This document shows positions 1-64,000 of a stretch of 64,000 bases of DNA, in pieces. The notes under the pieces are model-generated. The model saw only the letters and a list, made by a program, of their open reading frames with translations. It did no database searches and had not been told where the DNA came from. Source of the stretch: Stenotrophomonas maltophilia (lineage in GTDB: Bacteria; Pseudomonadota; Gammaproteobacteria; Xanthomonadales; Xanthomonadaceae); contig NZ_QFHO01000025.1 of the NCBI RefSeq assembly GCF_004920835.1, forward strand, positions 1-64,000. Direction: 5' to 3'. The position numbers and the translations under genes are program-made. Each line of letters starts with the position of its first letter. Positions within the stretch are counted from its first letter, which is position 1.

Positions 1-2930
1 CCCCTCGCCCCCTGACCATCGCGCTGTGCCTGGCCCTGGCCTCCCCGTGCCTGCTGCCGGCCGCCGCCCATGCACAGGACACTGCAGCCGCCATTCGCTG
101 GCAGATCCCGGCTGGCCCGCTCGACCAGGCCCTGACCGCATTCGGCCAGCAGTCGGGCCTGTCCATCGCTGCCGATTCGCGCCTGACCCGCGGCCGCCAC
201 AGCAAAGGCGTGCAGACCACGCTCGGCACGGACGCCGCATTGGCGCAGATGCTGGCCGGCACCGGCCTGGCCTTCCAGCGTGATGCCAGCGGCGTGGTGC
301 TGCAGGCGGCGCCTGCCGCTGAAGCCGGCGTACGCCAGATCGGCACCCTGCGCGTGGCCGGCCAGGCCAGCGAAGGCGCTTCGCCGTGGGGGCTCGCCGA
401 TGCCGATGCGGTCTACCGCGACAGCGGCTCGCGCGTGCATCTGGACCGCCAGCAGCTGGAACGCTTCCGCGGCCAGTCGATCGGCGACGTGCTTGCCGGT
501 GCGGTGGGCGTGCACACCGCTGACATTCGCAACGGCGGTGCGCTGGACGTCAACATCCGTGGCCTGCAAGGCCAGAACCGGGTGCCGGTGATCATCGACG
601 GCGGCCAGCAGGCCATCGATGTTTATCGCGGCTACGCCGGCGTGCAGCAGCGCAGCTACCTCGACCCGGACCTGATCAGCGCGATCAGCATCGAGAAGGG
701 GCCAAGCCTGGCCGCCAACGCCGCCAGCGCGATCGGCGGGGTGGTCTACATGGAAACATTAAACGTCGATGACATCCTCGATGATGGCCAGACCTGGGGC
801 CTGCGCGTGCGCGGCGGCGTGGCCGACAACAGCATCGACCGCACCCGCACCTTCAAGCAGATCGCGCGTGGCAGCGACAACCGCAACAGCCTGCGCGACC
901 CGCGCGACTGGAATGGCAGCGCGGCGTTCGCCCAGCGCGGCGAAGACTGGCAGCTGGTCGTGGCCTATGCGCGGCGCCGCCAAGGCAACTTCTTCGCCGG
1001 CAGCAACGGTGCGCATCGCTATGACAACCAGCACCTGTCCAGCGGCGGCACCGGCATGTCCAGCCAGGCGGTGTCCAAGCTCTTCCATCCGGGCGATGAA
1101 GTGCTCAACACGCATACCGACAACGAATCGGCGTTGCTGAAATTCACCTGGACACCCAACCCCGACCAGCGCCTGGAGCTGAGCCACCGCTACTTCAATT
1201 CGAGTTTCGGCGAGATCATGCCGTCGGCGATCGGACGCGTGGGTGAGTCCAACGAATGGGTGACCTACGTGGACAAGGCCAACACCATGTTCCAGTTCGA
1301 GCCGGGGAAAATGCGGGTCAATGCCACCTCGCTGCGCCACCGCTACCGGCCCGAGGCACATCCGTGGCTGGACCTGAGCAGCACGCTGTGGCTCACCACC
1401 GCCACCAGCCGCATGTTCAACAGCAACATCGCCAACACGCCGCTGTTCAAGGATGTGCCCTCGGACCAGATGCCCGACACGCTGGGCGAGACCTACGGCC
1501 CGGGCCTGCAGTCGGACGTGAAGACCCAGCGTTGGGGCGTGGACAGCAGCAACACCACTCGCTTCAGCAACAGCCTGGGCGATTGGACGCTGCGCTATGG
1601 CGCCGCCTTCCAGCATGAAGACACCGCGCCGAATTCGCCGGTGCTGCCGGTGGATTTCAACAACAACCGCTACCTGCGGTCGGGCACGCGCCGCGAAGCC
1701 AGCGTCGTCGCCTCGCTGCAGTGGCAGCCGTGGGACTGGCTGTCGCTGACTGCCGGCGGCCGCTTCACCGACTACCGCACCCGCGACCGCAACCGCGTCG
1801 CCTTCGTCAGCGAATCGCGTGACCTGCGCTACACCTTCGCGCGCCTGAGCAAGGGCGGCCAGCTGCTGCCGGGCTGGTACAAGGAGTGGTACCCGGATGC
1901 CCAGGGCAACTACACCTATGACTCGCTGCGCGCCACGCCCTATGGCGACAGCACGCTGGGCCAGGCCTACGATTTCGACGGATTCATTCCTGATCCGCGC
2001 GGCGCCAACGGTTTCTATACCAAGCAGATTCCCACCGCCTGGGGCTACAAGCCGGCGATCCGCCGTTCCGGCCACGGCTTCGCGCCGTATGCAGAGGCGC
2101 GCTTCAACCTCGACCAGGACATGTTCTTCTACGTGAAGTACGCGCAGGGCTGGAAGATGCCCAGCCTGTTCGAGTCGACGCTGGGCAACAGCACCTCGGC
2201 ACCGGTGGCCGACCTGAAGCCGGAGAAGAACCGCTCGTGGGACATCGGCTTCAGCCTGCTCAAGCAGGACCTGTGGCGCGACGGTGACCGCCTGGCGTTC
2301 AAGGTGGCGTGGTTCAAGAACGATATCGACAACGCCATCACCCGCCGCTTCGATTCCAGCGACTGGGCCTTCTACGTCGACAACGTCGACAACTACACAG
2401 TGTCCGGTTACGAGCTGCAGTCCGGCTATGACGCCGGCATCGCCTACCTGGACCTGTCGGCCAGCTACTACCAGCGCGCGCGCACCTGCGATGCGGCTAC
2501 CGCCAAGCGCCTGCGCGAAGGTCCGTATGCGAAGTGGAGCAAGCTGGACGCCACCCCGGACTGCGTGGACGGCGGCTTCGGCACCTCGTTCGTCAACGCG
2601 CAGAATCCGCCGAAATACTCGATCCACAGCACGCTGGGCTTCCGCCTGTTCGACCGCCGCCTGGATACCGGCATCCGCCGCACCTACAACAGCGGCCCCA
2701 CCCATGAACTGGACAAGCCCTGGAACACCACCGGTTCGACCGGCCTGCAGAACATCTACCTGCCGACCGCGATCTATGACTTCTATGCGCGCTGGCAGTT
2801 CACCCCGCGCAGCGAAGTGGAGCTGGTGGTCAGCAACCTGCGTAACACCTACTACATGGACACGCTGGCGATGAGCCTGATGCCGGGCCCGGGCCGCACC
2901 ACGCGGCTGAACTTCACCGCACGTTTTTAA
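1..2930 (+). CDS. TonB-dependent heme-type receptor with STN domain (5' end outside window)
   Basis: Outer-membrane active transporter, probably for heme or a heme protein. The reading frame is open from the first bases of the window and enters mid signal peptide (hydrophobic run ending in a PAAAHAQD-like cleavage site near base 75), so the true start lies upstream. A secretin/TonB short N-terminal (STN) domain follows at bases 95-310 (IRWQIPAGPLDQALTAFGQQ), then the plug (IRGLQGQNRVPVIIDGG) and a beta-barrel ending in LNFTARF with a C-terminal Phe. The MPGPGRT motif near the C-terminus is typical of HasR-like heme receptors. The STN domain suggests signalling to a FecI/FecR-type pair, probably upstream of the window. 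The heme substrate is inferred from the family; the receptor class is certain. Confidence 0.85.
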   Translation, partial: PRPLTIALCLALASPCLLPAAAHAQDTAAAIRWQIPAGPLDQALTAFGQQSGLSIAADSRLTRGRHSKGVQTTLGTDAALAQMLAGTGLAFQRDASGVVLQAAPAAEAGVRQIGTLRVAGQASEGASPWGLADADAVYRDSGSRVHLDRQQLERFRGQSIGDVLAGAVGVHTADIRNGGALDVNIRGLQGQNRVPVIIDGGQQAIDVYRGYAGVQQRSYLDPDLISAISIEKGPSLAANAASAIGGVVYMETLNVDDILDDGQTWGLRVRGGVADNSIDRTRTFKQIARGSDNRNSLRDPRDWNGSAAFAQRGEDWQLVVAYARRRQGNFFAGSNGAHRYDNQHLSSGGTGMSSQAVSKLFHPGDEVLNTHTDNESALLKFTWTPNPDQRLELSHRYFNSSFGEIMPSAIGRVGESNEWVTYVDKANTMFQFEPGKMRVNATSLRHRYRPEAHPWLDLSSTLWLTTATSRMFNSNIANTPLFKDVPSDQMPDTLGETYGPGLQSDVKTQRWGVDSSNTTRFSNSLGDWTLRYGAAFQHEDTAPNSPVLPVDFNNNRYLRSGTRREASVVASLQWQPWDWLSLTAGGRFTDYRTRDRNRVAFVSESRDLRYTFARLSKGGQLLPGWYKEWYPDAQGNYTYDSLRATPYGDSTLGQAYDFDGFIPDPRGANGFYTKQIPTAWGYKPAIRRSGHGFAPYAEARFNLDQDMFFYVKYAQGWKMPSLFESTLGNSTSAPVADLKPEKNRSWDIGFSLLKQDLWRDGDRLAFKVAWFKNDIDNAITRRFDSSDWAFYVDNVDNYTVSGYELQSGYDAGIAYLDLSASYYQRARTCDAATAKRLREGPYAKWSKLDATPDCVDGGFGTSFVNAQNPPKYSIHSTLGFRLFDRRLDTGIRRTYNSGPTHELDKPWNTTGSTGLQNIYLPTAIYDFYARWQFTPRSEVELVVSNLRNTYYMDTLAMSLMPGPGRTTRLNFTARF

Positions 2931-2948
2931 CTGCTACAGAAACAGCAA

Positions 2949-2975
2949 CGCCCCGGAGCTATCCTCCCCGGGGCG
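2949..2975 (+). terminator. hairpin after the heme-type receptor
   Basis: CGCCCCGG and its complement CCGGGGCG form an 8-bp stem 18 bases after the receptor stop. No strong T run follows, so Rho-independent termination is only likely. It also lies at the 3' side of the convergent mdtI gene. Confidence 0.5.
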
Positions 2976-3043
2976 CTTGCTTGCGGCGGCTCACGTTCTG
3001 GCAGGTACCAACCTGGGTTGGCACAGCGACGCGTTACTTCGCG

Positions 3044-3367
3044 TTACTTCGCGGTACTCAGCAGCAGCACCGCGACGGTGACCAATGCGATGCCGACCCA
3101 ACCGATTGGACGCAGGCGGTTGCCGAACAACAGGCGGCCGCAGGTGGCGGTACCGATCACGCCGATCGCTCCCCACATTGCATAGGCGGTGGCCAGGTCC
3201 ATGTAGCGCACCGCCTGGCCGAGCAGGGCGAAGGCGATCCAGACGAGGACGATCGCACCGACGCCCCAGCGCCAACGACGGAAACCTTCCGACTTGGCGA
3301 CCATCATGTTGGCGGCGACGTCGATCAGCGCAGAACAGATCACGAAAAACAGGGCCAGGGTGTTCAT
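3044..3367 (-). CDS. mdtI: SMR-family spermidine export subunit MdtI-like
   Basis: Small multidrug resistance protein of 107 residues with four membrane segments. It aligns along its length with Escherichia coli MdtI: ANMMVAKSEGFRRW near the first helix, then LGQAVRYMDLATAYAMWG and GRLLFGNRLRPIGWVGI. MdtI and MdtJ work together as a spermidine exporter in the inner membrane. The helix-1 acidic residue that is Glu in MdtI is Asp16 here. The ATG overlaps the TGA of the upstream mdtJ-like gene by one base, so translation is coupled and the two probably form a hetero-oligomer. Substrate is inferred from the pairing and similarity. Confidence 0.8.
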   Translation of the reverse strand: MNTLALFFVICSALIDVAANMMVAKSEGFRRWRWGVGAIVLVWIAFALLGQAVRYMDLATAYAMWGAIGVIGTATCGRLLFGNRLRPIGWVGIALVTVAVLLLSTAK

Positions 3368-3720
3368 CAGTGCGCCTCCCCGAGGGTGACGCAGACGATG
3401 CCGACCACTGCCAGCACCAGGCCGGCCAGCTGCTGCAGCGACAGGCTTTCACCGAAGACGGTGAGGCCGACCACGGTCAGCAGGGTCAGGCCGAGGCCTT
3501 CCCACACTGCGTAGGCCACGCCCACGGCGATGCGGCGCACCGATTGCGCGAGGAAGAAGTAGGACAGCGCCAGCGCGCCGGCCATGATCAGATAACCGGT
3601 CCAGCCGCCATCGCGGGCGGCATGGGCCATGAACGAGGTGCCGACCACTTCGGCGATGATCGCCACGGTCAGGCAGGCCCAGGCGACCAGCGCGCCACGG
3701 GCGGGAACAGTACGGGACAT
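3367..3720 (-). CDS. mdtJ: SMR-family spermidine export subunit MdtJ-like
   Basis: Protein of 117 residues with four membrane segments and the MdtJ pattern: conserved Glu in helix 1 (IIAEVVGTSFM), LSYFFLAQSVRRIAVGVAYA, WEGLGLTLLTVVGLTVFGES. The ATG at 3720 was preferred over a longer frame because AAGGAG lies 6 bases upstream and the extra N-terminal 36 residues do not look like protein. It is first in a two-gene operon with mdtI and is transcribed away from a LysR-type regulator, with 160 bases between the two starts. Confidence 0.82.
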   Translation of the reverse strand: MSRTVPARGALVAWACLTVAIIAEVVGTSFMAHAARDGGWTGYLIMAGALALSYFFLAQSVRRIAVGVAYAVWEGLGLTLLTVVGLTVFGESLSLQQLAGLVLAVVGIVCVTLGEAH

Positions 3721-3765
3721 GTGAAACTCCTTGGCGGGCGGGGACCGCGCCGCCTTTTCAATAGA

Positions 3766-3782
3766 TCCACGCCGTGCGTGGA
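3766..3782. repeat. short palindrome, ATCCACGC subfamily
   Basis: TCCACGC-CGT-GCGTGGA dyad preceded by ATAG. The same dyad recurs at 9821-9838 and, with a full GTAG head, at 34261-34282, so it looks like a dispersed GTAG-type repeat. Here it lies between the divergent mdtJ and LysR starts and could overlap the promoter. Confidence 0.6.
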
Positions 3783-3880
3783 GGGTCCGGAACGCCCCGC
3801 AGACGGGGGCGATGGAAGCCAGTATCATCGCTTTTTACGGTGGTATCAAAATAGATCCCATCGACAGGAGCGATGGATCA

Positions 3881-4732
3881 ATGCCCTACTCCCCTGAATC
3901 CCTGCAGGCTTTCGTGGAAGCCGCAGCCCTGGGCTCGTTCTCGGCAGCGGCGCGACGCCTGCGCAAGACCCAGTCAACGGTCAGCACCGCCATCGCCCAC
4001 CTGGAGGCCGATCTGGGCGTGAGCCTGTTCGATCGCAGCGGGCGCTACCCGCAGCTGACCGAGGCCGGGCGCCAGGTACTTGGGCACGCGCAGGAAATCC
4101 TGGCTGCCGATGCCCGCCTGCAACAGTTGAGCGTGCGCCTGGCCGCGCCGGTCGAGCCGCGCCTGACCGTGGTGTTCTCCGATGTCTACCAGCTCGATCC
4201 CGAGCAGCGGATCCTGCAGCGCTTCGCCGAAGCCTTCCCGGAGATCGAGCTGGAATGGCTGGATGCCGAGGGCGAGGATGTGCTGGATCTGGTCGGCAGT
4301 GGTCGCGCCGGGCTGGGCCTGCTGCCCAGGCAGGAACGCTATCCCGATGGGCTGGTGGCCCGACCGTTGGCGCACCACAGCGAGGTGTCAGTGTACGTAG
4401 CGCGCGAGCACCCACTGGCCAGCGCCGGCCGTCGCACCGCCGCACAACTGGCGCGGCATAGACAGGTGCGCCTGAGCGCGGAAGTCGACCAATCCCGCGT
4501 GGTCACCGGCCTGGCCTGGACCGCCACCGACTACCTGATGGTGATGGAGATGGCCGAGGACGGCCTCGGCTGGGCCGAGCTGCCGCGGGCGCTGGTGCAG
4601 CGCTATGACCGTGGCCGGCTGGTGGAACTGGTGCTGCCCGGCTGGCCACGGCGCATCCACAGCGACCTGCTGTGGCGCCGTGATACGCCGCCGGGACCGG
4701 CCGCACTATGGTGGGCCGACGCATTGGGGTGA
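3881..4732 (+). CDS. LysR-family transcriptional regulator
   Basis: DNA-binding regulator of 283 residues. The N-terminal winged helix-turn-helix is clear (LQAFVEAAALGSFSAAARRL, QSTVSTAIAHLEADLGVSLF) and an effector-binding domain covers about residues 90-283. ATG 3881 was chosen because AGGAG ends 10 bases upstream and homology begins at PYSPESL; the frame is open further upstream but without a plausible start. It is divergent from mdtJI, the usual LysR arrangement, so mdtJI is the likely target. The effector is unknown. Confidence 0.85.
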   Translation: MPYSPESLQAFVEAAALGSFSAAARRLRKTQSTVSTAIAHLEADLGVSLFDRSGRYPQLTEAGRQVLGHAQEILAADARLQQLSVRLAAPVEPRLTVVFSDVYQLDPEQRILQRFAEAFPEIELEWLDAEGEDVLDLVGSGRAGLGLLPRQERYPDGLVARPLAHHSEVSVYVAREHPLASAGRRTAAQLARHRQVRLSAEVDQSRVVTGLAWTATDYLMVMEMAEDGLGWAELPRALVQRYDRGRLVELVLPGWPRRIHSDLLWRRDTPPGPAALWWADALG

Positions 4733-4733
4733 G

Positions 4734-4797
4734 GTAGTGCCGGCCGCTGGCCGGCAATCCCAGTGTCCCGTGGTTGCTCGCCAGCGGCCGGCACTAG
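4734..4797. repeat. inverted pair of SMAG repeats
   Basis: A GTAG-headed palindrome (GTAGTGCCGGCCGCTGG..., 4734-4756) faces an inverted copy (4780-4797, ending GGCCGGCACTAGC). Both arms and the pair as a whole can fold. It lies between the convergent LysR and carboxypeptidase genes and may act as a bidirectional terminator or RNA-stabilising hairpin. SMAG repeats are known from S. maltophilia. Confidence 0.85.
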
Positions 4798-4800
4798 CGA

Positions 4801-5721
4801 TCAACGATGGGCGAGCGCGTAATCCAGCGCCGAGCACACCGCTGCCACCTGCGCGTCATTGCACTGCTGCGGGGTCGCCCGCGGGCTGTCCGGGTAGACC
4901 TCGGTGGTGGTGGTGTACTTCGCGCCAGTGATGCCTGCACACAACGCCAGCTTCACCAGCGGGTACTCGATCACGCCGTGCGCCACCACCGCTGAACCGA
5001 TGATCTCGCCCTTGTCGTCGGCCGGCGCGATGTGGGTGACCTTCTCCACCGCAGCGATCACCGCCTGCTGGAAGGCCGCCTGCGGGTTCTCGCTGTCGTC
5101 CACCAGGTAGAAGCCATCGGGAATCAAGCCCGGCTCGAACGGCTTGCCGTCACGCGCGGCCAGCGCCGGGCGGAACTCGCTTTCGTCGCTGTCGGTGGTC
5201 TCGTGCAGGTCGATGTGCAGCACGAACTGACCCTTGATCGGTGCGATCAGCTCGATCAACGCGGTCGACTCGCGGGCCGGGCCGTCGACACGGAAGTTGC
5301 GGTTCGGATCGATCGCATCGAAGTTCCAGCGGTTGATGCGCTCGAAGCCCCACGGATTCACGCACGGCGCCACCAGCAGGTTGGCCTTGCCGGCGTAGTC
5401 GGCGGCGTGCTTTTCGAGGAATTCCAGCGCGCCCATCACGCCGCTGGTCTCGTAGCCGTGCACGCCACCGGTGACCAGGGCAGCCGGCAGCGCCGGGTTC
5501 CAGTCGCGGCTGCGCAGGGCGAACAGGGTGTAGGTCTCGCCAGCGTAGTCGAGCTGGCCATAGGCCACCTTGTCAAAGCGCGAGGCCAGCGCCTCGATGC
5601 GCGGCAGCACCTCCTCGTCATAGCGACGCAGGCGCTGCTGGCGGCCACGCCACAGCTCCCGTTCCGCCGCTCCCCACGGCTGGCCAGGGGTTCCGACGGG
5701 ATAGAAAGCGGCTTGGGACAT
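4801..5721 (-). CDS. M14-family zinc carboxypeptidase
   Basis: Metallocarboxypeptidase of 306 residues. Zinc ligands are seen as HxxE in GGVHGYETSG and a downstream His in VLHIDLHETTD; DPNRNF carries the substrate carboxylate-binding Asn-Arg pair, and the Glu in TTTTEVYPD is the probable catalytic base. No signal peptide is seen, so it is probably cytoplasmic. ATG 5721 was preferred to a TTG nine codons upstream, although neither has a strong ribosome-binding site. The substrate is not evident: related bacterial proteins act on peptides or N-acyl amino acids. Confidence 0.8.
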   Translation of the reverse strand: MSQAAFYPVGTPGQPWGAAERELWRGRQQRLRRYDEEVLPRIEALASRFDKVAYGQLDYAGETYTLFALRSRDWNPALPAALVTGGVHGYETSGVMGALEFLEKHAADYAGKANLLVAPCVNPWGFERINRWNFDAIDPNRNFRVDGPARESTALIELIAPIKGQFVLHIDLHETTDSDESEFRPALAARDGKPFEPGLIPDGFYLVDDSENPQAAFQQAVIAAVEKVTHIAPADDKGEIIGSAVVAHGVIEYPLVKLALCAGITGAKYTTTTEVYPDSPRATPQQCNDAQVAAVCSALDYALAHR

Positions 5722-5811
5722 GGCGGATCTCAGCGAGTCAGGAAGCAATCAGACACTCTATCACCGGGGCCTCGGCATGAACTGCAGACGCATTCCAATA
5801 GCGAATGGAAT

Positions 5812-5830
5812 CAGCAATAATTCTCATTTA
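5812..5830 (+). promoter_or_regulatory. Fur box upstream of the FecA-like receptor
   Basis: On the minus strand the site reads TAAATGAGAATTATTGC, with a good TGAGAAT half-site of the Fur consensus, ending 22 bases before the chosen start of the FecA-like gene. It implies repression by ferric Fur. Confidence 0.6.
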
Positions 5831-5852
5831 CGACCTTCCACAGCCCGCACCG

Positions 5853-7934
5853 ATGCCCATCCACGCCCTGCAACCGGCCCGCCTGCCCCTGGCCGCAGCC
5901 CTCGCCCTGTGCCTGCTCCCGGCCACCCACGCCTTCGCCCAGGACGGCGCCACCACGCTGGACAGCATCCAGGTCTCCGGCAGCTGGCTGGGCACCGGCC
6001 TGCATGACAGCGTCAAGAGCTTTGCCGGCGCACGCACGGTGGTCGACCGCCAGCGCATCGAGGCCAGTGGCGCGGCCAGCATCGGCGATGCCATGCGCCG
6101 CATCCCGGGCGTGCAGGTCACCGACAACTCCGGCACTGCCGGCAGCTCGGTGTCGCTGAACATCGGCGTGCGTGGCCTGACCGGCCGCTACTCGCCGCGC
6201 TCGACCGTACTGCTCGATGGCGTGCCGCTGGCGGTGGCGCCGTATGGCCAGCCACAGCTGTCGTTCGCACCGACCAGCCTGTCCAACATCGAATCGATCG
6301 ACGTGGTGCGCGGTGGCGGCGCGGTGCGCTATGGCCCGCAGAACGTGGGCGGCATCATCAACTTCAGCACCCGCGCCATTCCCACCGAGGCCGGCCTGCA
6401 CGGCGAAGCCGGCATGCGCTACACCGCCTACGACCACGGCGGCGGCGACAGCACCCAATACAACGCCTTCCTCGGCGGCACCGGCGACAACGGCTTGGGC
6501 GCGGCCCTGCTGTACTCCGGCCAGGACGGCCGTGGCTGGCGCCGGGGCAGCGATGACCGCTTCAACGACCTGGCGCTGAAGTTCGCCTATGCCATCGACG
6601 AACAGCAGGAACTGCGCGCCAAGCTCTCCTACTACGATGTTCGCTCGCTCACCCCGGGCGGCCTGACCCGCGCGCAGTACGAAGCCGATCCGTTCCAGAA
6701 CACGCGCCCCACCGATTTCTGGAAAGGCCACCGCACCGGCATCGACCTGGGCTACACCAACACGCTGTCGGCCAACAGCGAGTTCGAGGTGTTGGCCTAT
6801 TACAACGAAAGCACCCGCGCCAGCTCGCTGATCAACGCCGCCAATACCCAGCTGACCGTGCAGCCGCGCGATTACCGTGTGCTCGGCATCGAGCCGCGCT
6901 ATACCCAGCGCCTGCACTGGGGCGCCAGCGTGCACGACATCACCGCCGGCTACCGCTTCCTGCGTGAGCGCGGCAACGACCGCAGCTACACCGTCACCCG
7001 CCGTACCGGCGTGGCCAGCGCCACCAACCGTTTCGACAACGCCACCGACGCACATGCCTTCTACATCGACGACCGCATCGCGATCGGCCAGTGGCGGATC
7101 ACCCCGGGCGTGCGCATGGAGTGGATCGACATGGACCGCCGCCAGGCCGGGGGTGCGGCGACCTTCAGCAGCCGCAACGACAAGGCCCTGCCTTCGCTCA
7201 ACATCGCCTACCTGCTGACCCCGCAGCTGACCGTGTTCGGAAACTACACCACCTCGTTCGGGCCGGTGCAGAACATCCAGCTCAATTCGCAGACCGCCAG
7301 CAACCCGCTGAACCCGGAAATCGCCAGGACCACCGAACTCGGTGCGCGCTGGCAGGACGGTGCGCTGCGCGCGGAAGTGACCGTGTTCAAGATGCGCTTC
7401 GACAACCAGATCCTGCAGGTACCAGGGATCACCCCGCCGACGTTCCAGAACATCGGCGCCACCGACCACAAGGGCGTGGAGAGCGCGCTGGAGTACCGCT
7501 TCGCCGAGGACAGCGCTCTGGCCGGGCTGGAGCTGTATGCCAACTACACCTGGACCAAGGCGATCCAGCAGTCCGGTGACAACCGCGGCCTGGACGTGCC
7601 GTTCTACTCGCGCGACACCGACAGCGTCGGCGCCCGTTACGCGCTGGCCGGCTGGACCTTCAATGTCTCCAGCACCCACCAGAGCGGCCAGTTCTCCGAC
7701 GCCGCCAACACCTGGGCCGAGAGCGCCGATGCGCGCGTGGGCCGCGTGCCGGGCGTGCGCCTGTGGAACGCGCAGGTGGCCTGGCAGGTGCCGGGACTGG
7801 GTGACAGCGAGATCGCGCTGGGCGTGAACAACCTGGCCGACAAGCGCTGGTATACCCGCAACGTCGATGGCAACGCCGGTCGCATGGTGGCCGCGCCGCG
7901 CACGTTCTACGTGCAGGGCCGCTACCGCTTCTGA
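5853..7934 (+). CDS. TonB-dependent ferric citrate-type receptor (FecA-like, no STN domain)
   Basis: Outer-membrane siderophore receptor of 693 residues. A signal peptide ends at THAFAQ (residue 30), followed by a TonB box-like TTLDSIQVSG, a plug with DAMRRIPGVQVTDNSG and the FecA-like GGGAVRYGPQNVGGIINFST, then a barrel ending in QGRYRF. ATG 5853 was chosen because it gives a proper signal peptide. Unlike classic FecA it has no STN signalling domain and no sigma/anti-sigma pair beside it, so control is probably only through the Fur box upstream. Ferric dicitrate is the best guess from the plug sequence. Confidence 0.82.
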   Translation: MPIHALQPARLPLAAALALCLLPATHAFAQDGATTLDSIQVSGSWLGTGLHDSVKSFAGARTVVDRQRIEASGAASIGDAMRRIPGVQVTDNSGTAGSSVSLNIGVRGLTGRYSPRSTVLLDGVPLAVAPYGQPQLSFAPTSLSNIESIDVVRGGGAVRYGPQNVGGIINFSTRAIPTEAGLHGEAGMRYTAYDHGGGDSTQYNAFLGGTGDNGLGAALLYSGQDGRGWRRGSDDRFNDLALKFAYAIDEQQELRAKLSYYDVRSLTPGGLTRAQYEADPFQNTRPTDFWKGHRTGIDLGYTNTLSANSEFEVLAYYNESTRASSLINAANTQLTVQPRDYRVLGIEPRYTQRLHWGASVHDITAGYRFLRERGNDRSYTVTRRTGVASATNRFDNATDAHAFYIDDRIAIGQWRITPGVRMEWIDMDRRQAGGAATFSSRNDKALPSLNIAYLLTPQLTVFGNYTTSFGPVQNIQLNSQTASNPLNPEIARTTELGARWQDGALRAEVTVFKMRFDNQILQVPGITPPTFQNIGATDHKGVESALEYRFAEDSALAGLELYANYTWTKAIQQSGDNRGLDVPFYSRDTDSVGARYALAGWTFNVSSTHQSGQFSDAANTWAESADARVGRVPGVRLWNAQVAWQVPGLGDSEIALGVNNLADKRWYTRNVDGNAGRMVAAPRTFYVQGRYRF

Positions 7935-7996
7935 GCCGGTAACCGCCCGATGCAGTGACGGTGGCGATCACGGTGGCGGCGTATCATGCCGCCACC

Positions 7997-9769
7997 ATGT
8001 CACCGTCTGCTTTGCCATCGCGCCTGCATCTGGCCTTCCAGGGCCTGCGCCTGCGGCTGCGCGGCAGCGACCTGTGGTTCATCGCGCTGGCCCTGCTGGT
8101 CGGCCTGATCGCCGGCTACCTGACCCTGCTGCAGTCCGGCATCGCGCGCTGGCTGCAGGGCACCCTGTACGGGCTGGACGAAGGCATGCGCCTGAGCTCC
8201 CTGCCCTCGCTGACCTGGACTGCGCTGCTGGTACTGCCGCTGGGTGGCCTGCTGGTGGGGCTGGTCAGCCTGGCCGCGACCCGGCTCAAGCGGCCCCTGC
8301 TTGATGCGGTGGAAGCCAACGCCCTGCATGGCGGCCGCATGTCGATGCGCGACAACCTGATCGTGCTGACGCAGACTCTGCTGTCCAACGGCTGTGGTGC
8401 CTCGGTCGGACTGGAAGCGTCGTACACGCAGATGGGCGCTGGCAGCGGCTCGCAGCTGGGCCGGGTGATGCGCCTGCGCCGCAACGACGTGCGCATCCTG
8501 GTCGGGGCCGGTGCCGCCGGTGCCATCGCCGCCGCCTTTGGTGCGCCGCTGGCCGGCGCGTTCTATGCCTTCGAGATCGTCATCGGCGCCTACACCCCGG
8601 CCGCGCTGGCCCCAGTGGCGGTCGCTGCATTGGCTGGCGCATTCGTCGCCGACCAGGCCGGCATCGAGGCCTACCTGCTGCCTGCCGCCTCGACGATTGA
8701 TGTCCGCGCCGCCGACTACGCCATCTACGGCCTGCTCGGCTGCTGCTGCGCCATGGTCGGCATCGCGGTGATGCGGCTGATCGCTTCGATCGAAGGCACG
8801 GTCAAGCGCAGTCCGTTGCCGCTGTGGGGCCGGCCGGTGGTCGGTGGCCTGCTGCTGATCCCGCTGGCGCTGGCCAGCCCACAGGTGCTGTCGTCCGGCC
8901 ATGGCGCGCTGCATCTGGACCTGACCACGCACCTGCCACTGATCTGGATCGGCGGCCTGCTGACGCTGAAGTGCCTTGCCTCGGGCATCTCGCTCGGGTT
9001 CGGCTTCCGCGGCGGCCTGTTCTTCGCCTCGCTGTTCATGGGCACCCTGGTCGGCGCCCTGTTCGCCGGCCTGCTCGCCATGGCCACCGGCGTGCCGGTG
9101 ATCGACGCCACCTCGGCCGCGCTGGCCGGCATGGCCGCACTGGCCGCTGCGGTGGTCGGCGCACCGATGACCATGGCCATGCTGGTGCTGGAAGGCACCC
9201 ACGACTTCCTGCTGACCAGCGTGGTGATGAGCGCGGTGCTGGTCTCCAGCACGCTGGTGCGGCAGTGGTTCGGATATTCGTTCTCGACCTGGCGCATGCA
9301 CCTGCGCGGCGAGACCATCAAAAGCGCGCGCGACGTGGGCTGGGTGCAGAACCTCAACGCCGGCCGGCTGATGCGCAAGGGCGTGGCCACCGCGCCAGCC
9401 GACCTCGACGCCGCCGCCTTCCGCCAGCGCTTCCCGCTGGGCTCGGGCAGCCGGGTGATCCTGATCGACAGCGAAGGCCACTACGCCGGCATCGTGCAGA
9501 TTCCGCGCGTGTACGGCGACGGCGTGAAGCCGGAAACCATAATCGTCGAGCTGGCCGAGAACCGTGACGTGTCACTGTCACCGACCGCAGACGTGGTCAG
9601 CGTGATGCAGCGCTTCGACCAGACCCAGGCCGACGAGCTGGCCGTGGTCGGCGCCGACGGCCAGGTGCTGGGCGTGGTTTCCGAAGCCTTCGTGCGCAAG
9701 CGCTACGCCGAGGAACTGGACAAGCGCCAGCGCGAACTGATGGGCGAGCGGGTCGAGGACACCGACTGA
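7997..9769 (+). CDS. CLC-family chloride channel/transporter with C-terminal CBS pair
   Basis: Membrane protein of 590 residues. About residues 20-440 hold the CLC fold, with a first selectivity-filter segment at about residue 128 (NGCGASVGLEASYTQ, keeping a Glu where the gating glutamate sits) and GFRGGLFFASLF at about 334. Residues 455-590 look like two CBS domains, which in other CLC proteins bind adenine nucleotides and control gating. The ATG at 7997 fits the family length better than a GTG at 7955. Whether it is a channel or an H+/Cl- exchanger cannot be told from sequence. Confidence 0.85.
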   Translation: MSPSALPSRLHLAFQGLRLRLRGSDLWFIALALLVGLIAGYLTLLQSGIARWLQGTLYGLDEGMRLSSLPSLTWTALLVLPLGGLLVGLVSLAATRLKRPLLDAVEANALHGGRMSMRDNLIVLTQTLLSNGCGASVGLEASYTQMGAGSGSQLGRVMRLRRNDVRILVGAGAAGAIAAAFGAPLAGAFYAFEIVIGAYTPAALAPVAVAALAGAFVADQAGIEAYLLPAASTIDVRAADYAIYGLLGCCCAMVGIAVMRLIASIEGTVKRSPLPLWGRPVVGGLLLIPLALASPQVLSSGHGALHLDLTTHLPLIWIGGLLTLKCLASGISLGFGFRGGLFFASLFMGTLVGALFAGLLAMATGVPVIDATSAALAGMAALAAAVVGAPMTMAMLVLEGTHDFLLTSVVMSAVLVSSTLVRQWFGYSFSTWRMHLRGETIKSARDVGWVQNLNAGRLMRKGVATAPADLDAAAFRQRFPLGSGSRVILIDSEGHYAGIVQIPRVYGDGVKPETIIVELAENRDVSLSPTADVVSVMQRFDQTQADELAVVGADGQVLGVVSEAFVRKRYAEELDKRQRELMGERVEDTD

Positions 9770-9775
9770 TCTTCA

Positions 9776-9838
9776 AAAAAGGGACGGAGGGGATCAAGTC
9801 GTTTCTGGCACATCTGGATATCCACGCGTTGGCGTGGA
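9776..9838. repeat. single GGGACGGAGGGGATCAAGTC unit plus ATCCACGC dyad
   Basis: Bases 9781-9800 carry one arm of the repeat that forms a perfect inverted pair at 11908-11975, here with C instead of T in GATCAAG. A TCCACGC-GTTG-GCGTGGA hairpin follows at 9821-9838. Together they fill the gap between the CLC and MgtC genes. Confidence 0.6.
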
Positions 9839-9871
9839 AAGACTGTCACTTCGGCGGGGTAGACTGCGGCC

Positions 9872-10588
9872 ATGCGCTTCATTGAAACCTTCCAGGCCGG
9901 TCCCTTCGCCGACACCGTGGTCAGCCTGCTGGCCGCCTTCGTGCTCGGCACGCTGATCGGCGCCGAGCGCCAGTACCGGCAACGCACGGCCGGCCTGCGT
10001 ACCAACGTGCTGGTAGCTGTCGGCGCGGCTGCCTTCGTCGACCTGGGCATGCGCATCGCCGGCAGTGCCGAGGCGGTGCGGGTGATCTCCTACGTGGTCT
10101 CCGGGGTCGGCTTCCTCGGTGCCGGCGTGATCATGAAGGAAGGCATGAACGTGCGCGGGCTGAACACCGCTGCCACGTTGTGGTGCTCGGCGGCGGTCGG
10201 CAGCTGCACCGGTGCGGACATGTTGGCCGAGGGCGTCCTGCTGACCGTGCTGATCATCGCCGGCAATACCCTGTTGCGGCCGCTGGTCAATGCGATCAAC
10301 CGCATCCCGATCAACGAGACCGCCACCGAGGCCACCTATGAGGTGCGCCTGAGCGTGGATGCAGAAGCCGTGCCGCGCGTGCGCGAGCGCCTGGTCGATG
10401 CGCTGGAAGCTGCGCAGTATCCGGTCGGTGATGTGCAGGTGGTCGAGCATGCCGATGCGCCCACCGATGTGATCGCGGTGCTGGTCAGTACCGCCGTGAG
10501 TGCCGATGAGCTGGACGTGGTGCTGGCACGGATGGAACAGGTACCGGGCGTGCTGCATGCCACCTGGGAAGTCAGTACCCGCGATTGA
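9872..10588 (+). CDS. MgtC/SapB-family membrane protein
   Basis: Protein of 238 residues with five predicted membrane segments in the first 150 residues, including the MgtC signatures LGTLIGAERQYRQRTAGLRT and GVGFLGAGVIMKEG, and a soluble ACT-like C-terminal domain (about residues 155-238). MgtC proteins help growth at low magnesium and in hosts; the transport role is disputed. It has the two-domain length of true MgtC, unlike the short paralogue at 56580-57029. Confidence 0.85.
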   Translation: MRFIETFQAGPFADTVVSLLAAFVLGTLIGAERQYRQRTAGLRTNVLVAVGAAAFVDLGMRIAGSAEAVRVISYVVSGVGFLGAGVIMKEGMNVRGLNTAATLWCSAAVGSCTGADMLAEGVLLTVLIIAGNTLLRPLVNAINRIPINETATEATYEVRLSVDAEAVPRVRERLVDALEAAQYPVGDVQVVEHADAPTDVIAVLVSTAVSADELDVVLARMEQVPGVLHATWEVSTRD

Positions 10589-10603
10589 GCGGGCACGGGC
10601 AAC

Positions 10604-11011
10604 TCACCCACCCGCCAGGCGCTGCTGGGCCCGCAACAACTTCCGGAATGAACCGCACTGGCGTGCATCCTGCGCTTCCGGGCAGGCCGCAGCGCGTTGC
10701 AGGTGCCGACGCACCCGCTGCAGCTGGCTGATCTGCTGCTGCAGTACCTCGGCCTGCGCCAGCAGGGCCTCACGATCCAGCGTGATGCATCCACGCTGAG
10801 GTGGCAGCGACACCCCGATCTGCTGCAGTGACAGCCCGGCCGCCTGACCGAGACCGATCAGCGCCAGCCGTTCCAGCACCTGCTCGTCGTACTGCCGGCG
10901 CAGGCCACGGCGGCCCAGCGACTGCAACAGCCCGAGCTGTTCGTAGTAACGCAGGGTCGAGGCCGGCACGCCACTGCGCTTGACCACTTCGCCGATATCC
11001 AGTTCACGCAT
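10604..11011 (-). CDS. MerR-family transcriptional regulator
   Basis: Regulator of 135 residues. The winged helix-turn-helix is at residues 5-70 (DIGEVVKRSGVPASTLRYYE, RRQYDEQVLERLALIG), followed by a dimerisation coiled coil. Cysteines lie in QRGC, CPEA and RQCGS, but the CxxxxxxxxC pattern does not match CueR or ZntR well enough to name a metal. GAGG sits 8 bases before the ATG. It is divergent from a methyltransferase gene with 63 bases between starts, which is its likely target. Confidence 0.82.
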   Translation of the reverse strand: MRELDIGEVVKRSGVPASTLRYYEQLGLLQSLGRRGLRRQYDEQVLERLALIGLGQAAGLSLQQIGVSLPPQRGCITLDREALLAQAEVLQQQISQLQRVRRHLQRAAACPEAQDARQCGSFRKLLRAQQRLAGG

Positions 11012-11015
11012 GGGC

Positions 11016-11038
11016 TTGACCTCAAGTCGCCTTCAAGC
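11016..11038 (+). promoter_or_regulatory. possible MerR operator/-35 region
   Basis: TTGACCTCAAGTCGCCTTC starts with a good -35 hexamer and resembles the left half of MerR/SoxR operators (ACCTCAAGT); the right half is degenerate and no clear -10 is seen at 19-20 bp spacing. It lies in the MerR/methyltransferase divergent gap. Confidence 0.35.
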
Positions 11039-11074
11039 ATCAACCTATGGGCAACTTCCCGGCAGGACAAGGCC

Positions 11075-11902
11075 ATGGCCAGCACATCCCCCGTTGATCA
11101 GAATGCGCTCTGGAATGGCCCCGGTGGCCAGATCTGGGTCGCCCAGCAGGCCATCCTCGATGGCCTGTTCCAGCCGATGGCCGACCTGCTGGTGGCCGAA
11201 CTTCCGGAAACCGTCACGCAACTGCTCGATATCGGCTGTGGCACCGGCGCCAGCCTGCTGGCCGCCGCAGCGGCTCGCCCTGCCGCGCGCAGCACCGGCC
11301 TGGACATCTCCGCGCCGATGGCGGCTCTGGCCCGGCAGCGCGCAGAAACGGCGGGACTGGACGCGGACTTCATCGTCGCCGACGCGCAGCGGCATCCGCT
11401 GCCCTCCGCGCACTTCGACTGGATCCAGTCGCGGCTGGGCGTGATGTTCTTCGAGGACAGCCAGGCCGCCTTCGCCAACCTGCATCGTGCCGCAACGCCA
11501 GGCGCGGGCCTGCGTTTCATCGCCTGGCGCAGTGCCGACGAGAACCCGTTCATGACCACGGCCGAACGCGCCATTGGTGATGAACTCGAGCTGCCACCCC
11601 GTGCGCCTGGCTCGCCGGGCCAGTTCGCCTTTGCCGATGGTGACCGGGTACAGCGGCTTCTGCAGGCGGCCGGCTGGAAGGACGTCGAAGTGGTTGCGGT
11701 CGACCTGCCCTGTTCGATCGCCCGCGACGAGCTGCCGACCTATGTCGGCCAACTTGGCCCGCTGGGACTGGCCCTGCGTGCGATGCCGGAAGACCGCGCC
11801 GACGCACTTCGAAGCAAGGCGCTGGCCGCGTTCGCCCCCTTCATCGAAGGCGACCGGGTACGCGTAGATGCCGCCTTCTGGCTGGTCCGCGCCCGCGCCT
11901 AG
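11075..11902 (+). CDS. class I SAM-dependent methyltransferase
   Basis: Protein of 275 residues. Motif I (LLDIGCGTGASLLAAA) is at about residues 49-64 and an acidic ribose-binding position lies in TGLDISAPM; later motifs include DADFIVADAQRHPLP and FDWIQSRLGVMFF. The fold is that of UbiE/type-11 small-molecule methyltransferases. No substrate can be assigned. Its control is probably by the divergent MerR regulator. Confidence 0.82.
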   Translation: MASTSPVDQNALWNGPGGQIWVAQQAILDGLFQPMADLLVAELPETVTQLLDIGCGTGASLLAAAAARPAARSTGLDISAPMAALARQRAETAGLDADFIVADAQRHPLPSAHFDWIQSRLGVMFFEDSQAAFANLHRAATPGAGLRFIAWRSADENPFMTTAERAIGDELELPPRAPGSPGQFAFADGDRVQRLLQAAGWKDVEVVAVDLPCSIARDELPTYVGQLGPLGLALRAMPEDRADALRSKALAAFAPFIEGDRVRVDAAFWLVRARA

Positions 11903-11907
11903 AGATA

Positions 11908-11975
11908 GGGGACGGAGGGGATTAAGTCCTTCTTGCCCCTGCGGTGCCGGAAACGACTTAATCCCCTCCGTCCCC
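11908..11975. repeat. perfect 21-bp inverted repeat between convergent genes
   Basis: Left arm 11908-11928 (GGGGACGGAGGGG...AAGTC) and right arm 11955-11975 are exact complements around a 26-base loop, followed by TTTTCC. It separates the convergent methyltransferase and the small gene at 11984-12274 and is suited to a bidirectional terminator. One arm recurs at 9781-9800. Confidence 0.85.
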
Positions 11976-11983
11976 TTTTCCTT

Positions 11984-12274
11984 CTACAGCGCCTCGCCGG
12001 CGTCGGCCAGGCGTGATTCGATCAAGGAATACCACTGCTGCAGAACGTCGATGAGCATGTCCAGCTCGGCGTCGGTGCGTTGGGCGCGGCCACTGCGCAG
12101 GCAGGCCTGGGCTTCCTGCAGCTGGGCGAGGAAGCCGGCCACGGTATCGGCCTGCAGGATCAACCCCGGCAGGCGACGCCCGGGAATGCGCACCACGGCA
12201 TGGTTGCCGAGCTGGCCATACACACTGAGTGTGGTTTCCGTCTTCATGGAAAGAGGCAGGAATTGGGCGTTCAT
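11984..12274 (-). CDS. small conserved hypothetical protein
   Basis: Protein of 96 residues without signal peptide or membrane segment. It starts with a short beta-rich part (TTLSVYGQLGNHAVVRIPGR) followed by helices (GFLAQLQEAQACLRSG, AELDMLIDVLQQWYSLIESR). I do not recognise a named function. Start 12274 is the first ATG; an internal ATG at 12247 is possible. It is followed by the perfect inverted repeat. Confidence 0.6.
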   Translation of the reverse strand: MNAQFLPLSMKTETTLSVYGQLGNHAVVRIPGRRLPGLILQADTVAGFLAQLQEAQACLRSGRAQRTDAELDMLIDVLQQWYSLIESRLADAGEAL

Positions 12275-12297
12275 CGTGCACCGTATGCAAACCTGAG

Positions 12298-12385
12298 CCG
12301 CCGGCAGGCGGGGACAACGGGGGAGACGTGGCCACGTCCTGCCGGCGGTCAGGGGGGACTCGGGATGCCGGGGCCCTGCCCCGGC
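12298..12385 (-). terminator. two hairpins at the 3' end of the adhesin operon
   Basis: CCGCCGGCAGG (12298-12308) pairs with CCTGCCGGCGG (12338-12348), and GCCGGGGC-CCT-GCCCCGGC forms a tight 8-bp stem at 12367-12385. The second lies 9 bases past the tpgA-like stop on its strand. No T run follows. Confidence 0.5.
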
Positions 12386-12394
12386 GCAGGATTC

Positions 12395-13231
12395 TCAGCG
12401 TGGCTGTGCCACACCCGCGATCTGCACGCGGCGGTTCGGGGCCAGGCACGCGATCAGCTCGCGACGATTGCGCTGGTCGCACTGCACGACCGGCTCCGCC
12501 GCGCCACGTCCTTCGGCACTGATGCTGGCAGCCGGCACTCCACCCTGCACAAGCGCCATGCGCACCGCTTCGGCACGTCGCTGCGACAGCGTCTGGTTGT
12601 AGCTGGCACTGCCAATGCGATCGGTGTAGCCGGTCACCCGGATCGACTGCACCTGGCTGGCTTCGCGCACCTGTGCCAGCACGCCCTGCACTGCTTGCTG
12701 CCCCTCGGCGCTGAGCATCGCGCTGTCGAAACCGAACAGCGCGTCGGCGGACAAGCGCAGCGGCTGCTCCGGCAACGGCGCCGGTGCGGGCGGGGCCGGC
12801 GGCCGCGGCGGCTCCAGCACCGCCGCACATGATTCAGGTTTCCAGTAGCCGCCCTGGGCGATGCCCTTGTTGTCGAATCGCACCTGGAACTGGCAGGTGA
12901 AATACTCCGCGCCCTGCGCAGTGCGGAAGTTGAACAGGTAGTTCCACTCGCGCACGCCCCACATGCCTTCGTTGAAGTGCGGCGTACCCAGCAACGTGTA
13001 CAACTGGCGCTTGCTCATGCCCGGTGCGAAACGGCGCAGGTCGGCGACGTCGGGATAGATCCCTTCCTTCAGCGAGGCCTTCGAGGCCTCCGGGAATTGC
13101 ACGGCGGTGGCTTCGGCAGGACCCTCGGCGGCCGGCGCATGGCTGCGGCAGGCGGCCAGCAGGCCCATCCCCAGGATCAGGCCCAGCGTGGCGGCCAGCT
13201 GGCCGCTGCGGGCGATGCGATGCTGTTTCAT
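12395..13231 (-). CDS. TpgA-like lipoprotein: BamE/SmpA domain plus OmpA peptidoglycan-binding domain
   Basis: Lipoprotein of 278 residues. The signal ends in LGMGLLAAC (lipobox). A BamE/SmpA-like domain follows (RRFAPGMSKRQLYTLLGTPH...REWNYLFNF), then a Pro/Ala linker (RPPAPPAPAPLPEQP) and an OmpA C-terminal domain (FGFDSAMLSAEGQQAV, VTGYTDRIGSASYNQTLSQR, RRVQIAG) that binds peptidoglycan. This domain order is that of TpgA, which in Acinetobacter Tol 5 is encoded in an operon with the trimeric autotransporter AtaA and anchors it to the cell wall. Here it is also directly downstream of a trimeric autotransporter gene. ATG 13231 has GGGGGA upstream. The role as adhesin partner is inferred. Confidence 0.82.
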   Translation of the reverse strand: MKQHRIARSGQLAATLGLILGMGLLAACRSHAPAAEGPAEATAVQFPEASKASLKEGIYPDVADLRRFAPGMSKRQLYTLLGTPHFNEGMWGVREWNYLFNFRTAQGAEYFTCQFQVRFDNKGIAQGGYWKPESCAAVLEPPRPPAPPAPAPLPEQPLRLSADALFGFDSAMLSAEGQQAVQGVLAQVREASQVQSIRVTGYTDRIGSASYNQTLSQRRAEAVRMALVQGGVPAASISAEGRGAAEPVVQCDQRNRRELIACLAPNRRVQIAGVAQPR

Positions 13232-13260
13232 GTCATTCCCCCTATGGACGTTTCCGCGAT

Positions 13261-13284
13261 GCCGGGCCGCGGTTGCGGCCCGGC
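13261..13284. terminator. hairpin between adhesin and tpgA-like gene
   Basis: GCCGGGCCGC-GGTT-GCGGCCCGGC is a perfect 10-bp stem with a 4-base loop in the 61-base intergenic gap. With no T run it may attenuate or stabilise message, setting the adhesin-to-lipoprotein ratio. Confidence 0.5.
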
Positions 13285-13292
13285 GGCGGGGA

Positions 13293-16200
13293 TCACCACT
13301 GGATGCCGGCACCGACGGCCACACCGGCCTCGCCACGGCTGTTGGTCGAACCGCTGAACTTGTAGATCCAGCGACCACCTTCCGAGACACCGGAGATACC
13401 GACCGCAACACCGGATTCGCCGTTGTAGCTGCCGGCCGCGACCGAGGCCATGCTGCGACCCGCCTCACTGGGCTGCGGCAGTGCTGCGGTGGCCATCGCC
13501 GAGGCGATACCGGCCGAGGCGCGGTTGTCGGTCTTGCGCAGGTCACGCTCGAAGCCGCCCATGCGCTCGTCGGTGTAGGCCTTCGACCAGTCCAGGGTCT
13601 GCGCCATGCCCGACTTCAGCTGGTCGACATTGACTGCGTCGGTACCGGCGGTGCCGGCGGCGACGTTGCGCACCGTGGTCGGCCCGCTGTTGGTGTTGCC
13701 CAGCGTGACGCTGTTGTAGTTGGTCGCGCCGTTCACCGTGGTGTCGTAGCGGATCGTACCCTGCTGCGAGGCCTGGAGCTGACGCACGTTGACCGCATCG
13801 GTGGCCTGCGAGCCATCGGCCACGTTGACCACCTGGCGTTCGGCACCGCTGGCCCCCACCGAAACGGTGTTGGCCCGGTTCGCCACCGAACCCGCACCCA
13901 GTGCCACCGAGTTGTCGGCCTGTGCCTGCGAACCATTGCCGAGCGCGGTGGAGTTGGCACCGGCAGCGGTGGAGCCTGCGCCACCTGCGGCCGAGTTGGC
14001 ACCGCTGGCGGACGGATCGGCCAGGTTGTTGGTGTTGTTGGCGCGGAAGCTGCCGGCCACGTTGGTGATGTTCTGGATCTTCTGGTCGGTGTACTTCTTC
14101 GATTCGTCGATGGCGTAGTTCACGCCGTTCTTCAGCTGGCCGACATTGGTTGCGTCGTACGTATCGGAACCGTCGGCGACATGGGTGATCTTGCGCTCGC
14201 TGCCGGTGCTGCCGACCGACACTTCACCGGCCGAGTTGCTGGCGCCCGTCTGGCCGTAGGCACCGGTGTAGCCACTCTGTGCACCGACGCTGGCCACCGA
14301 GCCGGCACCCAGGGCGACACTGTTGCCGGCACTGGCGCTGGCACCGTTGCCGACCGCTACGCTGTTGGCGCCCGCTGCACTGGCCTGCGGGCCGACTGCC
14401 ACCGCTTCCGCACCTGCTGCCGTAGCGGCCGCTGCGGTCGAGTTCACCGCCAGGTAGGCGCTGCCGCCGCCGTTGGTGATGCGCTGGTTGAGGACCTTCA
14501 GCGAGCCGTCCACTGCGGTGAATGCGGCGGTGACATTGTTGTAGTCGCCGCTGGTGAAGGTCCCGTCGGTGGCGATGCTGGAGATGCTGAACTTCGGCGC
14601 GGTCCACACGTTGGTGGTGCCGTTGTAGGCGGTGGTGCCACCGAAGTAGTTGGCGACGGTGCTGTTCGTGCTGAACAGCTGGTCGCCGGTGATGGCATCA
14701 CTGCTGCCGGCCAGGATGCTGCCGGCGGCGACGTTGGTGATCTTTACCGTGCCGGTGCCGGTACCCGTCAGCGTCACGCTGTTGAGCACGTTGCCACTGC
14801 CATCGACGTCGTACTTCACGGCAAGCTTGTCGATCTCATCGGTCTGGTCGGCAACATTGGCCAGCGAGTTGCTGACCGCGTCGAAGGCGGTGCCGACGTC
14901 GTTGTAGCTGCCCTTGGTCACGGTGCCGTTGGCGGCGACGTTGTTGATCGAGTAGGTCGGTGCAGTCAGCACGCCGCTGGCGTTGACCGCTGCGCCACCA
15001 CCGAGGTGGGTAGCCACGGCCTGGTTGGCAGCGAACAGCTGGGCACCGTTGATGGCCTCGCTGCTGGTGGCACTGACCTGGCCCGGCCCGAGGTTGCGCA
15101 GCGTGGTGGCGGTGCCGGCCTGGCCCAGCGTGGCGCTGGCATAGTTGACGCTGCCGTCGCCGTTGAGGTCATAGCGCAGGGCTCCCTGCTCCGATGCCTG
15201 CAGCTGGCCGACGTTCACCGCATCGGTGGCGGCTGTACCCGCGGCCAGGTTGGTGACCTGGCGCTCGGCTCCGGCCGCGCCGATCGACACCGAGTTGGCA
15301 CGGTCGGCCAGGCTGCCGGCGCCCACCGCGATGCTGTTGGCGGCGGTGGCGCGGGCATTGGTGCCGACGGCGATCGAGTCGGTGCCGCTGGCCAGGGCTT
15401 CGGTGCCGGTCGAGTTCACCCGCAGGTACTTGGTGCCGCCGTTGCGGATGTCGGTGATCTGCGTGTTGAGGTTGACCAGCGAGCCGTCCACCGCGGCGAA
15501 TGCATCGGTGGCGTTCTCATACAAGCCCTTGGCAATGGCGCCGCCGGTGGAGATGGTGCTGATCTCGAACAGTGGTGCAGTGAAGGCACCACTGGCCGGA
15601 TCGAAGGCCGCGCGACCACCGAAGAAGCCGGCGATGGCGGCGTTGGTCGCCGCAAGCTGGCCGCCATTGACCGCTTCCAGGCTGCCGGCAGTGACCGCAC
15701 CAGCGGCCAGGTTGCCGATGGTGGTGGTGCCGGTGCCGGCACCGAGCGTGACCCGGCGATAGTTCGGATTGCCGGCACCGTCCAGGTCGTAGGTCACCGC
15801 AGCGGCCGCCACATCATCGATCAGGCTGATCGCGCCCTTCAACTGCGCCACGTTGACCGCATCAGTGTTGACGCTACCGGCGGCGACGTTGGTGATCTGC
15901 CGTTCGCCGCCACCGGCGGTGCCCACCGACACTTCACCGGCCGAAACCTGCGGAGCGGTGAGCCCGTACGCGCTGTAGCTGGCCTGGGCGCCGCGCAGCG
16001 CGGCCGAGCGGTAGCCCAGTGCGACCGAGTTCGCCTGGTTCGAGGTGGCCTCGGCACCGATCAGGGTCTGCCCGTTGGCCGTGCCCACCGCACTGTCGCC
16101 GACGATCACCGAATGACCCATGCGTGCCGCGTAGTCAGCGGTCGGCACACCGGTCGGGTTGCTCGGATCATTGGTGCCGGCACCCGGGAAGGCCACGTTG

Positions 16201-18635
16201 GCATCGACCTTCGGCAGCTCGTGGCGGGCATTGGCGCCGATCACCACCTCCTTCGAGCCGTTGGCGAAGGCGCCGTCGCCCATCAGCACCTGGTAGTCCT
16301 GCGCCGCATTGACTGCCCAGCACGAGATGTCGGCCAGGGCGATATCCAGGCACTTGGCCGCCCACGCCGGCGAATCCTTCGGCAGCAGCAGGCCAAGCAG
16401 GCCGCCGGGGTTGCCGTTGTTGATGTTGTAGATGTAGCTGTCGGAGGTGACGCCACCAATCAGGGTCAGGTGCGAGCTGCCGCCGGTAACGGCGCCACCC
16501 AGGCCATTGAGGGTGCTGCCGACCGGCGACAGGTTGACCAACGGCAGGCCGAGCACGTTGACCGTCGAGTAGGTCTGCATCACGTTGGCGTTGCTGAGCT
16601 TGAGGTTGCCGTTGCTCAGGTAGCCGTTGCCACCGAACAGGCTGGTGGTGGTCGGGCCGATCAGCTGGCCGACGTTGCCAACCAGGCCGCCGGTGCCGAT
16701 GATCAAACCCGCATTCGGGTCGGCCGGTGCCGGCGCCTTCGGACTGGCCGGCGGAATCGCCGAGGGCTTGGTCAGGCCGAGGCCGCTCAGCGTGCCACCG
16801 ACCAGGCCACCCACGGCACTGCCGAGATTGCCGATGGTGCCATTGAGGTTGCCGTTGAGCAGGTTGCCCACGGCACCGCCGACGTTGCCCAACGTGTTGC
16901 CCAGCAGGCCGCCGAGGCCACCGGTGCTGCCGCCGGTCGCGCCGTTGAGCACACCGCCAACGGTACTGCCCACCGCGCCAACCGTGTTGTTGAGCGTACC
17001 GCCCACTGCGCCGCCCACCGCACCCACCGCGCCAGCGGCGCCGTTGACGGTTCCACCAACCGCGCCGACGGCACCGTTGAGCGTGCCGCCCACCGTACTG
17101 CCGACAGAACCAACAGTGCCGTTGAGCGCACCGCCGACTGCTCCACCAACGGAGCCAACCGTGCCGTTCAGTGCGCCACCCACGGCACTACCGACTGCGC
17201 CGACGGTACCGACCGCTCCGTTGAGCGTGCCACCCACCGCGCTGCCAACAGTGCCAACGGTGCCGTTCAGTGCGCCACCCACGGCACTACCGACTGCGCC
17301 GACGGTACCGACCGCTCCGTTGAGCGTGCCGCCCACCGCGCTGCCAACAGTGCCAACGGTGCCGTTGAGCGCACCGCCCACGGCACCACCGACTGCGCCG
17401 ACGGTACCGACCGCGCCGTTGAGCGTGCCGCCCACCGCGCTGCCGACCGTGCCAACGGTGCCGTTCAGTGCACCGCCCACGGCACCACCGACTGCACCGA
17501 CGGTGCCGACCGCGCCGTTGAGCGTGCCGCCCACCGCGCCACCGACAGTGCCAACGGTGCCGTTCAGTGCGCCACCCACGGCACTACCGACTGCACCGAC
17601 TGTACCGACCGCGCCGTTGAGCGTGCCGCCCACCGCACTACCCGCGGAGCCGACCACGCCGCCCACCAGGCCACCCACACCCAGCGCACTGTTCTGTGCC
17701 GCGACCGTTGCCTGGCCGGCCAGCTTCAGATTGCGGTCGGCCACCACTTCCTGCCCATCCGGCGCCTGCAGGCGCACGTTGCCGGCGACGCCGGTATCAA
17801 AGGCTGCAGTAATCGCACGGTCATGGGTTTCGCCCGGCAGCTCTTCCTTGGCCGGCAGCGTGACCGCTGCTGTCGCTTTGACCTGGCCTTGGCCATTGAT
17901 CTGGTGCCCAGCCAGCTTCAGCTGCGAATCGACCTTGCCATCGACCGAGGTCTTCAGCCCAGGCAACGAACCCGCCGAGGTACTGCTGATGCCGGCCGCC
18001 GCCGTGGCGCCGGTATCGATCGAGGCCACCTGCGCACCGGCGACGCCAACGTTGGTTTTCGCCCGCGCATCCGCAGCCACGCCGAGCGGCGCATGCGCGG
18101 ACGGCGCAACCTGTGCCGCCAACGATGCATCAACCTTCGCTGCATTGGAGGTTGCATGACCCAGCCCGATATTAGCGCGGACATCGGCAGCCAGCGCCGG
18201 AACAGCAACCTGCTTCGGCGTGGTGTTCGCCGCCAGATTCACCTGCACGCTGGCCGGCAACACATCGCGCACCACCGGCAGCGAGGCAGTGCTCAGCTGC
18301 AGGCCGACACGTGCATCGGCGCTGATCGCAGGGCTGCTCTGCGCCTGGCGCGAGGCGGCGGCCAATGCCACTTCGGCATCGACCTTCACCGGCATCGGCT
18401 GCGCATACTTCGCGGCCAATGCCTGCAGGTCGCGCAGCGATTGATTGGTTTCTGATGCTCCTGCGTGGCCGCTGGCCAGCGCACACAGCAGTGCCAGCGC
18501 TAGCACAGAGGGCATCAGCAGGACACTGCGCGGATCGCGCGCGGCACCGCCGCCGCTATCGCCGGTGGCCAGTTCCGAGGCCACAACCAGAGCATTGAGC
18601 TGGCGGTTCCATACACGCCGGTAGATGCGGTTCAT
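13293..18635 (-). CDS. giant YadA-type trimeric autotransporter adhesin
   Basis: Surface adhesin of 1780 residues. Domain order: extended signal peptide region (MNRIYRRVWNRQLNALVVAS), Ala-rich non-repetitive region to about residue 325, a Gly-rich VGG-LNG-VGTVG repeat region (about 325-618), YadA-head beta-roll repeats (NSVALGY, NSIAVGAGS), three FGG-like domains (near residues 998, 1202 and 1325), five neck motifs (DAVNVxQL type) joining coiled-coil stalks, and a YadA anchor in the last 90 residues ending AGVAVGAGIQW. The anchor trimerises to form the outer-membrane barrel. ATG 18635 fits the ESPR and has GGGGGAA at good spacing; an ATG two codons earlier is too close. It is followed by a TpgA-like gene and preceded by an AraC regulator on the same strand. 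Confidence 0.93.
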   Translation of the reverse strand: MNRIYRRVWNRQLNALVVASELATGDSGGGAARDPRSVLLMPSVLALALLCALASGHAGASETNQSLRDLQALAAKYAQPMPVKVDAEVALAAASRQAQSSPAISADARVGLQLSTASLPVVRDVLPASVQVNLAANTTPKQVAVPALAADVRANIGLGHATSNAAKVDASLAAQVAPSAHAPLGVAADARAKTNVGVAGAQVASIDTGATAAAGISSTSAGSLPGLKTSVDGKVDSQLKLAGHQINGQGQVKATAAVTLPAKEELPGETHDRAITAAFDTGVAGNVRLQAPDGQEVVADRNLKLAGQATVAAQNSALGVGGLVGGVVGSAGSAVGGTLNGAVGTVGAVGSAVGGALNGTVGTVGGAVGGTLNGAVGTVGAVGGAVGGALNGTVGTVGSAVGGTLNGAVGTVGAVGGAVGGALNGTVGTVGSAVGGTLNGAVGTVGAVGSAVGGALNGTVGTVGSAVGGTLNGAVGTVGAVGSAVGGALNGTVGSVGGAVGGALNGTVGSVGSTVGGTLNGAVGAVGGTVNGAAGAVGAVGGAVGGTLNNTVGAVGSTVGGVLNGATGGSTGGLGGLLGNTLGNVGGAVGNLLNGNLNGTIGNLGSAVGGLVGGTLSGLGLTKPSAIPPASPKAPAPADPNAGLIIGTGGLVGNVGQLIGPTTTSLFGGNGYLSNGNLKLSNANVMQTYSTVNVLGLPLVNLSPVGSTLNGLGGAVTGGSSHLTLIGGVTSDSYIYNINNGNPGGLLGLLLPKDSPAWAAKCLDIALADISCWAVNAAQDYQVLMGDGAFANGSKEVVIGANARHELPKVDANVAFPGAGTNDPSNPTGVPTADYAARMGHSVIVGDSAVGTANGQTLIGAEATSNQANSVALGYRSAALRGAQASYSAYGLTAPQVSAGEVSVGTAGGGERQITNVAAGSVNTDAVNVAQLKGAISLIDDVAAAAVTYDLDGAGNPNYRRVTLGAGTGTTTIGNLAAGAVTAGSLEAVNGGQLAATNAAIAGFFGGRAAFDPASGAFTAPLFEISTISTGGAIAKGLYENATDAFAAVDGSLVNLNTQITDIRNGGTKYLRVNSTGTEALASGTDSIAVGTNARATAANSIAVGAGSLADRANSVSIGAAGAERQVTNLAAGTAATDAVNVGQLQASEQGALRYDLNGDGSVNYASATLGQAGTATTLRNLGPGQVSATSSEAINGAQLFAANQAVATHLGGGAAVNASGVLTAPTYSINNVAANGTVTKGSYNDVGTAFDAVSNSLANVADQTDEIDKLAVKYDVDGSGNVLNSVTLTGTGTGTVKITNVAAGSILAGSSDAITGDQLFSTNSTVANYFGGTTAYNGTTNVWTAPKFSISSIATDGTFTSGDYNNVTAAFTAVDGSLKVLNQRITNGGGSAYLAVNSTAAAATAAGAEAVAVGPQASAAGANSVAVGNGASASAGNSVALGAGSVASVGAQSGYTGAYGQTGASNSAGEVSVGSTGSERKITHVADGSDTYDATNVGQLKNGVNYAIDESKKYTDQKIQNITNVAGSFRANNTNNLADPSASGANSAAGGAGSTAAGANSTALGNGSQAQADNSVALGAGSVANRANTVSVGASGAERQVVNVADGSQATDAVNVRQLQASQQGTIRYDTTVNGATNYNSVTLGNTNSGPTTVRNVAAGTAGTDAVNVDQLKSGMAQTLDWSKAYTDERMGGFERDLRKTDNRASAGIASAMATAALPQPSEAGRSMASVAAGSYNGESGVAVGISGVSEGGRWIYKFSGSTNSRGEAGVAVGAGIQW
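17121..17650. repeat. 99-bp tandem repeats in the adhesin gene
   Basis: The marker GTTGAGCG starts at 17121, 17220, 17319, 17418, 17517 and 17616, exactly 99 bp apart. Each unit encodes 33 residues made of two VGGxLNG half-units. More diverged half-units continue to about 16780. Copies at 17220-17616 are nearly identical in DNA, pointing to recent duplication or conversion. Units keep the frame, so copy-number change would alter adhesin length only. Confidence 0.9.
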
Positions 18636-18664
18636 GAGCATTTCCCCCGTAGGCGAACAACTGG

Positions 18665-18838
18665 AATGTCAGTGGACTTGCCGTTAGGCAGGTGACTGAC
18701 ATTTCAGCGCTTGCAACGGTGGCTGCGCACTTCATTCCGGCACGGCAATCGCGCATTCCGGCAAATCCACGGTCGGAATCGGCAGCCGGTTATGCAGAAG
18801 CGGCAACCATATCGGCAAGCGGATATGCAATTCCGGCA
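18665..18838 (-). promoter_or_regulatory. adhesin promoter region: dyad and three ATTCCGGCA repeats
   Basis: The 235-base gap upstream of the adhesin holds AATGTCAGT (18665-18673) and its complement ACTGACATT (18695-18703), and direct repeats ATTCCGGCA at 18734-18742, 18755-18763 and 18830-18838. The first two are 21 bp apart, two helical turns, as is common for AraC-family sites. The gene just upstream encodes an AraC regulator, so these are candidate binding sites. Confidence 0.45.
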
Positions 18839-18870
18839 GAAACGACGGGGAAACCCTTGTGCCGTCAGGG

Positions 18871-19881
18871 TCAGGCCGGCTGGCCGATCTGCGCCGGTGC
18901 GCGCATCAAGGTATCGCGCGGCAGTTCGCCGAAGACCTTGCGGTAATTGTCGGCGAAGCGCGACAGGTCCCACAGGCCGCAGCTGAGCGCGATGGCCTTC
19001 ACCGAGCGACGGCTGGAATCGGCCATCGACAGGCTGCGGCAGGCCGCGCACAAGCGCAGCATCGACAGGTAACGATTGGGCGAGGTACCGAACAGGTCCT
19101 CGAAGGCATAGCGCAGGCCGCGCTCGCTGACGCCGGCCGCATCACAGATTTCATTCATGTAGATATTGCGGCGCAGGTTGAGCCGCATGAAGTTCTCCGC
19201 ACGCTGCGCAATCAGATAGTGCGTCCGGCGCGCACGGCTGCATCCCGGGCGGTCTGCCGCACCGGCGCCCAGCAGGGCCTGCACGTGCCCATGCAGAAGG
19301 CGTTCGGTTTCATCCGGCTGCAGTGCAATGCCCTGCCCCAACTGCTGGTGCAGTTGCTGGTAATGCCCCGCCAGCGGCGCTGAATCACTGGCCAGGTTGA
19401 ACAAGGACAGCGCCTGGCCTGCGGGCGGCGTGCTGCGCAGGCTCAGCTCGGTCAGCTTGCGCTGCACGCGTACCACCGGCACCAGCATCAGGGTCATATG
19501 GGTGCCGGGGCTCAGCGTGAACTCACTGATACCCTCGGGCATCACGGTCAACGCCATTCCCGGCGTGAGTGGCACTCCGTGGCACCAGCTCAGCGTTTCA
19601 TCGGTGGCGTGGATATACCCCAGCATCGCCCAGTCCGGCGGCAGCATGAAGCGCCCACGGCAATGGAAACCACAGCTGATGCTGCAGAACAGGGCCTCCT
19701 CGTGCACGCGCGAAGCGAAGGCCGCCCGTGGCCCGTTGCCATCGAGCAGAAGCAATTCGACATCACACACACGAAGCACGCCGCTCAGCGTCGCCAGGTC
19801 GATCGACCGCAGGCCGCTGTCGTCACTGTCTCCTACCCCACCATCGACCATGACAGTGTCGTCCCCCCGTTGATCCGTCAT
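18871..19881 (-). CDS. AraC-family transcriptional regulator
   Basis: Regulator of about 336 residues. The C-terminal 110 residues carry the two helix-turn-helix units of AraC/XylS (IYMNEICDAAGVSERGLRYA, KAIALSCGLWDLSRFADNYR, then FGELPRDTL). The N-terminal part has the cupin-like pattern of AraC effector domains (FHCRGRFMLP, TLSPGTHMTLMLVP). It resembles the FeaR/AraC-binding-like group. Start 19881 is an ATG with only a weak ribosome-binding site; 19914 and 19851 are alternatives. Position directly upstream of, and on the strand of, the adhesin gene and divergent from the tad locus suggests it controls either or both. Confidence 0.8.
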   Translation of the reverse strand: MTDQRGDDTVMVDGGVGDSDDSGLRSIDLATLSGVLRVCDVELLLLDGNGPRAAFASRVHEEALFCSISCGFHCRGRFMLPPDWAMLGYIHATDETLSWCHGVPLTPGMALTVMPEGISEFTLSPGTHMTLMLVPVVRVQRKLTELSLRSTPPAGQALSLFNLASDSAPLAGHYQQLHQQLGQGIALQPDETERLLHGHVQALLGAGAADRPGCSRARRTHYLIAQRAENFMRLNLRRNIYMNEICDAAGVSERGLRYAFEDLFGTSPNRYLSMLRLCAACRSLSMADSSRRSVKAIALSCGLWDLSRFADNYRKVFGELPRDTLMRAPAQIGQPA

Positions 19882-20084
19882 GCGATGCGGCCCCCACTGC
19901 CTGACAGGGCGCACACCGTTACAGGAACCGCTGCCGTTGCCGGGAGAGGAACGGCCAATGCCGCACAGCCCACCCGGAAAAACTCCATAGCTTGAATGCG
20001 AGTATGCCCGATAATCTTCGCGGGTAAACCCACGGAATGGATTGAAGAAAACCGATACACAAGTGAAGGGTTTGTTGTCGTGTT

Positions 20085-20100
20085 TGGCACGGTTTTCGCA
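20085..20100 (+). promoter_or_regulatory. sigma-54-like -24/-12 promoter upstream of flp
   Basis: TGGCACGGTTTTCGCA matches the RpoN consensus TGGCACG-N4-TTGCA at all positions but one, with GG and GC at the required spacing. It points toward the flp/tad operon and would give a leader of about 430 bases. No activator site was identified. Confidence 0.5.
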
Positions 20101-20314
20101 TGCGATAGATTCGAGGAATCACATTATCTGCACGTGGATGAACCGTTTTGCCCGCGAACGGATATTCGTCACAGAAACAATCTGAAAGTTTAAGGTCCGA
20201 GTGTTTTCTGCCGAATTTGCATATAGGTTCCGGTTGCAGCGGGCCGCCATTCAGGCAAAGTCGATATCAAGGTGATCCGGTCCTTCATAGAGAGGCCGCA
20301 TCCAGGGGGAACGC

Positions 20315-20416
20315 ATGAACATGCACGCATCGCACGATACTTCGACCACCGGCCTGGCGCCGTGCGGTCGTAGCCGCGCGGTCGGCGCCCTCCCTGGAAA
20401 CGATCACCCTGCTTGA
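20315..20416 (+). CDS. possible small ORF (33 residues) in the flp leader
   Basis: ATG at 20315 follows AGGGGGAACGC, a strong ribosome-binding site, and runs 33 codons (begins MNMHASHDTSTTGLAPCGRS) to TGA. No membrane segment or known family is seen. It could be a leader peptide or a small protein, or chance. It sits between the sigma-54-like promoter and the pilin gene. Confidence 0.3.
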   Translation: MNMHASHDTSTTGLAPCGRSRAVGALPGNDHPA

Positions 20417-20545
20417 GCACAGTGGGCCCGTCCCGCTATGCCTCCTCCGCCAGGATCGGCGGAGGTCCACGGACGATCCCGGCGGAGCCGGGCCACCGCC
20501 CAACGCAGGTGTCCTGTTGTAGACAGGTAGAGGGAGACAAACGTC

Positions 20546-20740
20546 ATGAACGCATCGATCCGCAGGTTCCTGAAGGAAGAAGACGGCGTTACCGCACTCG
20601 AGTACGGGCTGCTGGCCGCTGTGATTGCCGGCATCCTGATCGCGGTCGGCAACAAGGAGATCAAGGGGTTCTTCGAGACGCTGTTCAAGAATCTCTCTGA
20701 TCTTGCTACCAAGGCATCAGGCTCCACGCCCGCAACCTGA
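20546..20740 (+). CDS. flp: Flp-family type IVb pilin
   Basis: Prepilin of 64 residues, the major subunit of the tad (Flp) pilus. The processing site is at EEDG/VTALEYGLLAAVIAG, with the Glu-Tyr pair characteristic of Flp pilins, followed by one hydrophobic helix. It is the first gene of the tad locus; GGGAGA precedes the ATG. CpaA, encoded next, would cleave it. Confidence 0.92.
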   Translation: MNASIRRFLKEEDGVTALEYGLLAAVIAGILIAVGNKEIKGFFETLFKNLSDLATKASGSTPAT

Positions 20741-20807
20741 GCGGCGCTCCAGGTTGGACCAGGGACAGCAACTGCCTACCGTCCACTGACGGACAATGGA
20801 GTGTGCG

Positions 20808-21353
20808 ATGACACTGCTGGGACTGTTGGCCATCGGCGTGTGCCTGCGGATCGCGATCAGCGACCTGTATGCCCGCCGGGTGCCCAACACCTGGCTGCTG
20901 TCGGCGTGCGCGATCACGGTTGTCCTGATCATCGCCGGCCAGTTCAACGCGCCGCGCCTGCCGTGGGGTTCCCACGTCGCCGGCGCGGCGCTGGGCCTGG
21001 TAGCGCTGCTGCCGTTCCATGCAGTGCGCTGGATGGGCGCGGGCGACGTCAAGTTCTTCTCGGTACTGGGCCTGATGCTGGGCTGGCAGGCATTGCTGCC
21101 GATCTGGATCGCGGCCAGCCTCGCTGCCGGTGCCCATGCGGCGATCGTCCTGGTGTCGCGCCGACTGAGTTCATTGTTGCCGTTCGGGCTGCAGGCCCAG
21201 GTAGACCGCGCCAGTTCGCACTGGCAATCACATCCTGCACTCCGTGACATGCAGAGCGCCCGGCAGGGACGCCACGGCATTCCCTATGCAGCCTACCTGG
21301 CGATTTCCGCCATCGGCTGGATCCTCATCAGCGCCTACGGAGGTGTGTCATGA
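20808..21353 (+). CDS. cpaA: Flp prepilin peptidase CpaA/TadV
   Basis: Membrane aspartyl protease of 181 residues that trims Flp and TadE/TadG-like pseudopilins. The two catalytic aspartates are in ISDLYARRVPN and MGAGDVKFF. Five to six membrane segments are visible. ATG 20808 was preferred over 20796 because GGAG lies 6 bases before it. Overlaps the tadE start by 4 bases (ATGA). Confidence 0.9.
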   Translation: MTLLGLLAIGVCLRIAISDLYARRVPNTWLLSACAITVVLIIAGQFNAPRLPWGSHVAGAALGLVALLPFHAVRWMGAGDVKFFSVLGLMLGWQALLPIWIAASLAAGAHAAIVLVSRRLSSLLPFGLQAQVDRASSHWQSHPALRDMQSARQGRHGIPYAAYLAISAIGWILISAYGGVS

Positions 21354-21826
21354 ACTCCCGCAGCCCCCGCCGGCAGCGTGGCGTCGCCAGCATCGAGTTC
21401 GCGTTGATGCTGATGCTTGGACTGTTGCCGCTGCTGATGTTCACCTTTTCTGGCGTGATGATCATGGCTGCGCAGCAGACCCTGGCCACCGCCTCGGCCG
21501 AGGGTGCGCGCGCATCGTTGCGCTATGGCAATGCCAATGAGCGCCGTACAGCAGCATGTGTCGCGGCGCGCAACTCGATGCAATGGCTGTTGAAGTTCTC
21601 GGCGCAGACCGTCGACTGCAGCAATGGCGGCAGCAACGCCGTGGTGGTGTCGCCGCAGGCGCCCTGCGCGGGCTTGGCCACGGCCCAGTGCATGACCGTG
21701 ACCGTCAGCTACGACTACGCCAGCCATCCCTTCCTGCCCGGCACCGCCACGCTCTACAAGTGGGTGATGCAGGCCCCCATCCGCAGCGTCGCGGTCGCAC
21801 AGCTCGACCTCGGCAGCGGTAACTGA
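21350..21826 (+). CDS. tadE: TadE-like pseudopilin
   Basis: Protein of 158 residues with a TadE-type N-terminus (QRGVASIEFALMLMLGLLPL): a short basic leader, a Gly before the hydrophobic helix and the conserved Glu, as in other pseudopilins processed by CpaA. The rest is a periplasmic domain with cysteines (TAACVA, TVDCSN, APCAG, AQCM) that may pair. It is a minor component required for Flp pilus assembly. Confidence 0.85.
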   Translation: MNSRSPRRQRGVASIEFALMLMLGLLPLLMFTFSGVMIMAAQQTLATASAEGARASLRYGNANERRTAACVAARNSMQWLLKFSAQTVDCSNGGSNAVVVSPQAPCAGLATAQCMTVTVSYDYASHPFLPGTATLYKWVMQAPIRSVAVAQLDLGSGN

Positions 21827-21849
21827 CGATCGGTACAGGAGACGGTTTC

Positions 21850-22887
21850 ATGCTCAAGTTGACCCGCATCGCCGCCGTTGCCCTGATCGGGCTGGCCGTG
21901 CTGCTGGCCCTGGTCGCCTTCATGATCGGGCGCAAGCCCGACGCCCCGGCCTCAGCGGCTCCGGTCGCGCAGAGCGAGGCCCAGACGTTCACGGTGGTGG
22001 AAGCGGTGGCGCGCCTGCCGGCCGGCGAACCGATCACCGCCAACGGGCTGCGCCTTGCGCAGCGCACCGCGCCGGTCGCCGGTGCCGCCACCAGCATCGC
22101 TACCGTCGTCGGCAAGGTGCCGGTGCAGGATATCGCCGAAGGCACCGCCATCAGCAGCAGCGCACTGGCGCAGGGATTCTCGCTGCAGCTGCGCCCGGGC
22201 GAGCGCGCCCTTGCGGTGCCGGTCGATGAACTGGTCGGCGCTGGCAACCGCATCCTGCCCGGCGACTTCGTCGACGTCTTCCTCAACCTGCGCAATGCCC
22301 AGCCCAACGCCAGCGGCCCGGGCGAGGCTGCACAGACGCGCCTGCTGCTGTCCCGCCTGCGCGTACTCAGCTATGGCCAGCAGGATATTGCCCCGGCCAC
22401 CAGCGATGCTGTCGCCAGCAACGACGGCGACAACCGCAACGACCCGCGTGCCGCCGACATCACCGGAAGCGGCAGCAGCCACACCACGGGCAACGAAGCC
22501 ACCCAACCGGCACGCAGTGCGGTGCTGGCAGTCCCGGTGGCCGATGCCAATCGCCTGCTGCTGGGTGCGCAGCAGGGCAAGCTGTTCCTGGCCCTGCGCA
22601 ATCCGGCTGATACCGGCCTGCCCGACCTCGCCCTGTTCCCGCAGTCGCGCGGGGTGATCGATCCGTTGCGCGGCCTGGATGCGGAACAGCAGCTTGCGCT
22701 GCAACGACCGGAGAACCATGCCTTCGCCGGCATCGATGACGATGCGCTGGCTGGCCGCGGCACCGCTCCGGCGCGCGCCAATCCACAGGCGCCGGCACGC
22801 GCACCTGCGACGCGCCACAGGACCCAGCGCGCGCCTGGCATCGAAATCATCCGCGGGGACAGCTCTGCTCCCCGTGGTTCCCTTTGA
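21850..22887 (+). CDS. cpaB: Flp pilus assembly protein CpaB/RcpC
   Basis: Protein of 345 residues with an N-terminal membrane anchor (VALIGLAVLLALVAFMIG), an SAF-like domain at about residues 45-110 (VVEAVARLPAGEPITANGL) and the CpaB signature GERALAVPVDELVGAGNRI, LPGDFVDVFL. It is periplasmic and works with the CpaC secretin. Its C-terminus is Ala/Arg/Pro-rich. AGGAGA sits 9 bases before the ATG. Confidence 0.9.
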   Translation: MLKLTRIAAVALIGLAVLLALVAFMIGRKPDAPASAAPVAQSEAQTFTVVEAVARLPAGEPITANGLRLAQRTAPVAGAATSIATVVGKVPVQDIAEGTAISSSALAQGFSLQLRPGERALAVPVDELVGAGNRILPGDFVDVFLNLRNAQPNASGPGEAAQTRLLLSRLRVLSYGQQDIAPATSDAVASNDGDNRNDPRAADITGSGSSHTTGNEATQPARSAVLAVPVADANRLLLGAQQGKLFLALRNPADTGLPDLALFPQSRGVIDPLRGLDAEQQLALQRPENHAFAGIDDDALAGRGTAPARANPQAPARAPATRHRTQRAPGIEIIRGDSSAPRGSL

Positions 22888-22905
22888 CCTGCATCGAGCG
22901 CATCC

Positions 22906-24264
22906 ATGACCGAACGTCGCCGCAGTCCACGCCTCTCCCCCCGCCAGCGCTGGCTGGCCCTGCTGCTGGTGCTGCTGGCACCGGCAACAAGCGTGGCGGC
23001 CGACGATCTGGTGCTGCAGGCACGTGAGCAACGGCCGTGGACGCTGCCGGCCGACCTGGAGCGGGTCGCCATCGCCGACCCCGGCGTGGCCGATATCGTG
23101 ATGCTGCGCGGCCAGCGCCAGGCACTGCTGGTCGGCAAGGCACCAGGCATCACGACCCTGCTGCTGTGGCACCGCAGGCAGGCCGAACCGCAGCGCCTGC
23201 AGGTGCGGGTGCAGAGCGCCGTGCAGGGTGCGGCCGACGCCGGCTCGGGCGGGCTGGTGTTCACCCAGCAGGACAACCAGGGCCTGCTGCAGGGAAGTAC
23301 CGACAGCGTGCTCTCGCACATGCAGGAACAGCGCACCGCGGCGATGGCGCTGGGCAAGGACGGCACGCTTGCTGATACATCGACGGTCAGCAGCGGCGGC
23401 GTGGTCCAGGTCGAGGTCAAGGTCGTCGAATTCAACAAGACGGCGCTGAAGCAGATCGGCATCAGTTTCCAAAACCGCAATGGCAACTTCGCCTACGGCT
23501 TCGCCCGTCCAGGCGGCCAGCTGCCGGGCAACACCGGCATCCTGCCCGGGATGAAGGAAGGCAACTCCGGCAACGAAGCCGAGTCGCCCATTTCCTCTGC
23601 ATTCCGCCTGGTGTTCGGCTCGACCAAGGGCCTGTGGAACGCCGATGTCGACCTGCTGCAGAGCAACGGCATGGCGCGTGTCCTGGCCGAACCGACGCTG
23701 GTCGCGCTGTCCGGTCAGAGTGCCAGCTTCCTGGCAGGTGGCGAACTGCCGATCCTGGAACCGCAGGGGCTGGGCACCACCACCATCACGTACAAGCCGT
23801 TCGGCATCGGCCTGACCGTGACCCCGACGGTGCTGGCACCCAATCGCATCGCGCTGAAGGTGGCTCCGGAAGCCAGCGACCTGGACTACAGCAACGCCAT
23901 CGCCCTCAACGGTGTGCAGATCCCTTCGATCACTACCCGGCGCGCAGACACTACCGTCGAGCTCGGCGACGGCGAGAGCTTCGTGATCGGCGGCCTGGTC
24001 AGCTCCAACGTAGTGTCCAGCGTCGGCAAGATCCCGTTGCTGGGCGACCTGCCGATCATCGGCTCGTTCTTCCGCAACTTCGACTACAAACGACAGGACA
24101 AGGAACTGGTGATCATCGTCACGCCGCGGCTGGTGAAGCCGCTGGCGCGCAACACCGAACTACCGCTGCCCGGCGAACGCGAGGCCAAGCCGAACCTTCC
24201 GGAATGGGGTTCGTGGCTGCTCGGCCCGATCAGCCAGGACCCGGTGCCCGGCTTCTCGCGTTGA
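22906..24264 (+). CDS. cpaC: Flp pilus secretin CpaC/RcpA
   Basis: Outer-membrane channel subunit of 452 residues. The signal peptide ends near SVAADD, an N-terminal pilus-formation domain covers about 35-105 (LPADLERVAIADPGVADIVM), and the secretin core runs about 220-405 with VLAEPTLVALSGQSASFLAG, the VPTV-like TVTPTVLAPNRI and ESFVIGGLVSSN...VPLLGDLPIIGSFF-type end (IPLLGDLPIIGSFFRN). It is shorter than type II secretins, as usual for Tad systems. Confidence 0.92.
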   Translation: MTERRRSPRLSPRQRWLALLLVLLAPATSVAADDLVLQAREQRPWTLPADLERVAIADPGVADIVMLRGQRQALLVGKAPGITTLLLWHRRQAEPQRLQVRVQSAVQGAADAGSGGLVFTQQDNQGLLQGSTDSVLSHMQEQRTAAMALGKDGTLADTSTVSSGGVVQVEVKVVEFNKTALKQIGISFQNRNGNFAYGFARPGGQLPGNTGILPGMKEGNSGNEAESPISSAFRLVFGSTKGLWNADVDLLQSNGMARVLAEPTLVALSGQSASFLAGGELPILEPQGLGTTTITYKPFGIGLTVTPTVLAPNRIALKVAPEASDLDYSNAIALNGVQIPSITTRRADTTVELGDGESFVIGGLVSSNVVSSVGKIPLLGDLPIIGSFFRNFDYKRQDKELVIIVTPRLVKPLARNTELPLPGEREAKPNLPEWGSWLLGPISQDPVPGFSR

Positions 24265-24336
24265 CTCCATGATGCCTGCGATACCACGACCATGCCCTAC
24301 GCCACCGCCCAGCCGCTGCATCCACAAGGACCACCG

Positions 24337-25548
24337 ATGAACCTGGTCCTGTACGGCATGGATCGCGAACTGCTGCCCCGGCTGGCCGCCAAGTTGCCGC
24401 CGGCCACCACCCTGCATTGGCAGGACAGCAGCATGCCGACTTCCGCGCAGGACCTGCAACGCGGACCGGAAAGCCTGGTGCTTCTCGATTTCCGTCCCGA
24501 GCACGCGGCCGCCTCCAGCGTGCTTGCACAGCAATTGCAGCAGACCGAGCCGGAGCTGATGCTGGTCGCGGTCGGTTCCACCAGTGCCGGCCAGGTGGAA
24601 GGTGTGGTGATGGCGCTGCGCGTGGGCCTGCGTGACGTGCTGGACCTGGACAGCGACAACATCGGCATCGAAGCAGCGCTGCGCCGCGCACTGTCGCCAC
24701 GACCGGCTCCTTCGGCGCAGCTGGCACACAAGGCACGCCTGATCGTGCTGCTGGGGGTGCGCGCCGGCGTCGGCACCAGCACTCTTGCGGCGCATCTGTC
24801 GGTGCTGGCGCAGCAGACCCGCGCGCTGGCCCAGGGCGACGCGCTGCAGCAGGACGGCCTGCTGCTGGAACTGGCGCAGCCCTCGGGCGACCTTGCGCTG
24901 TACCTCAATCTCGACAGCCGCTTCCACTACGAGGATGCGCTGCGCAATGCCAGCCGCATCGACGCTACCCTTGCCCGCACCGCGATGGCGCGTCATGAGT
25001 CCGGGCTGGTGCTGCTGGACCGTGCAGGTGGCAGTGATGCGGTGCCACCCTCGGACCCGGGCGCATTGCTGCAGCGGCTGCGCGGCGTGTTCGCCAGCGT
25101 GCTGTGCGATGCCGGCGGCTGCCCGCTGCGACAGTTGCCACCGCTGCTGCTGGACCAGGCCGACGAGATCTGGCTGGTCACCGACGCCTCGATCGCCACG
25201 CTGGTGTCACTGGACCAGGCACTGAAGCACCTCGCTGGCCAGCGCGAACGCGAGAAGCGCCTGCAGCTGGTTATCAACCGCCACGACGACAGCAGCGGCA
25301 TGAGCCCGGAGCAGATCGCGCGCCGCTTCGAGGTGCCGCTGCTGGCAACGTTGCCCGAACGACCGCGCGTACGCCTGGCGGCCAGCCAGGGCCATCTGCT
25401 GCTGCAGGATGCGCCGCGCGACCCCTACCTGCGTGCCCTCGCCCCGCTCGTCCCGCGATTGGATCCGGCTGCGTGCCCGGTCCAGGCGCAGGGCCTGCGG
25501 GAAAGACTCTCCCTTGCTCTGGGTGGATCGCAATGGAAGACAAGGTAA
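24337..25548 (+). CDS. cpaE: Tad pilus localisation ATPase-like protein CpaE/TadZ
   Basis: Protein of 403 residues with an N-terminal receiver-like domain (about 1-125) and a ParA/MinD-like domain from about residue 130. The Walker A loop reads GVRAGVGTST, lacking the signature lysines of MinD, a deviation common in TadZ/CpaE. Such proteins place the pilus machine at a pole or patch. ATG 24337 follows AAGGA at 8 bases and is preferred to an earlier ATG at 24292. The 3' end overlaps cpaF by 16 bases. Confidence 0.87.
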   Translation: MNLVLYGMDRELLPRLAAKLPPATTLHWQDSSMPTSAQDLQRGPESLVLLDFRPEHAAASSVLAQQLQQTEPELMLVAVGSTSAGQVEGVVMALRVGLRDVLDLDSDNIGIEAALRRALSPRPAPSAQLAHKARLIVLLGVRAGVGTSTLAAHLSVLAQQTRALAQGDALQQDGLLLELAQPSGDLALYLNLDSRFHYEDALRNASRIDATLARTAMARHESGLVLLDRAGGSDAVPPSDPGALLQRLRGVFASVLCDAGGCPLRQLPPLLLDQADEIWLVTDASIATLVSLDQALKHLAGQREREKRLQLVINRHDDSSGMSPEQIARRFEVPLLATLPERPRVRLAASQGHLLLQDAPRDPYLRALAPLVPRLDPAACPVQAQGLRERLSLALGGSQWKTR

Positions 25549-26882
25549 CTCCGTTCCCGCATGCCGCTGCCCGCCCGGTGCTGCCCGAGAGCGCCGCCGG
25601 CCATCTGCCGTTCGCACAGACCGAGCAGTACCAGAAGGTGCTGTCGGCTGCGCACGAGCACCTGCTCAACAGCATCGAGGACGAGCGCATCGACATCGAT
25701 TCCTGGGCCCCGGACACCATCGCCCGCTGGGTGCAGGTGCAGACCGTGGGCTTCATCCAGGAATGGCGCATCCCGATCAACGAGGAAGAGATGCAGGTGG
25801 TTGCCGAAGGCCTGGTCAAGGAGCTGACCGGGTTTGGCCCCCTGGACGACCTGCTGCACGATCCATCCATCGAAGACATCCTGATCAACGGCTTCAAGGA
25901 TGTGCACGTCTCGCAGGGCGGCCAGCTCAAGCGCGCCACCCAGCGCTTCACCGACGATACCCACCTGCTGCGAATCCTGCGCCGCATCCTCGCTCCGCTG
26001 GGGCGCCGCCTGGATGATTCCAACCCGATGGTCGATGCGCGACTGCCCAACGGCGGCCGCCTCAACGCGATCATCTCGCCGCTGGCGGTGGACGGACCGA
26101 TGGTGTCCATCCGCAAGTTCCGCAAGGACCCGTTCACCCCCGATGAGCTGCTGGCCAAAGGCACCTTCGATGCACCCATGCAGGCGCTGCTGAAGGCGAT
26201 GGTGCTGGGCCGCTGCAACATCCTGGTCTCCGGTGGCACCAGTTCCGGCAAGACCTCGCTGCTGAACGCACTGGCCAGCTACGTGCCGGCCAACGAACGC
26301 GTGATCACAGTTGAGGACACCGCCGAACTATCACTCAACCATCCGCACGTCGTACGCCTGGAAAGCCGGATCGGTGGTGCCGAGGGCCAGGGTGCGGTCA
26401 GCATCCGCGACCTGGTGCGCAACAGCCTGCGCATGCGTCCCGATCGCATCGTCGTCGGCGAGGTGCGTGGCGCCGAGGTACTGGAAATGTTGCAGGCGAT
26501 GAATACCGGCCACGACGGATCGATGGCCACCATCCACGCCAACTCGCCGCGTGACTGCCTGTACCGCATCGAGATGCTTGCCGGTTTCGCTGGCTTCCAG
26601 GGCAGTGAGGACAGCCTGCGGCGGCAGATCGCCAGCGCCATCGACTTCATCGTGCAGATCTCGCGCCTCGGCAGTGGCCGCCGCGTGCTGGTCTCGATCA
26701 CAGAAATCACCGGCGTCAGCGACAACCTGATCACCACCCAGGAAATGTTCCGCCACGAGCTGCAGATCGACGGCAACGGCAGGGAAATCGATCGCTGGAT
26801 CGGGTTGGGCTTCCATCCGCATTCGCACAAGCTGGAGCCATTCCGCCAGCAGCTGCGCGAATCCCTGTACGGGGACTTCTGA
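25533..26882 (+). CDS. cpaF: Flp pilus assembly ATPase CpaF/TadA
   Basis: Secretion ATPase of 449 residues that powers pilus polymerisation at the inner membrane. Walker A GGTSSGKTSLLNAL is at about residue 233, the Walker B region RIVVGEVRGAEVLEM at about 304 and the His box MATIHANSP at about 330. An N-terminal helical domain covers the first 140 residues. The ATG lies inside the end of cpaE, so translation is probably coupled. Confidence 0.93.
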   Translation: MEDKVTPFPHAAARPVLPESAAGHLPFAQTEQYQKVLSAAHEHLLNSIEDERIDIDSWAPDTIARWVQVQTVGFIQEWRIPINEEEMQVVAEGLVKELTGFGPLDDLLHDPSIEDILINGFKDVHVSQGGQLKRATQRFTDDTHLLRILRRILAPLGRRLDDSNPMVDARLPNGGRLNAIISPLAVDGPMVSIRKFRKDPFTPDELLAKGTFDAPMQALLKAMVLGRCNILVSGGTSSGKTSLLNALASYVPANERVITVEDTAELSLNHPHVVRLESRIGGAEGQGAVSIRDLVRNSLRMRPDRIVVGEVRGAEVLEMLQAMNTGHDGSMATIHANSPRDCLYRIEMLAGFAGFQGSEDSLRRQIASAIDFIVQISRLGSGRRVLVSITEITGVSDNLITTQEMFRHELQIDGNGREIDRWIGLGFHPHSHKLEPFRQQLRESLYGDF

Positions 26883-26884
26883 GC

Positions 26885-27841
26885 ATGGGCACTGGGCTGC
26901 TGCTGGGCGTACTGAGCATCATCTCGGTGCTGCTGGCTCTGGCGGTCTGGCTGTGGGGCACAGCCAGCAGCCGCGAGCAGCGCCAGGCATCGATGCAGCA
27001 CGCCGAACAGCGCCTTGCGCGTGGCAGCGCCGGTGCTGGCGCCCCCGCTGGCGCCTCCGTTGCAGCGGCCAACGATCCGCCGCGACCGGCCAGCAGCGGG
27101 CGACGCGTGCTGCCATTGGACGGCCTACTGCAGCGCGCCGGCCTGCAGACGGGCTGGAAGCTTCCCATCATGCTGCTGGTGCCGGGGCTGGTGCTTTCTG
27201 TGGTGGCGATGCTGCGGCTCGGCACCGCATGGATGTTTCCGCTGACCCTGCTGCTGTACCTTCTGGGTTGCTGGCTGTGGGTGATGCGGCGGACATCGAA
27301 GCTGCGCGCGCAGCTGCTGCATCAGCTGCCGGATTTCCTCGACAACCTTGTGCGTCTGACCGCGCTGGGCAACAGCCTGCAGGCAGCGTTCCAGGTGGCA
27401 TCGATGCAGACCAGCGCACCGCTGCGTGGCCTGCTGGATACCACGGTGCGCTATGCGCGCAGCGGCATGGACCTGGACCGCGCGCTCGCACTGGCGGCGC
27501 AGCCGTATCGCATGGATGTGCTGAAGGTTCTGTCGGTGGTGGTCGGGGTCAGCGTGCGCATTGGTGGCCGCTCCGACCAGATCCTGCAGCGCATGGGTGA
27601 TTTCATGCGCGACCTGGAACAGGCGCAGCAGGAACTGGCCGCGACCACCTCCGAGACGCGCATGTCGGCGTGGGTGCTGGGCCTGCTGCCACCGGCCAGC
27701 GCCGTGCTGATGGCAATCTCCAGCCCCGAGTTTTTCCAGCCGGTCCTGCACGATCCACTCGGTCACAAGATCCTGCTGATCGCACTGGGGCTGGAGCTGT
27801 TCGGAGCATTCCTGCTGTATCGCCTGGCCAAATCACTATGA
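26885..27841 (+). CDS. tadB: Tad inner-membrane platform protein TadB
   Basis: Protein of 318 residues of the type II secretion F (GspF) family. One membrane segment at the N-terminus, two around residues 95-135, a cytoplasmic four-helix domain (LLHQLPDFLDNLVRLTALG, ALALAAQPYRMDVLKVLSVV) and two terminal membrane segments. It starts 2 bases after cpaF. With TadC it forms the platform that CpaF drives. Confidence 0.88.
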   Translation: MGTGLLLGVLSIISVLLALAVWLWGTASSREQRQASMQHAEQRLARGSAGAGAPAGASVAAANDPPRPASSGRRVLPLDGLLQRAGLQTGWKLPIMLLVPGLVLSVVAMLRLGTAWMFPLTLLLYLLGCWLWVMRRTSKLRAQLLHQLPDFLDNLVRLTALGNSLQAAFQVASMQTSAPLRGLLDTTVRYARSGMDLDRALALAAQPYRMDVLKVLSVVVGVSVRIGGRSDQILQRMGDFMRDLEQAQQELAATTSETRMSAWVLGLLPPASAVLMAISSPEFFQPVLHDPLGHKILLIALGLELFGAFLLYRLAKSL

Positions 27842-27869
27842 ACCGCCGCAGCCACCCCGGAGATGCCCG

Positions 27870-28805
27870 ATGAGCGCCAGCGCCTGGTTCGCCCTCTCCC
27901 TGCTGCTGCTTGCGGCTGGCATCGCCCTGCTCGGCATTGCCGGCTGGGTGCGCAGCCATCGCGAACACCGAACCTCGGCCACGTTGAAGACCGCCCTGCA
28001 ACCGCGCGAAGAGGCGCGTGACAACGAGACCACACAACGCGATTCACTGGGCTGGCTGGAGCGATTCGGCCGCGCGCTCAGTGGCGGTCGCCTGGAAGCT
28101 GCGCTGCTGGCCAATGAAGATCGCCTGCTGCTGGACCTGGCCAGCTGGAACACGCGTCGCGGCACCGCAATCTATCTCGGCCTGCGCTTGCTTCTGGCGC
28201 TGCTCGTGCTGGCATTGGCGCTGGCCTTCAGTGATGCCACGGGATTGGCCAGGATCATGGTCGTGATCGGTGCGCTGGCCGCCGGCCTGCTGCTGCCAAA
28301 GTTCGTTCTCTCTTCCTGGGTGAAACGGCGGCGGCGGGCCGTCGACAACGAGCTGCCTCTGCTGATCGACCTGCTGCGGCTGTTGCAGGGCGTGGGATTC
28401 AGCATGGACCAGAGCCTGCAGACGCTGGGCGACAAGTTGCGTGACGCGCTGCCGGTACTCGGTGGCGAACTACAGGAAGCCAACGTGGCCTACACCCACG
28501 GCCGCACCCGCGCGCAGTCGCTGCGCCGCTTGAGCGAAGTCTATGCCGACGACGACCTGAGCAGCCTGATGCAGCTGATCCTGCAGGTGCATGCGCACGG
28601 CGGTGCGGTACAGGAGCCGCTGCGGCAGTTCAGCGTCCGCCTGCGCGAACAGCGCCGCAATACCTTGAAGGAAAAGGTCGGCAAGCTCTCGGTCAAGATG
28701 ACCGTGGTGATGATGCTGACCCTGCTGCCAGCGCTGATGCTGGTCCTTGCCGGCCCCGCGCTGGTCGCGCTGGCCACAACCATGTCCAAGATGGGATCGC
28801 CCTGA
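27870..28805 (+). CDS. tadC: Tad inner-membrane platform protein TadC
   Basis: GspF-family protein of 311 residues, paralogous to TadB. It has membrane segments near residues 5-25, 105-145 and 275-300 and a helical GspF domain (LPLLIDLLRLLQGVGFSMDQ, QLILQVHAHGGAVQEPLRQF). GGAGA lies 8 bases before the ATG. The TGA overlaps the tadD ATG by one base. Confidence 0.88.
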   Translation: MSASAWFALSLLLLAAGIALLGIAGWVRSHREHRTSATLKTALQPREEARDNETTQRDSLGWLERFGRALSGGRLEAALLANEDRLLLDLASWNTRRGTAIYLGLRLLLALLVLALALAFSDATGLARIMVVIGALAAGLLLPKFVLSSWVKRRRRAVDNELPLLIDLLRLLQGVGFSMDQSLQTLGDKLRDALPVLGGELQEANVAYTHGRTRAQSLRRLSEVYADDDLSSLMQLILQVHAHGGAVQEPLRQFSVRLREQRRNTLKEKVGKLSVKMTVVMMLTLLPALMLVLAGPALVALATTMSKMGSP

Positions 28806-29740
28806 TGCCTGCCCTGCGCAACACCTGCCTGCTGTTTGCTCTCGTCGCCGTCGCCGGCGGCTGCTCATCGACCACGCCGAAGTATCTGCGTGCGCCCAGC
28901 CTGGCCGCGCCCGAACCGGCACCGCAGGACAGCCGCAACGCCTACCTGGAGCTGATCGAGCGCATGCAGCAGCAGGGGGCGTGGTATGCCTCGCTGGCGC
29001 ATGTCGATGCCTTCCGCCAGCGCTACGGGGACCCGCCGGCGTTGCGCCTGCTGCAGGCCGATGCATTGCGCGAGACTGGACAGGCCGACGCGGCGATCGC
29101 CCTGTATCGCGACCTGTCCAGCGGTCCGCAGGCGGCTGCGGCGGCACATGGCCTCGGCCTGATCGCTGCGCGCCGCGATGACGATGCCGGCAGCGAGCAG
29201 GCGTTGGCGCAGGCCACCCAGCTGCAGCCATTGAATACCAGCTACCTGGGTGACCTCGGCTATGCACGGCTGCGCGCGGGCCGCTTCGAGCAGGCGCGCG
29301 AACCGCTGGCCAAGGCGCTGGAGTTGTCACCAGGCAACGCCAAGGCCACCGCCAACCTGGCGCTGTGGGCGGTGCTTCGTGGCGATACCGCCACCGCCGA
29401 GCGTCTTGCCCAGCAGGCCAACCTCAACGAAGAAACCCGCAACAGCATCCAACAGCAGGCCGCACAGATCCGCGCCCGCCTGCAGCAACGCCACGCCGCT
29501 GCCGCTGCCGCTGCCGCTGCCGCTGCCGCTGCCGCTGCTGCTGCTGCGGCAACGGTCACGCCACCCGCCCCAGCGACGGCGACGGCGACGGCGATGGCCA
29601 GCAGCAAAACAACAGGCAGCACACGACTGGCAGCCGAACCGCGCCGCGATGCCCGTGATGCGCGCGATCCGCAGCGCCTGCCGCCTTCGATGCTGGAACG
29701 CTTCAGCGCCTCCGACCGCCCGAACGGGAACACACCATGA
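28805..29740 (+). CDS. tadD: TadD-like TPR lipoprotein with polyalanine linker
   Basis: Lipoprotein of 311 residues; the lipobox Cys is residue 20 (AVAGGC). TPR-like helices cover about 45-215 (ALRETGQADAAIALYRDL, GYARLRAGRFEQAREPLAKA). Residues 230-249 are a run of 19 alanines coded by a GCCGCT tract, followed by a Thr/Ala/Arg-rich tail. TadD proteins are pilotins or assembly factors for the secretin. Both ends overlap neighbours (1 base with tadC, 4 bases with the DUF3613 gene). Confidence 0.85.
   Translation: MPALRNTCLLFALVAVAGGCSSTTPKYLRAPSLAAPEPAPQDSRNAYLELIERMQQQGAWYASLAHVDAFRQRYGDPPALRLLQADALRETGQADAAIALYRDLSSGPQAAAAAHGLGLIAARRDDDAGSEQALAQATQLQPLNTSYLGDLGYARLRAGRFEQAREPLAKALELSPGNAKATANLALWAVLRGDTATAERLAQQANLNEETRNSIQQQAAQIRARLQQRHAAAAAAAAAAAAAAAAAAATVTPPAPATATATAMASSKTTGSTRLAAEPRRDARDARDPQRLPPSMLERFSASDRPNGNTP
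29495..29545 (+). repeat. GCCGCT hexanucleotide microsatellite in tadD
   Basis: Seven perfect GCCGCT copies (29495-29536) followed by three GCT triplets. All units keep the reading frame, so slippage would change the length of the polyalanine linker without stopping translation. Confidence 0.9.
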
Positions 29741-30195
29741 CCGCGAAGCCCCTGTCCCGACGCCTGCTGCCCGTATTGACCTGCCTGCTGGTTGCGGGAG
29801 CCGCGCAAGCGCAGCAACAGCCGTTGACCGGGCAGATGCTCGGCGGTGGCAGTCCGTCCACCCCGGCAGCGCAGCCACTGCAGTCCGAGCCACTGCCTAC
29901 GGTCGACCTGGCAGCGCCCGCCACACCGATGCCGGTAACCGCTACCACGGCGGTTGTCGCCGCCGACGGCATCGCTCCAGCACCGCGCCCGGTACGCAGC
30001 CAGATCGGTGATACCGCACGCAACCTGTTCCGCCTGCAGGCATCAGGACAGCAGGCCGGGCAGCATCTACCGATCCTCGGCGACCAGGCCACCCTGAGCT
30101 ATGCCCGCTACATCAAGAGCTTTGAACACGAGATCCCGGACTTCTTTGAAACCGATGTCGCCAAGTCCAAGGGAACATCCTCATCCGGACGCTGA
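29737..30195 (+). CDS. DUF3613 protein of the tad operon
   Basis: Exported protein of 152 residues: signal peptide to AGAAQAQ, a Pro/Ala/Thr-rich middle, and a C-terminal domain (GDTARNLFRLQASGQQAGQH, LPILGDQATLSYARYIKSFE, IPDFFE) that matches DUF3613. Function unknown; DUF3613 genes commonly accompany tad loci. It overlaps tadD by ATGA and is followed 8 bases later by tadG. Confidence 0.75.
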   Translation: MTAKPLSRRLLPVLTCLLVAGAAQAQQQPLTGQMLGGGSPSTPAAQPLQSEPLPTVDLAAPATPMPVTATTAVVAADGIAPAPRPVRSQIGDTARNLFRLQASGQQAGQHLPILGDQATLSYARYIKSFEHEIPDFFETDVAKSKGTSSSGR

Positions 30196-30203
30196 GGTAG
30201 GCC

Positions 30204-32369
30204 ATGAAACGCCCACGCCAGTTCAGTTTCAGCCGCCCGCGTGGTGGCATGTCGATCACCATGATGCTGGTCATGCTGGCATTGCTGGCGATGCTGGGTC
30301 TGATCGAAATCGGCTATCTGTTCTGGGCCAAGCGTGACGCGCAGAAGGTCGCCGACCTGGCCGCACTGGCCGGCGCGCAACGACTGGAGCTGTGTACCTC
30401 GGACAACAGCGACAACAGTGCGGCGCGGCAGAGTGCGCTGACCCAGAACAAGTTTGCGGGGAGCCTGGAGATCCGTTGTGGGAACTGGAACGTGACCCGG
30501 GCCACCGAGGGGCACTTCAGCCCGGTCGTCGATGCGGCGAATCAGCGCAACGCCGTTCGTGTCATCACCCGCCGCGCGGTGCTTCCCTTCTTCGGGCAGA
30601 ACAGCAGCCTGCCGACCGTGACCGCCCAGGCCGTGGCGCGCCGTGCAGAACCTACGGCGGTTTTCAGTGTCGGCTCGCAACTGCTGCGCATCAACGGCAA
30701 CACGCCACTGGGAAATGTCCTGAAACTGGTGGGTGCCGACCTCGACAAGACCACCCTGCTCGGTTACGACGGCCTTGCACAGGCGCATATCACCCCGAAT
30801 GGACTGCTCCAGGCACTGGGCATTCCGATCGACGTCAACATGGGCGTGGCGGAGTTCAACAACCTGCTGGCCGGCCGCAAGGTCAAGCTGGGCAAGATCC
30901 TTCAGGCCACCGTTGACCTGCTGACCCAACAGGGCGTTGCCCACGTGGACCTGAGTGCACTGGAGAATGCCCTGGTCGTGAAGGGCATCGACCTCAAGCA
31001 GCTGGAGGTGAAACTCGGTTCCGATGACAGCGGCGGCGGCTTGTTCGCACGCGTGGTCGCGCCGGATGGAACGATTTCCAGCGCGCTGCAGGCCGATGTC
31101 AATGTGCTGGACCTGATCGGCACCAGCATCAGCATCGCCAATGGTGGCCGTGCAGTCTCGGTCGATGAACTCAACCTGCTGGGCCTGGTCAATGCGAAAG
31201 CCGCCGTGGTGGAGCCGCCGTCAATCGCCATCGGTGGCATTGGCTCGCGCGCCTACAACGCGCAGATCCGCGTCTTCCTCGACATCGATACCAACAACAT
31301 CCCCGTTGCAGGCGGCGTGCTTTCACTGTTGGGCATCCGCCTGAAGCTGCCGGTCCATGCAGACGTGACCAATGCAATGGCGACCCTGACCAGCCTCCAA
31401 TGTGGCAGCACACCTCCCACGGCGACGATCAAGGTCGAGTCCTCCGTGCTGCGCGCCTGCGTCGGCAAGGTGGCCGACAGCGAGCGGTTCTCCAAGCAGA
31501 ATGTCTGTGGCGACACCCTGCAGAAGGAACAGATGCTGACACTGCTCGGCGCCCCGCTGATCAATGACAGCATCAAGGTCAATACGCTGACCGACACTCA
31601 AAGCCTCACCCTCCCCGCCGGCGCGACCGGTTCAACCCAGGTCAACTCGCTGGAGGTGGGCACCGCCGTGTCCGACCTGGTCAGCGAACTGCTGCGCGTA
31701 CTCTCCGGCGTCCTCGATCCGCGCGACGACGGCATGAGCCAGGGCTCGACCGCAGCGCAGTTGGCCGATCGCTACCTGAAAGCCGCCAACGTTGGTCGCA
31801 ATCGCTATGACGTCGATGCGTCCATCAAGCTGCTTGAACTTGGCGACCAGACACGGGGGCTGAAACCCTTGGGCGCGTGGGTTGTACCCAAAGGTGTTCC
31901 AAAACCCTGCCTGGTGGGCCTGCTCACATGCTGGGAGGATGGTTCCGTCTGGAAGGGCTATCGCACGGCCGTGACTGGCGAAGGGCTGGGCGTGCTGCCG
32001 GCACTGCTGGGTAGCCTGCTCGGCGGACTGACCGTCAACCGGTGCGCAAGCCTGCTGATTTCCTTGAGCGATCAGGCCTACAACAACTGCATGACGCAGA
32101 ACCTCGCGTCCTACCTGCAGACCGCCCAAGACGGCTTCCTGGACCAGTTCGCCGGCGAGGGCGTTACCGCCCCCGGCAATGGCCCGGTCAGTTGTTCGGG
32201 CCTCCTCTGCTTGCTGCTGAAGCCCGCCCTGGATGTCCTGAAGCCGCTGCTCAACAGTGTCGGCTCGCTGCTGCGCTCGCTGCTGGCCCAGGTGCTGGGC
32301 CTGGAACTAGGCCGTACGGATGTGCATGTGCAGTCCATCCAGTGCACGCCCGCACAACTGGTCTACTGA
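30204..32369 (+). CDS. tadG: TadG-like pilus assembly protein
   Basis: Protein of 721 residues with a Tad/TadG N-terminus (GMSITMMLVMLALLAMLGLI, then a helix with KRDAQKVADLAALAGAQRL, the classical AA(L)AGA motif). The large periplasmic part has no von Willebrand A MIDAS motif that I can see, unlike many TadG proteins, and several cysteines. It is last in the tad operon and is thought to link pilus machinery to the envelope. Confidence 0.8.
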   Translation: MKRPRQFSFSRPRGGMSITMMLVMLALLAMLGLIEIGYLFWAKRDAQKVADLAALAGAQRLELCTSDNSDNSAARQSALTQNKFAGSLEIRCGNWNVTRATEGHFSPVVDAANQRNAVRVITRRAVLPFFGQNSSLPTVTAQAVARRAEPTAVFSVGSQLLRINGNTPLGNVLKLVGADLDKTTLLGYDGLAQAHITPNGLLQALGIPIDVNMGVAEFNNLLAGRKVKLGKILQATVDLLTQQGVAHVDLSALENALVVKGIDLKQLEVKLGSDDSGGGLFARVVAPDGTISSALQADVNVLDLIGTSISIANGGRAVSVDELNLLGLVNAKAAVVEPPSIAIGGIGSRAYNAQIRVFLDIDTNNIPVAGGVLSLLGIRLKLPVHADVTNAMATLTSLQCGSTPPTATIKVESSVLRACVGKVADSERFSKQNVCGDTLQKEQMLTLLGAPLINDSIKVNTLTDTQSLTLPAGATGSTQVNSLEVGTAVSDLVSELLRVLSGVLDPRDDGMSQGSTAAQLADRYLKAANVGRNRYDVDASIKLLELGDQTRGLKPLGAWVVPKGVPKPCLVGLLTCWEDGSVWKGYRTAVTGEGLGVLPALLGSLLGGLTVNRCASLLISLSDQAYNNCMTQNLASYLQTAQDGFLDQFAGEGVTAPGNGPVSCSGLLCLLLKPALDVLKPLLNSVGSLLRSLLAQVLGLELGRTDVHVQSIQCTPAQLVY

Positions 32370-32377
32370 CCCGTGAC

Positions 32378-32397
32378 GGGCGCCCTTGGCGGCGCCC
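32378..32397 (+). terminator. hairpin after tadG
   Basis: GGGCGCC-CTTGGC-GGCGCCC, a 7-bp stem 9 bases after the tadG stop. No T run. It probably marks the end of the tad transcript. Confidence 0.5.
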
Positions 32398-32468
32398 GCG
32401 CCCATGCTAGACTCCCGGCGGGGAACCACCTTCATCTCAACCCACACTCATCCGTGGATGGTCTAGAC

Positions 32469-33179
32469 ATGCGAGAAACTTCAGGGGGCGCGGTCTTCGC
32501 CCGGCACGCGCGCAGCGCGGCAATGCTGGCCGTGGCCATGATGCTGGTGGCACCGGCAGCGATGGCTGCACGAGGCGACCGCGAAGCTGCCGCAGAGCCG
32601 GCCGCGCGCACTGCACCGGTGGTACGCAACACCGTTGACGAACTCAAGCAGCTGATGGATGCGCGCCAGCTGACCGAGCTGCGCACCACCTACAACGGCA
32701 ACTATGGCGCCAGCCTGCTGTTCAACGCCAACACCCTGACCTACTACGTCGCCCTGTTCCAGGAAAAGAATTTCTGGCGGGTGATCAAGACCGACGCCGT
32801 CGACAACGCCGAGCGTGTTTACCGAACCTTCGCGCAGCAATCCGAGCAGCTGGCACAGGTCTATATCGACACTACCCGCCTGGAAGCCGGCAAGCGCTAT
32901 ACCGAGCGCCTGGTGGCCTACAACGAGGAACGCCTGCGCACCCTGCAGCAGGAAATGGAGCAGCAGCAGGCCCAGTCGGCCCAGGTCAGCGCGGCCCTGC
33001 AGCAGGCCCAGCAGCAGGCGGTCAGCCTGAGTACCGACGTGCAGAGCACCAACAGCCAGCTGGATGCACTGCAACGCCGCATCCAGATCCTGCAGGCCGA
33101 ACAGGGCAACCCGGAACTGAGCCTGCCCAAGCCGGACAGCGTGTCCTCGCCGGCACCGGCGGCCAGCGACGGACGCTGA
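32469..33179 (+). CDS. DUF2968 coiled-coil exported protein
   Basis: Protein of 236 residues with a signal peptide (AAMLAVAMMLVAPAAMAARG). The central region (NTVDELKQLMDARQLTELRT, YNGNYGASLLFNANTLTYYV, FWRVIKTDAVDNAERVYRTF) matches DUF2968, followed by a Gln-rich coiled coil (LQQEMEQQQAQSAQVSAALQ). Function unknown; probably periplasmic. ATG 32469 was chosen for the signal peptide. It is separated from tadG by a hairpin, so it may be its own transcript. Confidence 0.75.
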   Translation: MRETSGGAVFARHARSAAMLAVAMMLVAPAAMAARGDREAAAEPAARTAPVVRNTVDELKQLMDARQLTELRTTYNGNYGASLLFNANTLTYYVALFQEKNFWRVIKTDAVDNAERVYRTFAQQSEQLAQVYIDTTRLEAGKRYTERLVAYNEERLRTLQQEMEQQQAQSAQVSAALQQAQQQAVSLSTDVQSTNSQLDALQRRIQILQAEQGNPELSLPKPDSVSSPAPAASDGR

Positions 33180-33201
33180 GGTCAGACACCTGGCATTTGC
33201 T

Positions 33202-33235
33202 GACAACGGCGCCTTCGGGCGCCGTTGTCGTTTCT
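33202..33235 (+). terminator. strong UUCG-loop terminator after DUF2968 gene
   Basis: GACAACGGCGCC-TTCG-GGCGCCGTTGTC: a perfect 12-bp stem with a TTCG tetraloop followed by GTTTCT. It lies between two convergent genes and could serve both. Confidence 0.85.
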
Positions 33236-33248
33236 GGCACTCCTGGAT

Positions 33249-33644
33249 TCAACGACACGCGTCATGCACCGCGTCATCCAGCTGCCGCCGCTGTACGAAG
33301 TCCAGGCGATCGGCCTTGGCCAGCGCCTTTCCGCGTTGTTGCCGCGCGCGCTCACAGGCTGTGGGATCGGTGCTGATGGGTATCAGCGCGGCGTGCGCCC
33401 GGCCCGACCGCACGCTGCGTGGTCGGGCCGGGACTGCACTGGCCGCCTTGGCTGCCTTCGGCAACGGACCACGCGACAGCGACGCCTCTGCCGGCACCTC
33501 CCATCGCCATTCCGCACGCCCCTGGCACGGCGTCTGCTGGTAGACCGGATGCGGTCCATCCACGCACTTGTAGACATTGGTCTGCGCATGCACCACTGCG
33601 GCCAACAGCAGGCACAACAGGGGGCTGCATCGCACTCTCGGCAT
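33249..33644 (-). CDS. DUF4124-type exported small protein
   Basis: Protein of 131 residues: signal peptide ([16 protein letters not shown]) then a DUF4124-like start ([18 protein letters not shown], with the two cysteines) and a basic helical C-terminus. ATG 33644 follows GAGGAG. Function unknown; such proteins are common in Xanthomonadaceae envelopes. Confidence 0.7.
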
Positions 33645-33829
33645 CGCGGGCTCCTCGACCAGGCTGCGGCCATCGTCGACATGCCGACCACGTTGCGCCA
33701 GAGCGATATGCGTCAGAGCCGGGCAATCCAGCACAGCCGTGCAAGCCGCCCAGCGTGCGCTGCGCTGTTCTGCCGAAGGCACAGGCACAACTGCCGCTGC
33801 CTTCCCTCCCTTCCGCCAAGGAACCTGCA

Positions 33830-34027
33830 ATGAGCAACTACGTCACCGTCGCCGATGGCACCCGTATCTTCTACAAGGACTGGGGCAGCGGCCAACCGCT
33901 CGTGTTCGCCCACGGCTGGCCGCTAATGATGTCCCGCGGCGGCACCCCACGGCGCCGCCGCTCCTGCGGTAGTGCCGGCCGCTGGCCGGCAACCTCAACA
34001 GCAAATGCAAAAACGGGCTTTCCGTGA
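33830..34027 (+). pseudogene. truncated alpha/beta hydrolase (non-heme chloroperoxidase type)
   Basis: The first 32 residues ([20 protein letters not shown]...VFAHGWPL) match the N-terminus of arylesterase/chloroperoxidase-like hydrolases including the HGWPL oxyanion motif. After base 33926 similarity ends; the frame continues through low-complexity Arg codons and a SMAG repeat to a stop at 34027. The Ser, Asp and His of the triad are missing, so the product cannot be active. AAGGA precedes the ATG, so the fragment may still be translated. Confidence 0.75.
33969..33991 (+). repeat. SMAG repeat in the hydrolase remnant
   Basis: GTAGTGCCGGCCGCTGG... followed by CCGGCA, same subfamily as 4734, 40945 and 59375 (inverted). 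It lies 43 bases past the point where hydrolase similarity stops, so it may be linked to the truncation. Confidence 0.85.
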
Positions 34028-34350
34028 GATGGCGGGGCGGTGTCGGACTGCGGGGACGCCACAAGTACGTCCTTTAAGGCTTAGCAGCCGCATGCTCGTG
34101 TGCGCTGTCCTGCGCACTCGGCAAGACCGGGGTTGGGCGTCCTGCCCAACCCGCCCGAGGCATGCCTCGGGCCCATGCGGCTGACACCCCGCACTCCGAC
34201 ACCGCCCCACCTCTGACAGATTCCGGTGGCTGTTGGTAGGTGTCGACCTTGGTCGACACGGTAGATCCACGCCATGCATGGATGAAGCTCAATCAGATCG
34301 GAATCCAACATCGGGAAGTTCAACTGATGAACAGGCGTCCGCGCTTTCAG
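34028..34350. other. non-coding remnant region with palindromes
   Basis: About 320 bases without a supported gene. It has a GGGTTGGGC/GCCCAACCC hairpin (about 34131-34152), a perfect palindrome CCCGAGGCATGCCTCGGG (34154-34171), and two GTAG-type repeats (34236-34282). Frames here lack coding character. It may be debris of the truncated hydrolase locus. Confidence 0.6.
34236..34282 (+). repeat. two adjacent GTAG-headed palindromes of different subfamilies
   Basis: GTAG + GTGTCGACC-TT-GGTCGACAC (34236-34259) is followed one base later by GTAG + ATCCACGCCATGCATGGAT (34261-34282). The first core recurs at 59336-59355, the second at 3766 and 9821. Confidence 0.8.
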
Positions 34351-35667
34351 CTATAGAGCCTCGGCGAGGAACGCCAGCACTGCCGGTCCAACCTCACGGT
34401 CCGCGCGGGCATGACCTACGGACGTGCCCCCCACTTCAATGAACGGGCCTACATCATGCCGATGGGTGGTCGGCTGCAGGAGCGCTGTGATCAGATGCCC
34501 TGCATCTGAGTAGTACAGGAACCGGTCGCGGTCACCACGCCCTGCCGCTGCAAGCCGACGCTGCGCAACGGCCAGCATCACGCCTGAGTCACCCAGCCGA
34601 TCTCCACCACCTCCGATCCACAACGTTCGTGCGGCAATGTTCTCGATGGGCAGCATCGCGGCACGCAATGCCGGTTCCCAGTACGGTCCCGGCCTGCCCC
34701 AGTCAACCTCCTCGCGATACGGCAGCCACGGCAGGGGTTCGCCCTGCCAGCTCAACGGCGAGCGGTCCACCGCGCGGAAGTCGGCCGGGGCCACGTCACG
34801 GGCGATGCCACGAAACGGGGCTGGACTGCCTACCCAGGACACGGCGACGCGGAGCTCAGGCAGATGCACCGCCGTGGCCATGGTCACGATGCCACCCCAG
34901 GATCCCCCCATCAGCCCTACCCGCTGTGGATCCACCCGGGGATGGCGCTGCAGCCAGTGCACTGCGTCGCGCACGGTTTCCAACGGAACCTCGATCAGGT
35001 CCTTGGGCACGCCCGGCCCGCGATACCACGCCACCGACAACGCGATGTAGCCGTTGCTCGCCAGCCACGCGGCATAGAGGTCGCCACCATCGAACCCGCC
35101 TTCAGCTCCCCCCAGTGCTACCAACGCAGGTGCCAGTGCGTCGCTTTTCAGATCCGCTGGCAAGTACAGGTGCGCTTCGCGTCCGTCGATCTCAACCCGC
35201 TGCACCCGTACCCCAGGCAGCATCAGATGGCGCTTCAAGGTCCGCCGTGCGACCACCGATCCTGCACGCTCCACCTCCAGCTCGAAGGCCTGTGACTGGA
35301 ACCCCAAGCCGTCATCGGCGCGCTGCCACTGCACGGGAAGTGCGCTGGCTCTCCCCTCCTGTGGTTGCATCGACCAGATCAGACCGCTGGCGTCGATTCC
35401 CCGATAGCTGCCCTGTTCCGAGCCGCTGCGTGCGGTGTCGACCGTTCCCTGAAGGTCCGCGCGCAGTGCAGCCTGTGACTGCCAGCGCTGGCCCCGGCCA
35501 TCCTGCATCGACAACCTCAGCTGGACTACTTCGGCCGCCGCCAGTCCCTCGACCGTAATGGCTGGAACGCGATCAGCGCGCCCCCGATGGTCATCGACAT
35601 TGACCCTCACACCGGCCAACGCAGGCAGCGCCAGCACGCCCAGCAACATCCCCAAGCCCCAACGCAT
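34351..35667 (-). CDS. secreted BAAT/acyl-CoA thioesterase-family alpha/beta hydrolase
   Basis: Protein of 438 residues. A signal peptide (LGMLLGVLALPALA/G) is followed by a beta-sandwich Bile_Hydr_Trans-like domain to about 150 and a BAAT-C alpha/beta hydrolase domain. Nucleophile motif LMGGSWGG (Ser), a probable acid in GGGGDRLGDS and the His in SDAGHLITA complete a triad. Family members cleave acyl-CoA in the cytosol or peroxisome; here the signal peptide places it in the periplasm, so the natural substrate is probably another ester or thioester. No operon partner. Confidence 0.78.
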   Translation of the reverse strand: MRWGLGMLLGVLALPALAGVRVNVDDHRGRADRVPAITVEGLAAAEVVQLRLSMQDGRGQRWQSQAALRADLQGTVDTARSGSEQGSYRGIDASGLIWSMQPQEGRASALPVQWQRADDGLGFQSQAFELEVERAGSVVARRTLKRHLMLPGVRVQRVEIDGREAHLYLPADLKSDALAPALVALGGAEGGFDGGDLYAAWLASNGYIALSVAWYRGPGVPKDLIEVPLETVRDAVHWLQRHPRVDPQRVGLMGGSWGGIVTMATAVHLPELRVAVSWVGSPAPFRGIARDVAPADFRAVDRSPLSWQGEPLPWLPYREEVDWGRPGPYWEPALRAAMLPIENIAARTLWIGGGGDRLGDSGVMLAVAQRRLAAAGRGDRDRFLYYSDAGHLITALLQPTTHRHDVGPFIEVGGTSVGHARADREVGPAVLAFLAEAL

Positions 35668-35780
35668 CCGTATGCTCCGTCTCGATCTGGAAAGCGGTAG
35701 GGTGCATGGGTCGCTACGCGTGGATTGCGTGCTTGGGCGAAGATGGCACCACCCGTGCCGCTACTGGCACCAGCTGTGTG

Positions 35781-36503
35781 TCAGGTACGTGCAGCCAGCG
35801 CCGCCTCCAGCGCCGGCCTGTGGCTGCGGCTGACTGGCAGCTGCACGCTGTCGGCCAGTTCAAGCAGCGCATCGCCGTTGTGCCGCTCGATCAGTGATCG
35901 CACCCGCAGCGGGTTGACCAGCGCCGAACGGTGCACGCGCAACAGTCCTCCATCTGCCAGCCGTTCGGCCAGAAGCCCCAGCGGCTCACGCAGCAGATGC
36001 AGCTGGCGTCCCACATGTATGCAGGCGTAGTGGCCCGCCATGTCGATGTAGTCGATCTCCGCCAGCGGTACATACTGGACACCACCGCTACCAGGCACTG
36101 CCAGTGTCTGCGCACGGTCCTCCGTACGCGGTGCCAGGCCTGCCAAGCGGCGCACGCGCTCGATCGCTTCCAGCAGGCGCGGCGCCGCCACTGGTTTGAG
36201 CAGATAGTCGGCCACGCCCAGCTCAAAGGCACGCAGAGCGTGCTGCGGCAGCGCGGTCACGAAGATGGTGTGCGCGGCCAGCGACCACTGCTTCTCGGGA
36301 AGCTCCCAACCGCGGCCGTCGGGCAGGACCAGATCCAGCAGCAACAGATCGAAACGGCGTCCTCGCATCAGATCGCGCGCCTGCGAGAGAGTGGCGGCTT
36401 CCGCGTCTACCCTGACCTGCGGAATGTCCGCCAGCAGATGGCGCAGGCGGGCACGTGCCAGTGCTACATCGTCCACCAGCAGCACGCTCAAAGGACGCGT
36501 CAC
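35781..36503 (-). CDS. LytTR-type response regulator
   Basis: Two-component response regulator of 240 residues. The receiver (1-120) has the acidic pair VDD and the phosphoacceptor Asp in LLLLDLVLPDG. A LytTR DNA-binding domain follows (about 135-235: VPLAEIDYIDMAGHYACIHV, RVHRSALVNPLRVRSLI). The start is GTG, overlapping the kinase TGA as GTGA. Forms a pair with the upstream kinase gene. Targets unknown. Confidence 0.87.
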   Translation of the reverse strand: MTRPLSVLLVDDVALARARLRHLLADIPQVRVDAEAATLSQARDLMRGRRFDLLLLDLVLPDGRGWELPEKQWSLAAHTIFVTALPQHALRAFELGVADYLLKPVAAPRLLEAIERVRRLAGLAPRTEDRAQTLAVPGSGGVQYVPLAEIDYIDMAGHYACIHVGRQLHLLREPLGLLAERLADGGLLRVHRSALVNPLRVRSLIERHNGDALLELADSVQLPVSRSHRPALEAALAART

Positions 36504-37582
36504 GCGACCTCCGGCAGGATCAGCCGCGCACGATAGCCATCACCCTCGCTTCCGGCCTGCAACCTGCCGCCCTTCATCGCCAACCGCCGCTGAGTCGCAG
36601 CGTGGCCGGTGCCGAGGCCATCGCTCGTGCGTGGACGCAGGCAGGGGTTGAACAGCACGACGTCAAGCATGCCGTCTTCCACACCGGCGCGCAGTTCGAT
36701 CCGCAATGGCCCATCATCCGGCTGCCAGCCACTGTGCAACACCGCGTTCTCGATCAACGGCTGCAGCAACAGGCCAGGGACCGTACAGGCCAATGCATCC
36801 GCGCTGGCCTGCAGATGCAGATGCACCTCCTGATCGTGCAGCAGCGACTGCAACGCGACATAGTCCTGTGCTGCGCCCAGTTCATCGGCAAAGCAGCGCT
36901 GCGATGGGCATTGCAGGGTATCGCGCAGCAGCGAGGACAGCTGCGCCAGTGCCGCGTCCGCTGCACGTGGACGTTGCAGCGCCAAGCCGCCGATGGCGTT
37001 GAGCGCATTGAACAGGAAGTGGTGCTGCAGATGCTGGCGCAGGGCTGTTTCACGAGCCTGCTGCAGCACCTCCGACTGCGCCCTCAACCGCTGCAGTCCG
37101 GCCAGGCCATGGCCCACGCCCGCCACCGCAATGAAGGTCGGCAACGCAAACAGCGCGGTGATACCAATCGCACGCAGCACCTGCGGCAGTGCTGGCCAGG
37201 GTTGCCCCTGCCAGAGCTGCAGCAGCATATGGCCCAGGGTCCATCCCAATGCCGTCAACAGCGGAGTCAGCAGCAGGCACAGCGCCAACCATCCGCCCAG
37301 ATGCCGGCGTCCAGACAGTGGCCAGCGCCGGCACGCAGCCCACAACAATGGCGTCGCCAGCATCCAGGGCAGCTCTGCGCCAAGGATGAACAACGCTGCC
37401 GGCAGCAGACCACCCGGTTCTTGGCTCAGGTGCACGGCCGGCACAGCGGTGGCGATCAACAACCCCCACAGGGCCAGCATCACCCAGTGTGGGGGTGGCA
37501 GCGGAAGCGGCGCCTCATGGGCTGGCAGCAGCAAGGCAGGCGAAACAAGCATGCACGGATTCGAACGGGAAACGGACACCAT
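36500..37582 (-). CDS. LytS-like sensor histidine kinase
   Basis: Membrane histidine kinase of 360 residues. Four or more membrane segments fill residues 30-155 (WVMLALWGLLIATAVPAVHL and others), followed by the His_kinase box HLQHHFLFNALNAIGGLALQ (phospho-His) and a short HATPase domain (LLLQPLIENAVLHS, DGLGTGHAATQRRL). There is no obvious extracellular sensor domain, so it may sense the membrane or work with another protein. ATG 37582 follows GGGGA. Confidence 0.85.
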   Translation of the reverse strand: MVSVSRSNPCMLVSPALLLPAHEAPLPLPPPHWVMLALWGLLIATAVPAVHLSQEPGGLLPAALFILGAELPWMLATPLLWAACRRWPLSGRRHLGGWLALCLLLTPLLTALGWTLGHMLLQLWQGQPWPALPQVLRAIGITALFALPTFIAVAGVGHGLAGLQRLRAQSEVLQQARETALRQHLQHHFLFNALNAIGGLALQRPRAADAALAQLSSLLRDTLQCPSQRCFADELGAAQDYVALQSLLHDQEVHLHLQASADALACTVPGLLLQPLIENAVLHSGWQPDDGPLRIELRAGVEDGMLDVVLFNPCLRPRTSDGLGTGHAATQRRLAMKGGRLQAGSEGDGYRARLILPEVA

Positions 37583-37674
37583 GCTAGGTCCCCGCACCGA
37601 ATCATTCCCGTGCCGGAAGCAAGGGGCTGTCCGCCGCCATGGATCCGCGTCGTGCCTGGATTCCGTTCGACGCT

Positions 37675-37713
37675 GGGGTCAGAGCCCTTCCCGGTCGGAA
37701 GGGTTCTGACCCC
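37675..37713. terminator. GGGGTCAGAGCCC hairpin
   Basis: Arms 37675-37691 and 37697-37713 pair over 17 bp with one G-T mismatch and a 5-base loop. It is just past the stop of the amidohydrolase gene (minus strand) and 93 bases before the kinase start. The GGTCAGAGCCC sequence recurs in the hairpin at 56488-56553. Confidence 0.75.
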
Positions 37714-37718
37714 GCCGA

Positions 37719-39176
37719 TCATTGCGCCTTTGCGGCCTCGGCATTCCACGCTGCGACCTTGGCCTTGGTATCGGCCAGCATCCTGTCCAACGCTGCACGG
37801 TCATACACGGTGCCACGCAGGATCACGCTGTCGATTTTCTCGGTCGCCGCAATGTCCTGCAGCGGATTGGCGGTCAGCAGCACCAGATCGGCAGCCTTGC
37901 CCTGCGCAACACCACCGTAGCGGTCCATCTGGCCGAACCAGGCCGGGCCGGAACGGGTCGCGGCAGACAGCGCCTGCGGAGCACTCAGGCCTTCCTTCAC
38001 GAACAGCTGCAGCTCCTGGTGCAGGGCGATGCCCGGGAAGTTGAACGAATTGAGGAAGCCTGCGTCCGTGCCGGCGATGATCGTCACGCCGGCCTCCTGC
38101 AGCATCGGCAGCACTGCGGCCACCTGGTGGTACTGCGCGTGGCGCGCTTCGATCTGCGCCGGCGTGGCCTTCGCCGCGCGGTCCACGCGCCACTGGTAGG
38201 TCGCACGCAGGCCCGGGCCGATGTAGGCCAGGTACGGATCGTTGGCGTGGTCATCCTGGTCAAGGAAATCGAGGATGCGGCCACCATTGAGGGTCGGGGT
38301 CACGAACACGCCACGCCTGGCGAAATCGCGGTAGGCGTGCATCGCGGTATCACGGTCGAAGCTCGCATCGAGGCGACGATTGGCTTCGGCACGGTCGATG
38401 CGGCCGGCACCGAAGTCGGCGGCAATCTGCGCCTCGTCCTTGCTGCCGGCCTTGAATGCATAGTCCAGATGCTCGATCGAGGCGAGGCCGGCATCGACCG
38501 CCTGTTCCACGGTCAGCGCCATCGGAATGTGGCCCGAGGCCTTGAAGCCGGCCTTGCGCGCAGCACTGGCCGAGTACAGGAACAGTTCCGGCTTCAGCGT
38601 GCTGTCGGTGATCTTCACGAAATCAACCTTGTCGTGCTGCAGGCGGCTGATCGCCTTGTCGGCGTCGGCCTCGCTGCCCACTTCGATCGTGCCCTTCCAG
38701 ACCGGCTTGATGCCTTCAATCTTCGCGCCCGAACTGAGCAGACGCGGACCGAACAGCGTGCCCTTGGCGATCTCGCCGCGCCACTGCAGCACCTGCTCGG
38801 GCAGATCGCCGGAACAGTCGCGCACGGTGGTGATGCCGTGCGCGATATACAGCGGCAGCAGCGCCTTGTTCTCTTCGATCAGCGCCGGGCCACCACCGAA
38901 ATGCACATGCATGTCCCACAGGCCCGGGATAAGGTACTTGCCCTTGGCATCGATCTGGCGGGCCGCGCTCCACTGGCTGCGCATCGTGGCGTCCGGGCCG
39001 ACTGCGACGATGTCATCGCCACGGATCACTACGCTCTGCCCGGCCAGGGTGCTGGCGTTCTCGACATCGACCACGGTGGCATTGCGGATCAGCAGGTCGG
39101 CGCGCTCGGCAGCAGACGCCGACAGAGGTGCTGCCGCAAGGAGGATGGCAAGCGATAACGGACGGGAACGGAACAT
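37719..39176 (-). CDS. secreted amidohydrolase-family metallohydrolase
   Basis: Protein of 485 residues. Signal peptide (LAILLAAAPLSASA) then an imidazolonepropionase/prolidase-like amidohydrolase: HxH in LWDMHVHFGG, Lys in VDFVKITDS, His in SGHIPM and SIEHLD, Asp in AGTDAGFLNS. Such periplasmic enzymes often cleave Xaa-Pro dipeptides or amide bonds. ATG 39176 was preferred; 39185 is an alternative. The gene follows the ankyrin lipoprotein gene by 52 bases on the same strand, so they probably form an operon. Confidence 0.82.
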   Translation of the reverse strand: MFRSRPLSLAILLAAAPLSASAAERADLLIRNATVVDVENASTLAGQSVVIRGDDIVAVGPDATMRSQWSAARQIDAKGKYLIPGLWDMHVHFGGGPALIEENKALLPLYIAHGITTVRDCSGDLPEQVLQWRGEIAKGTLFGPRLLSSGAKIEGIKPVWKGTIEVGSEADADKAISRLQHDKVDFVKITDSTLKPELFLYSASAARKAGFKASGHIPMALTVEQAVDAGLASIEHLDYAFKAGSKDEAQIAADFGAGRIDRAEANRRLDASFDRDTAMHAYRDFARRGVFVTPTLNGGRILDFLDQDDHANDPYLAYIGPGLRATYQWRVDRAAKATPAQIEARHAQYHQVAAVLPMLQEAGVTIIAGTDAGFLNSFNFPGIALHQELQLFVKEGLSAPQALSAATRSGPAWFGQMDRYGGVAQGKAADLVLLTANPLQDIAATEKIDSVILRGTVYDRAALDRMLADTKAKVAAWNAEAAKAQ

Positions 39177-39228
39177 GGACAGCATCCTGGTGGGCACGCG
39201 CAGCGTGCGGAGTGGAAGGGAACGGTCT

Positions 39229-39927
39229 TCAGCGTGCCGCGCCATGCTGGCGCAGCTGGGTCTCGATTTCGGTGTAGCCGCGCTTGCGCGCGTGCGCCAG
39301 CGGCGTCACACCGTCGCCGTCAGCCAGCTCGGGGTCGGCGCCGGCATCCAGCAACAGCTGCACGATCTGCACGTGGCGCGCGCCACCGTCGCCTAGCAGG
39401 ATCGCTTCCAGCAGCGCGGTCCAGTGCAGGCGGTTGACATGATCCACCGCAACACCGGCGCGCAGCAGCGTGCGCACCGTTGCCACGTGGCCGCGCTCGG
39501 CGGCAGGAATCAGTGCGGTGCCGCCATAGCGGTTGGTGCTGCCCAGATCGGCGCCATGCGCCAGGGTCATCGCCAGGATCTCATCCAGTCCACGCGCGCC
39601 GGCGTACAGGTAGGCGCTGTCCTGCATGGCGTCCTTGGCATTGACGTCGGCGCCGGCTTCGATCAGTTCACGCGCGGCGTCTACATTGTTGCCATGCGTG
39701 GCAAGCAGCAGCGGGGTACGGCCCTGGTCATCACGCGCCTCCAGATCGGCGCCGTCTTCCAGCGCCCCACGCACTGCCTCGGCATCACCGCGGGCGGCGG
39801 CATCGCGCAGGCGGGCATCGGCCGAGCCCACGGTGGCAGAACAGGCTGGAATGACCATCGCCAGCAGGCACAGCAGCAACAGGCGACCCACCGGAGCAGG
39901 CCAGCGATGGCAACGATGGATTCGCAT
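39229..39927 (-). CDS. ankyrin-repeat lipoprotein
   Basis: Protein of 232 residues. Lipobox-like LLAMVIPAC at about residue 27, then about six ankyrin repeats from residue 33 (ADARLRDAAARGDAEAVRGA, DQGRTPLLLATHGNNVDAAR, YGGTALIPAAERGHVATVRT, GVTPLAHARKRGYTEIETQL). AGGAG lies 8 bases before the ATG. Ankyrin proteins bind partner proteins; here the probable partner is the amidohydrolase encoded next. Divergent from a LysR regulator. Confidence 0.82.
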   Translation of the reverse strand: MRIHRCHRWPAPVGRLLLLCLLAMVIPACSATVGSADARLRDAAARGDAEAVRGALEDGADLEARDDQGRTPLLLATHGNNVDAARELIEAGADVNAKDAMQDSAYLYAGARGLDEILAMTLAHGADLGSTNRYGGTALIPAAERGHVATVRTLLRAGVAVDHVNRLHWTALLEAILLGDGGARHVQIVQLLLDAGADPELADGDGVTPLAHARKRGYTEIETQLRQHGAAR

Positions 39928-40048
39928 CTTCGGTTCTCCTGTGCGGCGAGCCCAGCGGGCGATGCCGGTACAACCGGGGCGCGGTGCTTGCTGCCCCCTC
40001 CCCTGCATGGTAGAAGTCGCCACGTGCATCCAGAAGTGAAATGTTCAA

Positions 40049-40930
40049 ATGCAAGACAGTGCCAAATCGAATAGAACGCTGTTCGAACTGGACCTGCTGC
40101 GGGCGCTGGTGATGGTGGCCGACTGCGGCAGCTTTACCACGGCGGCCACACGCCTGCATTCGACGCAGTCCACGGTCAGCCAGAAGGTGCGCCGGCTGGA
40201 GGAACTGGCCGGGCATCGCCTGCTCGAACGTGGCCACCGCGACGTGCACCCCACCGGCGCCGGTCACACCCTGCTTGGCTACGCGCGGCGCATGCTCGAC
40301 CTGAACGAAGAAATGGCACAGGCGCTGGCCGGCGCTACCGTGGAAACCGCGGTGCGCATCGGTGTCCCCGAGGACTTCGTCAACGCACAGACCACGCGCA
40401 TGCTGGCCGCCTTCAGCCGCCGCCACCCACAGGTGAAACTGGAGATCAGCAGCGGCCTCAGCCGCGACCTGGCCCACGGCTTCGACCACGGCGAACTGGA
40501 CCTGGTGCTGGTCAAGCAACGCCGCAACACCCGCCAGGCAGTGCACTGCCGACGCGAGCCGATGCACTGGATCGACAGCCTGCGCAGCAGCTGCCTGCTG
40601 CAGGACCCACTGCCGCTGGTGACCTTCCCGCCGCGCGGGCTGTACCGCGACGAGATGATCCACGCCGTGGAGGCGCTGGGCCTGCGCTGGCGCATCGCCT
40701 TCACCAGTTCCTCGCTCAGCGGCATCCAGGGTGCGGTGGCCGACGGCATCGGCATCAGCCTGCTGCCACGCCGCGCGGTCACCCGCGATCACCGCATCAT
40801 CGATGGCGAACGCGAGCTGCCGGTAATCGACAATTACGAGATCGGCCTGCTGCATCGTGCCGACGCAGATGATGCTGTGCGCGCGCTGGCCAGCGAACTG
40901 TGGCGGCAGGTGCAACGCGAACCGGATTGA
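40049..40930 (+). CDS. LysR-family transcriptional regulator
   Basis: Regulator of 293 residues with N-terminal winged helix-turn-helix (LLRALVMVADCGSFTTAATR, STVSQKVRRLEELAGHRLLE) and an effector domain. It resembles regulators of the LrhA/XapR-like group. It is divergent from the ankyrin/amidohydrolase operon, 121 bases apart, and probably controls it. Confidence 0.85.
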   Translation: MQDSAKSNRTLFELDLLRALVMVADCGSFTTAATRLHSTQSTVSQKVRRLEELAGHRLLERGHRDVHPTGAGHTLLGYARRMLDLNEEMAQALAGATVETAVRIGVPEDFVNAQTTRMLAAFSRRHPQVKLEISSGLSRDLAHGFDHGELDLVLVKQRRNTRQAVHCRREPMHWIDSLRSSCLLQDPLPLVTFPPRGLYRDEMIHAVEALGLRWRIAFTSSSLSGIQGAVADGIGISLLPRRAVTRDHRIIDGERELPVIDNYEIGLLHRADADDAVRALASELWRQVQREPD

Positions 40931-40944
40931 TCACCGCACCTGAG

Positions 40945-40967
40945 GTAGTGCCGGCCGCTGGCCGGCA
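40945..40967 (+). repeat. SMAG repeat
   Basis: GTAGTGCCGGCCGCTGG... palindrome 15 bases after the LysR stop; may act as a 3' hairpin. Confidence 0.85.
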
Positions 40968-41096
40968 ACCTCGACAGCCACATTGTCCGGCGTGGATCTC
41001 GCGCATTGATCATCGAAATCTGATCAATTCCAGCGCTCAAAGGCAATTGGCCTCCCGTTACAGTACCGCTGTTTCCGTGCCCCACGGCGCTCTGCC

Positions 41097-41534
41097 ATGT
41101 CCGACGAAATCCCCACCCGCTTCGATCCCCTGCCCGCTGCACTGCAGACGCATCTGCAGCACCAGCGCTCGCTGATCGCCGCGCGCGTGGCCGCCGGCTT
41201 TCCCACCCTGCCGGTGCAATGGCCGCTGCCGGCCGCCACGCTGCAGCGCGTGGTCGATGCCGAGCTGATCGACCGTGATGACTGCGATGGCTGGGAAGCG
41301 CTGGGCGTGGCGTTCGGTGACACCCTGGCACAGCGCGTGCCGGGCCTGGCCTGGATGCAGGTCACCGATGCGTGGGGCATCGACGCGGTGCTGCGCTATG
41401 CCGACAGCAGCCTGCAGATCGGCGCCAGCACGCTGCTGCTCAAGCGCGTCGAGCAGGGCGAGATCATCGACATCGCCCATCTGCTGGTGTGGCTTGAGGA
41501 ATTCGTCGCCACCCGCGCCGACGATTACGTCTGA
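41097..41534 (+). CDS. DUF3806-like hypothetical protein
   Basis: Cytoplasmic protein of 145 residues. The second half (DGWEALGVAFGDTLAQRVPG, AWMQVTDAWGIDAVLRYADS, LLLKRVEQGE) has the pattern of DUF3806. No enzyme motif. Function unknown. Single gene, convergent with an amidohydrolase. Confidence 0.65.
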   Translation: MSDEIPTRFDPLPAALQTHLQHQRSLIAARVAAGFPTLPVQWPLPAATLQRVVDAELIDRDDCDGWEALGVAFGDTLAQRVPGLAWMQVTDAWGIDAVLRYADSSLQIGASTLLLKRVEQGEIIDIAHLLVWLEEFVATRADDYV

Positions 41535-41540
41535 AAAACT

Positions 41541-41562
41541 GCCGAGCATGGCTCGGCGCTAC
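41541..41562 (-). repeat. GTAG-type repeat, CGCCGAGC subfamily
   Basis: On the minus strand: GTAG + CGCCGAGC-CAT-GCTCGGC. It lies 7 bases after the DUF3806 gene stop and can form a terminator hairpin. A second, less complete GTAG-ATCCACGC element on the same strand begins at 41587 and supplies the stop of the next gene. Confidence 0.7.
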
Positions 41563-41583
41563 AAGGGTTCGCGCGGCGTGGAT

Positions 41584-42744
41584 CTACAGCCAGCGGCCGT
41601 CGACCACCACGCGGCGCTCCACCGGCACCCCGGCCACGGCGGCCGGGCCGTGGTCGGCACGCACCGCCACGAAAGTGGCCGGATGCCCTTCCGCAAGACC
41701 GTACTGCGGCAGCCCGATCACCTGCGCGGCCTGGCTGGTGACCATGTCCAGCGCCAGCATCAGGTCGGCATCGGTATGGAAGCCGGAGCGATAGCCCAGC
41801 AGCATCGCGCGTTGCAGCAGGTCGCCATTGCCATACGGCCACCAGCAGTCACGAATGTTGTCGTTGCCGGCGAACACGCGCACGCCGGCGTCATGCAGCG
41901 CGCGCAGCGGCGGGAACGGATGATCACCCGGCGCGTTGCTCATGATCGCTACGCCGGCCGTGGCCAATGCTTCGCCCACCTGCAGCGCGCGCGCCAGCGG
42001 CACTTCACCCAGCGAATAGGCATGGCTGACCGCAACACGCCCCTGCAGGCCAGCGGCCCGGGTCCGCGCAGCGATGCGCAGCAGCTGAGCCAGGCCGGTT
42101 TCGCCGGGCTCATGCAGATGGATGTCCAGTTGCACGCCGTAGCGCTCGGCCAGGCCGAACAGCAGCGCCAGCTGGCCTTCGGCATCGCCATCGAGTGTGG
42201 TCGGATCGATGCCGCCCAGCACGTCCACACCCGCTGCAAGGGCCTGCTCAAGCACCGCTGCGGTACCAGCGCAGGACATCACGCCCGCCTGTGGGAACGC
42301 CACCAGCTGGATGCACATGATGTCGGCGCAGCGCAGCGCGGCCTCTCGCACCGCTTCCAGGTGGCCCAGGCCGGTGCTGCCATCGATATCGACATGACAG
42401 CGCATCGCCACTGTGCCGAAGCCGCTGCACTGGCGGATCAGCGCCTCCGCGCGATCGACCATCGGCGCCGCACCTGCCACTGCCGCCTTTTCCACCGCCA
42501 GCCGCTCACGCAGGCTGTTCACCGGCTGATGCGGGTGCCAACGGTCGCCGACGAAGCTTTTGTCCAGGTGGATGTGGCCGTCGACCAGCCCGGGCAGCAC
42601 CGCGAAGCCCTTCAGATCGACGCATTCCGCCCCATCGTCGGGCCTGGCATCGCCATTGAGCCCGCTGATACGGCCATCACGGATATGGAAGTGCAGCGAT
42701 GCACCGTTGCGGTCGACGCCGCCGTGGATGAACTGCAGGGTCAT
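41584..42744 (-). CDS. cytosine-deaminase-like amidohydrolase
   Basis: Cytoplasmic metal-dependent hydrolase of 386 residues. Metal ligands: HxH in VDGHIHLDKSF, His in MRCHVDIDG, His-His in LDIHLHEPGE and Asp in FAGNDNIRDCWWP. The pattern is that of CodA/AtzC-like deaminases or N-isopropylammelide hydrolases; the substrate cannot be fixed. ATG 42744 follows GGGAG. Its TAG stop is formed by the GTAG of a short repeat. Confidence 0.8.
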   Translation of the reverse strand: MTLQFIHGGVDRNGASLHFHIRDGRISGLNGDARPDDGAECVDLKGFAVLPGLVDGHIHLDKSFVGDRWHPHQPVNSLRERLAVEKAAVAGAAPMVDRAEALIRQCSGFGTVAMRCHVDIDGSTGLGHLEAVREAALRCADIMCIQLVAFPQAGVMSCAGTAAVLEQALAAGVDVLGGIDPTTLDGDAEGQLALLFGLAERYGVQLDIHLHEPGETGLAQLLRIAARTRAAGLQGRVAVSHAYSLGEVPLARALQVGEALATAGVAIMSNAPGDHPFPPLRALHDAGVRVFAGNDNIRDCWWPYGNGDLLQRAMLLGYRSGFHTDADLMLALDMVTSQAAQVIGLPQYGLAEGHPATFVAVRADHGPAAVAGVPVERRVVVDGRWL

Positions 42745-42927
42745 CGGGAACTCCCGGAAAGGCAAGACTGGCGCCATCGTGCGCCTCGACACAGCCATCG
42801 GCCAACGAAATATCTGGATGGCACGCATTCACCAGAACGATGATTCCCCCTGCGACAACGGGTCGCAGCCACGCCGTGCACACCCCTGAACGGGTAACAT
42901 GGGCGCCTGTTTCCGCTGTGATGCCGC

Positions 42928-43569
42928 ATGGGCCCGTCCGACCGCCACGATCGTCTCCGCCGCTGGCAGGCCGCGTCCCTGCTTGCCGCCGCCCCGATCG
43001 CCAGCCTGTCCGCCACCGATGCTGCGGCCGCCGCGCCGTTGCATTCGCCGCCGGGCCAGCAGCGGATCGCCCCGGCTGCACTGGTCGAGCGCCTGCACCA
43101 GCGCGTGCTGTCCGGGCAGAGCGCCACCGCCACGCTGGAACACTGGTGCGCCGAACATGGGCTGGCCGAACAAGCCCGGGTCCGCGCGGCGCGCGTGCAC
43201 GGCCAGGACAAGCCTGCCCCCGCAGACGTGCTGCAGGCGCTGGGCGTGAAGCCGGGTACCGACCTGCGCTATCGCCGCGTGCAGCTGGTCTGCGGCAGCC
43301 GCGTGCTGTCCGAGGCCGACAACTGGTATCTACCGGAGCATCTCAGCCCGGCCATGAACCAGGTGCTGGACAGCACCGACGAACCGTTCGGTCGCGTGGT
43401 CGGCCCGCTCGGCTTCCAGCGCCAGACCCTGGCTGACCAGACTTTCTGGCCGCCGCGGGGCGAAGGCGATCACGGCGTGATCCTGGAAGTGCGTGCCCTG
43501 CTGCGCGACCGCCAGCAGCAGCCTTTCAGCTACGTCATCGAGTCGTACCTGCAGCAGGCGCTTCCGTAA
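42928..43569 (+). CDS. exported protein, possibly chorismate-lyase (UbiC/UTRA) fold
   Basis: Protein of 213 residues with an Arg-rich start and hydrophobic stretch (RRWQAASLLAAAPIASLSA) that may be a Tat-like or Sec signal. The C-terminal half (YRRVQLVCGSRVLSEADNWY, DEPFGRVVGPLGFQRQTL, FSYVIESYLQQAL) resembles the UbiC/UTRA fold. No chorismate lyase active site can be confirmed. Function uncertain. Confidence 0.45.
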   Translation: MGPSDRHDRLRRWQAASLLAAAPIASLSATDAAAAAPLHSPPGQQRIAPAALVERLHQRVLSGQSATATLEHWCAEHGLAEQARVRAARVHGQDKPAPADVLQALGVKPGTDLRYRRVQLVCGSRVLSEADNWYLPEHLSPAMNQVLDSTDEPFGRVVGPLGFQRQTLADQTFWPPRGEGDHGVILEVRALLRDRQQQPFSYVIESYLQQALP

Positions 43570-43579
43570 CGCGCCGGGC

Positions 43580-43601
43580 GCCGGGCATCCGCCGGCGCTA
43601 C
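43580..43601 (-). repeat. GTAG-type repeat, CGCCGGCGG variant
   Basis: On the minus strand: GTAG + CGCCGGC-GGAT-GCCCGGC. The GTAG overlaps the TAG stop of the lipoprotein gene ending at 43598. It separates two convergent genes. Confidence 0.6.
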
Positions 43602-44224
43602 GGGCCCGTGATGCCGTTGGCGGCCGGATCCACCGAGAACACGAAGCGCCCACCACGCTGCTCCCTGCCCCGTGTCATCGGCGCCGTGGTCAGACTGTAG
43701 ACCGGGGCCGCCTTGTCCATGCCGATCGCCTCGGACCAGGCACTGAAATCCTCATCGGTACGGCTTCGGATCTCGCCGACACACAGGCTGTAGCCACAGG
43801 CGAACGACACCAGCGAACCGTCGCTGCCGATGAGCCGGGTCGCGGCCGTCCTGTAGAGCCGGGTCAGGTCCTGCACTTCCGGGTGGCCGGCGGCATCCCG
43901 CTCGAACTGGCTGATCGCCTGCGCGAAAGCCTTGTCGGAACCCAGCAGCGCCTCGCTCTTCTGCACGGACACGGCCCCCTCGCTCAGCAGCATGCGCTCG
44001 CCCTCGAGGAAGTGCCCCTCCGGTTGCGCGAGCCCAGGGGCAGCCGTCGTGGCACTCGATGCCGTTGCCGCGCGCGATGGCCCAGCATGCTCCGCTGGTT
44101 GCGCGTGAGACTGCGCAGGCGCGGCATTGGCCACCTCCGCGGCTTCCTCCACGCTGGACGCCTGCCTGCCACTGCAACCCGCAATAGCCACCACTGCAAT
44201 CACGCTCCACACCCTGACATCCAT
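43598..44224 (-). CDS. hypothetical lipoprotein
   Basis: Protein of 208 residues with lipobox VIAVVAIAGC, an Ala/Glu/Ser-rich low-complexity stretch (about 20-65) and a C-terminal domain with paired cysteines (VSFACGYSLCVGEI). No family recognised. ATG 44224 or 44230; GGAGG precedes both. Confidence 0.6.
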   Translation of the reverse strand: MDVRVWSVIAVVAIAGCSGRQASSVEEAAEVANAAPAQSHAQPAEHAGPSRAATASSATTAAPGLAQPEGHFLEGERMLLSEGAVSVQKSEALLGSDKAFAQAISQFERDAAGHPEVQDLTRLYRTAATRLIGSDGSLVSFACGYSLCVGEIRSRTDEDFSAWSEAIGMDKAAPVYSLTTAPMTRGREQRGGRFVFSVDPAANGITGP

Positions 44225-44290
44225 GCGCATCGCCCTCCATGTAGCGCCACAGCATGCCACGCGCGCAGCGGCAACACGGGTGCACTGCAC

Positions 44291-44320
44291 AAAGAAAAGC
44301 CCGGCAGTGCCGGGCCTTTC
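44291..44320 (-). terminator. intrinsic terminator of the TonB receptor
   Basis: On the minus strand GCCCGGC-ACT-GCCGGGC is followed by TTTTCTTT, 15 bases past the receptor stop: a textbook Rho-independent terminator. Confidence 0.85.
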
Positions 44321-44334
44321 GTTCATCCGTCGGA

Positions 44335-47061
44335 TCAGCGGAACCGGTAGTCCAGCTGCACCCAGTACTGGCGGCCGTACGGGTCGTAGTTGCCGACCGG
44401 GTAGAACGGCCAGCCGCCTCCGTTCTTGTCCGCCGGCGGGCGGCTGTCACGCAGGTTGTTGACGATCACGCCCACCGACAGGTTCTCGCCGAACTGGCGG
44501 AACACGCTGGCGTTGTAGGTCATGTACGGCGCGATGCGGCCACTGCCATCGGTCTTCGGCAGCGAACCGAAGCGGTTGCCATACAGCGTGGTGGTCCAGT
44601 CACCCTGGTTCCAGGTGATGCTGCCGTTGGCCTTGCTGCGCCACTGGTAGTCATCCAGCGAATTGCGGATGTCACGCTCCGGATCGTCGGAGAACTGCCG
44701 GTACGTGTGCTCCAGCACCACGGTGTAGGCCAGGCGCGTGGTGAAGCGGCCGTAGCGGCCGGCATCGAAGCGCCAGTTGCCCTTCAGGTCCAGGCCACGC
44801 ACCGATTCAGAGGCCGCGTTGATCGGATTGATCAGCACACGTGTCACCTGGTCCGGTTGCACGGTGGCGTTGGACGGGTTGCGGATCACACGCGACAGCG
44901 CGTCCTGGCACAGCGGTGAACCGATATCACGCGCCTCGCCGCCCAGCGTCTTTCCCAGCCGGCAATCGGCCTCATCACGCAGGATGCGGCTGGTATCGAG
45001 GCTGGTCACTTCGTTGTCGATGCGGATGTCGTAGTAGTCCGCGCTGAAATCCAGCCCGGCCAGCGGCGACCAGACCACGCCGAAGCCATACGACTTCGCA
45101 GACTCCGGCTGCAACTGTGCGTTGGCACGGTTGCTGTAGTCGATCGACAGGCCGTTGTAGTCGCAATTGTCGTACGACTGGCCCGCCGTGCGGCAGCGCC
45201 AGTAGTCGGTCATGCCCGGATTGTAGCCGCGGGTCTCGGTGGCGAACACGTAGTTCATGTCCGGCGCACGGAAGCTGGTCGCCGCCGTACCACGGATCAG
45301 CAGGCTCTCGATCGGCCGGAACTCGACGCCGAAACTCCAGGTGGCCTTGCCGATGTGCTCGCCACCGGCACGGTACTGGTCATAGCGACCGGCCAGGGTG
45401 GTGGTCAGCGACTGCAGCAACGGCAGCTGCAGTTCCACGCCGGCCGCATAGCGGTCACGCTCTCCACCGGCACCGATGCCGGCGCTGGTGTTCCAGAATT
45501 CACCGGTGCCCAGCCGCGGGTCCGGGCGATTGCGGTAGCCCTGGCTGCCGGCTTCAACCACCGCCGCCAATGCAGCGTCGCCACCGGGCAGCGCGAACAG
45601 GCGCCCGTTGACACTGGCACTGAAGGTCTGCAGCCACGCAGCATTGCGGCTTTCCTGGTAGCCCGACAGACCCTCGTATTCGTTCGGGGTCAACGGCTGG
45701 AACAGGCGCGCCGGATCCGGCGCATAGACCTCCACGCCATTGCGCACGCCCAGCTTCGGGCCGAGCAGGTACTCGTTGATGCCAGCCAGCAGTACCGGGC
45801 GGCGGGTGCGGTTCTCGTAACGCGAGCGGCTGTAGACCGCCTCATAGTCCCAGCCACTGTCGCCGATCTGGCCACGCGCGCCGACGTTGAACGACCATGA
45901 GTTTTCCAGGAAGCGGTTCGCGTTGCGCGGCAGGCCACCGATTTCTTCCGGCGCGAACCGGCGGTACCAGCTCTCCAGGTTGCCGGTGGACTGGTTGTAG
46001 AAGTAATTACGCGCCGAGGTCCAGGTGGGCGCGCGGGTGTTGTTGTAGATCCGTGCACTGCCTACGGCCAGATCGGCAAACAGATCGGTGGTCTCGTTGA
46101 CGTGGAAGGTCAGCAGGCCATAACCGTTGAGGTTGCGCTTCTGGGTCTGCACGGTCCAGTAGCTGGCGGCGGCCTCGTTGCTGCCGCAGTACCAACCCTG
46201 CCTCGGGTTGTTGGCACGGAACACGCTGCCACCGTAGATCTCCGACGTCCCATCGCAGCCATTGACGCCGGGGTCGATGTTGCGGCCGGTGGCGGCATTG
46301 CGGCGATAGGCGATCGCGGTCGCCTGCGGTGCCTTGCCAGCCGGATCATCGTCCAGCGAATCCATGAAGTCGCGCTGGCGCGCGTGGATCGCCTTGCGCA
46401 CATCGAACTCGAAGCCGAACAGCGCATCCCAACGCTCGCCGGAACTGCCGCCGACCACCTGCGCACGCTGGTTGTCGCCACCGCCCTGCTCGGTGCCACC
46501 GGCGCGCACGTTCACGTCCACGCCCTGGAAGCGGTCCTTGAGGATGATGTTGACCACGCCGGCGATGGCGTCGGAGCCGTATACCGCCGATGCGCCAGCG
46601 GCCAGCACCTCGATACGCTCGATCAGCGCGCTGGGAATGTTGGCCAGGTTGACCACGTTCACCGACCCTTCGTAGGCCAGCGGGTAGTCGGCCTGGCGGC
46701 GGCCGTTGACCAGCACCAGCGTGCGGTTCGGACCCAGCCCGCGCAGGTTGATGGTGTTGGCGGCCGGCGTGAACGTATTGCCGAAGTCCTCGCCCTGCAC
46801 GTTACCGGTGTTTTCGGTCAGCGCGCTCAACGCATCGAAGGCATTGCGGTAGCCCTGCGCATCGATCTGCTCGCGGCTGATCACCGTCACCGGCGACGGG
46901 CCCTCGACGCTGGCGCGCGGAATGCGCGAGCCGGTGACCTTCACTTCCTGCAGTGTGGTGGGTGCGCTTTCCTGCGCGAAGGCCGGCAGCGAGACCAGCA
47001 TCAGGGACGACAGTGCGAGCACCAGCGGACGCGGGCGCAGCGCCTTGTGGGAGGCGGACAT
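44335..47061 (-). CDS. TonB-dependent receptor (large, no STN)
   Basis: Outer-membrane receptor of 908 residues: signal peptide to LPAFAQ (residue 30), TonB-box region TLQEVKVTGSRIPR, plug (INLRGLGPNRTLVLVNGRRQ, AVYGSDAIAGVVNII), barrel ending YWVQLDYRFR. The GSRIPR and RTLVLVNGRR pattern is that of receptors for carbohydrate or peptide-type substrates in Xanthomonadaceae, not classic siderophores. AGGAAG precedes the ATG. No dedicated partner gene adjacent; substrate unknown. Confidence 0.87.
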   Translation of the reverse strand: MSASHKALRPRPLVLALSSLMLVSLPAFAQESAPTTLQEVKVTGSRIPRASVEGPSPVTVISREQIDAQGYRNAFDALSALTENTGNVQGEDFGNTFTPAANTINLRGLGPNRTLVLVNGRRQADYPLAYEGSVNVVNLANIPSALIERIEVLAAGASAVYGSDAIAGVVNIILKDRFQGVDVNVRAGGTEQGGGDNQRAQVVGGSSGERWDALFGFEFDVRKAIHARQRDFMDSLDDDPAGKAPQATAIAYRRNAATGRNIDPGVNGCDGTSEIYGGSVFRANNPRQGWYCGSNEAAASYWTVQTQKRNLNGYGLLTFHVNETTDLFADLAVGSARIYNNTRAPTWTSARNYFYNQSTGNLESWYRRFAPEEIGGLPRNANRFLENSWSFNVGARGQIGDSGWDYEAVYSRSRYENRTRRPVLLAGINEYLLGPKLGVRNGVEVYAPDPARLFQPLTPNEYEGLSGYQESRNAAWLQTFSASVNGRLFALPGGDAALAAVVEAGSQGYRNRPDPRLGTGEFWNTSAGIGAGGERDRYAAGVELQLPLLQSLTTTLAGRYDQYRAGGEHIGKATWSFGVEFRPIESLLIRGTAATSFRAPDMNYVFATETRGYNPGMTDYWRCRTAGQSYDNCDYNGLSIDYSNRANAQLQPESAKSYGFGVVWSPLAGLDFSADYYDIRIDNEVTSLDTSRILRDEADCRLGKTLGGEARDIGSPLCQDALSRVIRNPSNATVQPDQVTRVLINPINAASESVRGLDLKGNWRFDAGRYGRFTTRLAYTVVLEHTYRQFSDDPERDIRNSLDDYQWRSKANGSITWNQGDWTTTLYGNRFGSLPKTDGSGRIAPYMTYNASVFRQFGENLSVGVIVNNLRDSRPPADKNGGGWPFYPVGNYDPYGRQYWVQLDYRFR

Positions 47062-47280
47062 GGGCTTCCTGGGGAGTTGGGCGGGTGGTGGTACGGGGGC
47101 AGCGGCCTGTACGACGCATAACGATCCCGTAACGAAAGTGTCCTGAATGGGCGGTTTCAACGGAAATGACCAGGCCTGATGGCCTTATGCCTGAACCGAA
47201 TCAGACCCGCAGTGCCATCCACCACACTTTTGCAATGTTTTGAATGGTGCAGGGCTGCAGGCACGGCCATCGTTGCTGGG

Positions 47281-47880
47281 ATGATGACCCCGTACCCGAC
47301 CTTCCCCCTCCCCCCGCTGCGCCCGGTGCTGCGCCGCCATCTGCTGCAACTGCAGGTGGCCCCGGTCACCCTGCGCCCGTTCCAACGCACCGATCTGCCA
47401 CGCTGGCGCCTGTTCGATGACCGCCGGCGGCGCGGCCGCCGCGATCCGTCCGTCATCGATGAGGAAGCGCGCTTCCTCGCCCACATGCATCGCTCACGCC
47501 TGGAACAGGACAACGACCAGCTGCTGCTGGGGGTATTCGATGACGACCACGGCAACGTGCTGGACCAGCTTCACGTGCGCCTGCAATCACTACACGCGCG
47601 CAGCGCCGAGCTGCTGTCGCTGCAGCATTGGCACCCGCATACCGACGCGGCACTGCAGGCGCTGTGTCCTTTCCTGTTCGAGGACGTCGGCCTGCATCGC
47701 CTGTTCGTGATGCTGCCACCGGACTGCAGTGATCCGTTCGCCACCGCGCTGCGGGCCTTCGGCTTCGAGCAGGAAGGCCTGCTGCGCGACCATCATCTGG
47801 ATATGGAAGGCTGGCAGGACCGTCAGCTGCTGGCACTGACCGCGCCAATGTGGCGGAGCCAGCACAGGGTGCTGGACTAG
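47281..47880 (+). CDS. GNAT-family acetyltransferase-like protein
   Basis: Protein of 199 residues with a RimJ/RimL-type start (VTLRPFQRTDLPRWRLFDD) and end (LHRLFVMLPPDCSDPFATAL, AFGFEQEGLLRDHHLDMEGW). The acetyl-CoA loop is weak. Two tandem ATGs (47281, 47284) are possible starts. The stop overlaps the convergent cdh-like stop by 4 bases. Confidence 0.6.
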   Translation: MMTPYPTFPLPPLRPVLRRHLLQLQVAPVTLRPFQRTDLPRWRLFDDRRRRGRRDPSVIDEEARFLAHMHRSRLEQDNDQLLLGVFDDDHGNVLDQLHVRLQSLHARSAELLSLQHWHPHTDAALQALCPFLFEDVGLHRLFVMLPPDCSDPFATALRAFGFEQEGLLRDHHLDMEGWQDRQLLALTAPMWRSQHRVLD

Positions 47881-48656
47881 CGCACCCGCTCCAGCGCGTT
47901 GCCGGCACCGGTCAGCACCGAGCAGGCATGGTCCTGCAACTCTTCGCCGCTGGCCTCGTTGCCGGTGCCGGCGTCCACGCGGGTGGCCAGCAGGATGAAG
48001 CCCGGGCCGCCCTGCACTGCGTCCCGGCCCACCACGACCAGGCTCCACTGGCCCACGTCGTCCACGCCTGCGAGGTCGTAGGCCAGCAGATTGAGCGGAT
48101 TGGCGGTCAGTTCCGCACCCGGCAGCAGGCGTGCCTGGTATTGATGGCCACGCAGCGGCACCGGCAGCGGTGCCCACCGGCTGCCCATCGCGCCGGCGTG
48201 GGCATCCAGTGCCTGCAGTACATCGGCACGCAGGCAGTCCACATGGATATGCAGCTGATGCTGCGAGCGGCCATGCGGTGAATTCAGTGCCAGGCTGGCA
48301 ACGTTGCGTGGCAGCGGTTGGCCCAGCGCCCGTTCGGTGTGGGTGCGGGCCAGCCAGGCCGCGCCGAAGTAATTGGGTGCGCCGCGCTGGTACAGGCTGC
48401 GGCTTTCGATACCGCTGACCTTGTCCAGCGGCATCAGCAGGAACTGATAGTCGCCGTGCGCGTCCTTGACCAGCACATCGCGGCGGTCCGCCGCCGTTTC
48501 CACCCGCAGGCAGTCGCCACGCGGCCCTTCGGTGCCACGGCAGTCACGCTCGATCAACCGCCACAGCGCATCGGAGTGGGCCGGTGGCGGCGGAGGCGCA
48601 CTGGCACAGGCGGACAACAGCAGCAGGAACGGCAGCAGCAAGGGGCGCAGGGACAC
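47877..48656 (-). CDS. cdh: CDP-diacylglycerol pyrophosphatase
   Basis: Lipoprotein-like enzyme of 259 residues that hydrolyses CDP-diacylglycerol to CMP and phosphatidate at the inner membrane. It aligns with E. coli Cdh: QFLLMPLDKVSGIES, PNYFGAAWLAR, SLALNSPHGRSQHQLHIHVD (HIT-like HxHxH), SRWAPLPVPLRGHQYQARLL, ASGEELQDHACSVL. Start is GTG 48656; E. coli Cdh has a membrane anchor, here the N-terminus ends in a lipobox LLSAC. Confidence 0.85.
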   Translation of the reverse strand: MSLRPLLLPFLLLLSACASAPPPPPAHSDALWRLIERDCRGTEGPRGDCLRVETAADRRDVLVKDAHGDYQFLLMPLDKVSGIESRSLYQRGAPNYFGAAWLARTHTERALGQPLPRNVASLALNSPHGRSQHQLHIHVDCLRADVLQALDAHAGAMGSRWAPLPVPLRGHQYQARLLPGAELTANPLNLLAYDLAGVDDVGQWSLVVVGRDAVQGGPGFILLATRVDAGTGNEASGEELQDHACSVLTGAGNALERVR

Positions 48657-48724
48657 GGCAACGGCTCACGAAACAGGCGCGGCAGATGGCGCCGCGCTGC
48701 ATTCTAGCCAGTGCAATGCTGTAA

Positions 48725-49384
48725 TCAGTAGGTGCCGAACGGCACTTCAACCACGAATGGGGCCGCGCCCTCGCCCGCCTGCAGGGTGTAGTGGTCCAGC
48801 GCGCCATCGTCATCGGCGTGCGGCTGGCGCTGGAACTGCAGCGGGTAGCGGCTGTCACCCAGGCGCACGGCGCTGCCATCGGCTTCCAGCGCGGCGCCTT
48901 CGGGGGTCAACAATCCGCCCAGGTCGCTGTAGGCACCGGGCACATCGGCAAAGCTGTAGTCGACCAGTTCGTCCACCCGCTGCATTGCATAGACGTGCGG
49001 CACATAGGGCCGTGCAGGGCTGCGACCATTGCTCAGGTCGGTCACCCAGGCCTGCGGCAGGTGGTACTGCTCACGCAGCGCGGCCACGCCCAGCGACGGA
49101 CTGGCCACCTGCAGGCAGCACACTGTGCGCCTGCCTTCGCGGTCGAGGATGGCGAAACGGTCGCCGCGGGTCGCGGCCTGCGGCAGCATGGCGAAGGCCA
49201 GGTTGCGCTGGGCCGGCGCGTAGCCGGATTCGGTCTGCAGATTGCGCCAGGCACCAAACATCGGTGCTTCGGCCGCCGCCTCTGGCACCGGTTCGGCGGC
49301 GGAGGCGGCAAACGCTGCGCCCAGCACGGACAGCGCCAGTGCCGTCATCGTTCTGCCCTTGTCGCGGAAACTGCCTGCCGTCAT
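48725..49384 (-). CDS. hypothetical exported protein
   Basis: Protein of about 219 residues, signal peptide with basic start (FRDKGRTMTALALSVLGAAF, AASAAEP). No named domain; a Cys pair occurs in TVCCLQVA. Start 49384 gives a better signal peptide than 49348. Function unknown. Confidence 0.55.
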   Translation of the reverse strand: MTAGSFRDKGRTMTALALSVLGAAFAASAAEPVPEAAAEAPMFGAWRNLQTESGYAPAQRNLAFAMLPQAATRGDRFAILDREGRRTVCCLQVASPSLGVAALREQYHLPQAWVTDLSNGRSPARPYVPHVYAMQRVDELVDYSFADVPGAYSDLGGLLTPEGAALEADGSAVRLGDSRYPLQFQRQPHADDDGALDHYTLQAGEGAAPFVVEVPFGTY

Positions 49385-49555
49385 ACCGTGTCCAGCACCT
49401 GCACCGGAACGGCCCGGCCTGCCCGCCGGCGTTCTGCCAGCCATCCCTCCCACTATGCAATGGCCGCGCTGTGCCGGCAATGACCGGGACGCTGACGTCT
49501 TTCGCACGCCGGGTGCTATCGTTCCCGCCATCATCCCCTGCGCAGGAGCGCTCGC

Positions 49556-49852
49556 ATGTCTGCATTCCGTCTGTCCCTGTTGCTGCCGGCCTCCGCCCTG
49601 CTGCTGTCGGCCTGTGTCAGCACGCCTGGCCCGGAAGTCAAGGGCAGCGGCCGCTGCGACGCCAGCCAGCTCGGCTGGGCGATCGGCCAACCGGCCAATG
49701 AGCCCAACATCCGCCGCCTGTCCAGCGAGAGCGGTGCCGGTCTGGTCAACCCGATCGGCCCCAGCACCATCACCACCAAGGACATCCGTCCGGACCGCCT
49801 GCGCGTGTTCGTGGACAAGGACAACATCATCACGTCCACGCGCTGCGAGTAA
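49556..49852 (+). CDS. I78-family peptidase inhibitor lipoprotein
   Basis: Protein of 98 residues. Lipobox ALLLSAC, then CDASQLGWAIGQPANEPNIR and DRLRVFVDKDNIITSTRC, the start and end of inhibitor family I78 with its two conserved cysteines. Members inhibit serine proteases such as subtilisin; envelope location suggests protection against own or foreign proteases. Single gene. Confidence 0.75.
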   Translation: MSAFRLSLLLPASALLLSACVSTPGPEVKGSGRCDASQLGWAIGQPANEPNIRRLSSESGAGLVNPIGPSTITTKDIRPDRLRVFVDKDNIITSTRCE

Positions 49853-49870
49853 GCGCCTCAGCAGGTTTCT

Positions 49871-49946
49871 GTAGAGCCGAGCCCACGCTCGGCTGCTCTC
49901 CGGTCAGGCCGCACGGAAAGCCAGCCGAGCGTAGGCTGGGTTCTAC
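49871..49946. repeat. inverted pair of GTAG repeats, GAGCCGAGC subfamily
   Basis: GTAGAGCCGAGCCCACGCTC... (49871-49894) faces an imperfect inverted copy ending GGGTTCTAC (49923-49946). Lies between convergent genes; likely bidirectional terminator. Confidence 0.75.
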
Positions 49947-49958
49947 AGGGTCCAGGGT

Positions 49959-50843
49959 TCAGGGTTCGGTATAGCCGGCACAGTCCGGCAGCGCCTGGTC
50001 AGGATGGAACATCCCCTCCGCGAAGCGGAACAGCCGCGTGTAGCTGCACGCCGGATCCTGCTCGGTGCGCAGATCCTTCTTCTTCAGCGGCCCCTTCGCC
50101 AGCGAATCCTCGAAGCGTGAGACACCGGCAGGAAACCGTGTCGCCACGGTCTGGTAGCGCAGCACCGGCATGCCCTCGGCAGCCGTGTCCAGCGCCAGCT
50201 TCGCCGAGAAGCCGTATTCGTCGTGGCAGGCACCTGCGCGCTGCTTGATGTCCTGCTCGCTGAAACAGGCGCGGATCATCGCGTTGCCCAGCCATGGCAC
50301 GGTCAGCACGTCGTCGTCCACCTGGATGTCGTCCTGCAGGTGGCGCACGCGTGCCAACTGCAACGTAGATGCATCGGCACCACCGCCGGAATACATGCTG
50401 CTGAACGAGACGATGCCGCCCACCAGCACGTTCTGGCGGTCGCGCTGCTGCGGATCGGTCACCGACGCGTCGCTGCCAACACCCGGAGCCAGTCGCACGA
50501 TCCAAGGCCACAGCTTCAGATCACTTTCCTGCGGCACGTCGATGCTGACGTGGTAGGTGTGCGGCGTGCCCTGGCCCGGCACCTTCTCAAGCACTTCCAG
50601 CGCAGCCGGCCGATCACCATCCTCGGCAACCGGCTGCACACGCACGCACCAGCTGCCGTCCCGCGTGCAGTCATAGAGCCCCGCCGGTCCCTTCTCATTG
50701 GCGATCAGCACCTGCCCCAGCGGCTCCATCACATTGCCGACGGCATCGCGCTGATGCGGCAGGATCGAGCCCTGCGCCAACGCCAGCGCGGGAGTAGCCA
50801 GCAGTGTGGCGCACAGGGTCGCGCGGGCAACGATGGTGGGCAT
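49959..50843 (-). CDS. hypothetical exported protein
   Basis: Protein of 294 residues: signal peptide (LLATPALALAQ), then a beta-rich domain without recognised family. Cysteines in YDCTRDGSWCVRV, RACFSEQ, GACHDEYG and PACSYTR, DCAGY suggest disulfides. Function unknown; single gene flanked by repeat pairs. Confidence 0.6.
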   Translation of the reverse strand: MPTIVARATLCATLLATPALALAQGSILPHQRDAVGNVMEPLGQVLIANEKGPAGLYDCTRDGSWCVRVQPVAEDGDRPAALEVLEKVPGQGTPHTYHVSIDVPQESDLKLWPWIVRLAPGVGSDASVTDPQQRDRQNVLVGGIVSFSSMYSGGGADASTLQLARVRHLQDDIQVDDDVLTVPWLGNAMIRACFSEQDIKQRAGACHDEYGFSAKLALDTAAEGMPVLRYQTVATRFPAGVSRFEDSLAKGPLKKKDLRTEQDPACSYTRLFRFAEGMFHPDQALPDCAGYTEP

Positions 50844-50889
50844 GGAGGATATTCCTGCTCGTGGAATCCAGATGGTAACCGCTGCTCCG

Positions 50890-50954
50890 GTAGAGTCGAG
50901 CTTGCTCGACTGCTGTCTGTCGGGAAGAGCAGCCGAGCATAGGCTCGGCTCTAC
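50890..50954. repeat. inverted pair of GTAG repeats after dld
   Basis: GTAGAGTCGAGC-TT-GCTCGACT (50890-50911) and an inverted GAGCCGAGCC copy ending CTCTAC (50931-50954). Located 21 bases past the dld stop, so probably the 3' end of the lactate operon. Confidence 0.75.
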
Positions 50955-50975
50955 AGTAAAGCCACGTTGTATCCG

Positions 50976-52682
50976 TCAATGCCCACTACAGTCGCAGCCA
51001 CCCCAGCCCTTCGCTTTCGAGGTCTGTCCGATGCCGGGATTGAAGGTGTTGCTCGGGTCCAGCTGCTTGTAGAACCCCGCCAGCGCCGGCTTGGCCGGGT
51101 ACAGGTGGCCGACGTTGTGCTCGGCCGGGTACTCCGCACCGCGCTGGTCCAGCAGCGCCCACATCGCATGCTCGATGGCCATCGGATCTTCACCCTTGCG
51201 CGCGATGTAGTCCTGGTGGAACACGTGGCACAGGAAGTGCCCGTAATACAGCTTGTGCAGCAGGCGGCCGTCTATATCGGCCGGCAACTGCTCGAACCAG
51301 TCGGCATCATCCCGGCGCAGGGCAATATCCAGCGCCACGATGTCCTGCACCTGATCGCGATGCACTTCGCGGTAGCGCACCGCGGCACCGGCCACGGCGA
51401 AGCGATGCAGGAACGCCTTGCGTCCCTCTTCGGCCGTGCAGTGGAAGTAACCGCCCTCATGGTCGGCGAAGAAGCCGCGCAGCCAGGCCTCGGTTTCCGC
51501 TGCGTCCTGCGCGGAAACCTTCAGCAACAGATGATGCTCGTAACGCTGGCGGAACTCGCCCATGCGCTTGGGCAGGTGCGAGGGCAACAGACCGGTCAGC
51601 AATTGCATCATGCGGTCGGTGATACCGCGCAGGCCCAGCCGTTCGAACCAGCCATCAACCCGGCTCTTCAGTGCGAATGCGGCCGGAACGCGCGCGGTAC
51701 CGAGCTTGTCGATCAGCAGGAAACTGTCCTTGCCGTAGCGCTCGCCGATGTCATAGGCATCGCGGTGGATGTATTCGCCGGCAATCGGCAGGCGTTCGAA
51801 CCCGGTCAGCAGCTGGCGCCGGATCGCGGTGAGGCTGTCGGTGCGGTTACTTCCGATATAGAAGACCTCGGCGGACTCCTTCTCGAAGGTATCCAGGCGC
51901 ACCGCGAACACCGCAAGCTTGCCGGCCGAACCGGCAGCTTCGAAGTGGCGGCTGGGATCGGCGTTGAAGCGCGCCGGGGTATCGGCATCGACCCGCCGCA
52001 CTTCGTCGGCGTAGCGTGGATCGGAGGCGGCGCGGCCGTCGCCGTCACCCACGTCGGCAGCAGCATAGTCGCCGGCCTGCAGGCGCTGCAGGATCTGCTC
52101 GGGTGTATCACCCAGCGCGATACCCAGATGATTGACCAGCTGCAACTGGCCCTGCGCATCGACCTGCGCATACAGCGCCAGCTCGGTGTAGGCCGGGCCA
52201 CGGCGCACCAGCGCGCCACCGGAGTTGTTGCAGATGCCGCCCAGCACCGAGGCGCCGATGCAGGACGAACCGATCACCGAATGCGGTTCGCGGCCCAGTG
52301 GCGCCAGCGTCTGCTCCAGCCGGTCCAGCGTGGCGCCGGGCAGGCACAGCACCTGCCGGCCTTCGTTCAACAGCTGGATGCCGGTCAGGCGCAGCGTGCT
52401 GACCAGCACGATCGGCCGCCCGTAGTCGTTGCCATCCGGGGTTGAGCCACCCGTCAGGCCGGTGTTGGCTGCCTGCAGGATGATCGCCGCTCCGCCCTGC
52501 ACCGCCGCCTGCAGCACACGCCACAGTTCCAGCAGCGTGCCCGGGCGCACCACCGCCAGCACCGGGCCATCACCGAAACGATAGCCACGGCGGAAACGGC
52601 GCGTGGCCTTGTCGCCGGTCAGTACGTGGCCGCTGCCGACTGCGTCGCGCAACTGCGCCAGCATGGCATCGTGACCACTCAT
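50976..52682 (-). CDS. dld: quinone-dependent D-lactate dehydrogenase
   Basis: Peripheral membrane FAD enzyme of 568 residues, oxidising D-lactate to pyruvate with electrons to quinone. FAD-binding type 4 domain at about 35-210 ([51 protein letters not shown]); the rest is the Dld substrate and membrane-binding domains ([35 protein letters not shown]). ATG overlaps the lldD TGA (4 bases). Confidence 0.92.
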
Positions 52683-53818
52683 GGCAGGCTGACCAGCGAA
52701 TCGCGGCCGATATCGGCGATGCGGCGCGCGCCCGTCAGGGTCATCGCCACGCGCATTTCCTTGGCGATCAGGTCCAGCAGGTTGGCCACGCCGGCCTCGC
52801 CCTGCGCGGCAAGAGCGTAGACGAAGGCACGGCCCAGCAGCACGGTGTCGGCACCGAGCGCCAGCATGCGCACCACGTCCAAGCCGGTACGGATGCCGGA
52901 ATCGGCGAGGATCTTCAGGTCGCCCTGCACCGCATCGGCGATGGCCGGCAGTGCGCGTGCGGTGGACAGCACGCCATCGAGCTGGCGGCCACCGTGGTTG
53001 GAAACCACGATGCCATCGGCCCCGAACTTGACCGCATCACGCGCGTCATCCGGGTCAAGGATGCCCTTGATCACCATCGGGCCCTTCCAGAACTCGCGGA
53101 TCCACTCCAGGTCCTTCCACGAAATCGAGGGATCGAAGTTGCTGCCCAGCCAGCCGATATAGTCCTCCAGCCCGGTCGGGTTGCCACGGTAGGTGGAGAT
53201 GTTTCCCAGGTCGTGCGGGCGGCCGAACAGGCCCACGTCCCACGCCCAGTGCGGGTGGGTGATGGCCTGGCCGATACGGCGCAGCGAGGCGTTCGGGCCG
53301 CTCATGCCCGAGTGCGCGTCACGATAGCGCGCGCCCGGCACCGGCATGTCCACAGTGAACACCAGGGTAGTCACGCCGGCGGCCTGCGCGCGCTCCAGCG
53401 CGTTACGCATGAAGCCACGGTCGCGCAGCACATACAGCTGGAACCACATCGGTCGCTGGATCGCCGGTGCCACTTCCTCGATCGGGCACACCGACACGGT
53501 GGACAGGGTGAACGGGATGCCGCGGCTGTCGGCCGCGCGCGCCGCCTGTACTTCACCGCGTCGGGCATACATGCCGGTCAGGCCGACAGGCGCCAGCGCC
53601 ACCGGCATCGCCAGCTTTTCGCCGAACAACTCGGTTTCCAGGCTCAGGTCGGACATGTTGCGCAGGATGCGCTGGCGCAGCGCGATGTCGGACAGGTCGG
53701 AAACATTGCGCTTCAGCGTGTGCTCGGCATACGCGCCGCCATCGATGTAGTGGAACAGGAACGGCGGCAGCCGGCGTTGCGCTGCGGCACGGTAATCGGT
53801 GGAGGCGGAGATGATCAT
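52679..53818 (-). CDS. lldD: L-lactate dehydrogenase (FMN, quinone-dependent)
   Basis: FMN alpha-hydroxy acid dehydrogenase of 379 residues. Active-site signature SNHGGRQLD (His base and Arg), FMN contacts in [26 protein letters not shown] and [20 protein letters not shown]. Oxidises L-lactate to pyruvate at the membrane. ATG 53818 starts [13 protein letters not shown] as in LldD. Coupled to dld by ATGA; 4 bases after lldR. Confidence 0.93.
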
Positions 53819-53822
53819 GGGG

Positions 53823-54587
53823 TCAACCGTGTGGGGAAGGTAGACGCGAGGCCCGCGCACGCCGGGCTTCGTTGTCATCGAGGGCGCGCAGCGTGGTGTG
53901 CACGAACTCGAGGTGGGCATGCGCCGCGGCGCGCGCGCGTTCGGGATCACCTGCCAGCACCGCATCCATCATCTCGCGGTGCTGGTCGGACAGCGGCGAG
54001 AAGGTCCTCGCCGAGGTGTAGAGCTTTTCGCGGCTCTGCGAGATGTTGGTCTGCAGCAGCTCGAACAGGCCGCGCATCACCTGCAGCAGCACCAGGTTGT
54101 GCGAGGCCTCAGCGATGGACAGGTGGAAGGCCGCGTCAGCCTCCGCTTCACCGGTGGGGTCGTCCTTGCCGTGCGCGTCCATCATGGTCTGGAAGGCCTG
54201 CGCGATACGCGTGCGGTCCTCGTCGGTGGCACGCAGCGCTGCATGCCAGGCGGTGGCACCTTCCAGCGCGTGGCGGATCTCCAGCACGTCGAAACGGTAT
54301 TCCGGGTCGCCCTGGAACAGCGGCAGATAGGGCGCCAGCGGTTCATCCAGCGCCTGCCGTGCGCGTGCCGCGGGTTCGGCCACGTAGGTGCCGCCACCAA
54401 CCCGTGCGGTCAGCAGGCCCTGGCTGGCCAGCTGCGCGATGGCCTCGCGCAACGCCGTGCGCGAGACCCCCAGCTGCACCGCCAGGGTACGCTCGGCCGG
54501 AAGCCGGTCACCCGGTTGCAGCCGTTGTTCCTGCACCAGGCCGCGCAGCTGCGCGGCCACCTTGTCCGAAATACGTTGCGTGCTCAT
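53823..54587 (-). CDS. lldR: lactate-responsive GntR/FCD regulator LldR
   Basis: Regulator of 254 residues. GntR winged helix at 1-75 ([40 protein letters not shown]), FCD effector domain with metal-binding His in [12 protein letters not shown] and AAAHAHLEF. LldR represses the lactate genes and is released or switched by lactate. ATG 54587 matches family length. Sits inside the operon as in E. coli lldPRD. Confidence 0.88.
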
Positions 54588-54640
54588 GGCGCCATTGTGG
54601 CCCGAAGCGCGTAACAGAGGGTCAGACCACGCGGCATGGC

Positions 54641-56299
54641 TCAGGGAATCATCCAGGTCAGCCAGTAGGCCTGGGCCAGGGTGATCAGGCCAACCATCGT
54701 AGTGAAGATCAGGCTGTGCTTGACCGTGAAACGGAACAAGTCCGATTCCTTGCCGGCCAGGCCGACCGCCGCGCAGGCAATGGCGATCGACTGCGGCGAG
54801 ATCATCTTGCCGGTGACACCGCCGGTGGTATTGGCGGCCACCAGCAGCACGTCGGATACGCCGATCTGCTGCGCGGTGGTGGCCTGCAGTGCAGAGAACA
54901 GCGCATTGGACGAGGTATCCGAACCGGTCAGGAACACGCCCAGCCAACCCAGGAACGGCGAGAAGAACGGGAATGCGTCGCCGGTGTGCGCCAATGCCAG
55001 CGCCAGCGTTGCCGACAGGCCCGAATAGTTGGCGATGAAGGCAAAGGCCAGCACCATGCCGATCGAGTAGATCGGCATGCGCAGCTCACGCACGGTTTCG
55101 CCGAAGGTCTGCAGCGCCGAACGGGCTGGCATGCGCAGCGCGATGATCGCGATCACCGCGGCCAGGATGATCGAGGTACCGGTGGCCGAGAACCAATCAA
55201 ACTTGTACACCGCCTCGTAGCTGAGCGGTGCATCCACGATCGGCGGCATCTTCTGCACCATCTGGTCCAGGCCCGGCACCGGGATCTTCAGCACCCAGCT
55301 TTCCAGCGGGCCGCCCGCCGCGAACAGCGACTTGAACGGTTTGATGCTCCACAGCGTGACCATCGCGGTGAGGATCAGGAACGGCGACCATGCCTTGGCG
55401 ATCTGGCCGACGCTGTGCCGCGGCGCCTCCATTGCCTGTGCGGCCGCCTCAGCGCTGGTTTCGGTATCGAAGCGGAAGATCCGTACCGGCTTCCAGCGGC
55501 GCAGGAACAGGGTCAGGCAGACCAGCGACGCCAGCGAGGCGGTGATGTCCGGCAGCTCCGGGCCGATGAAGTTGGAGGTCAGGTACTGGGCGATGGCGAA
55601 CGAACCGCCGGCCACCAGCACCGCCGGCCAGGTTTCCTTGATGCCGCGCCAGCCGTCCATGATCGCCATGATCCAGAACAGCACGATGACAGTCAGGAAC
55701 GGCAGCTGGCGGCCGGCCATCTGGCCGATCTCGAAGGCATCCAGGCCGGTCACCTGCCCTGCCACGATGATCGGGATGCCCATTGCGCCGAACGCCACTG
55801 GCGCGGTGTTGACGATCAGGCACAGGCCGGCCGCATACAGCGGCTTGAAGCCCAGCCCGACCAGCAGCGCGGCGGTGATTGCCACCGGCGCACCAAACCC
55901 GGCTGCACCTTCCAGGAAGGCGCCGAAGGCAAAGCCGACCATCAGCATCTGCAATCGCTGGTCCTCGGTGACCGACAGGATCGAGGCACGGATGATGTCG
56001 AACTGGCCGGTCTTGACCGAAACCTTGTACAGGAACACCGCGCCGATGATGATCCAGGCGATCGGCCACAGGCCGTAGACGAAGCCGAAGCCGGCCGCGC
56101 CCAGCGCCTGCGCCACCGGCATGCGATAGAACAGCAGGGCCACACCCAGCGCGATGGCCACGGTAATCGTGCCGGCGAGCCAGCCCTTCATGCGCAGCAC
56201 CGCCAGGGCGATGAAGAAGAACGCGATCGGCAGCAGCGCGATCAGGCTGGACAACCACAGGTTGCCGGCGGGGTCGTACAGGTGTTGCCAGGGCTGCAT
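54641..56299 (-). CDS. lldP: L-lactate permease
   Basis: Lactate permease of 552 residues with at least 12 membrane segments. Family motifs: [75 protein letters not shown]. Imports lactate (and glycolate) with protons for LldD and Dld. ATG 56299 gives the usual [13 protein letters not shown] start. First gene of the operon, preceded by twin operators. Confidence 0.93.
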
Positions 56300-56361
56300 G
56301 AAGGCTCTCGACTGGGGCGGGATGTGCTCCACCGCAGGCGGTGGGTCGCCGTGGCCGATAC

Positions 56362-56380
56362 TTATTGGTCGTACCAATAA
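56362..56380. promoter_or_regulatory. LldR operator 1
   Basis: TTATTGGTCGTACCAATAA, a perfect 8-3-8 dyad with the TNGT-N3-ACNA core of FCD-type GntR regulators, 63 bases before the lldP start. Confidence 0.8.
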
Positions 56381-56460
56381 GTCATATCAGCGAACCACGT
56401 GGAGCGGATTTAACCGCCACTCCGGCGAAGCGCCTATTAGACCATAGAGCTAGATGCCAT

Positions 56461-56474
56461 ATTGGTCTTACCAT
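56461..56474. promoter_or_regulatory. LldR operator 2
   Basis: ATTGGTCTTACCAT holds the same TGGT-N3-ACCA core. Its centre is about 97 bp upstream of operator 1, so a bound dimer pair could loop the promoter DNA as described for E. coli lldPRD. Confidence 0.65.
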
Positions 56475-56487
56475 TCGCACAACATCA

Positions 56488-56553
56488 GGGTCAGAGCCCC
56501 TTCGGGGATCCGACCCTGCCAGGCACCCGGGATCGGATCCCCGAAGGGGCTCT
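56488..56553. terminator. long inverted repeat (GGGTCAGAGCCCC family)
   Basis: Arms 56493-56512 and 56534-56553 are perfect 20-base complements around a 21-base loop. It lies 27 bases past the stop of the minus-strand MgtC-like gene and probably insulates it from the lldP promoter. Shares GGTCAGAGCCC with 37675-37713. Confidence 0.75.
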
Positions 56554-56579
56554 GGTCCATCCCCAGACCACCTCGCCAG

Positions 56580-57029
56580 TCAGATCTTCTTCTCCAGCCG
56601 CCGCATCACCGCCAGCACCAGCACGCACAGCACGCTCACTCCAATGGCAATCACATACTTGCCGATACCCACCGCAATCCCGATGGCCGCGGCCATGATC
56701 AGCGAGCTGGCAGTGGTCAGGCCGCTTACCTGGTCCTCGCGTGAGCCGCGCAGGATGGTGCCGGCGGCGACGAAGCCCACACAGGCAACCACTGCTTCAA
56801 TCAGGCGCACCGGGTCGACCTGCAGCAGGTCACGGTAGCGCTCCTGCTGGAAGTGCTCGGCCACCGAATCACCGAGGCCGACGATCAGTGCGGCCGCACC
56901 GGCAATCAACATGTGGGTGCGCAGGCCGGCGGCGTGCTTGCCCATTTCGCGCTCGACGCCGAGTACCCCGCCGAACAGCATCGCTGCGGCCACGCGCAGC
57001 AGGATCGAGACATCCTGGGTGAGTTCCAT
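56580..57029 (-). CDS. short MgtC/SapB-family membrane protein
   Basis: Protein of 149 residues, four to five membrane segments with the MgtC motifs FGGVLGVEREMGKHAAGLRT and CVGFVAAGTILRG. It lacks the soluble C-terminal domain found in the paralogue at 9872-10588, as in SapB/YhiD-type proteins. GGAG is 7 bases before the ATG. Single gene. Confidence 0.85.
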   Translation of the reverse strand: MELTQDVSILLRVAAAMLFGGVLGVEREMGKHAAGLRTHMLIAGAAALIVGLGDSVAEHFQQERYRDLLQVDPVRLIEAVVACVGFVAAGTILRGSREDQVSGLTTASSLIMAAAIGIAVGIGKYVIAIGVSVLCVLVLAVMRRLEKKI

Positions 57030-57158
57030 GGGCAAGCTCCGGGAGTTTTCCGGAGCGTTGCGCAGCAGCCGTGGCACAGCGGTGAAGGCCACACCACAGC
57101 CCGTTCACCCGGTATCGCCGGGCCATGCCCGGCGTCACTGTCGCCTGCGATCACCGCA

Positions 57159-57917
57159 TCATTGCGCCAGATAGCCACCATCGATGGCGTAGTACGCGCC
57201 GGTCGCGAACGAGGCATCGTCGCTGGCCAGCCAGGCAACCAGCGCCGCCACTTCCTCGGCCGTGCCCAGCCGTTTCAACGCATGGCGCCCTTCCAGCGTC
57301 GCGCGCACCTTGGCATCCATCTTGTCCAGCAGCGGCGTGCTGATGAAACCCGGGCCGACCGCGTTGACACGGATGCCGTCGGCGGCATGTTCCCAGGCAG
57401 CGGTCTGGGTCAGCCCCACCACGCCGTGCTTGGCCGCCACGTACGCAGTGGAACCGGCATAGCCCACCTGGCCCAGGATCGAGGCCATGTTGATGATGCT
57501 GCCACCGGAACCTGCCGCACGCATCGCCTGGATCTGCGCACGCTGGCACAGGAATACGCTGGTCAGGTTGACGTCGATCACGCGCTGCCATCCCTCCACC
57601 GGATAGTCACCACTGCTGGCAGCCGGCCCACTGATGCCCGCATTGTTGACCGCGATGTGCACACCGCCCAGTTCCTTCACCGTACGCTGCACCGCCGCTT
57701 CGACGGCCGCATCATCGGTCACGTCCAGCGCGATGCCGATCGCCTGCACGCCGCTGCCCTGCAATTGCGCCACCGTGGCATCAACTGCCTCCTGCTTCAG
57801 GTCCCATACCGAAATACGCGCACCGGATGCGGCAAGGGTCTGCGCGACCGCCAGACCGATGCCGGATACACCGCCGGTCACGATCGCGGTCTTGCCGGTG
57901 AGCTGGTAATCAATCAT
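57159..57917 (-). CDS. short-chain dehydrogenase/reductase
   Basis: Classical SDR of 252 residues: cofactor loop TGGVSGIGLA, NNAGIS, catalytic Ser (NMASILGQVG) and YVAAK, and IDGGYLAQ at the end. Asp after beta-2 (VWDLKQEA) suggests NAD rather than NADP. Resembles FabG/3-hydroxybutyrate or sugar dehydrogenases; substrate unknown. Divergent from an AraC-type regulator. Confidence 0.85.
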   Translation of the reverse strand: MIDYQLTGKTAIVTGGVSGIGLAVAQTLAASGARISVWDLKQEAVDATVAQLQGSGVQAIGIALDVTDDAAVEAAVQRTVKELGGVHIAVNNAGISGPAASSGDYPVEGWQRVIDVNLTSVFLCQRAQIQAMRAAGSGGSIINMASILGQVGYAGSTAYVAAKHGVVGLTQTAAWEHAADGIRVNAVGPGFISTPLLDKMDAKVRATLEGRHALKRLGTAEEVAALVAWLASDDASFATGAYYAIDGGYLAQ

Positions 57918-58363
57918 CTGTGCTCTCCATCTGTGGGGGATCAGTGCGGCCTGTCGCCGTTAACCCCTCACGCTACGCCTCCGCCTGTGATGGCCCAGCA
58001 GACAGCGTGTCCACAGGCGATCGTTCCATCGATAAAACCTCAACCCAAGTTGATGTATGGAATTACGTACGGATATGCAGGCAAAACGCCGCCGTATGTT
58101 CTACGAAGCATTCAACTTGGCCGTATTGATCAATGGTTTTGACCATCTCGAAATCAAATGTGGGTGAATCGCGGCGACAATGGGAAACGCTTCCAGTTTC
58201 TTTGACACATTCATTCCAATCTGGCGTTTCCCCAGCCCTTCCAGATACCGCCTCCGACGCGTCGCAGCGTGTCCACGCAGGTATCGATCGGAAATGCATC
58301 TGCATTGCAGATGCGCATGGGTCAGGTGCTGCCAGTGTCCACCTCCAATGCAAGTGCCGAGCA
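57918..58363. other. intergenic region between SDR and AraC genes
   Basis: About 445 bases, AT-richer around 58030-58200, with no supported gene. It contains the exact dyad GCATCTGCA-T-TGCAGATGC (58296-58314), 50 bases before the AraC-type start, a candidate operator or 5' hairpin. Confidence 0.6.
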
Positions 58364-59317
58364 ATGTCCCGATACTTCACCTTTGCCGATTACCGCCGCT
58401 TCGGCCACCGCCACGGCTTCGACTACCGCGCCGATCCGGAACACCTGCGCGATGACCAGTGGGCCGGCCACGGCGAGGTCAACGAACAGTTCCTGCGCGG
58501 TGGCATGAGCCTGATCGCCTCCGACGTCCATAATCGTTTCCCGTATGTGGCAACCGCCCAGCAGAGTCCCGGCCTGGCCATCCGCGTGATGTTGCAGGGC
58601 CAGGTCGATGTACGTGTTCCGCGCCGCCCCGGATTTACCCTGCGCGCCGGCACCGCCATGACTGCCCACCACCGCGAGCAGGTCGAAATGACCGGTGCAC
58701 ATCCGGGTGAGACACGAATGCGCGGGGTCAGCGTCATGGTGCCGGCCAAGATCGATCCGGACCTGTTCCAGCTGCCGCAGCTGGAGACTGCGCTCAGCAC
58801 TCACCTGGAGTGCCGTCATTGGGCGATTCCGCACACCCTGTTGCCGGTGCTGGGACAGTTGTTCGACAGCCCCTGGCAGGACGGCATCGACGCGTTGTGG
58901 CGCGAAGGCGTGGCCCTGCAGCTGCTGGCCGTTGGCCTGCAAGCCGAAGATCTGCAGACCGACCAGGTGCGCGCATTGCGCGCGGGCCAGCGCGAGCGAC
59001 TGGAACGCGTACGCGCCTACCTGCATGACGATCCGAGCCACACCCACAGCCTTGTCGAACTGGCCCAGCTGGCCTGCATGAGCCCGAGCTCGCTGCGCCG
59101 CCACTTTGCCCAGCAATATGGCTGCTCGGTGTTCGACTACCTGCACGAGCAGCGCATGCGCCACGCCGAACAAGGCCTGCGCGAGGACGGTTGGACCGTC
59201 GAGCAGGCTGCGGCCGCCAGTGGTTACCGCCACCCCAGCAACTTCGCTGCCGCGTTCCGCAAGCGTTTCGGACTGGTACCCAGCCGCTGGCGCACCGGTC
59301 CGTCGAAGGTAGGCTGA
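58364..59317 (+). CDS. AraC-family regulator (PchR-like)
   Basis: Regulator of 317 residues. The C-terminal AraC helix-turn-helix pair is clear (HSLVELAQLACMSPSSLRRH, VEQAAAASGYRHPSNFAAAF, RKRFGLVPSRWR). The N-terminal part (GLAIRVMLQGQVDVRVPRRP) resembles PchR-type siderophore regulators. ATG 58364 has a weak ribosome-binding site; a much longer upstream frame is not supported. No siderophore gene is adjacent, so the target may be the divergent SDR. Confidence 0.8.
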   Translation: MSRYFTFADYRRFGHRHGFDYRADPEHLRDDQWAGHGEVNEQFLRGGMSLIASDVHNRFPYVATAQQSPGLAIRVMLQGQVDVRVPRRPGFTLRAGTAMTAHHREQVEMTGAHPGETRMRGVSVMVPAKIDPDLFQLPQLETALSTHLECRHWAIPHTLLPVLGQLFDSPWQDGIDALWREGVALQLLAVGLQAEDLQTDQVRALRAGQRERLERVRAYLHDDPSHTHSLVELAQLACMSPSSLRRHFAQQYGCSVFDYLHEQRMRHAEQGLREDGWTVEQAAAASGYRHPSNFAAAFRKRFGLVPSRWRTGPSKVG

Positions 59318-59335
59318 AGGCCCGTGCCCTGGCAG

Positions 59336-59397
59336 GTGTCGACCTTGGTCGACACGCTTTCACACCACCGCGGATGCCGGCCAGCGGCCGGCACTAC
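59336..59397. repeat. GTGTCGACC dyad and inverted SMAG repeat
   Basis: GTGTCGACC-TT-GGTCGACAC (59336-59355, with GCAG instead of GTAG before it) and a minus-strand SMAG copy (59375-59397, ending GGCACTAC). They lie between the convergent AraC and ester hydrolase genes. Confidence 0.8.
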
Positions 59398-59439
59398 CGC
59401 AGCCGCCAGGCATCGCGCACCCGGCGTACCTCATCAACC

Positions 59440-61350
59440 TCAATACACCGGCAGATCGATGTAGCTCGCCTGCGCCGCGCTGTGCCAGACCCGCTGCGTG
59501 GCCTTCTGGTAATCGCCCGGCTTGGCCAGGTAGATGTTCGGCACGTAGGTCTGCGGATTGCGGTCATACAGCGGGAACAGGCTGGACTGCACCTGCACCA
59601 TCACCCGGTGCCCCTTCTGGAAGGTGTGGTTGGCATTGGGCAGGTCGAAGCGATACGGCAGCACTTCGTTGGCGGCCAGCGCCTTCGGATCGCTGAAGCT
59701 CTCGCGGTAGCGGCCGCGGAAGATCGCCAGCGACACCGGCAGCTCGTAACCACCCATCTCCGGCGTCGACGCTTCCTGGTCCGGATACACGTCGATCAGC
59801 TTCACCACCCAGTCGCTGTCGGTGCCACTGGTCGACGCCTGCAGATGCACCACCGGTGCGCCGCCGATGCGCAGCGGCGCGGTCAGCGGTTCGGTGATGA
59901 AGGTCAGCACGTCCGGGCGACCATCGACGAAACGCTGATCCTTGACCAGCCAGGTGGTCCACATGTCGCGGTCACCGAAACGCACCGGGCGCGGCACGAA
60001 CGGCACCGGCTTGGCCGGGTCGGACACGTATTCCTCGAAGTCACCCTCGCCCGCCGCCGGCGCCTGGAACGCCAGCTTGCCGCCGGCACGCAGGTACAGC
60101 GGTTTGCTGCTGGCGGCACAGCCCTTGTCGCAGCTGCGCGGCCAACCCTTGAGGCGATCCCAATGGTTCTCGCCGGTGTTGTAGATCAGCACCGGCGGAG
60201 TGTCCGCCTTCGGCGCACCGTCCACCAGGTACTGGTCGAAGAACGGCTTGAGCACGTCACGGCGGAACTGCAGCGCGGTATCGCCATCGAACTTCAGCGC
60301 GCCCAGCTCGCTGCCGCTGTAGTTCACCTGGCTGTGCCGCCACGGGCCCATCACCAGGTAGTTGCGGTTGTTGCCGCTGTCGCGTCCTTCCATTGCCTGG
60401 TAGGCGTGGTTGGCACCCCACATGTCTTCCTGGTCCCACAGGCCCTGCAGCCACATGGTCGGCACCTTCAACGGAGTCTTCGCCATCACCGCGTCCAGCG
60501 CCTGGCCCTGCCAGAAGCCATCGTAGGCCGGGTGCTCGACCAGCTTCTTCCACCAGGTCAGCTGGTCCACGCCGGTGAAACGCGCGTAGTCCCCGGCCGA
60601 ACCGATGCGCAGGAAGGTGCTGTAGTCGTCGTAGCCGAGACTGGGCAACGGCGTGCCCTTGCCGCGCTTCTCGGTCTGCATCGCGAAGTAGTTGAAGTTG
60701 ACCTGGCGGAACGCGCCGTAGTTGAGCCAGTCATCGCCCATCCAGCCATCGACCATCGGGCTCTGCGGCGCAGCCACCTTCAGCGCCGGGTGCGGGTCGG
60801 TCAGCGCCATCACCACGGTGAAGCCCTCGTACGACGAGCCGAGCATGCCGACCTTGCCATTGCTCTCCGGCACGTTCTTCACCAGCCAGTCGATGGTGTC
60901 CCAGGCATCGGTGGAGTGGTCCACCTTGGTGTTGTTCAACGGCCCGCGCAGCGGCCGGGTCATCACGTAATCGCCTTCGGAGCCGTACTTGCCACGGATA
61001 TCCTGGAACACGCGGATATAGCCGCCGTCGACGAACACCTCGTCGCCCTGCGGCAGCAGGTCGCGCATGCGCGGCGAATCACTGCGGCTGGCGCGACCGG
61101 CAGCGTCGTAGGGCGTGCGGGTGAGCAGGATTGGCGCATTGCGCGCACCCTTGGGCACCACGATCACCGTATACAGCTTGGTGCCATCACGCATCGGCAC
61201 CATCACCACGCGCTTGTCGTAGTCACGACCGACATCGGGGGCAACGAAGGGCTTGCCGCTGATGTCCGGGGTCATCGGCGGGGTTTCGGTGGCCAGCACA
61301 GTGCTGGACAGGCAAAGGGCAATGGCTACAGCGACGGCACGCACACGCAT
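59440..61350 (-). CDS. alpha-amino acid ester hydrolase (CocE/NonD family)
   Basis: Exported serine hydrolase of 636 residues: signal peptide (VAIALCLSSTVLA), alpha/beta hydrolase with nucleophile GSSYEGFTVVMALTDPHPAL at about residue 170, acid in QGLWDQEDMWG, His in GPWRHSQVNY, and a C-terminal jelly-roll domain (GGAPVVHLQASTSGTDSDWV). It is highly similar to the Xanthomonas citri enzyme, which hydrolyses and makes amino-beta-lactams such as ampicillin and cephalexin from amino acid esters. GGAGG precedes ATG 61350. The physiological substrate is unknown. Confidence 0.9.
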   Translation of the reverse strand: MRVRAVAVAIALCLSSTVLATETPPMTPDISGKPFVAPDVGRDYDKRVVMVPMRDGTKLYTVIVVPKGARNAPILLTRTPYDAAGRASRSDSPRMRDLLPQGDEVFVDGGYIRVFQDIRGKYGSEGDYVMTRPLRGPLNNTKVDHSTDAWDTIDWLVKNVPESNGKVGMLGSSYEGFTVVMALTDPHPALKVAAPQSPMVDGWMGDDWLNYGAFRQVNFNYFAMQTEKRGKGTPLPSLGYDDYSTFLRIGSAGDYARFTGVDQLTWWKKLVEHPAYDGFWQGQALDAVMAKTPLKVPTMWLQGLWDQEDMWGANHAYQAMEGRDSGNNRNYLVMGPWRHSQVNYSGSELGALKFDGDTALQFRRDVLKPFFDQYLVDGAPKADTPPVLIYNTGENHWDRLKGWPRSCDKGCAASSKPLYLRAGGKLAFQAPAAGEGDFEEYVSDPAKPVPFVPRPVRFGDRDMWTTWLVKDQRFVDGRPDVLTFITEPLTAPLRIGGAPVVHLQASTSGTDSDWVVKLIDVYPDQEASTPEMGGYELPVSLAIFRGRYRESFSDPKALAANEVLPYRFDLPNANHTFQKGHRVMVQVQSSLFPLYDRNPQTYVPNIYLAKPGDYQKATQRVWHSAAQASYIDLPVY

Positions 61351-61506
61351 GGACAACCCCTCCCGGCAGGAAAGCATCAAGCCTACTCCTGCCTGGAGCC
61401 GTGAAGTGTGGGCGGGCTTTGCATTCTGCGGTGGATGCAGGCAGGACTGATGGCACATGTGCCCCTCACTTCCGCTGCGCTCGCCGGGCATGGCCCGGCG
61501 GATCCA

Positions 61507-61893
61507 TCAACCCGCTTGAACCTCATGCAGCGCCAGCCAGCGCCAGCGCCCTGCTTCCTGGCGCAGCACCGCCAGCGATTCCCGCCATACGGGTTTGCTG
61601 CCATCGATCAAATGCCCTTCGCGATAGCGCAGCACCGCCAGCGGCGAAGGCGCATCCACCGCCTGCACGGCGTCGATGGAAATCTGCAGCCCTGGACGCG
61701 CGCCATGGCCGCCCGCGAACAGCGCCTGCACGGCATTCCGGTCCAGCCTGCGACCCGCGATGCCGACCATGCTGAAGTCCGCGCAGAAATGCGCCATCAG
61801 ATCCTCCAGCGCGTCGGTGCCGGCGTCGGCACGGAACCAGGTCTGCAGCTTGTCGTGCAGGAGGTGGACTTCTTGTTCTGCGGTGGCAGCCAT
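61507..61893 (-). CDS. NTF2/SnoaL-like small protein
   Basis: Protein of 128 residues with the pattern of DUF4440/SnoaL-like cone folds (LQTWFRADAGTDALEDLMAH, SKPVWRESLAVLRQEAGRWR, WLALHEVQ). GGAG is 8 bases before the ATG, which overlaps the MFS stop by one base, so the two are co-translated. Function unknown. Confidence 0.7.
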   Translation of the reverse strand: MAATAEQEVHLLHDKLQTWFRADAGTDALEDLMAHFCADFSMVGIAGRRLDRNAVQALFAGGHGARPGLQISIDAVQAVDAPSPLAVLRYREGHLIDGSKPVWRESLAVLRQEAGRWRWLALHEVQAG

Positions 61894-63251
61894 CAGGTGT
61901 TCTCCGGTTGTGAAAGAGTGAGCAACTGCGGTCGGCGCAGCAGCGCCATCGGCAACAGTGTCAGTACCGCGGCCAGACCCAGCGCCACGCCGGTGGCGTG
62001 GGACGGCAGCCATTGCATGGCCAGTGCCAGCAGCAGCGCAATGGCGGCAGTACCGAGGCAGAAGCTGAGCTGGCGATTGAGATTCCAGAGGGCACTTGCG
62101 TCACCCAGCGCCTCACCCTCCACACCATGGAAGGCCAGCGTCTGCGCCGTACTGCTGCACAGGCTGCCGCCGGCGCCCATCAGCGCGAACAGCAGCCCGG
62201 CCAAGGCGACGTGCGGCTGCGGCAGCAGCGCCATCAACAGCAGGCCGCTGGCCTGCAGGACCATACCTGCACGCAACACCCTGGCTGCGCCGAAACGGGC
62301 CAGCAGGCGCTTGCTGGCTGTGATCGCAATAGCCGAGGCCAGCGCCCACGGCAGCATCAAGCCACCGATGCGTGCCGCGCTGTAACCCGCCTGGTGCAGC
62401 TGCAGGGTGCTGACCAGCTGGCTGCCGATGAACACACCGGGTACGGCCAGATAGACCAGCATCGCCAGCCGCAGCCCGCGATGGGACAGCAGCGACCAGC
62501 GCAGCAGTGGCTGCGCCTGCCTGCGTGCGTGGCGCAGGTGGGCCGCCGCCAGCAGCAATGCGATCAGCAGCAGTACGGCACCCGCGGCCCGATGGCCGGG
62601 TTCGCCCAGCCAGGTCAGCGCCAGCAGCAGCGCGCCCAGCGCCAGCATCGCGGTGGACAGCGCATAGGCCTGCAGGCGAGGTGCGCTACGCGCGTCATCG
62701 GCCGGCATCCACGCCAGCACCAGCCCGATTGCCGCCACCGCCAGCGGCAGGCTGGCCCACAGCACACCGCGCCAGGACAACCACTGCACCAGCAGCCCAC
62801 CGAGCGCGGGCGCCAGTGCCGGCACCAGCAGCGCCACCAGCAGGATGCGGCGGGTCAGCGCGCCACGTTGGTCGGGCGTGCAGTGCCGATACGCTGCCGC
62901 CTGTGCCACCGGAATCAGCAGGCCACCGGCCAGGCCCTGCAGCAGCCTCCACCCGAGCAGCCAGCCGATATTCGGCGCAGCCCCGGCCAATACGGCGGAG
63001 GCGGCGAACAGCAGCAACGCCGCCAGCAGCAAGCGGCGTTCACCACAGCGCGCGGCCAGCCAGGGCGCCAGCGGAATCACCACGCTCAGGCCCAGCATGT
63101 AGGCGGTGCCCACCCAGGCAAGCGTGCCGATGTCGGCGTGCAGCTCCGCCGCCAGCGCCGGATAGGCCACCGTGGCGATGAACATGTTGACCAGATCCAG
63201 GGCGAACACCAGCAGGAAGATCGCCTCATGGCGCAGGCGGGGGGACGGCAT
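61893..63251 (-). CDS. MFS drug-efflux transporter (DHA2-like)
   Basis: Transporter of 452 residues with about 12-14 membrane segments. LDLVNMFIATVAYPALAAEL resembles the motif D1 start of drug:H+ antiporters (Asp in helix 1), and APWLAARCGERRLLL motif A; RLLQGLAGGLLIPVAQA is motif B. GGAG precedes the ATG. Divergent from a LysR regulator, so probably inducible. Confidence 0.83.
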   Translation of the reverse strand: MPSPRLRHEAIFLLVFALDLVNMFIATVAYPALAAELHADIGTLAWVGTAYMLGLSVVIPLAPWLAARCGERRLLLAALLLFAASAVLAGAAPNIGWLLGWRLLQGLAGGLLIPVAQAAAYRHCTPDQRGALTRRILLVALLVPALAPALGGLLVQWLSWRGVLWASLPLAVAAIGLVLAWMPADDARSAPRLQAYALSTAMLALGALLLALTWLGEPGHRAAGAVLLLIALLLAAAHLRHARRQAQPLLRWSLLSHRGLRLAMLVYLAVPGVFIGSQLVSTLQLHQAGYSAARIGGLMLPWALASAIAITASKRLLARFGAARVLRAGMVLQASGLLLMALLPQPHVALAGLLFALMGAGGSLCSSTAQTLAFHGVEGEALGDASALWNLNRQLSFCLGTAAIALLLALAMQWLPSHATGVALGLAAVLTLLPMALLRRPQLLTLSQPENT

Positions 63252-63327
63252 CGGTGGCGCTCCAGCAGGGAAGCGGCCAGCATGCCGCCAGTGCTTTGTT
63301 GTAAAAACACGACGGCAGCTGCAACAC

Positions 63328-63346
63328 TGTCAAACCTGTTTTGACA
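63328..63346. promoter_or_regulatory. LysR-type dyad
   Basis: TGTCAAA-CCTGT-TTTGACA, a 7-5-7 dyad with the T-N11-A pattern of LysR boxes, in the 105-base gap between the divergent MFS and LysR starts and 10 bases before the LysR ATG. Confidence 0.65.
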
Positions 63347-63356
63347 ATGGATCGCC

Positions 63357-64000
63357 ATGGTCAGCCTCGATCGCTTCGATATCTTCCGTGCCGTGGTCGA
63401 GGCCGGCAGCCTGACCGCCGCCGCCGACCGCCTGGGCCTGAGCCGCGCAGTGGTCAGCTTCAACCTGAAGCGGCTGGAACAGGAGCTGGGCGTGACCCTG
63501 TTGCTGCGCAGTACGCGCCACCTGGCCCTGACCGAGGCCGGCGAACAGTTCCTCCAACACTGCGTGCAGGCGCTGGATGCCGCGCAGGCGGCGATCGATG
63601 CCGCGCGCCGCGACCAGCACCAGCTGCAGGGCGTGCTGCGCCTGACCACTACGCCGGAGTACGCCCAGCTACGCTTGATTCCTGCGTTGGAGGCGTTCCG
63701 TGCGCGGCATCCGGCCCTGCAGCTGCACCTGTCGACCTCACCGGCACCGGCCGACCTGATTCCCGAACGCTTCGATCTGGCGATCCGCCTCGGCCGCCTG
63801 CCGGACTCAGGGCTGCATGCCAGCGAACTGGAACGCCATCCACTATCCGCGGTGGCGGCTCCGTCCCTGCTGGCCCGCCTGTCCTCTGTCGATGCTGCCG
63901 ACGACCCCGTGCAGCTGGGCACCCTGCCCCGCCTCGGCTATCCGCGCCTGGCCGACGTGCCGGTGGTCGCGCCCGACGGCAGCGACGCACTGTTTGCCAC
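63357..64000 (+). CDS. LysR-family regulator (3' end outside window)
   Basis: The frame opens with ATG at 63357 and is still open at the window end (about 214 residues seen). N-terminal helix-turn-helix: FDIFRAVVEAGSLTAAADRL, SRAVVSFNLKRLEQELGVTL; effector domain begins about residue 90 (GVLRLTTTPEYAQLRLIPAL). It resembles the AaeR/DsdC-like group. Divergent from the MFS/NTF2 operon, its likely target. Confidence 0.85.
   Translation, partial: MVSLDRFDIFRAVVEAGSLTAAADRLGLSRAVVSFNLKRLEQELGVTLLLRSTRHLALTEAGEQFLQHCVQALDAAQAAIDAARRDQHQLQGVLRLTTTPEYAQLRLIPALEAFRARHPALQLHLSTSPAPADLIPERFDLAIRLGRLPDSGLHASELERHPLSAVAAPSLLARLSSVDAADDPVQLGTLPRLGYPRLADVPVVAPDGSDALFA

Follow-up and report, generated by a model that had tools for sequence, protein, structure and literature searches.

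A glycine-rich tandem-repeat segment that varies in length between species in a predicted trimeric autotransporter adhesin of the Stenotrophomonas maltophilia complex

Length-variable stalks are already known among trimeric autotransporter adhesins (TAAs) from BadA, as is the variable-stalk concept from the Periscope Proteins. The repetitive neck/stalk of the TAA BadA of Bartonella henselae differs in length among isolates, a variation that has been attributed to recombination (PMC8859334). In Periscope Proteins (SasG, Rib, Sgo_0707 and CdrA) the number of tandem, DNA-similar repeats sets the projection of the N-terminal domain (PMC8201768). Their definition covers monomeric single chains of individually folding domains, and TAAs are explicitly excluded as being without tandem repeat domains (PMC9704523). 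A coiled coil of 11/3, 15/4 or 18/5 periodicity is either right-handed or almost straight, with YadA reaching 19/5 (PMC4786415), and undecads are reported for NadA3 (PMC6191539).

The Stenotrophomonas maltophilia complex is an opportunistic pathogen complex whose YadA-type adhesins are scarcely studied in the literature searched. Three YadA-family proteins are mentioned in the K279a genome paper of 2008 (PMC2643945), and a synonymous change in SMD_2503 arose in one ciprofloxacin-evolved population (PMC11047544). No paper on the repeat described here was found in that literature.

The adhesin gene and its surroundings

The window, the whole 64,000-nucleotide stretch of DNA analysed, comes from a genome of the complex (G000) assembled in 81 contigs. 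The features of the adhesin locus, in window coordinates, are as follows.

13293..18641, minus strand: gene of the predicted trimeric autotransporter adhesin, 1782 aa (open reading frame; ESPR, YadA_head, YadA_stalk and YadA_anchor; orthologue of D457 SMD_2503)
18492..18635, minus strand: extended signal peptide region (ESPR), aa 3-50 (Pfam PF13018, E 7e-12)
17691..18491, minus strand: N-terminal passenger domain, aa 51-317, without a Pfam family; rapidly evolving, with a tree that conflicts with that of the remaining gene
16764..17690, minus strand: whole glycine-rich segment, aa 318-626, 309 aa, comprising array and ancestral linker; the sole strongly length-variable part of the protein
17139..17633, minus strand: five full 33-aa (18+15) tandem units (TRF and in-frame unit comparison)
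16941..17138, minus strand: degenerate blocks of 15/11/18 aa, akin to the tandem units (block comparison)
16764..16907, minus strand: ancestral short Gly/Leu linker, common to outgroups without the array, predicted helical (alignment with outgroups; AF2)
13296..16763, minus strand: conserved C-terminal part with proline-rich hinge PSAIPP, YadA heads and stalks, and membrane anchor
13296..13478, minus strand: membrane anchor, YadA_anchor (Pfam PF03895, E 6e-15; last 61 residues)
12395..13231, minus strand: lipoprotein with BamE and OmpA domains, putative TpgA-like partner, directly downstream of the TAA gene (Pfam)

Pfam placed YadA head repeats (PF05658) in five stretches of the passenger and stalk repeats (PF05662) in seven. 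By anchor, head/stalk repeats and ESPR the 1782-residue protein is a trimeric autotransporter adhesin (type Vc), with trimer formation and surface display predicted. An ESPR is common among TAAs, yet it is no requirement of the class. The D457 orthologue, identified by matching locus coordinates, is annotated as an ESPR-type protein. NCBIfam models for Vomp, BimA, EmaA, Ata and YadA all scored far under their cut-offs for this adhesin. On the plus strand, a reading frame that is also 1782 aa long (13107-18455) was discarded, being judged an antisense shadow of the kind that arises when DNA is high in GC.

The BamE + OmpA gene adjoins the TAA gene in nearly all loci fetched, those of Rhodanobacter and Dyella included. 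The minus strand also carries an AraC-type regulator gene (18871-19764), and Flp/Tad pilus genes (prepilin peptidase, TadE-like, RcpC/CpaB) start near the adhesin gene on the plus strand (20796-22887). A GCCGCT hexanucleotide repeat of about 8.3 copies, possibly coding for poly-Ala, was seen at 29495-29544.

Within the adhesin itself, the N-terminal domain has a dN several-fold higher than the C-terminal part, reaching about ten times its value, and the N-terminal tree disagrees with the C-part tree. Together these make domain exchange in the N-terminal passenger, upstream of the array, likely.

Repeat units and length differences between species

The initial annotation had described 33-residue VGG-LNG units repeated at 99 bp from six starts. 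TRF recovers this repeat at 17100-17636, with a period of 99, 5.4 copies, 91% match and no indels. The coding strand is minus, however, and the full in-frame units number five; the six starts mark phase points within this one array. Each full unit of 33 residues reads VGGTLNGAVGTVGAVG[SG]A (18) followed by VGGALNGTVG[TS]VG[SG]A (15), a compound of two halves with one VGGxLNG motif per half. Degenerate blocks of 15, 11 and 18 residues run on past the full units to about 16940.

DNA identity among the five units is 85-94%, well short of the almost unchanged copies first described. Synonymous codons match at 78% of same-residue positions, whereas 48 +/- 4% is expected from the codon usage of the gene (maximum 61% in 1000 draws). 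Because codon agreement so far exceeds this expectation, the five units share descent, well beyond chance. Pairwise dS among them is 0.18-0.50 (mean about 0.29), as large as the 0.23-0.45 that separates the window from other complex species over the C-terminal part (1156 residues). The expansion may therefore be as old as the species, and the 99-bp unit is common to eight or nine of these, so the proposed recency was not borne out.

Unit near-identity might instead stem mainly from a very recent duplication, or from an assembly artefact, in the window strain. Units do cluster by genome, and with an assembly in 81 contigs the window's own copy number may be mis-assembled. This explanation is largely contradicted by the match between unit dS and between-species dS and by the presence of arrays in single-contig genomes, and we consider it scarcely credible. 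A 298-bp exact direct repeat inside the array of another genome (L102) marks a very recent duplication in that species, so such events do happen in other members of the complex.

A period of 99 bp is the best in eight genomes, with about 3 to 7.6 copies, and the higher-order period differs by lineage (99, 135, 78/123, 111, 144 or 45/90 bp). The 33-aa units of the window are 0.908 identical among themselves and at most 0.848 identical to any other genome's unit. Across nine genomes, the nearest neighbour of a 33-aa unit lay in its own genome in 57% of cases versus 10% by chance; for 12-residue blocks from 26 genomes the figures were 44% and 4%. This clustering fits the pattern of lineage-specific amplification or conversion, in agreement with the expansion or conversion suggested at the outset.

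Segment length was measured between conserved SALG and SAIPP marks in one genome per species, so that the variation seen is between species. The 25 complex genomes yielded 25 different lengths, from 203 to 474 aa (309 aa in the window). In-frame variation of copy number and length, which the initial annotation had anticipated, is thus found between species, and at this level copy number is not constant. The flanks are conserved: the C-terminal part spans 1156-1158 aa in all 26 genomes, and the N-terminal part 307-317 aa in most and 277 aa in five. Since 11 of the 25 complex genomes are single-contig assemblies, the variation is not only short-read collapse. Among the loci fetched, a contig labelled Bacillus subtilis SK7B5 (L059) carries a Stenotrophomonas-type TAA locus, a probable contamination.

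At the base of the complex, S. maltophilia Sm46PAILV (L042) has 152 aa of degenerate blocks, and five outgroups (L105, L106, L107, L052 and L045) have a 58-62 aa linker without the array. This linker aligns to the C-terminal end of the segment; the array therefore grew beside an ancestral short linker. Two more distant species outside the complex (L056 and L064) carry their own 11-residue VGNVVGGVSNT repeats at the same linker position; these hendecad-length repeats are independent of the complex array. L090, the genome closest to the window by N-terminal part (dS 0.085), has near-identical array edges and a reorganised interior (309 aa in the window versus 241 aa). In EA1 (L041, about 8770) the loss of one base in the array shifts the frame and truncates the protein, with a stop at codon 631; if the loss is no sequencing error, arrays may also serve as an off-switch for the gene. 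The natural series of 58, 152 and 203-474 aa varies in essentially one TAA segment, so the effect of stalk length is directly addressable.

Periodicity and predicted fold of the array

The array comprises about 35% Gly and 18% Val, with 0.3% charged residues versus 12% in the rest of the protein. No Pfam family, YadA_stalk (PF05662) included, matched within 16764-17690. No second copy of the array was found in its own genome, where a plus-strand match was the antisense shadow. A search of 369 genomes of the class gave only weak Gly/Ala-rich matches outside the genus; the best (G363, E 6e-15) proved to be an antisense frame of an Ala-rich repeat protein and was rejected. Searching sequences of solved structures returned only low-complexity matches (a tape-measure protein at E 5e-4, and cutinases), judged to be composition-driven.

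Distances between VGGxLN motifs were mainly 15 (245 cases), 11 (49), 18 (46) and 22 (22) residues, with 8, 19, 25, 26, 30, 33, 36, 37 and a few longer values rarer; none of the distances counted was 12-14, 16-17 or 20-21. Nearly all block lengths lie near multiples of 3.67 (8, 11, 15, 18, 19, 22, 25, 26, 30, 33 and 37). Within the repeat part, V/L/I residues are spaced by 3 (589) or 4 (1248) residues and by 5 in none of about 1,990 intervals, other spacings being mostly 1 (adjacent pairs) or sums (7, 8) that arise when a core residue has been substituted. In four-residue segments, about 99% of core positions are preceded by Ala or Thr. Fourier analysis of hydrophobicity peaked at 3.66-3.75 residues in 27 of 27 arrays, with a power of 5-21 versus a shuffle maximum of 0.37. 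This periodicity falls inside the 3.63-3.9 range of right-handed coiled coils. The initial view that the repeat is unlike YadA heads or stalks is upheld by the Pfam result, but the hydrophobic period of 3.7 residues makes it probable that the array is nonetheless a coiled-coil stalk, albeit one with an unusual composition.

The same composition, together with an array length that changes in every genome, could also describe a flexible, elastin-like disordered linker drifting neutrally in length, with the 3/4 spacing produced by slippage of the 9- and 12-bp subrepeats of which the DNA is built. Such a linker would hardly keep a hydrophobic register free of any 5-residue break, nor place Ala or Thr so regularly before the core. 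The degenerate array of L042, moreover, holds the register with D/E/K/R elsewhere and is predicted helical. On this evidence a disordered linker appears unlikely.

AF2 modelled the window segment as short strands in a beta-solenoid-like arrangement (pLDDT about 47-71), with V / LN / VGTV strands recurring per block, as though each 15-18 residue block were a single rung in a rod of beta-solenoid or beta-roll type. When given near-perfect repeats, AF2 has been documented to draw beta-solenoids that are unrealistic (PMC11795689). For the degenerate L042 homologue it returned one 84-residue helix, with ten-residue blocks up to pLDDT 89, and a second helix over the ancestral linker. Because the artefact is documented for near-perfect repeats, the L042 model was weighted above that of the window, whose solenoid was set aside as a probable artefact given its low pLDDT, the documented pattern and the L042 helix. 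Blocks of 11 and 22 residues are also too frequent for rungs of this kind, as the same rung would not close. A solenoid or roll is thus quite improbable.

We therefore favour, at a probability of roughly two in three, an array that forms a coiled-coil stalk, poor in charge and rich in glycine, and gives the TAA a spacer whose length is changed by in-frame recombination. Each 33-aa unit would add about nine turns of right-handed, almost charge-free coiled coil, presumably trimeric, between the fast-evolving N-terminal domain and the conserved YadA-type stalk and anchor. Steps of 11, 15, 18 or 33 residues would be gained or lost when similar in-frame units recombine unequally or slip. Such a step would alter the distance of the N-terminal domain from the cell, and with it perhaps adhesion, while coil register and reading frame stay intact. 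If helical at 0.15 nm per residue, the rod would measure about 30-70 nm across species.

A glycine content of 35% is extreme for an alpha-helix and counts against a helical array; it poses the structural question of whether a one-third-glycine sequence can form a trimeric helical rod. Mutation alone could also favour steps of 3 and 4 residues, since the DNA consists of 9- and 12-bp subunits. More tentatively, the array may represent a coiled coil of a new kind, in which a helical rod of about one third glycine carries almost no charge. Its length steps of 11, 15, 18 and 22 residues would then be set by the coil register, so that recombination would adjust reach in quantised, always-functional steps.

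Comparison with known adhesins

The adhesin resembles YadA-type TAAs (YadA, UspA1, NadA and AtaA/Ata) in its ESPR, YadA heads, stalks and anchor, and that class is known to include right-handed coils of 15/4, 18/5 or 11/3 periodicity (PMC4786415). It differs from them in an array that matches no Pfam stalk or head and is rich in Gly and nearly devoid of charge, with repeats that are homogeneous in DNA and lie N-terminal of the YadA-like part. The BamE/OmpA-type putative partner that follows the TAA gene recalls, in domains and adjacency, the Ata-TpgA pair of Acinetobacter.

BadA is likewise a TAA with a length-variable stalk; the variation described here is between species. Its neck/stalk repeats are multi-domain and lie in an island with pseudogenes, whereas the element that varies here, within one gene, is a simple step of 11/15/18 aa in the probable coil. 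As in the Periscope Proteins, the number of similar tandem repeats in the stalk varies, here between species. The adhesin would work like a Periscope stalk, yet it is no member of that group, as its gene encodes a TAA and is excluded by definition. Periscope-like length variation is thereby found in a class described as being without tandem repeat domains.
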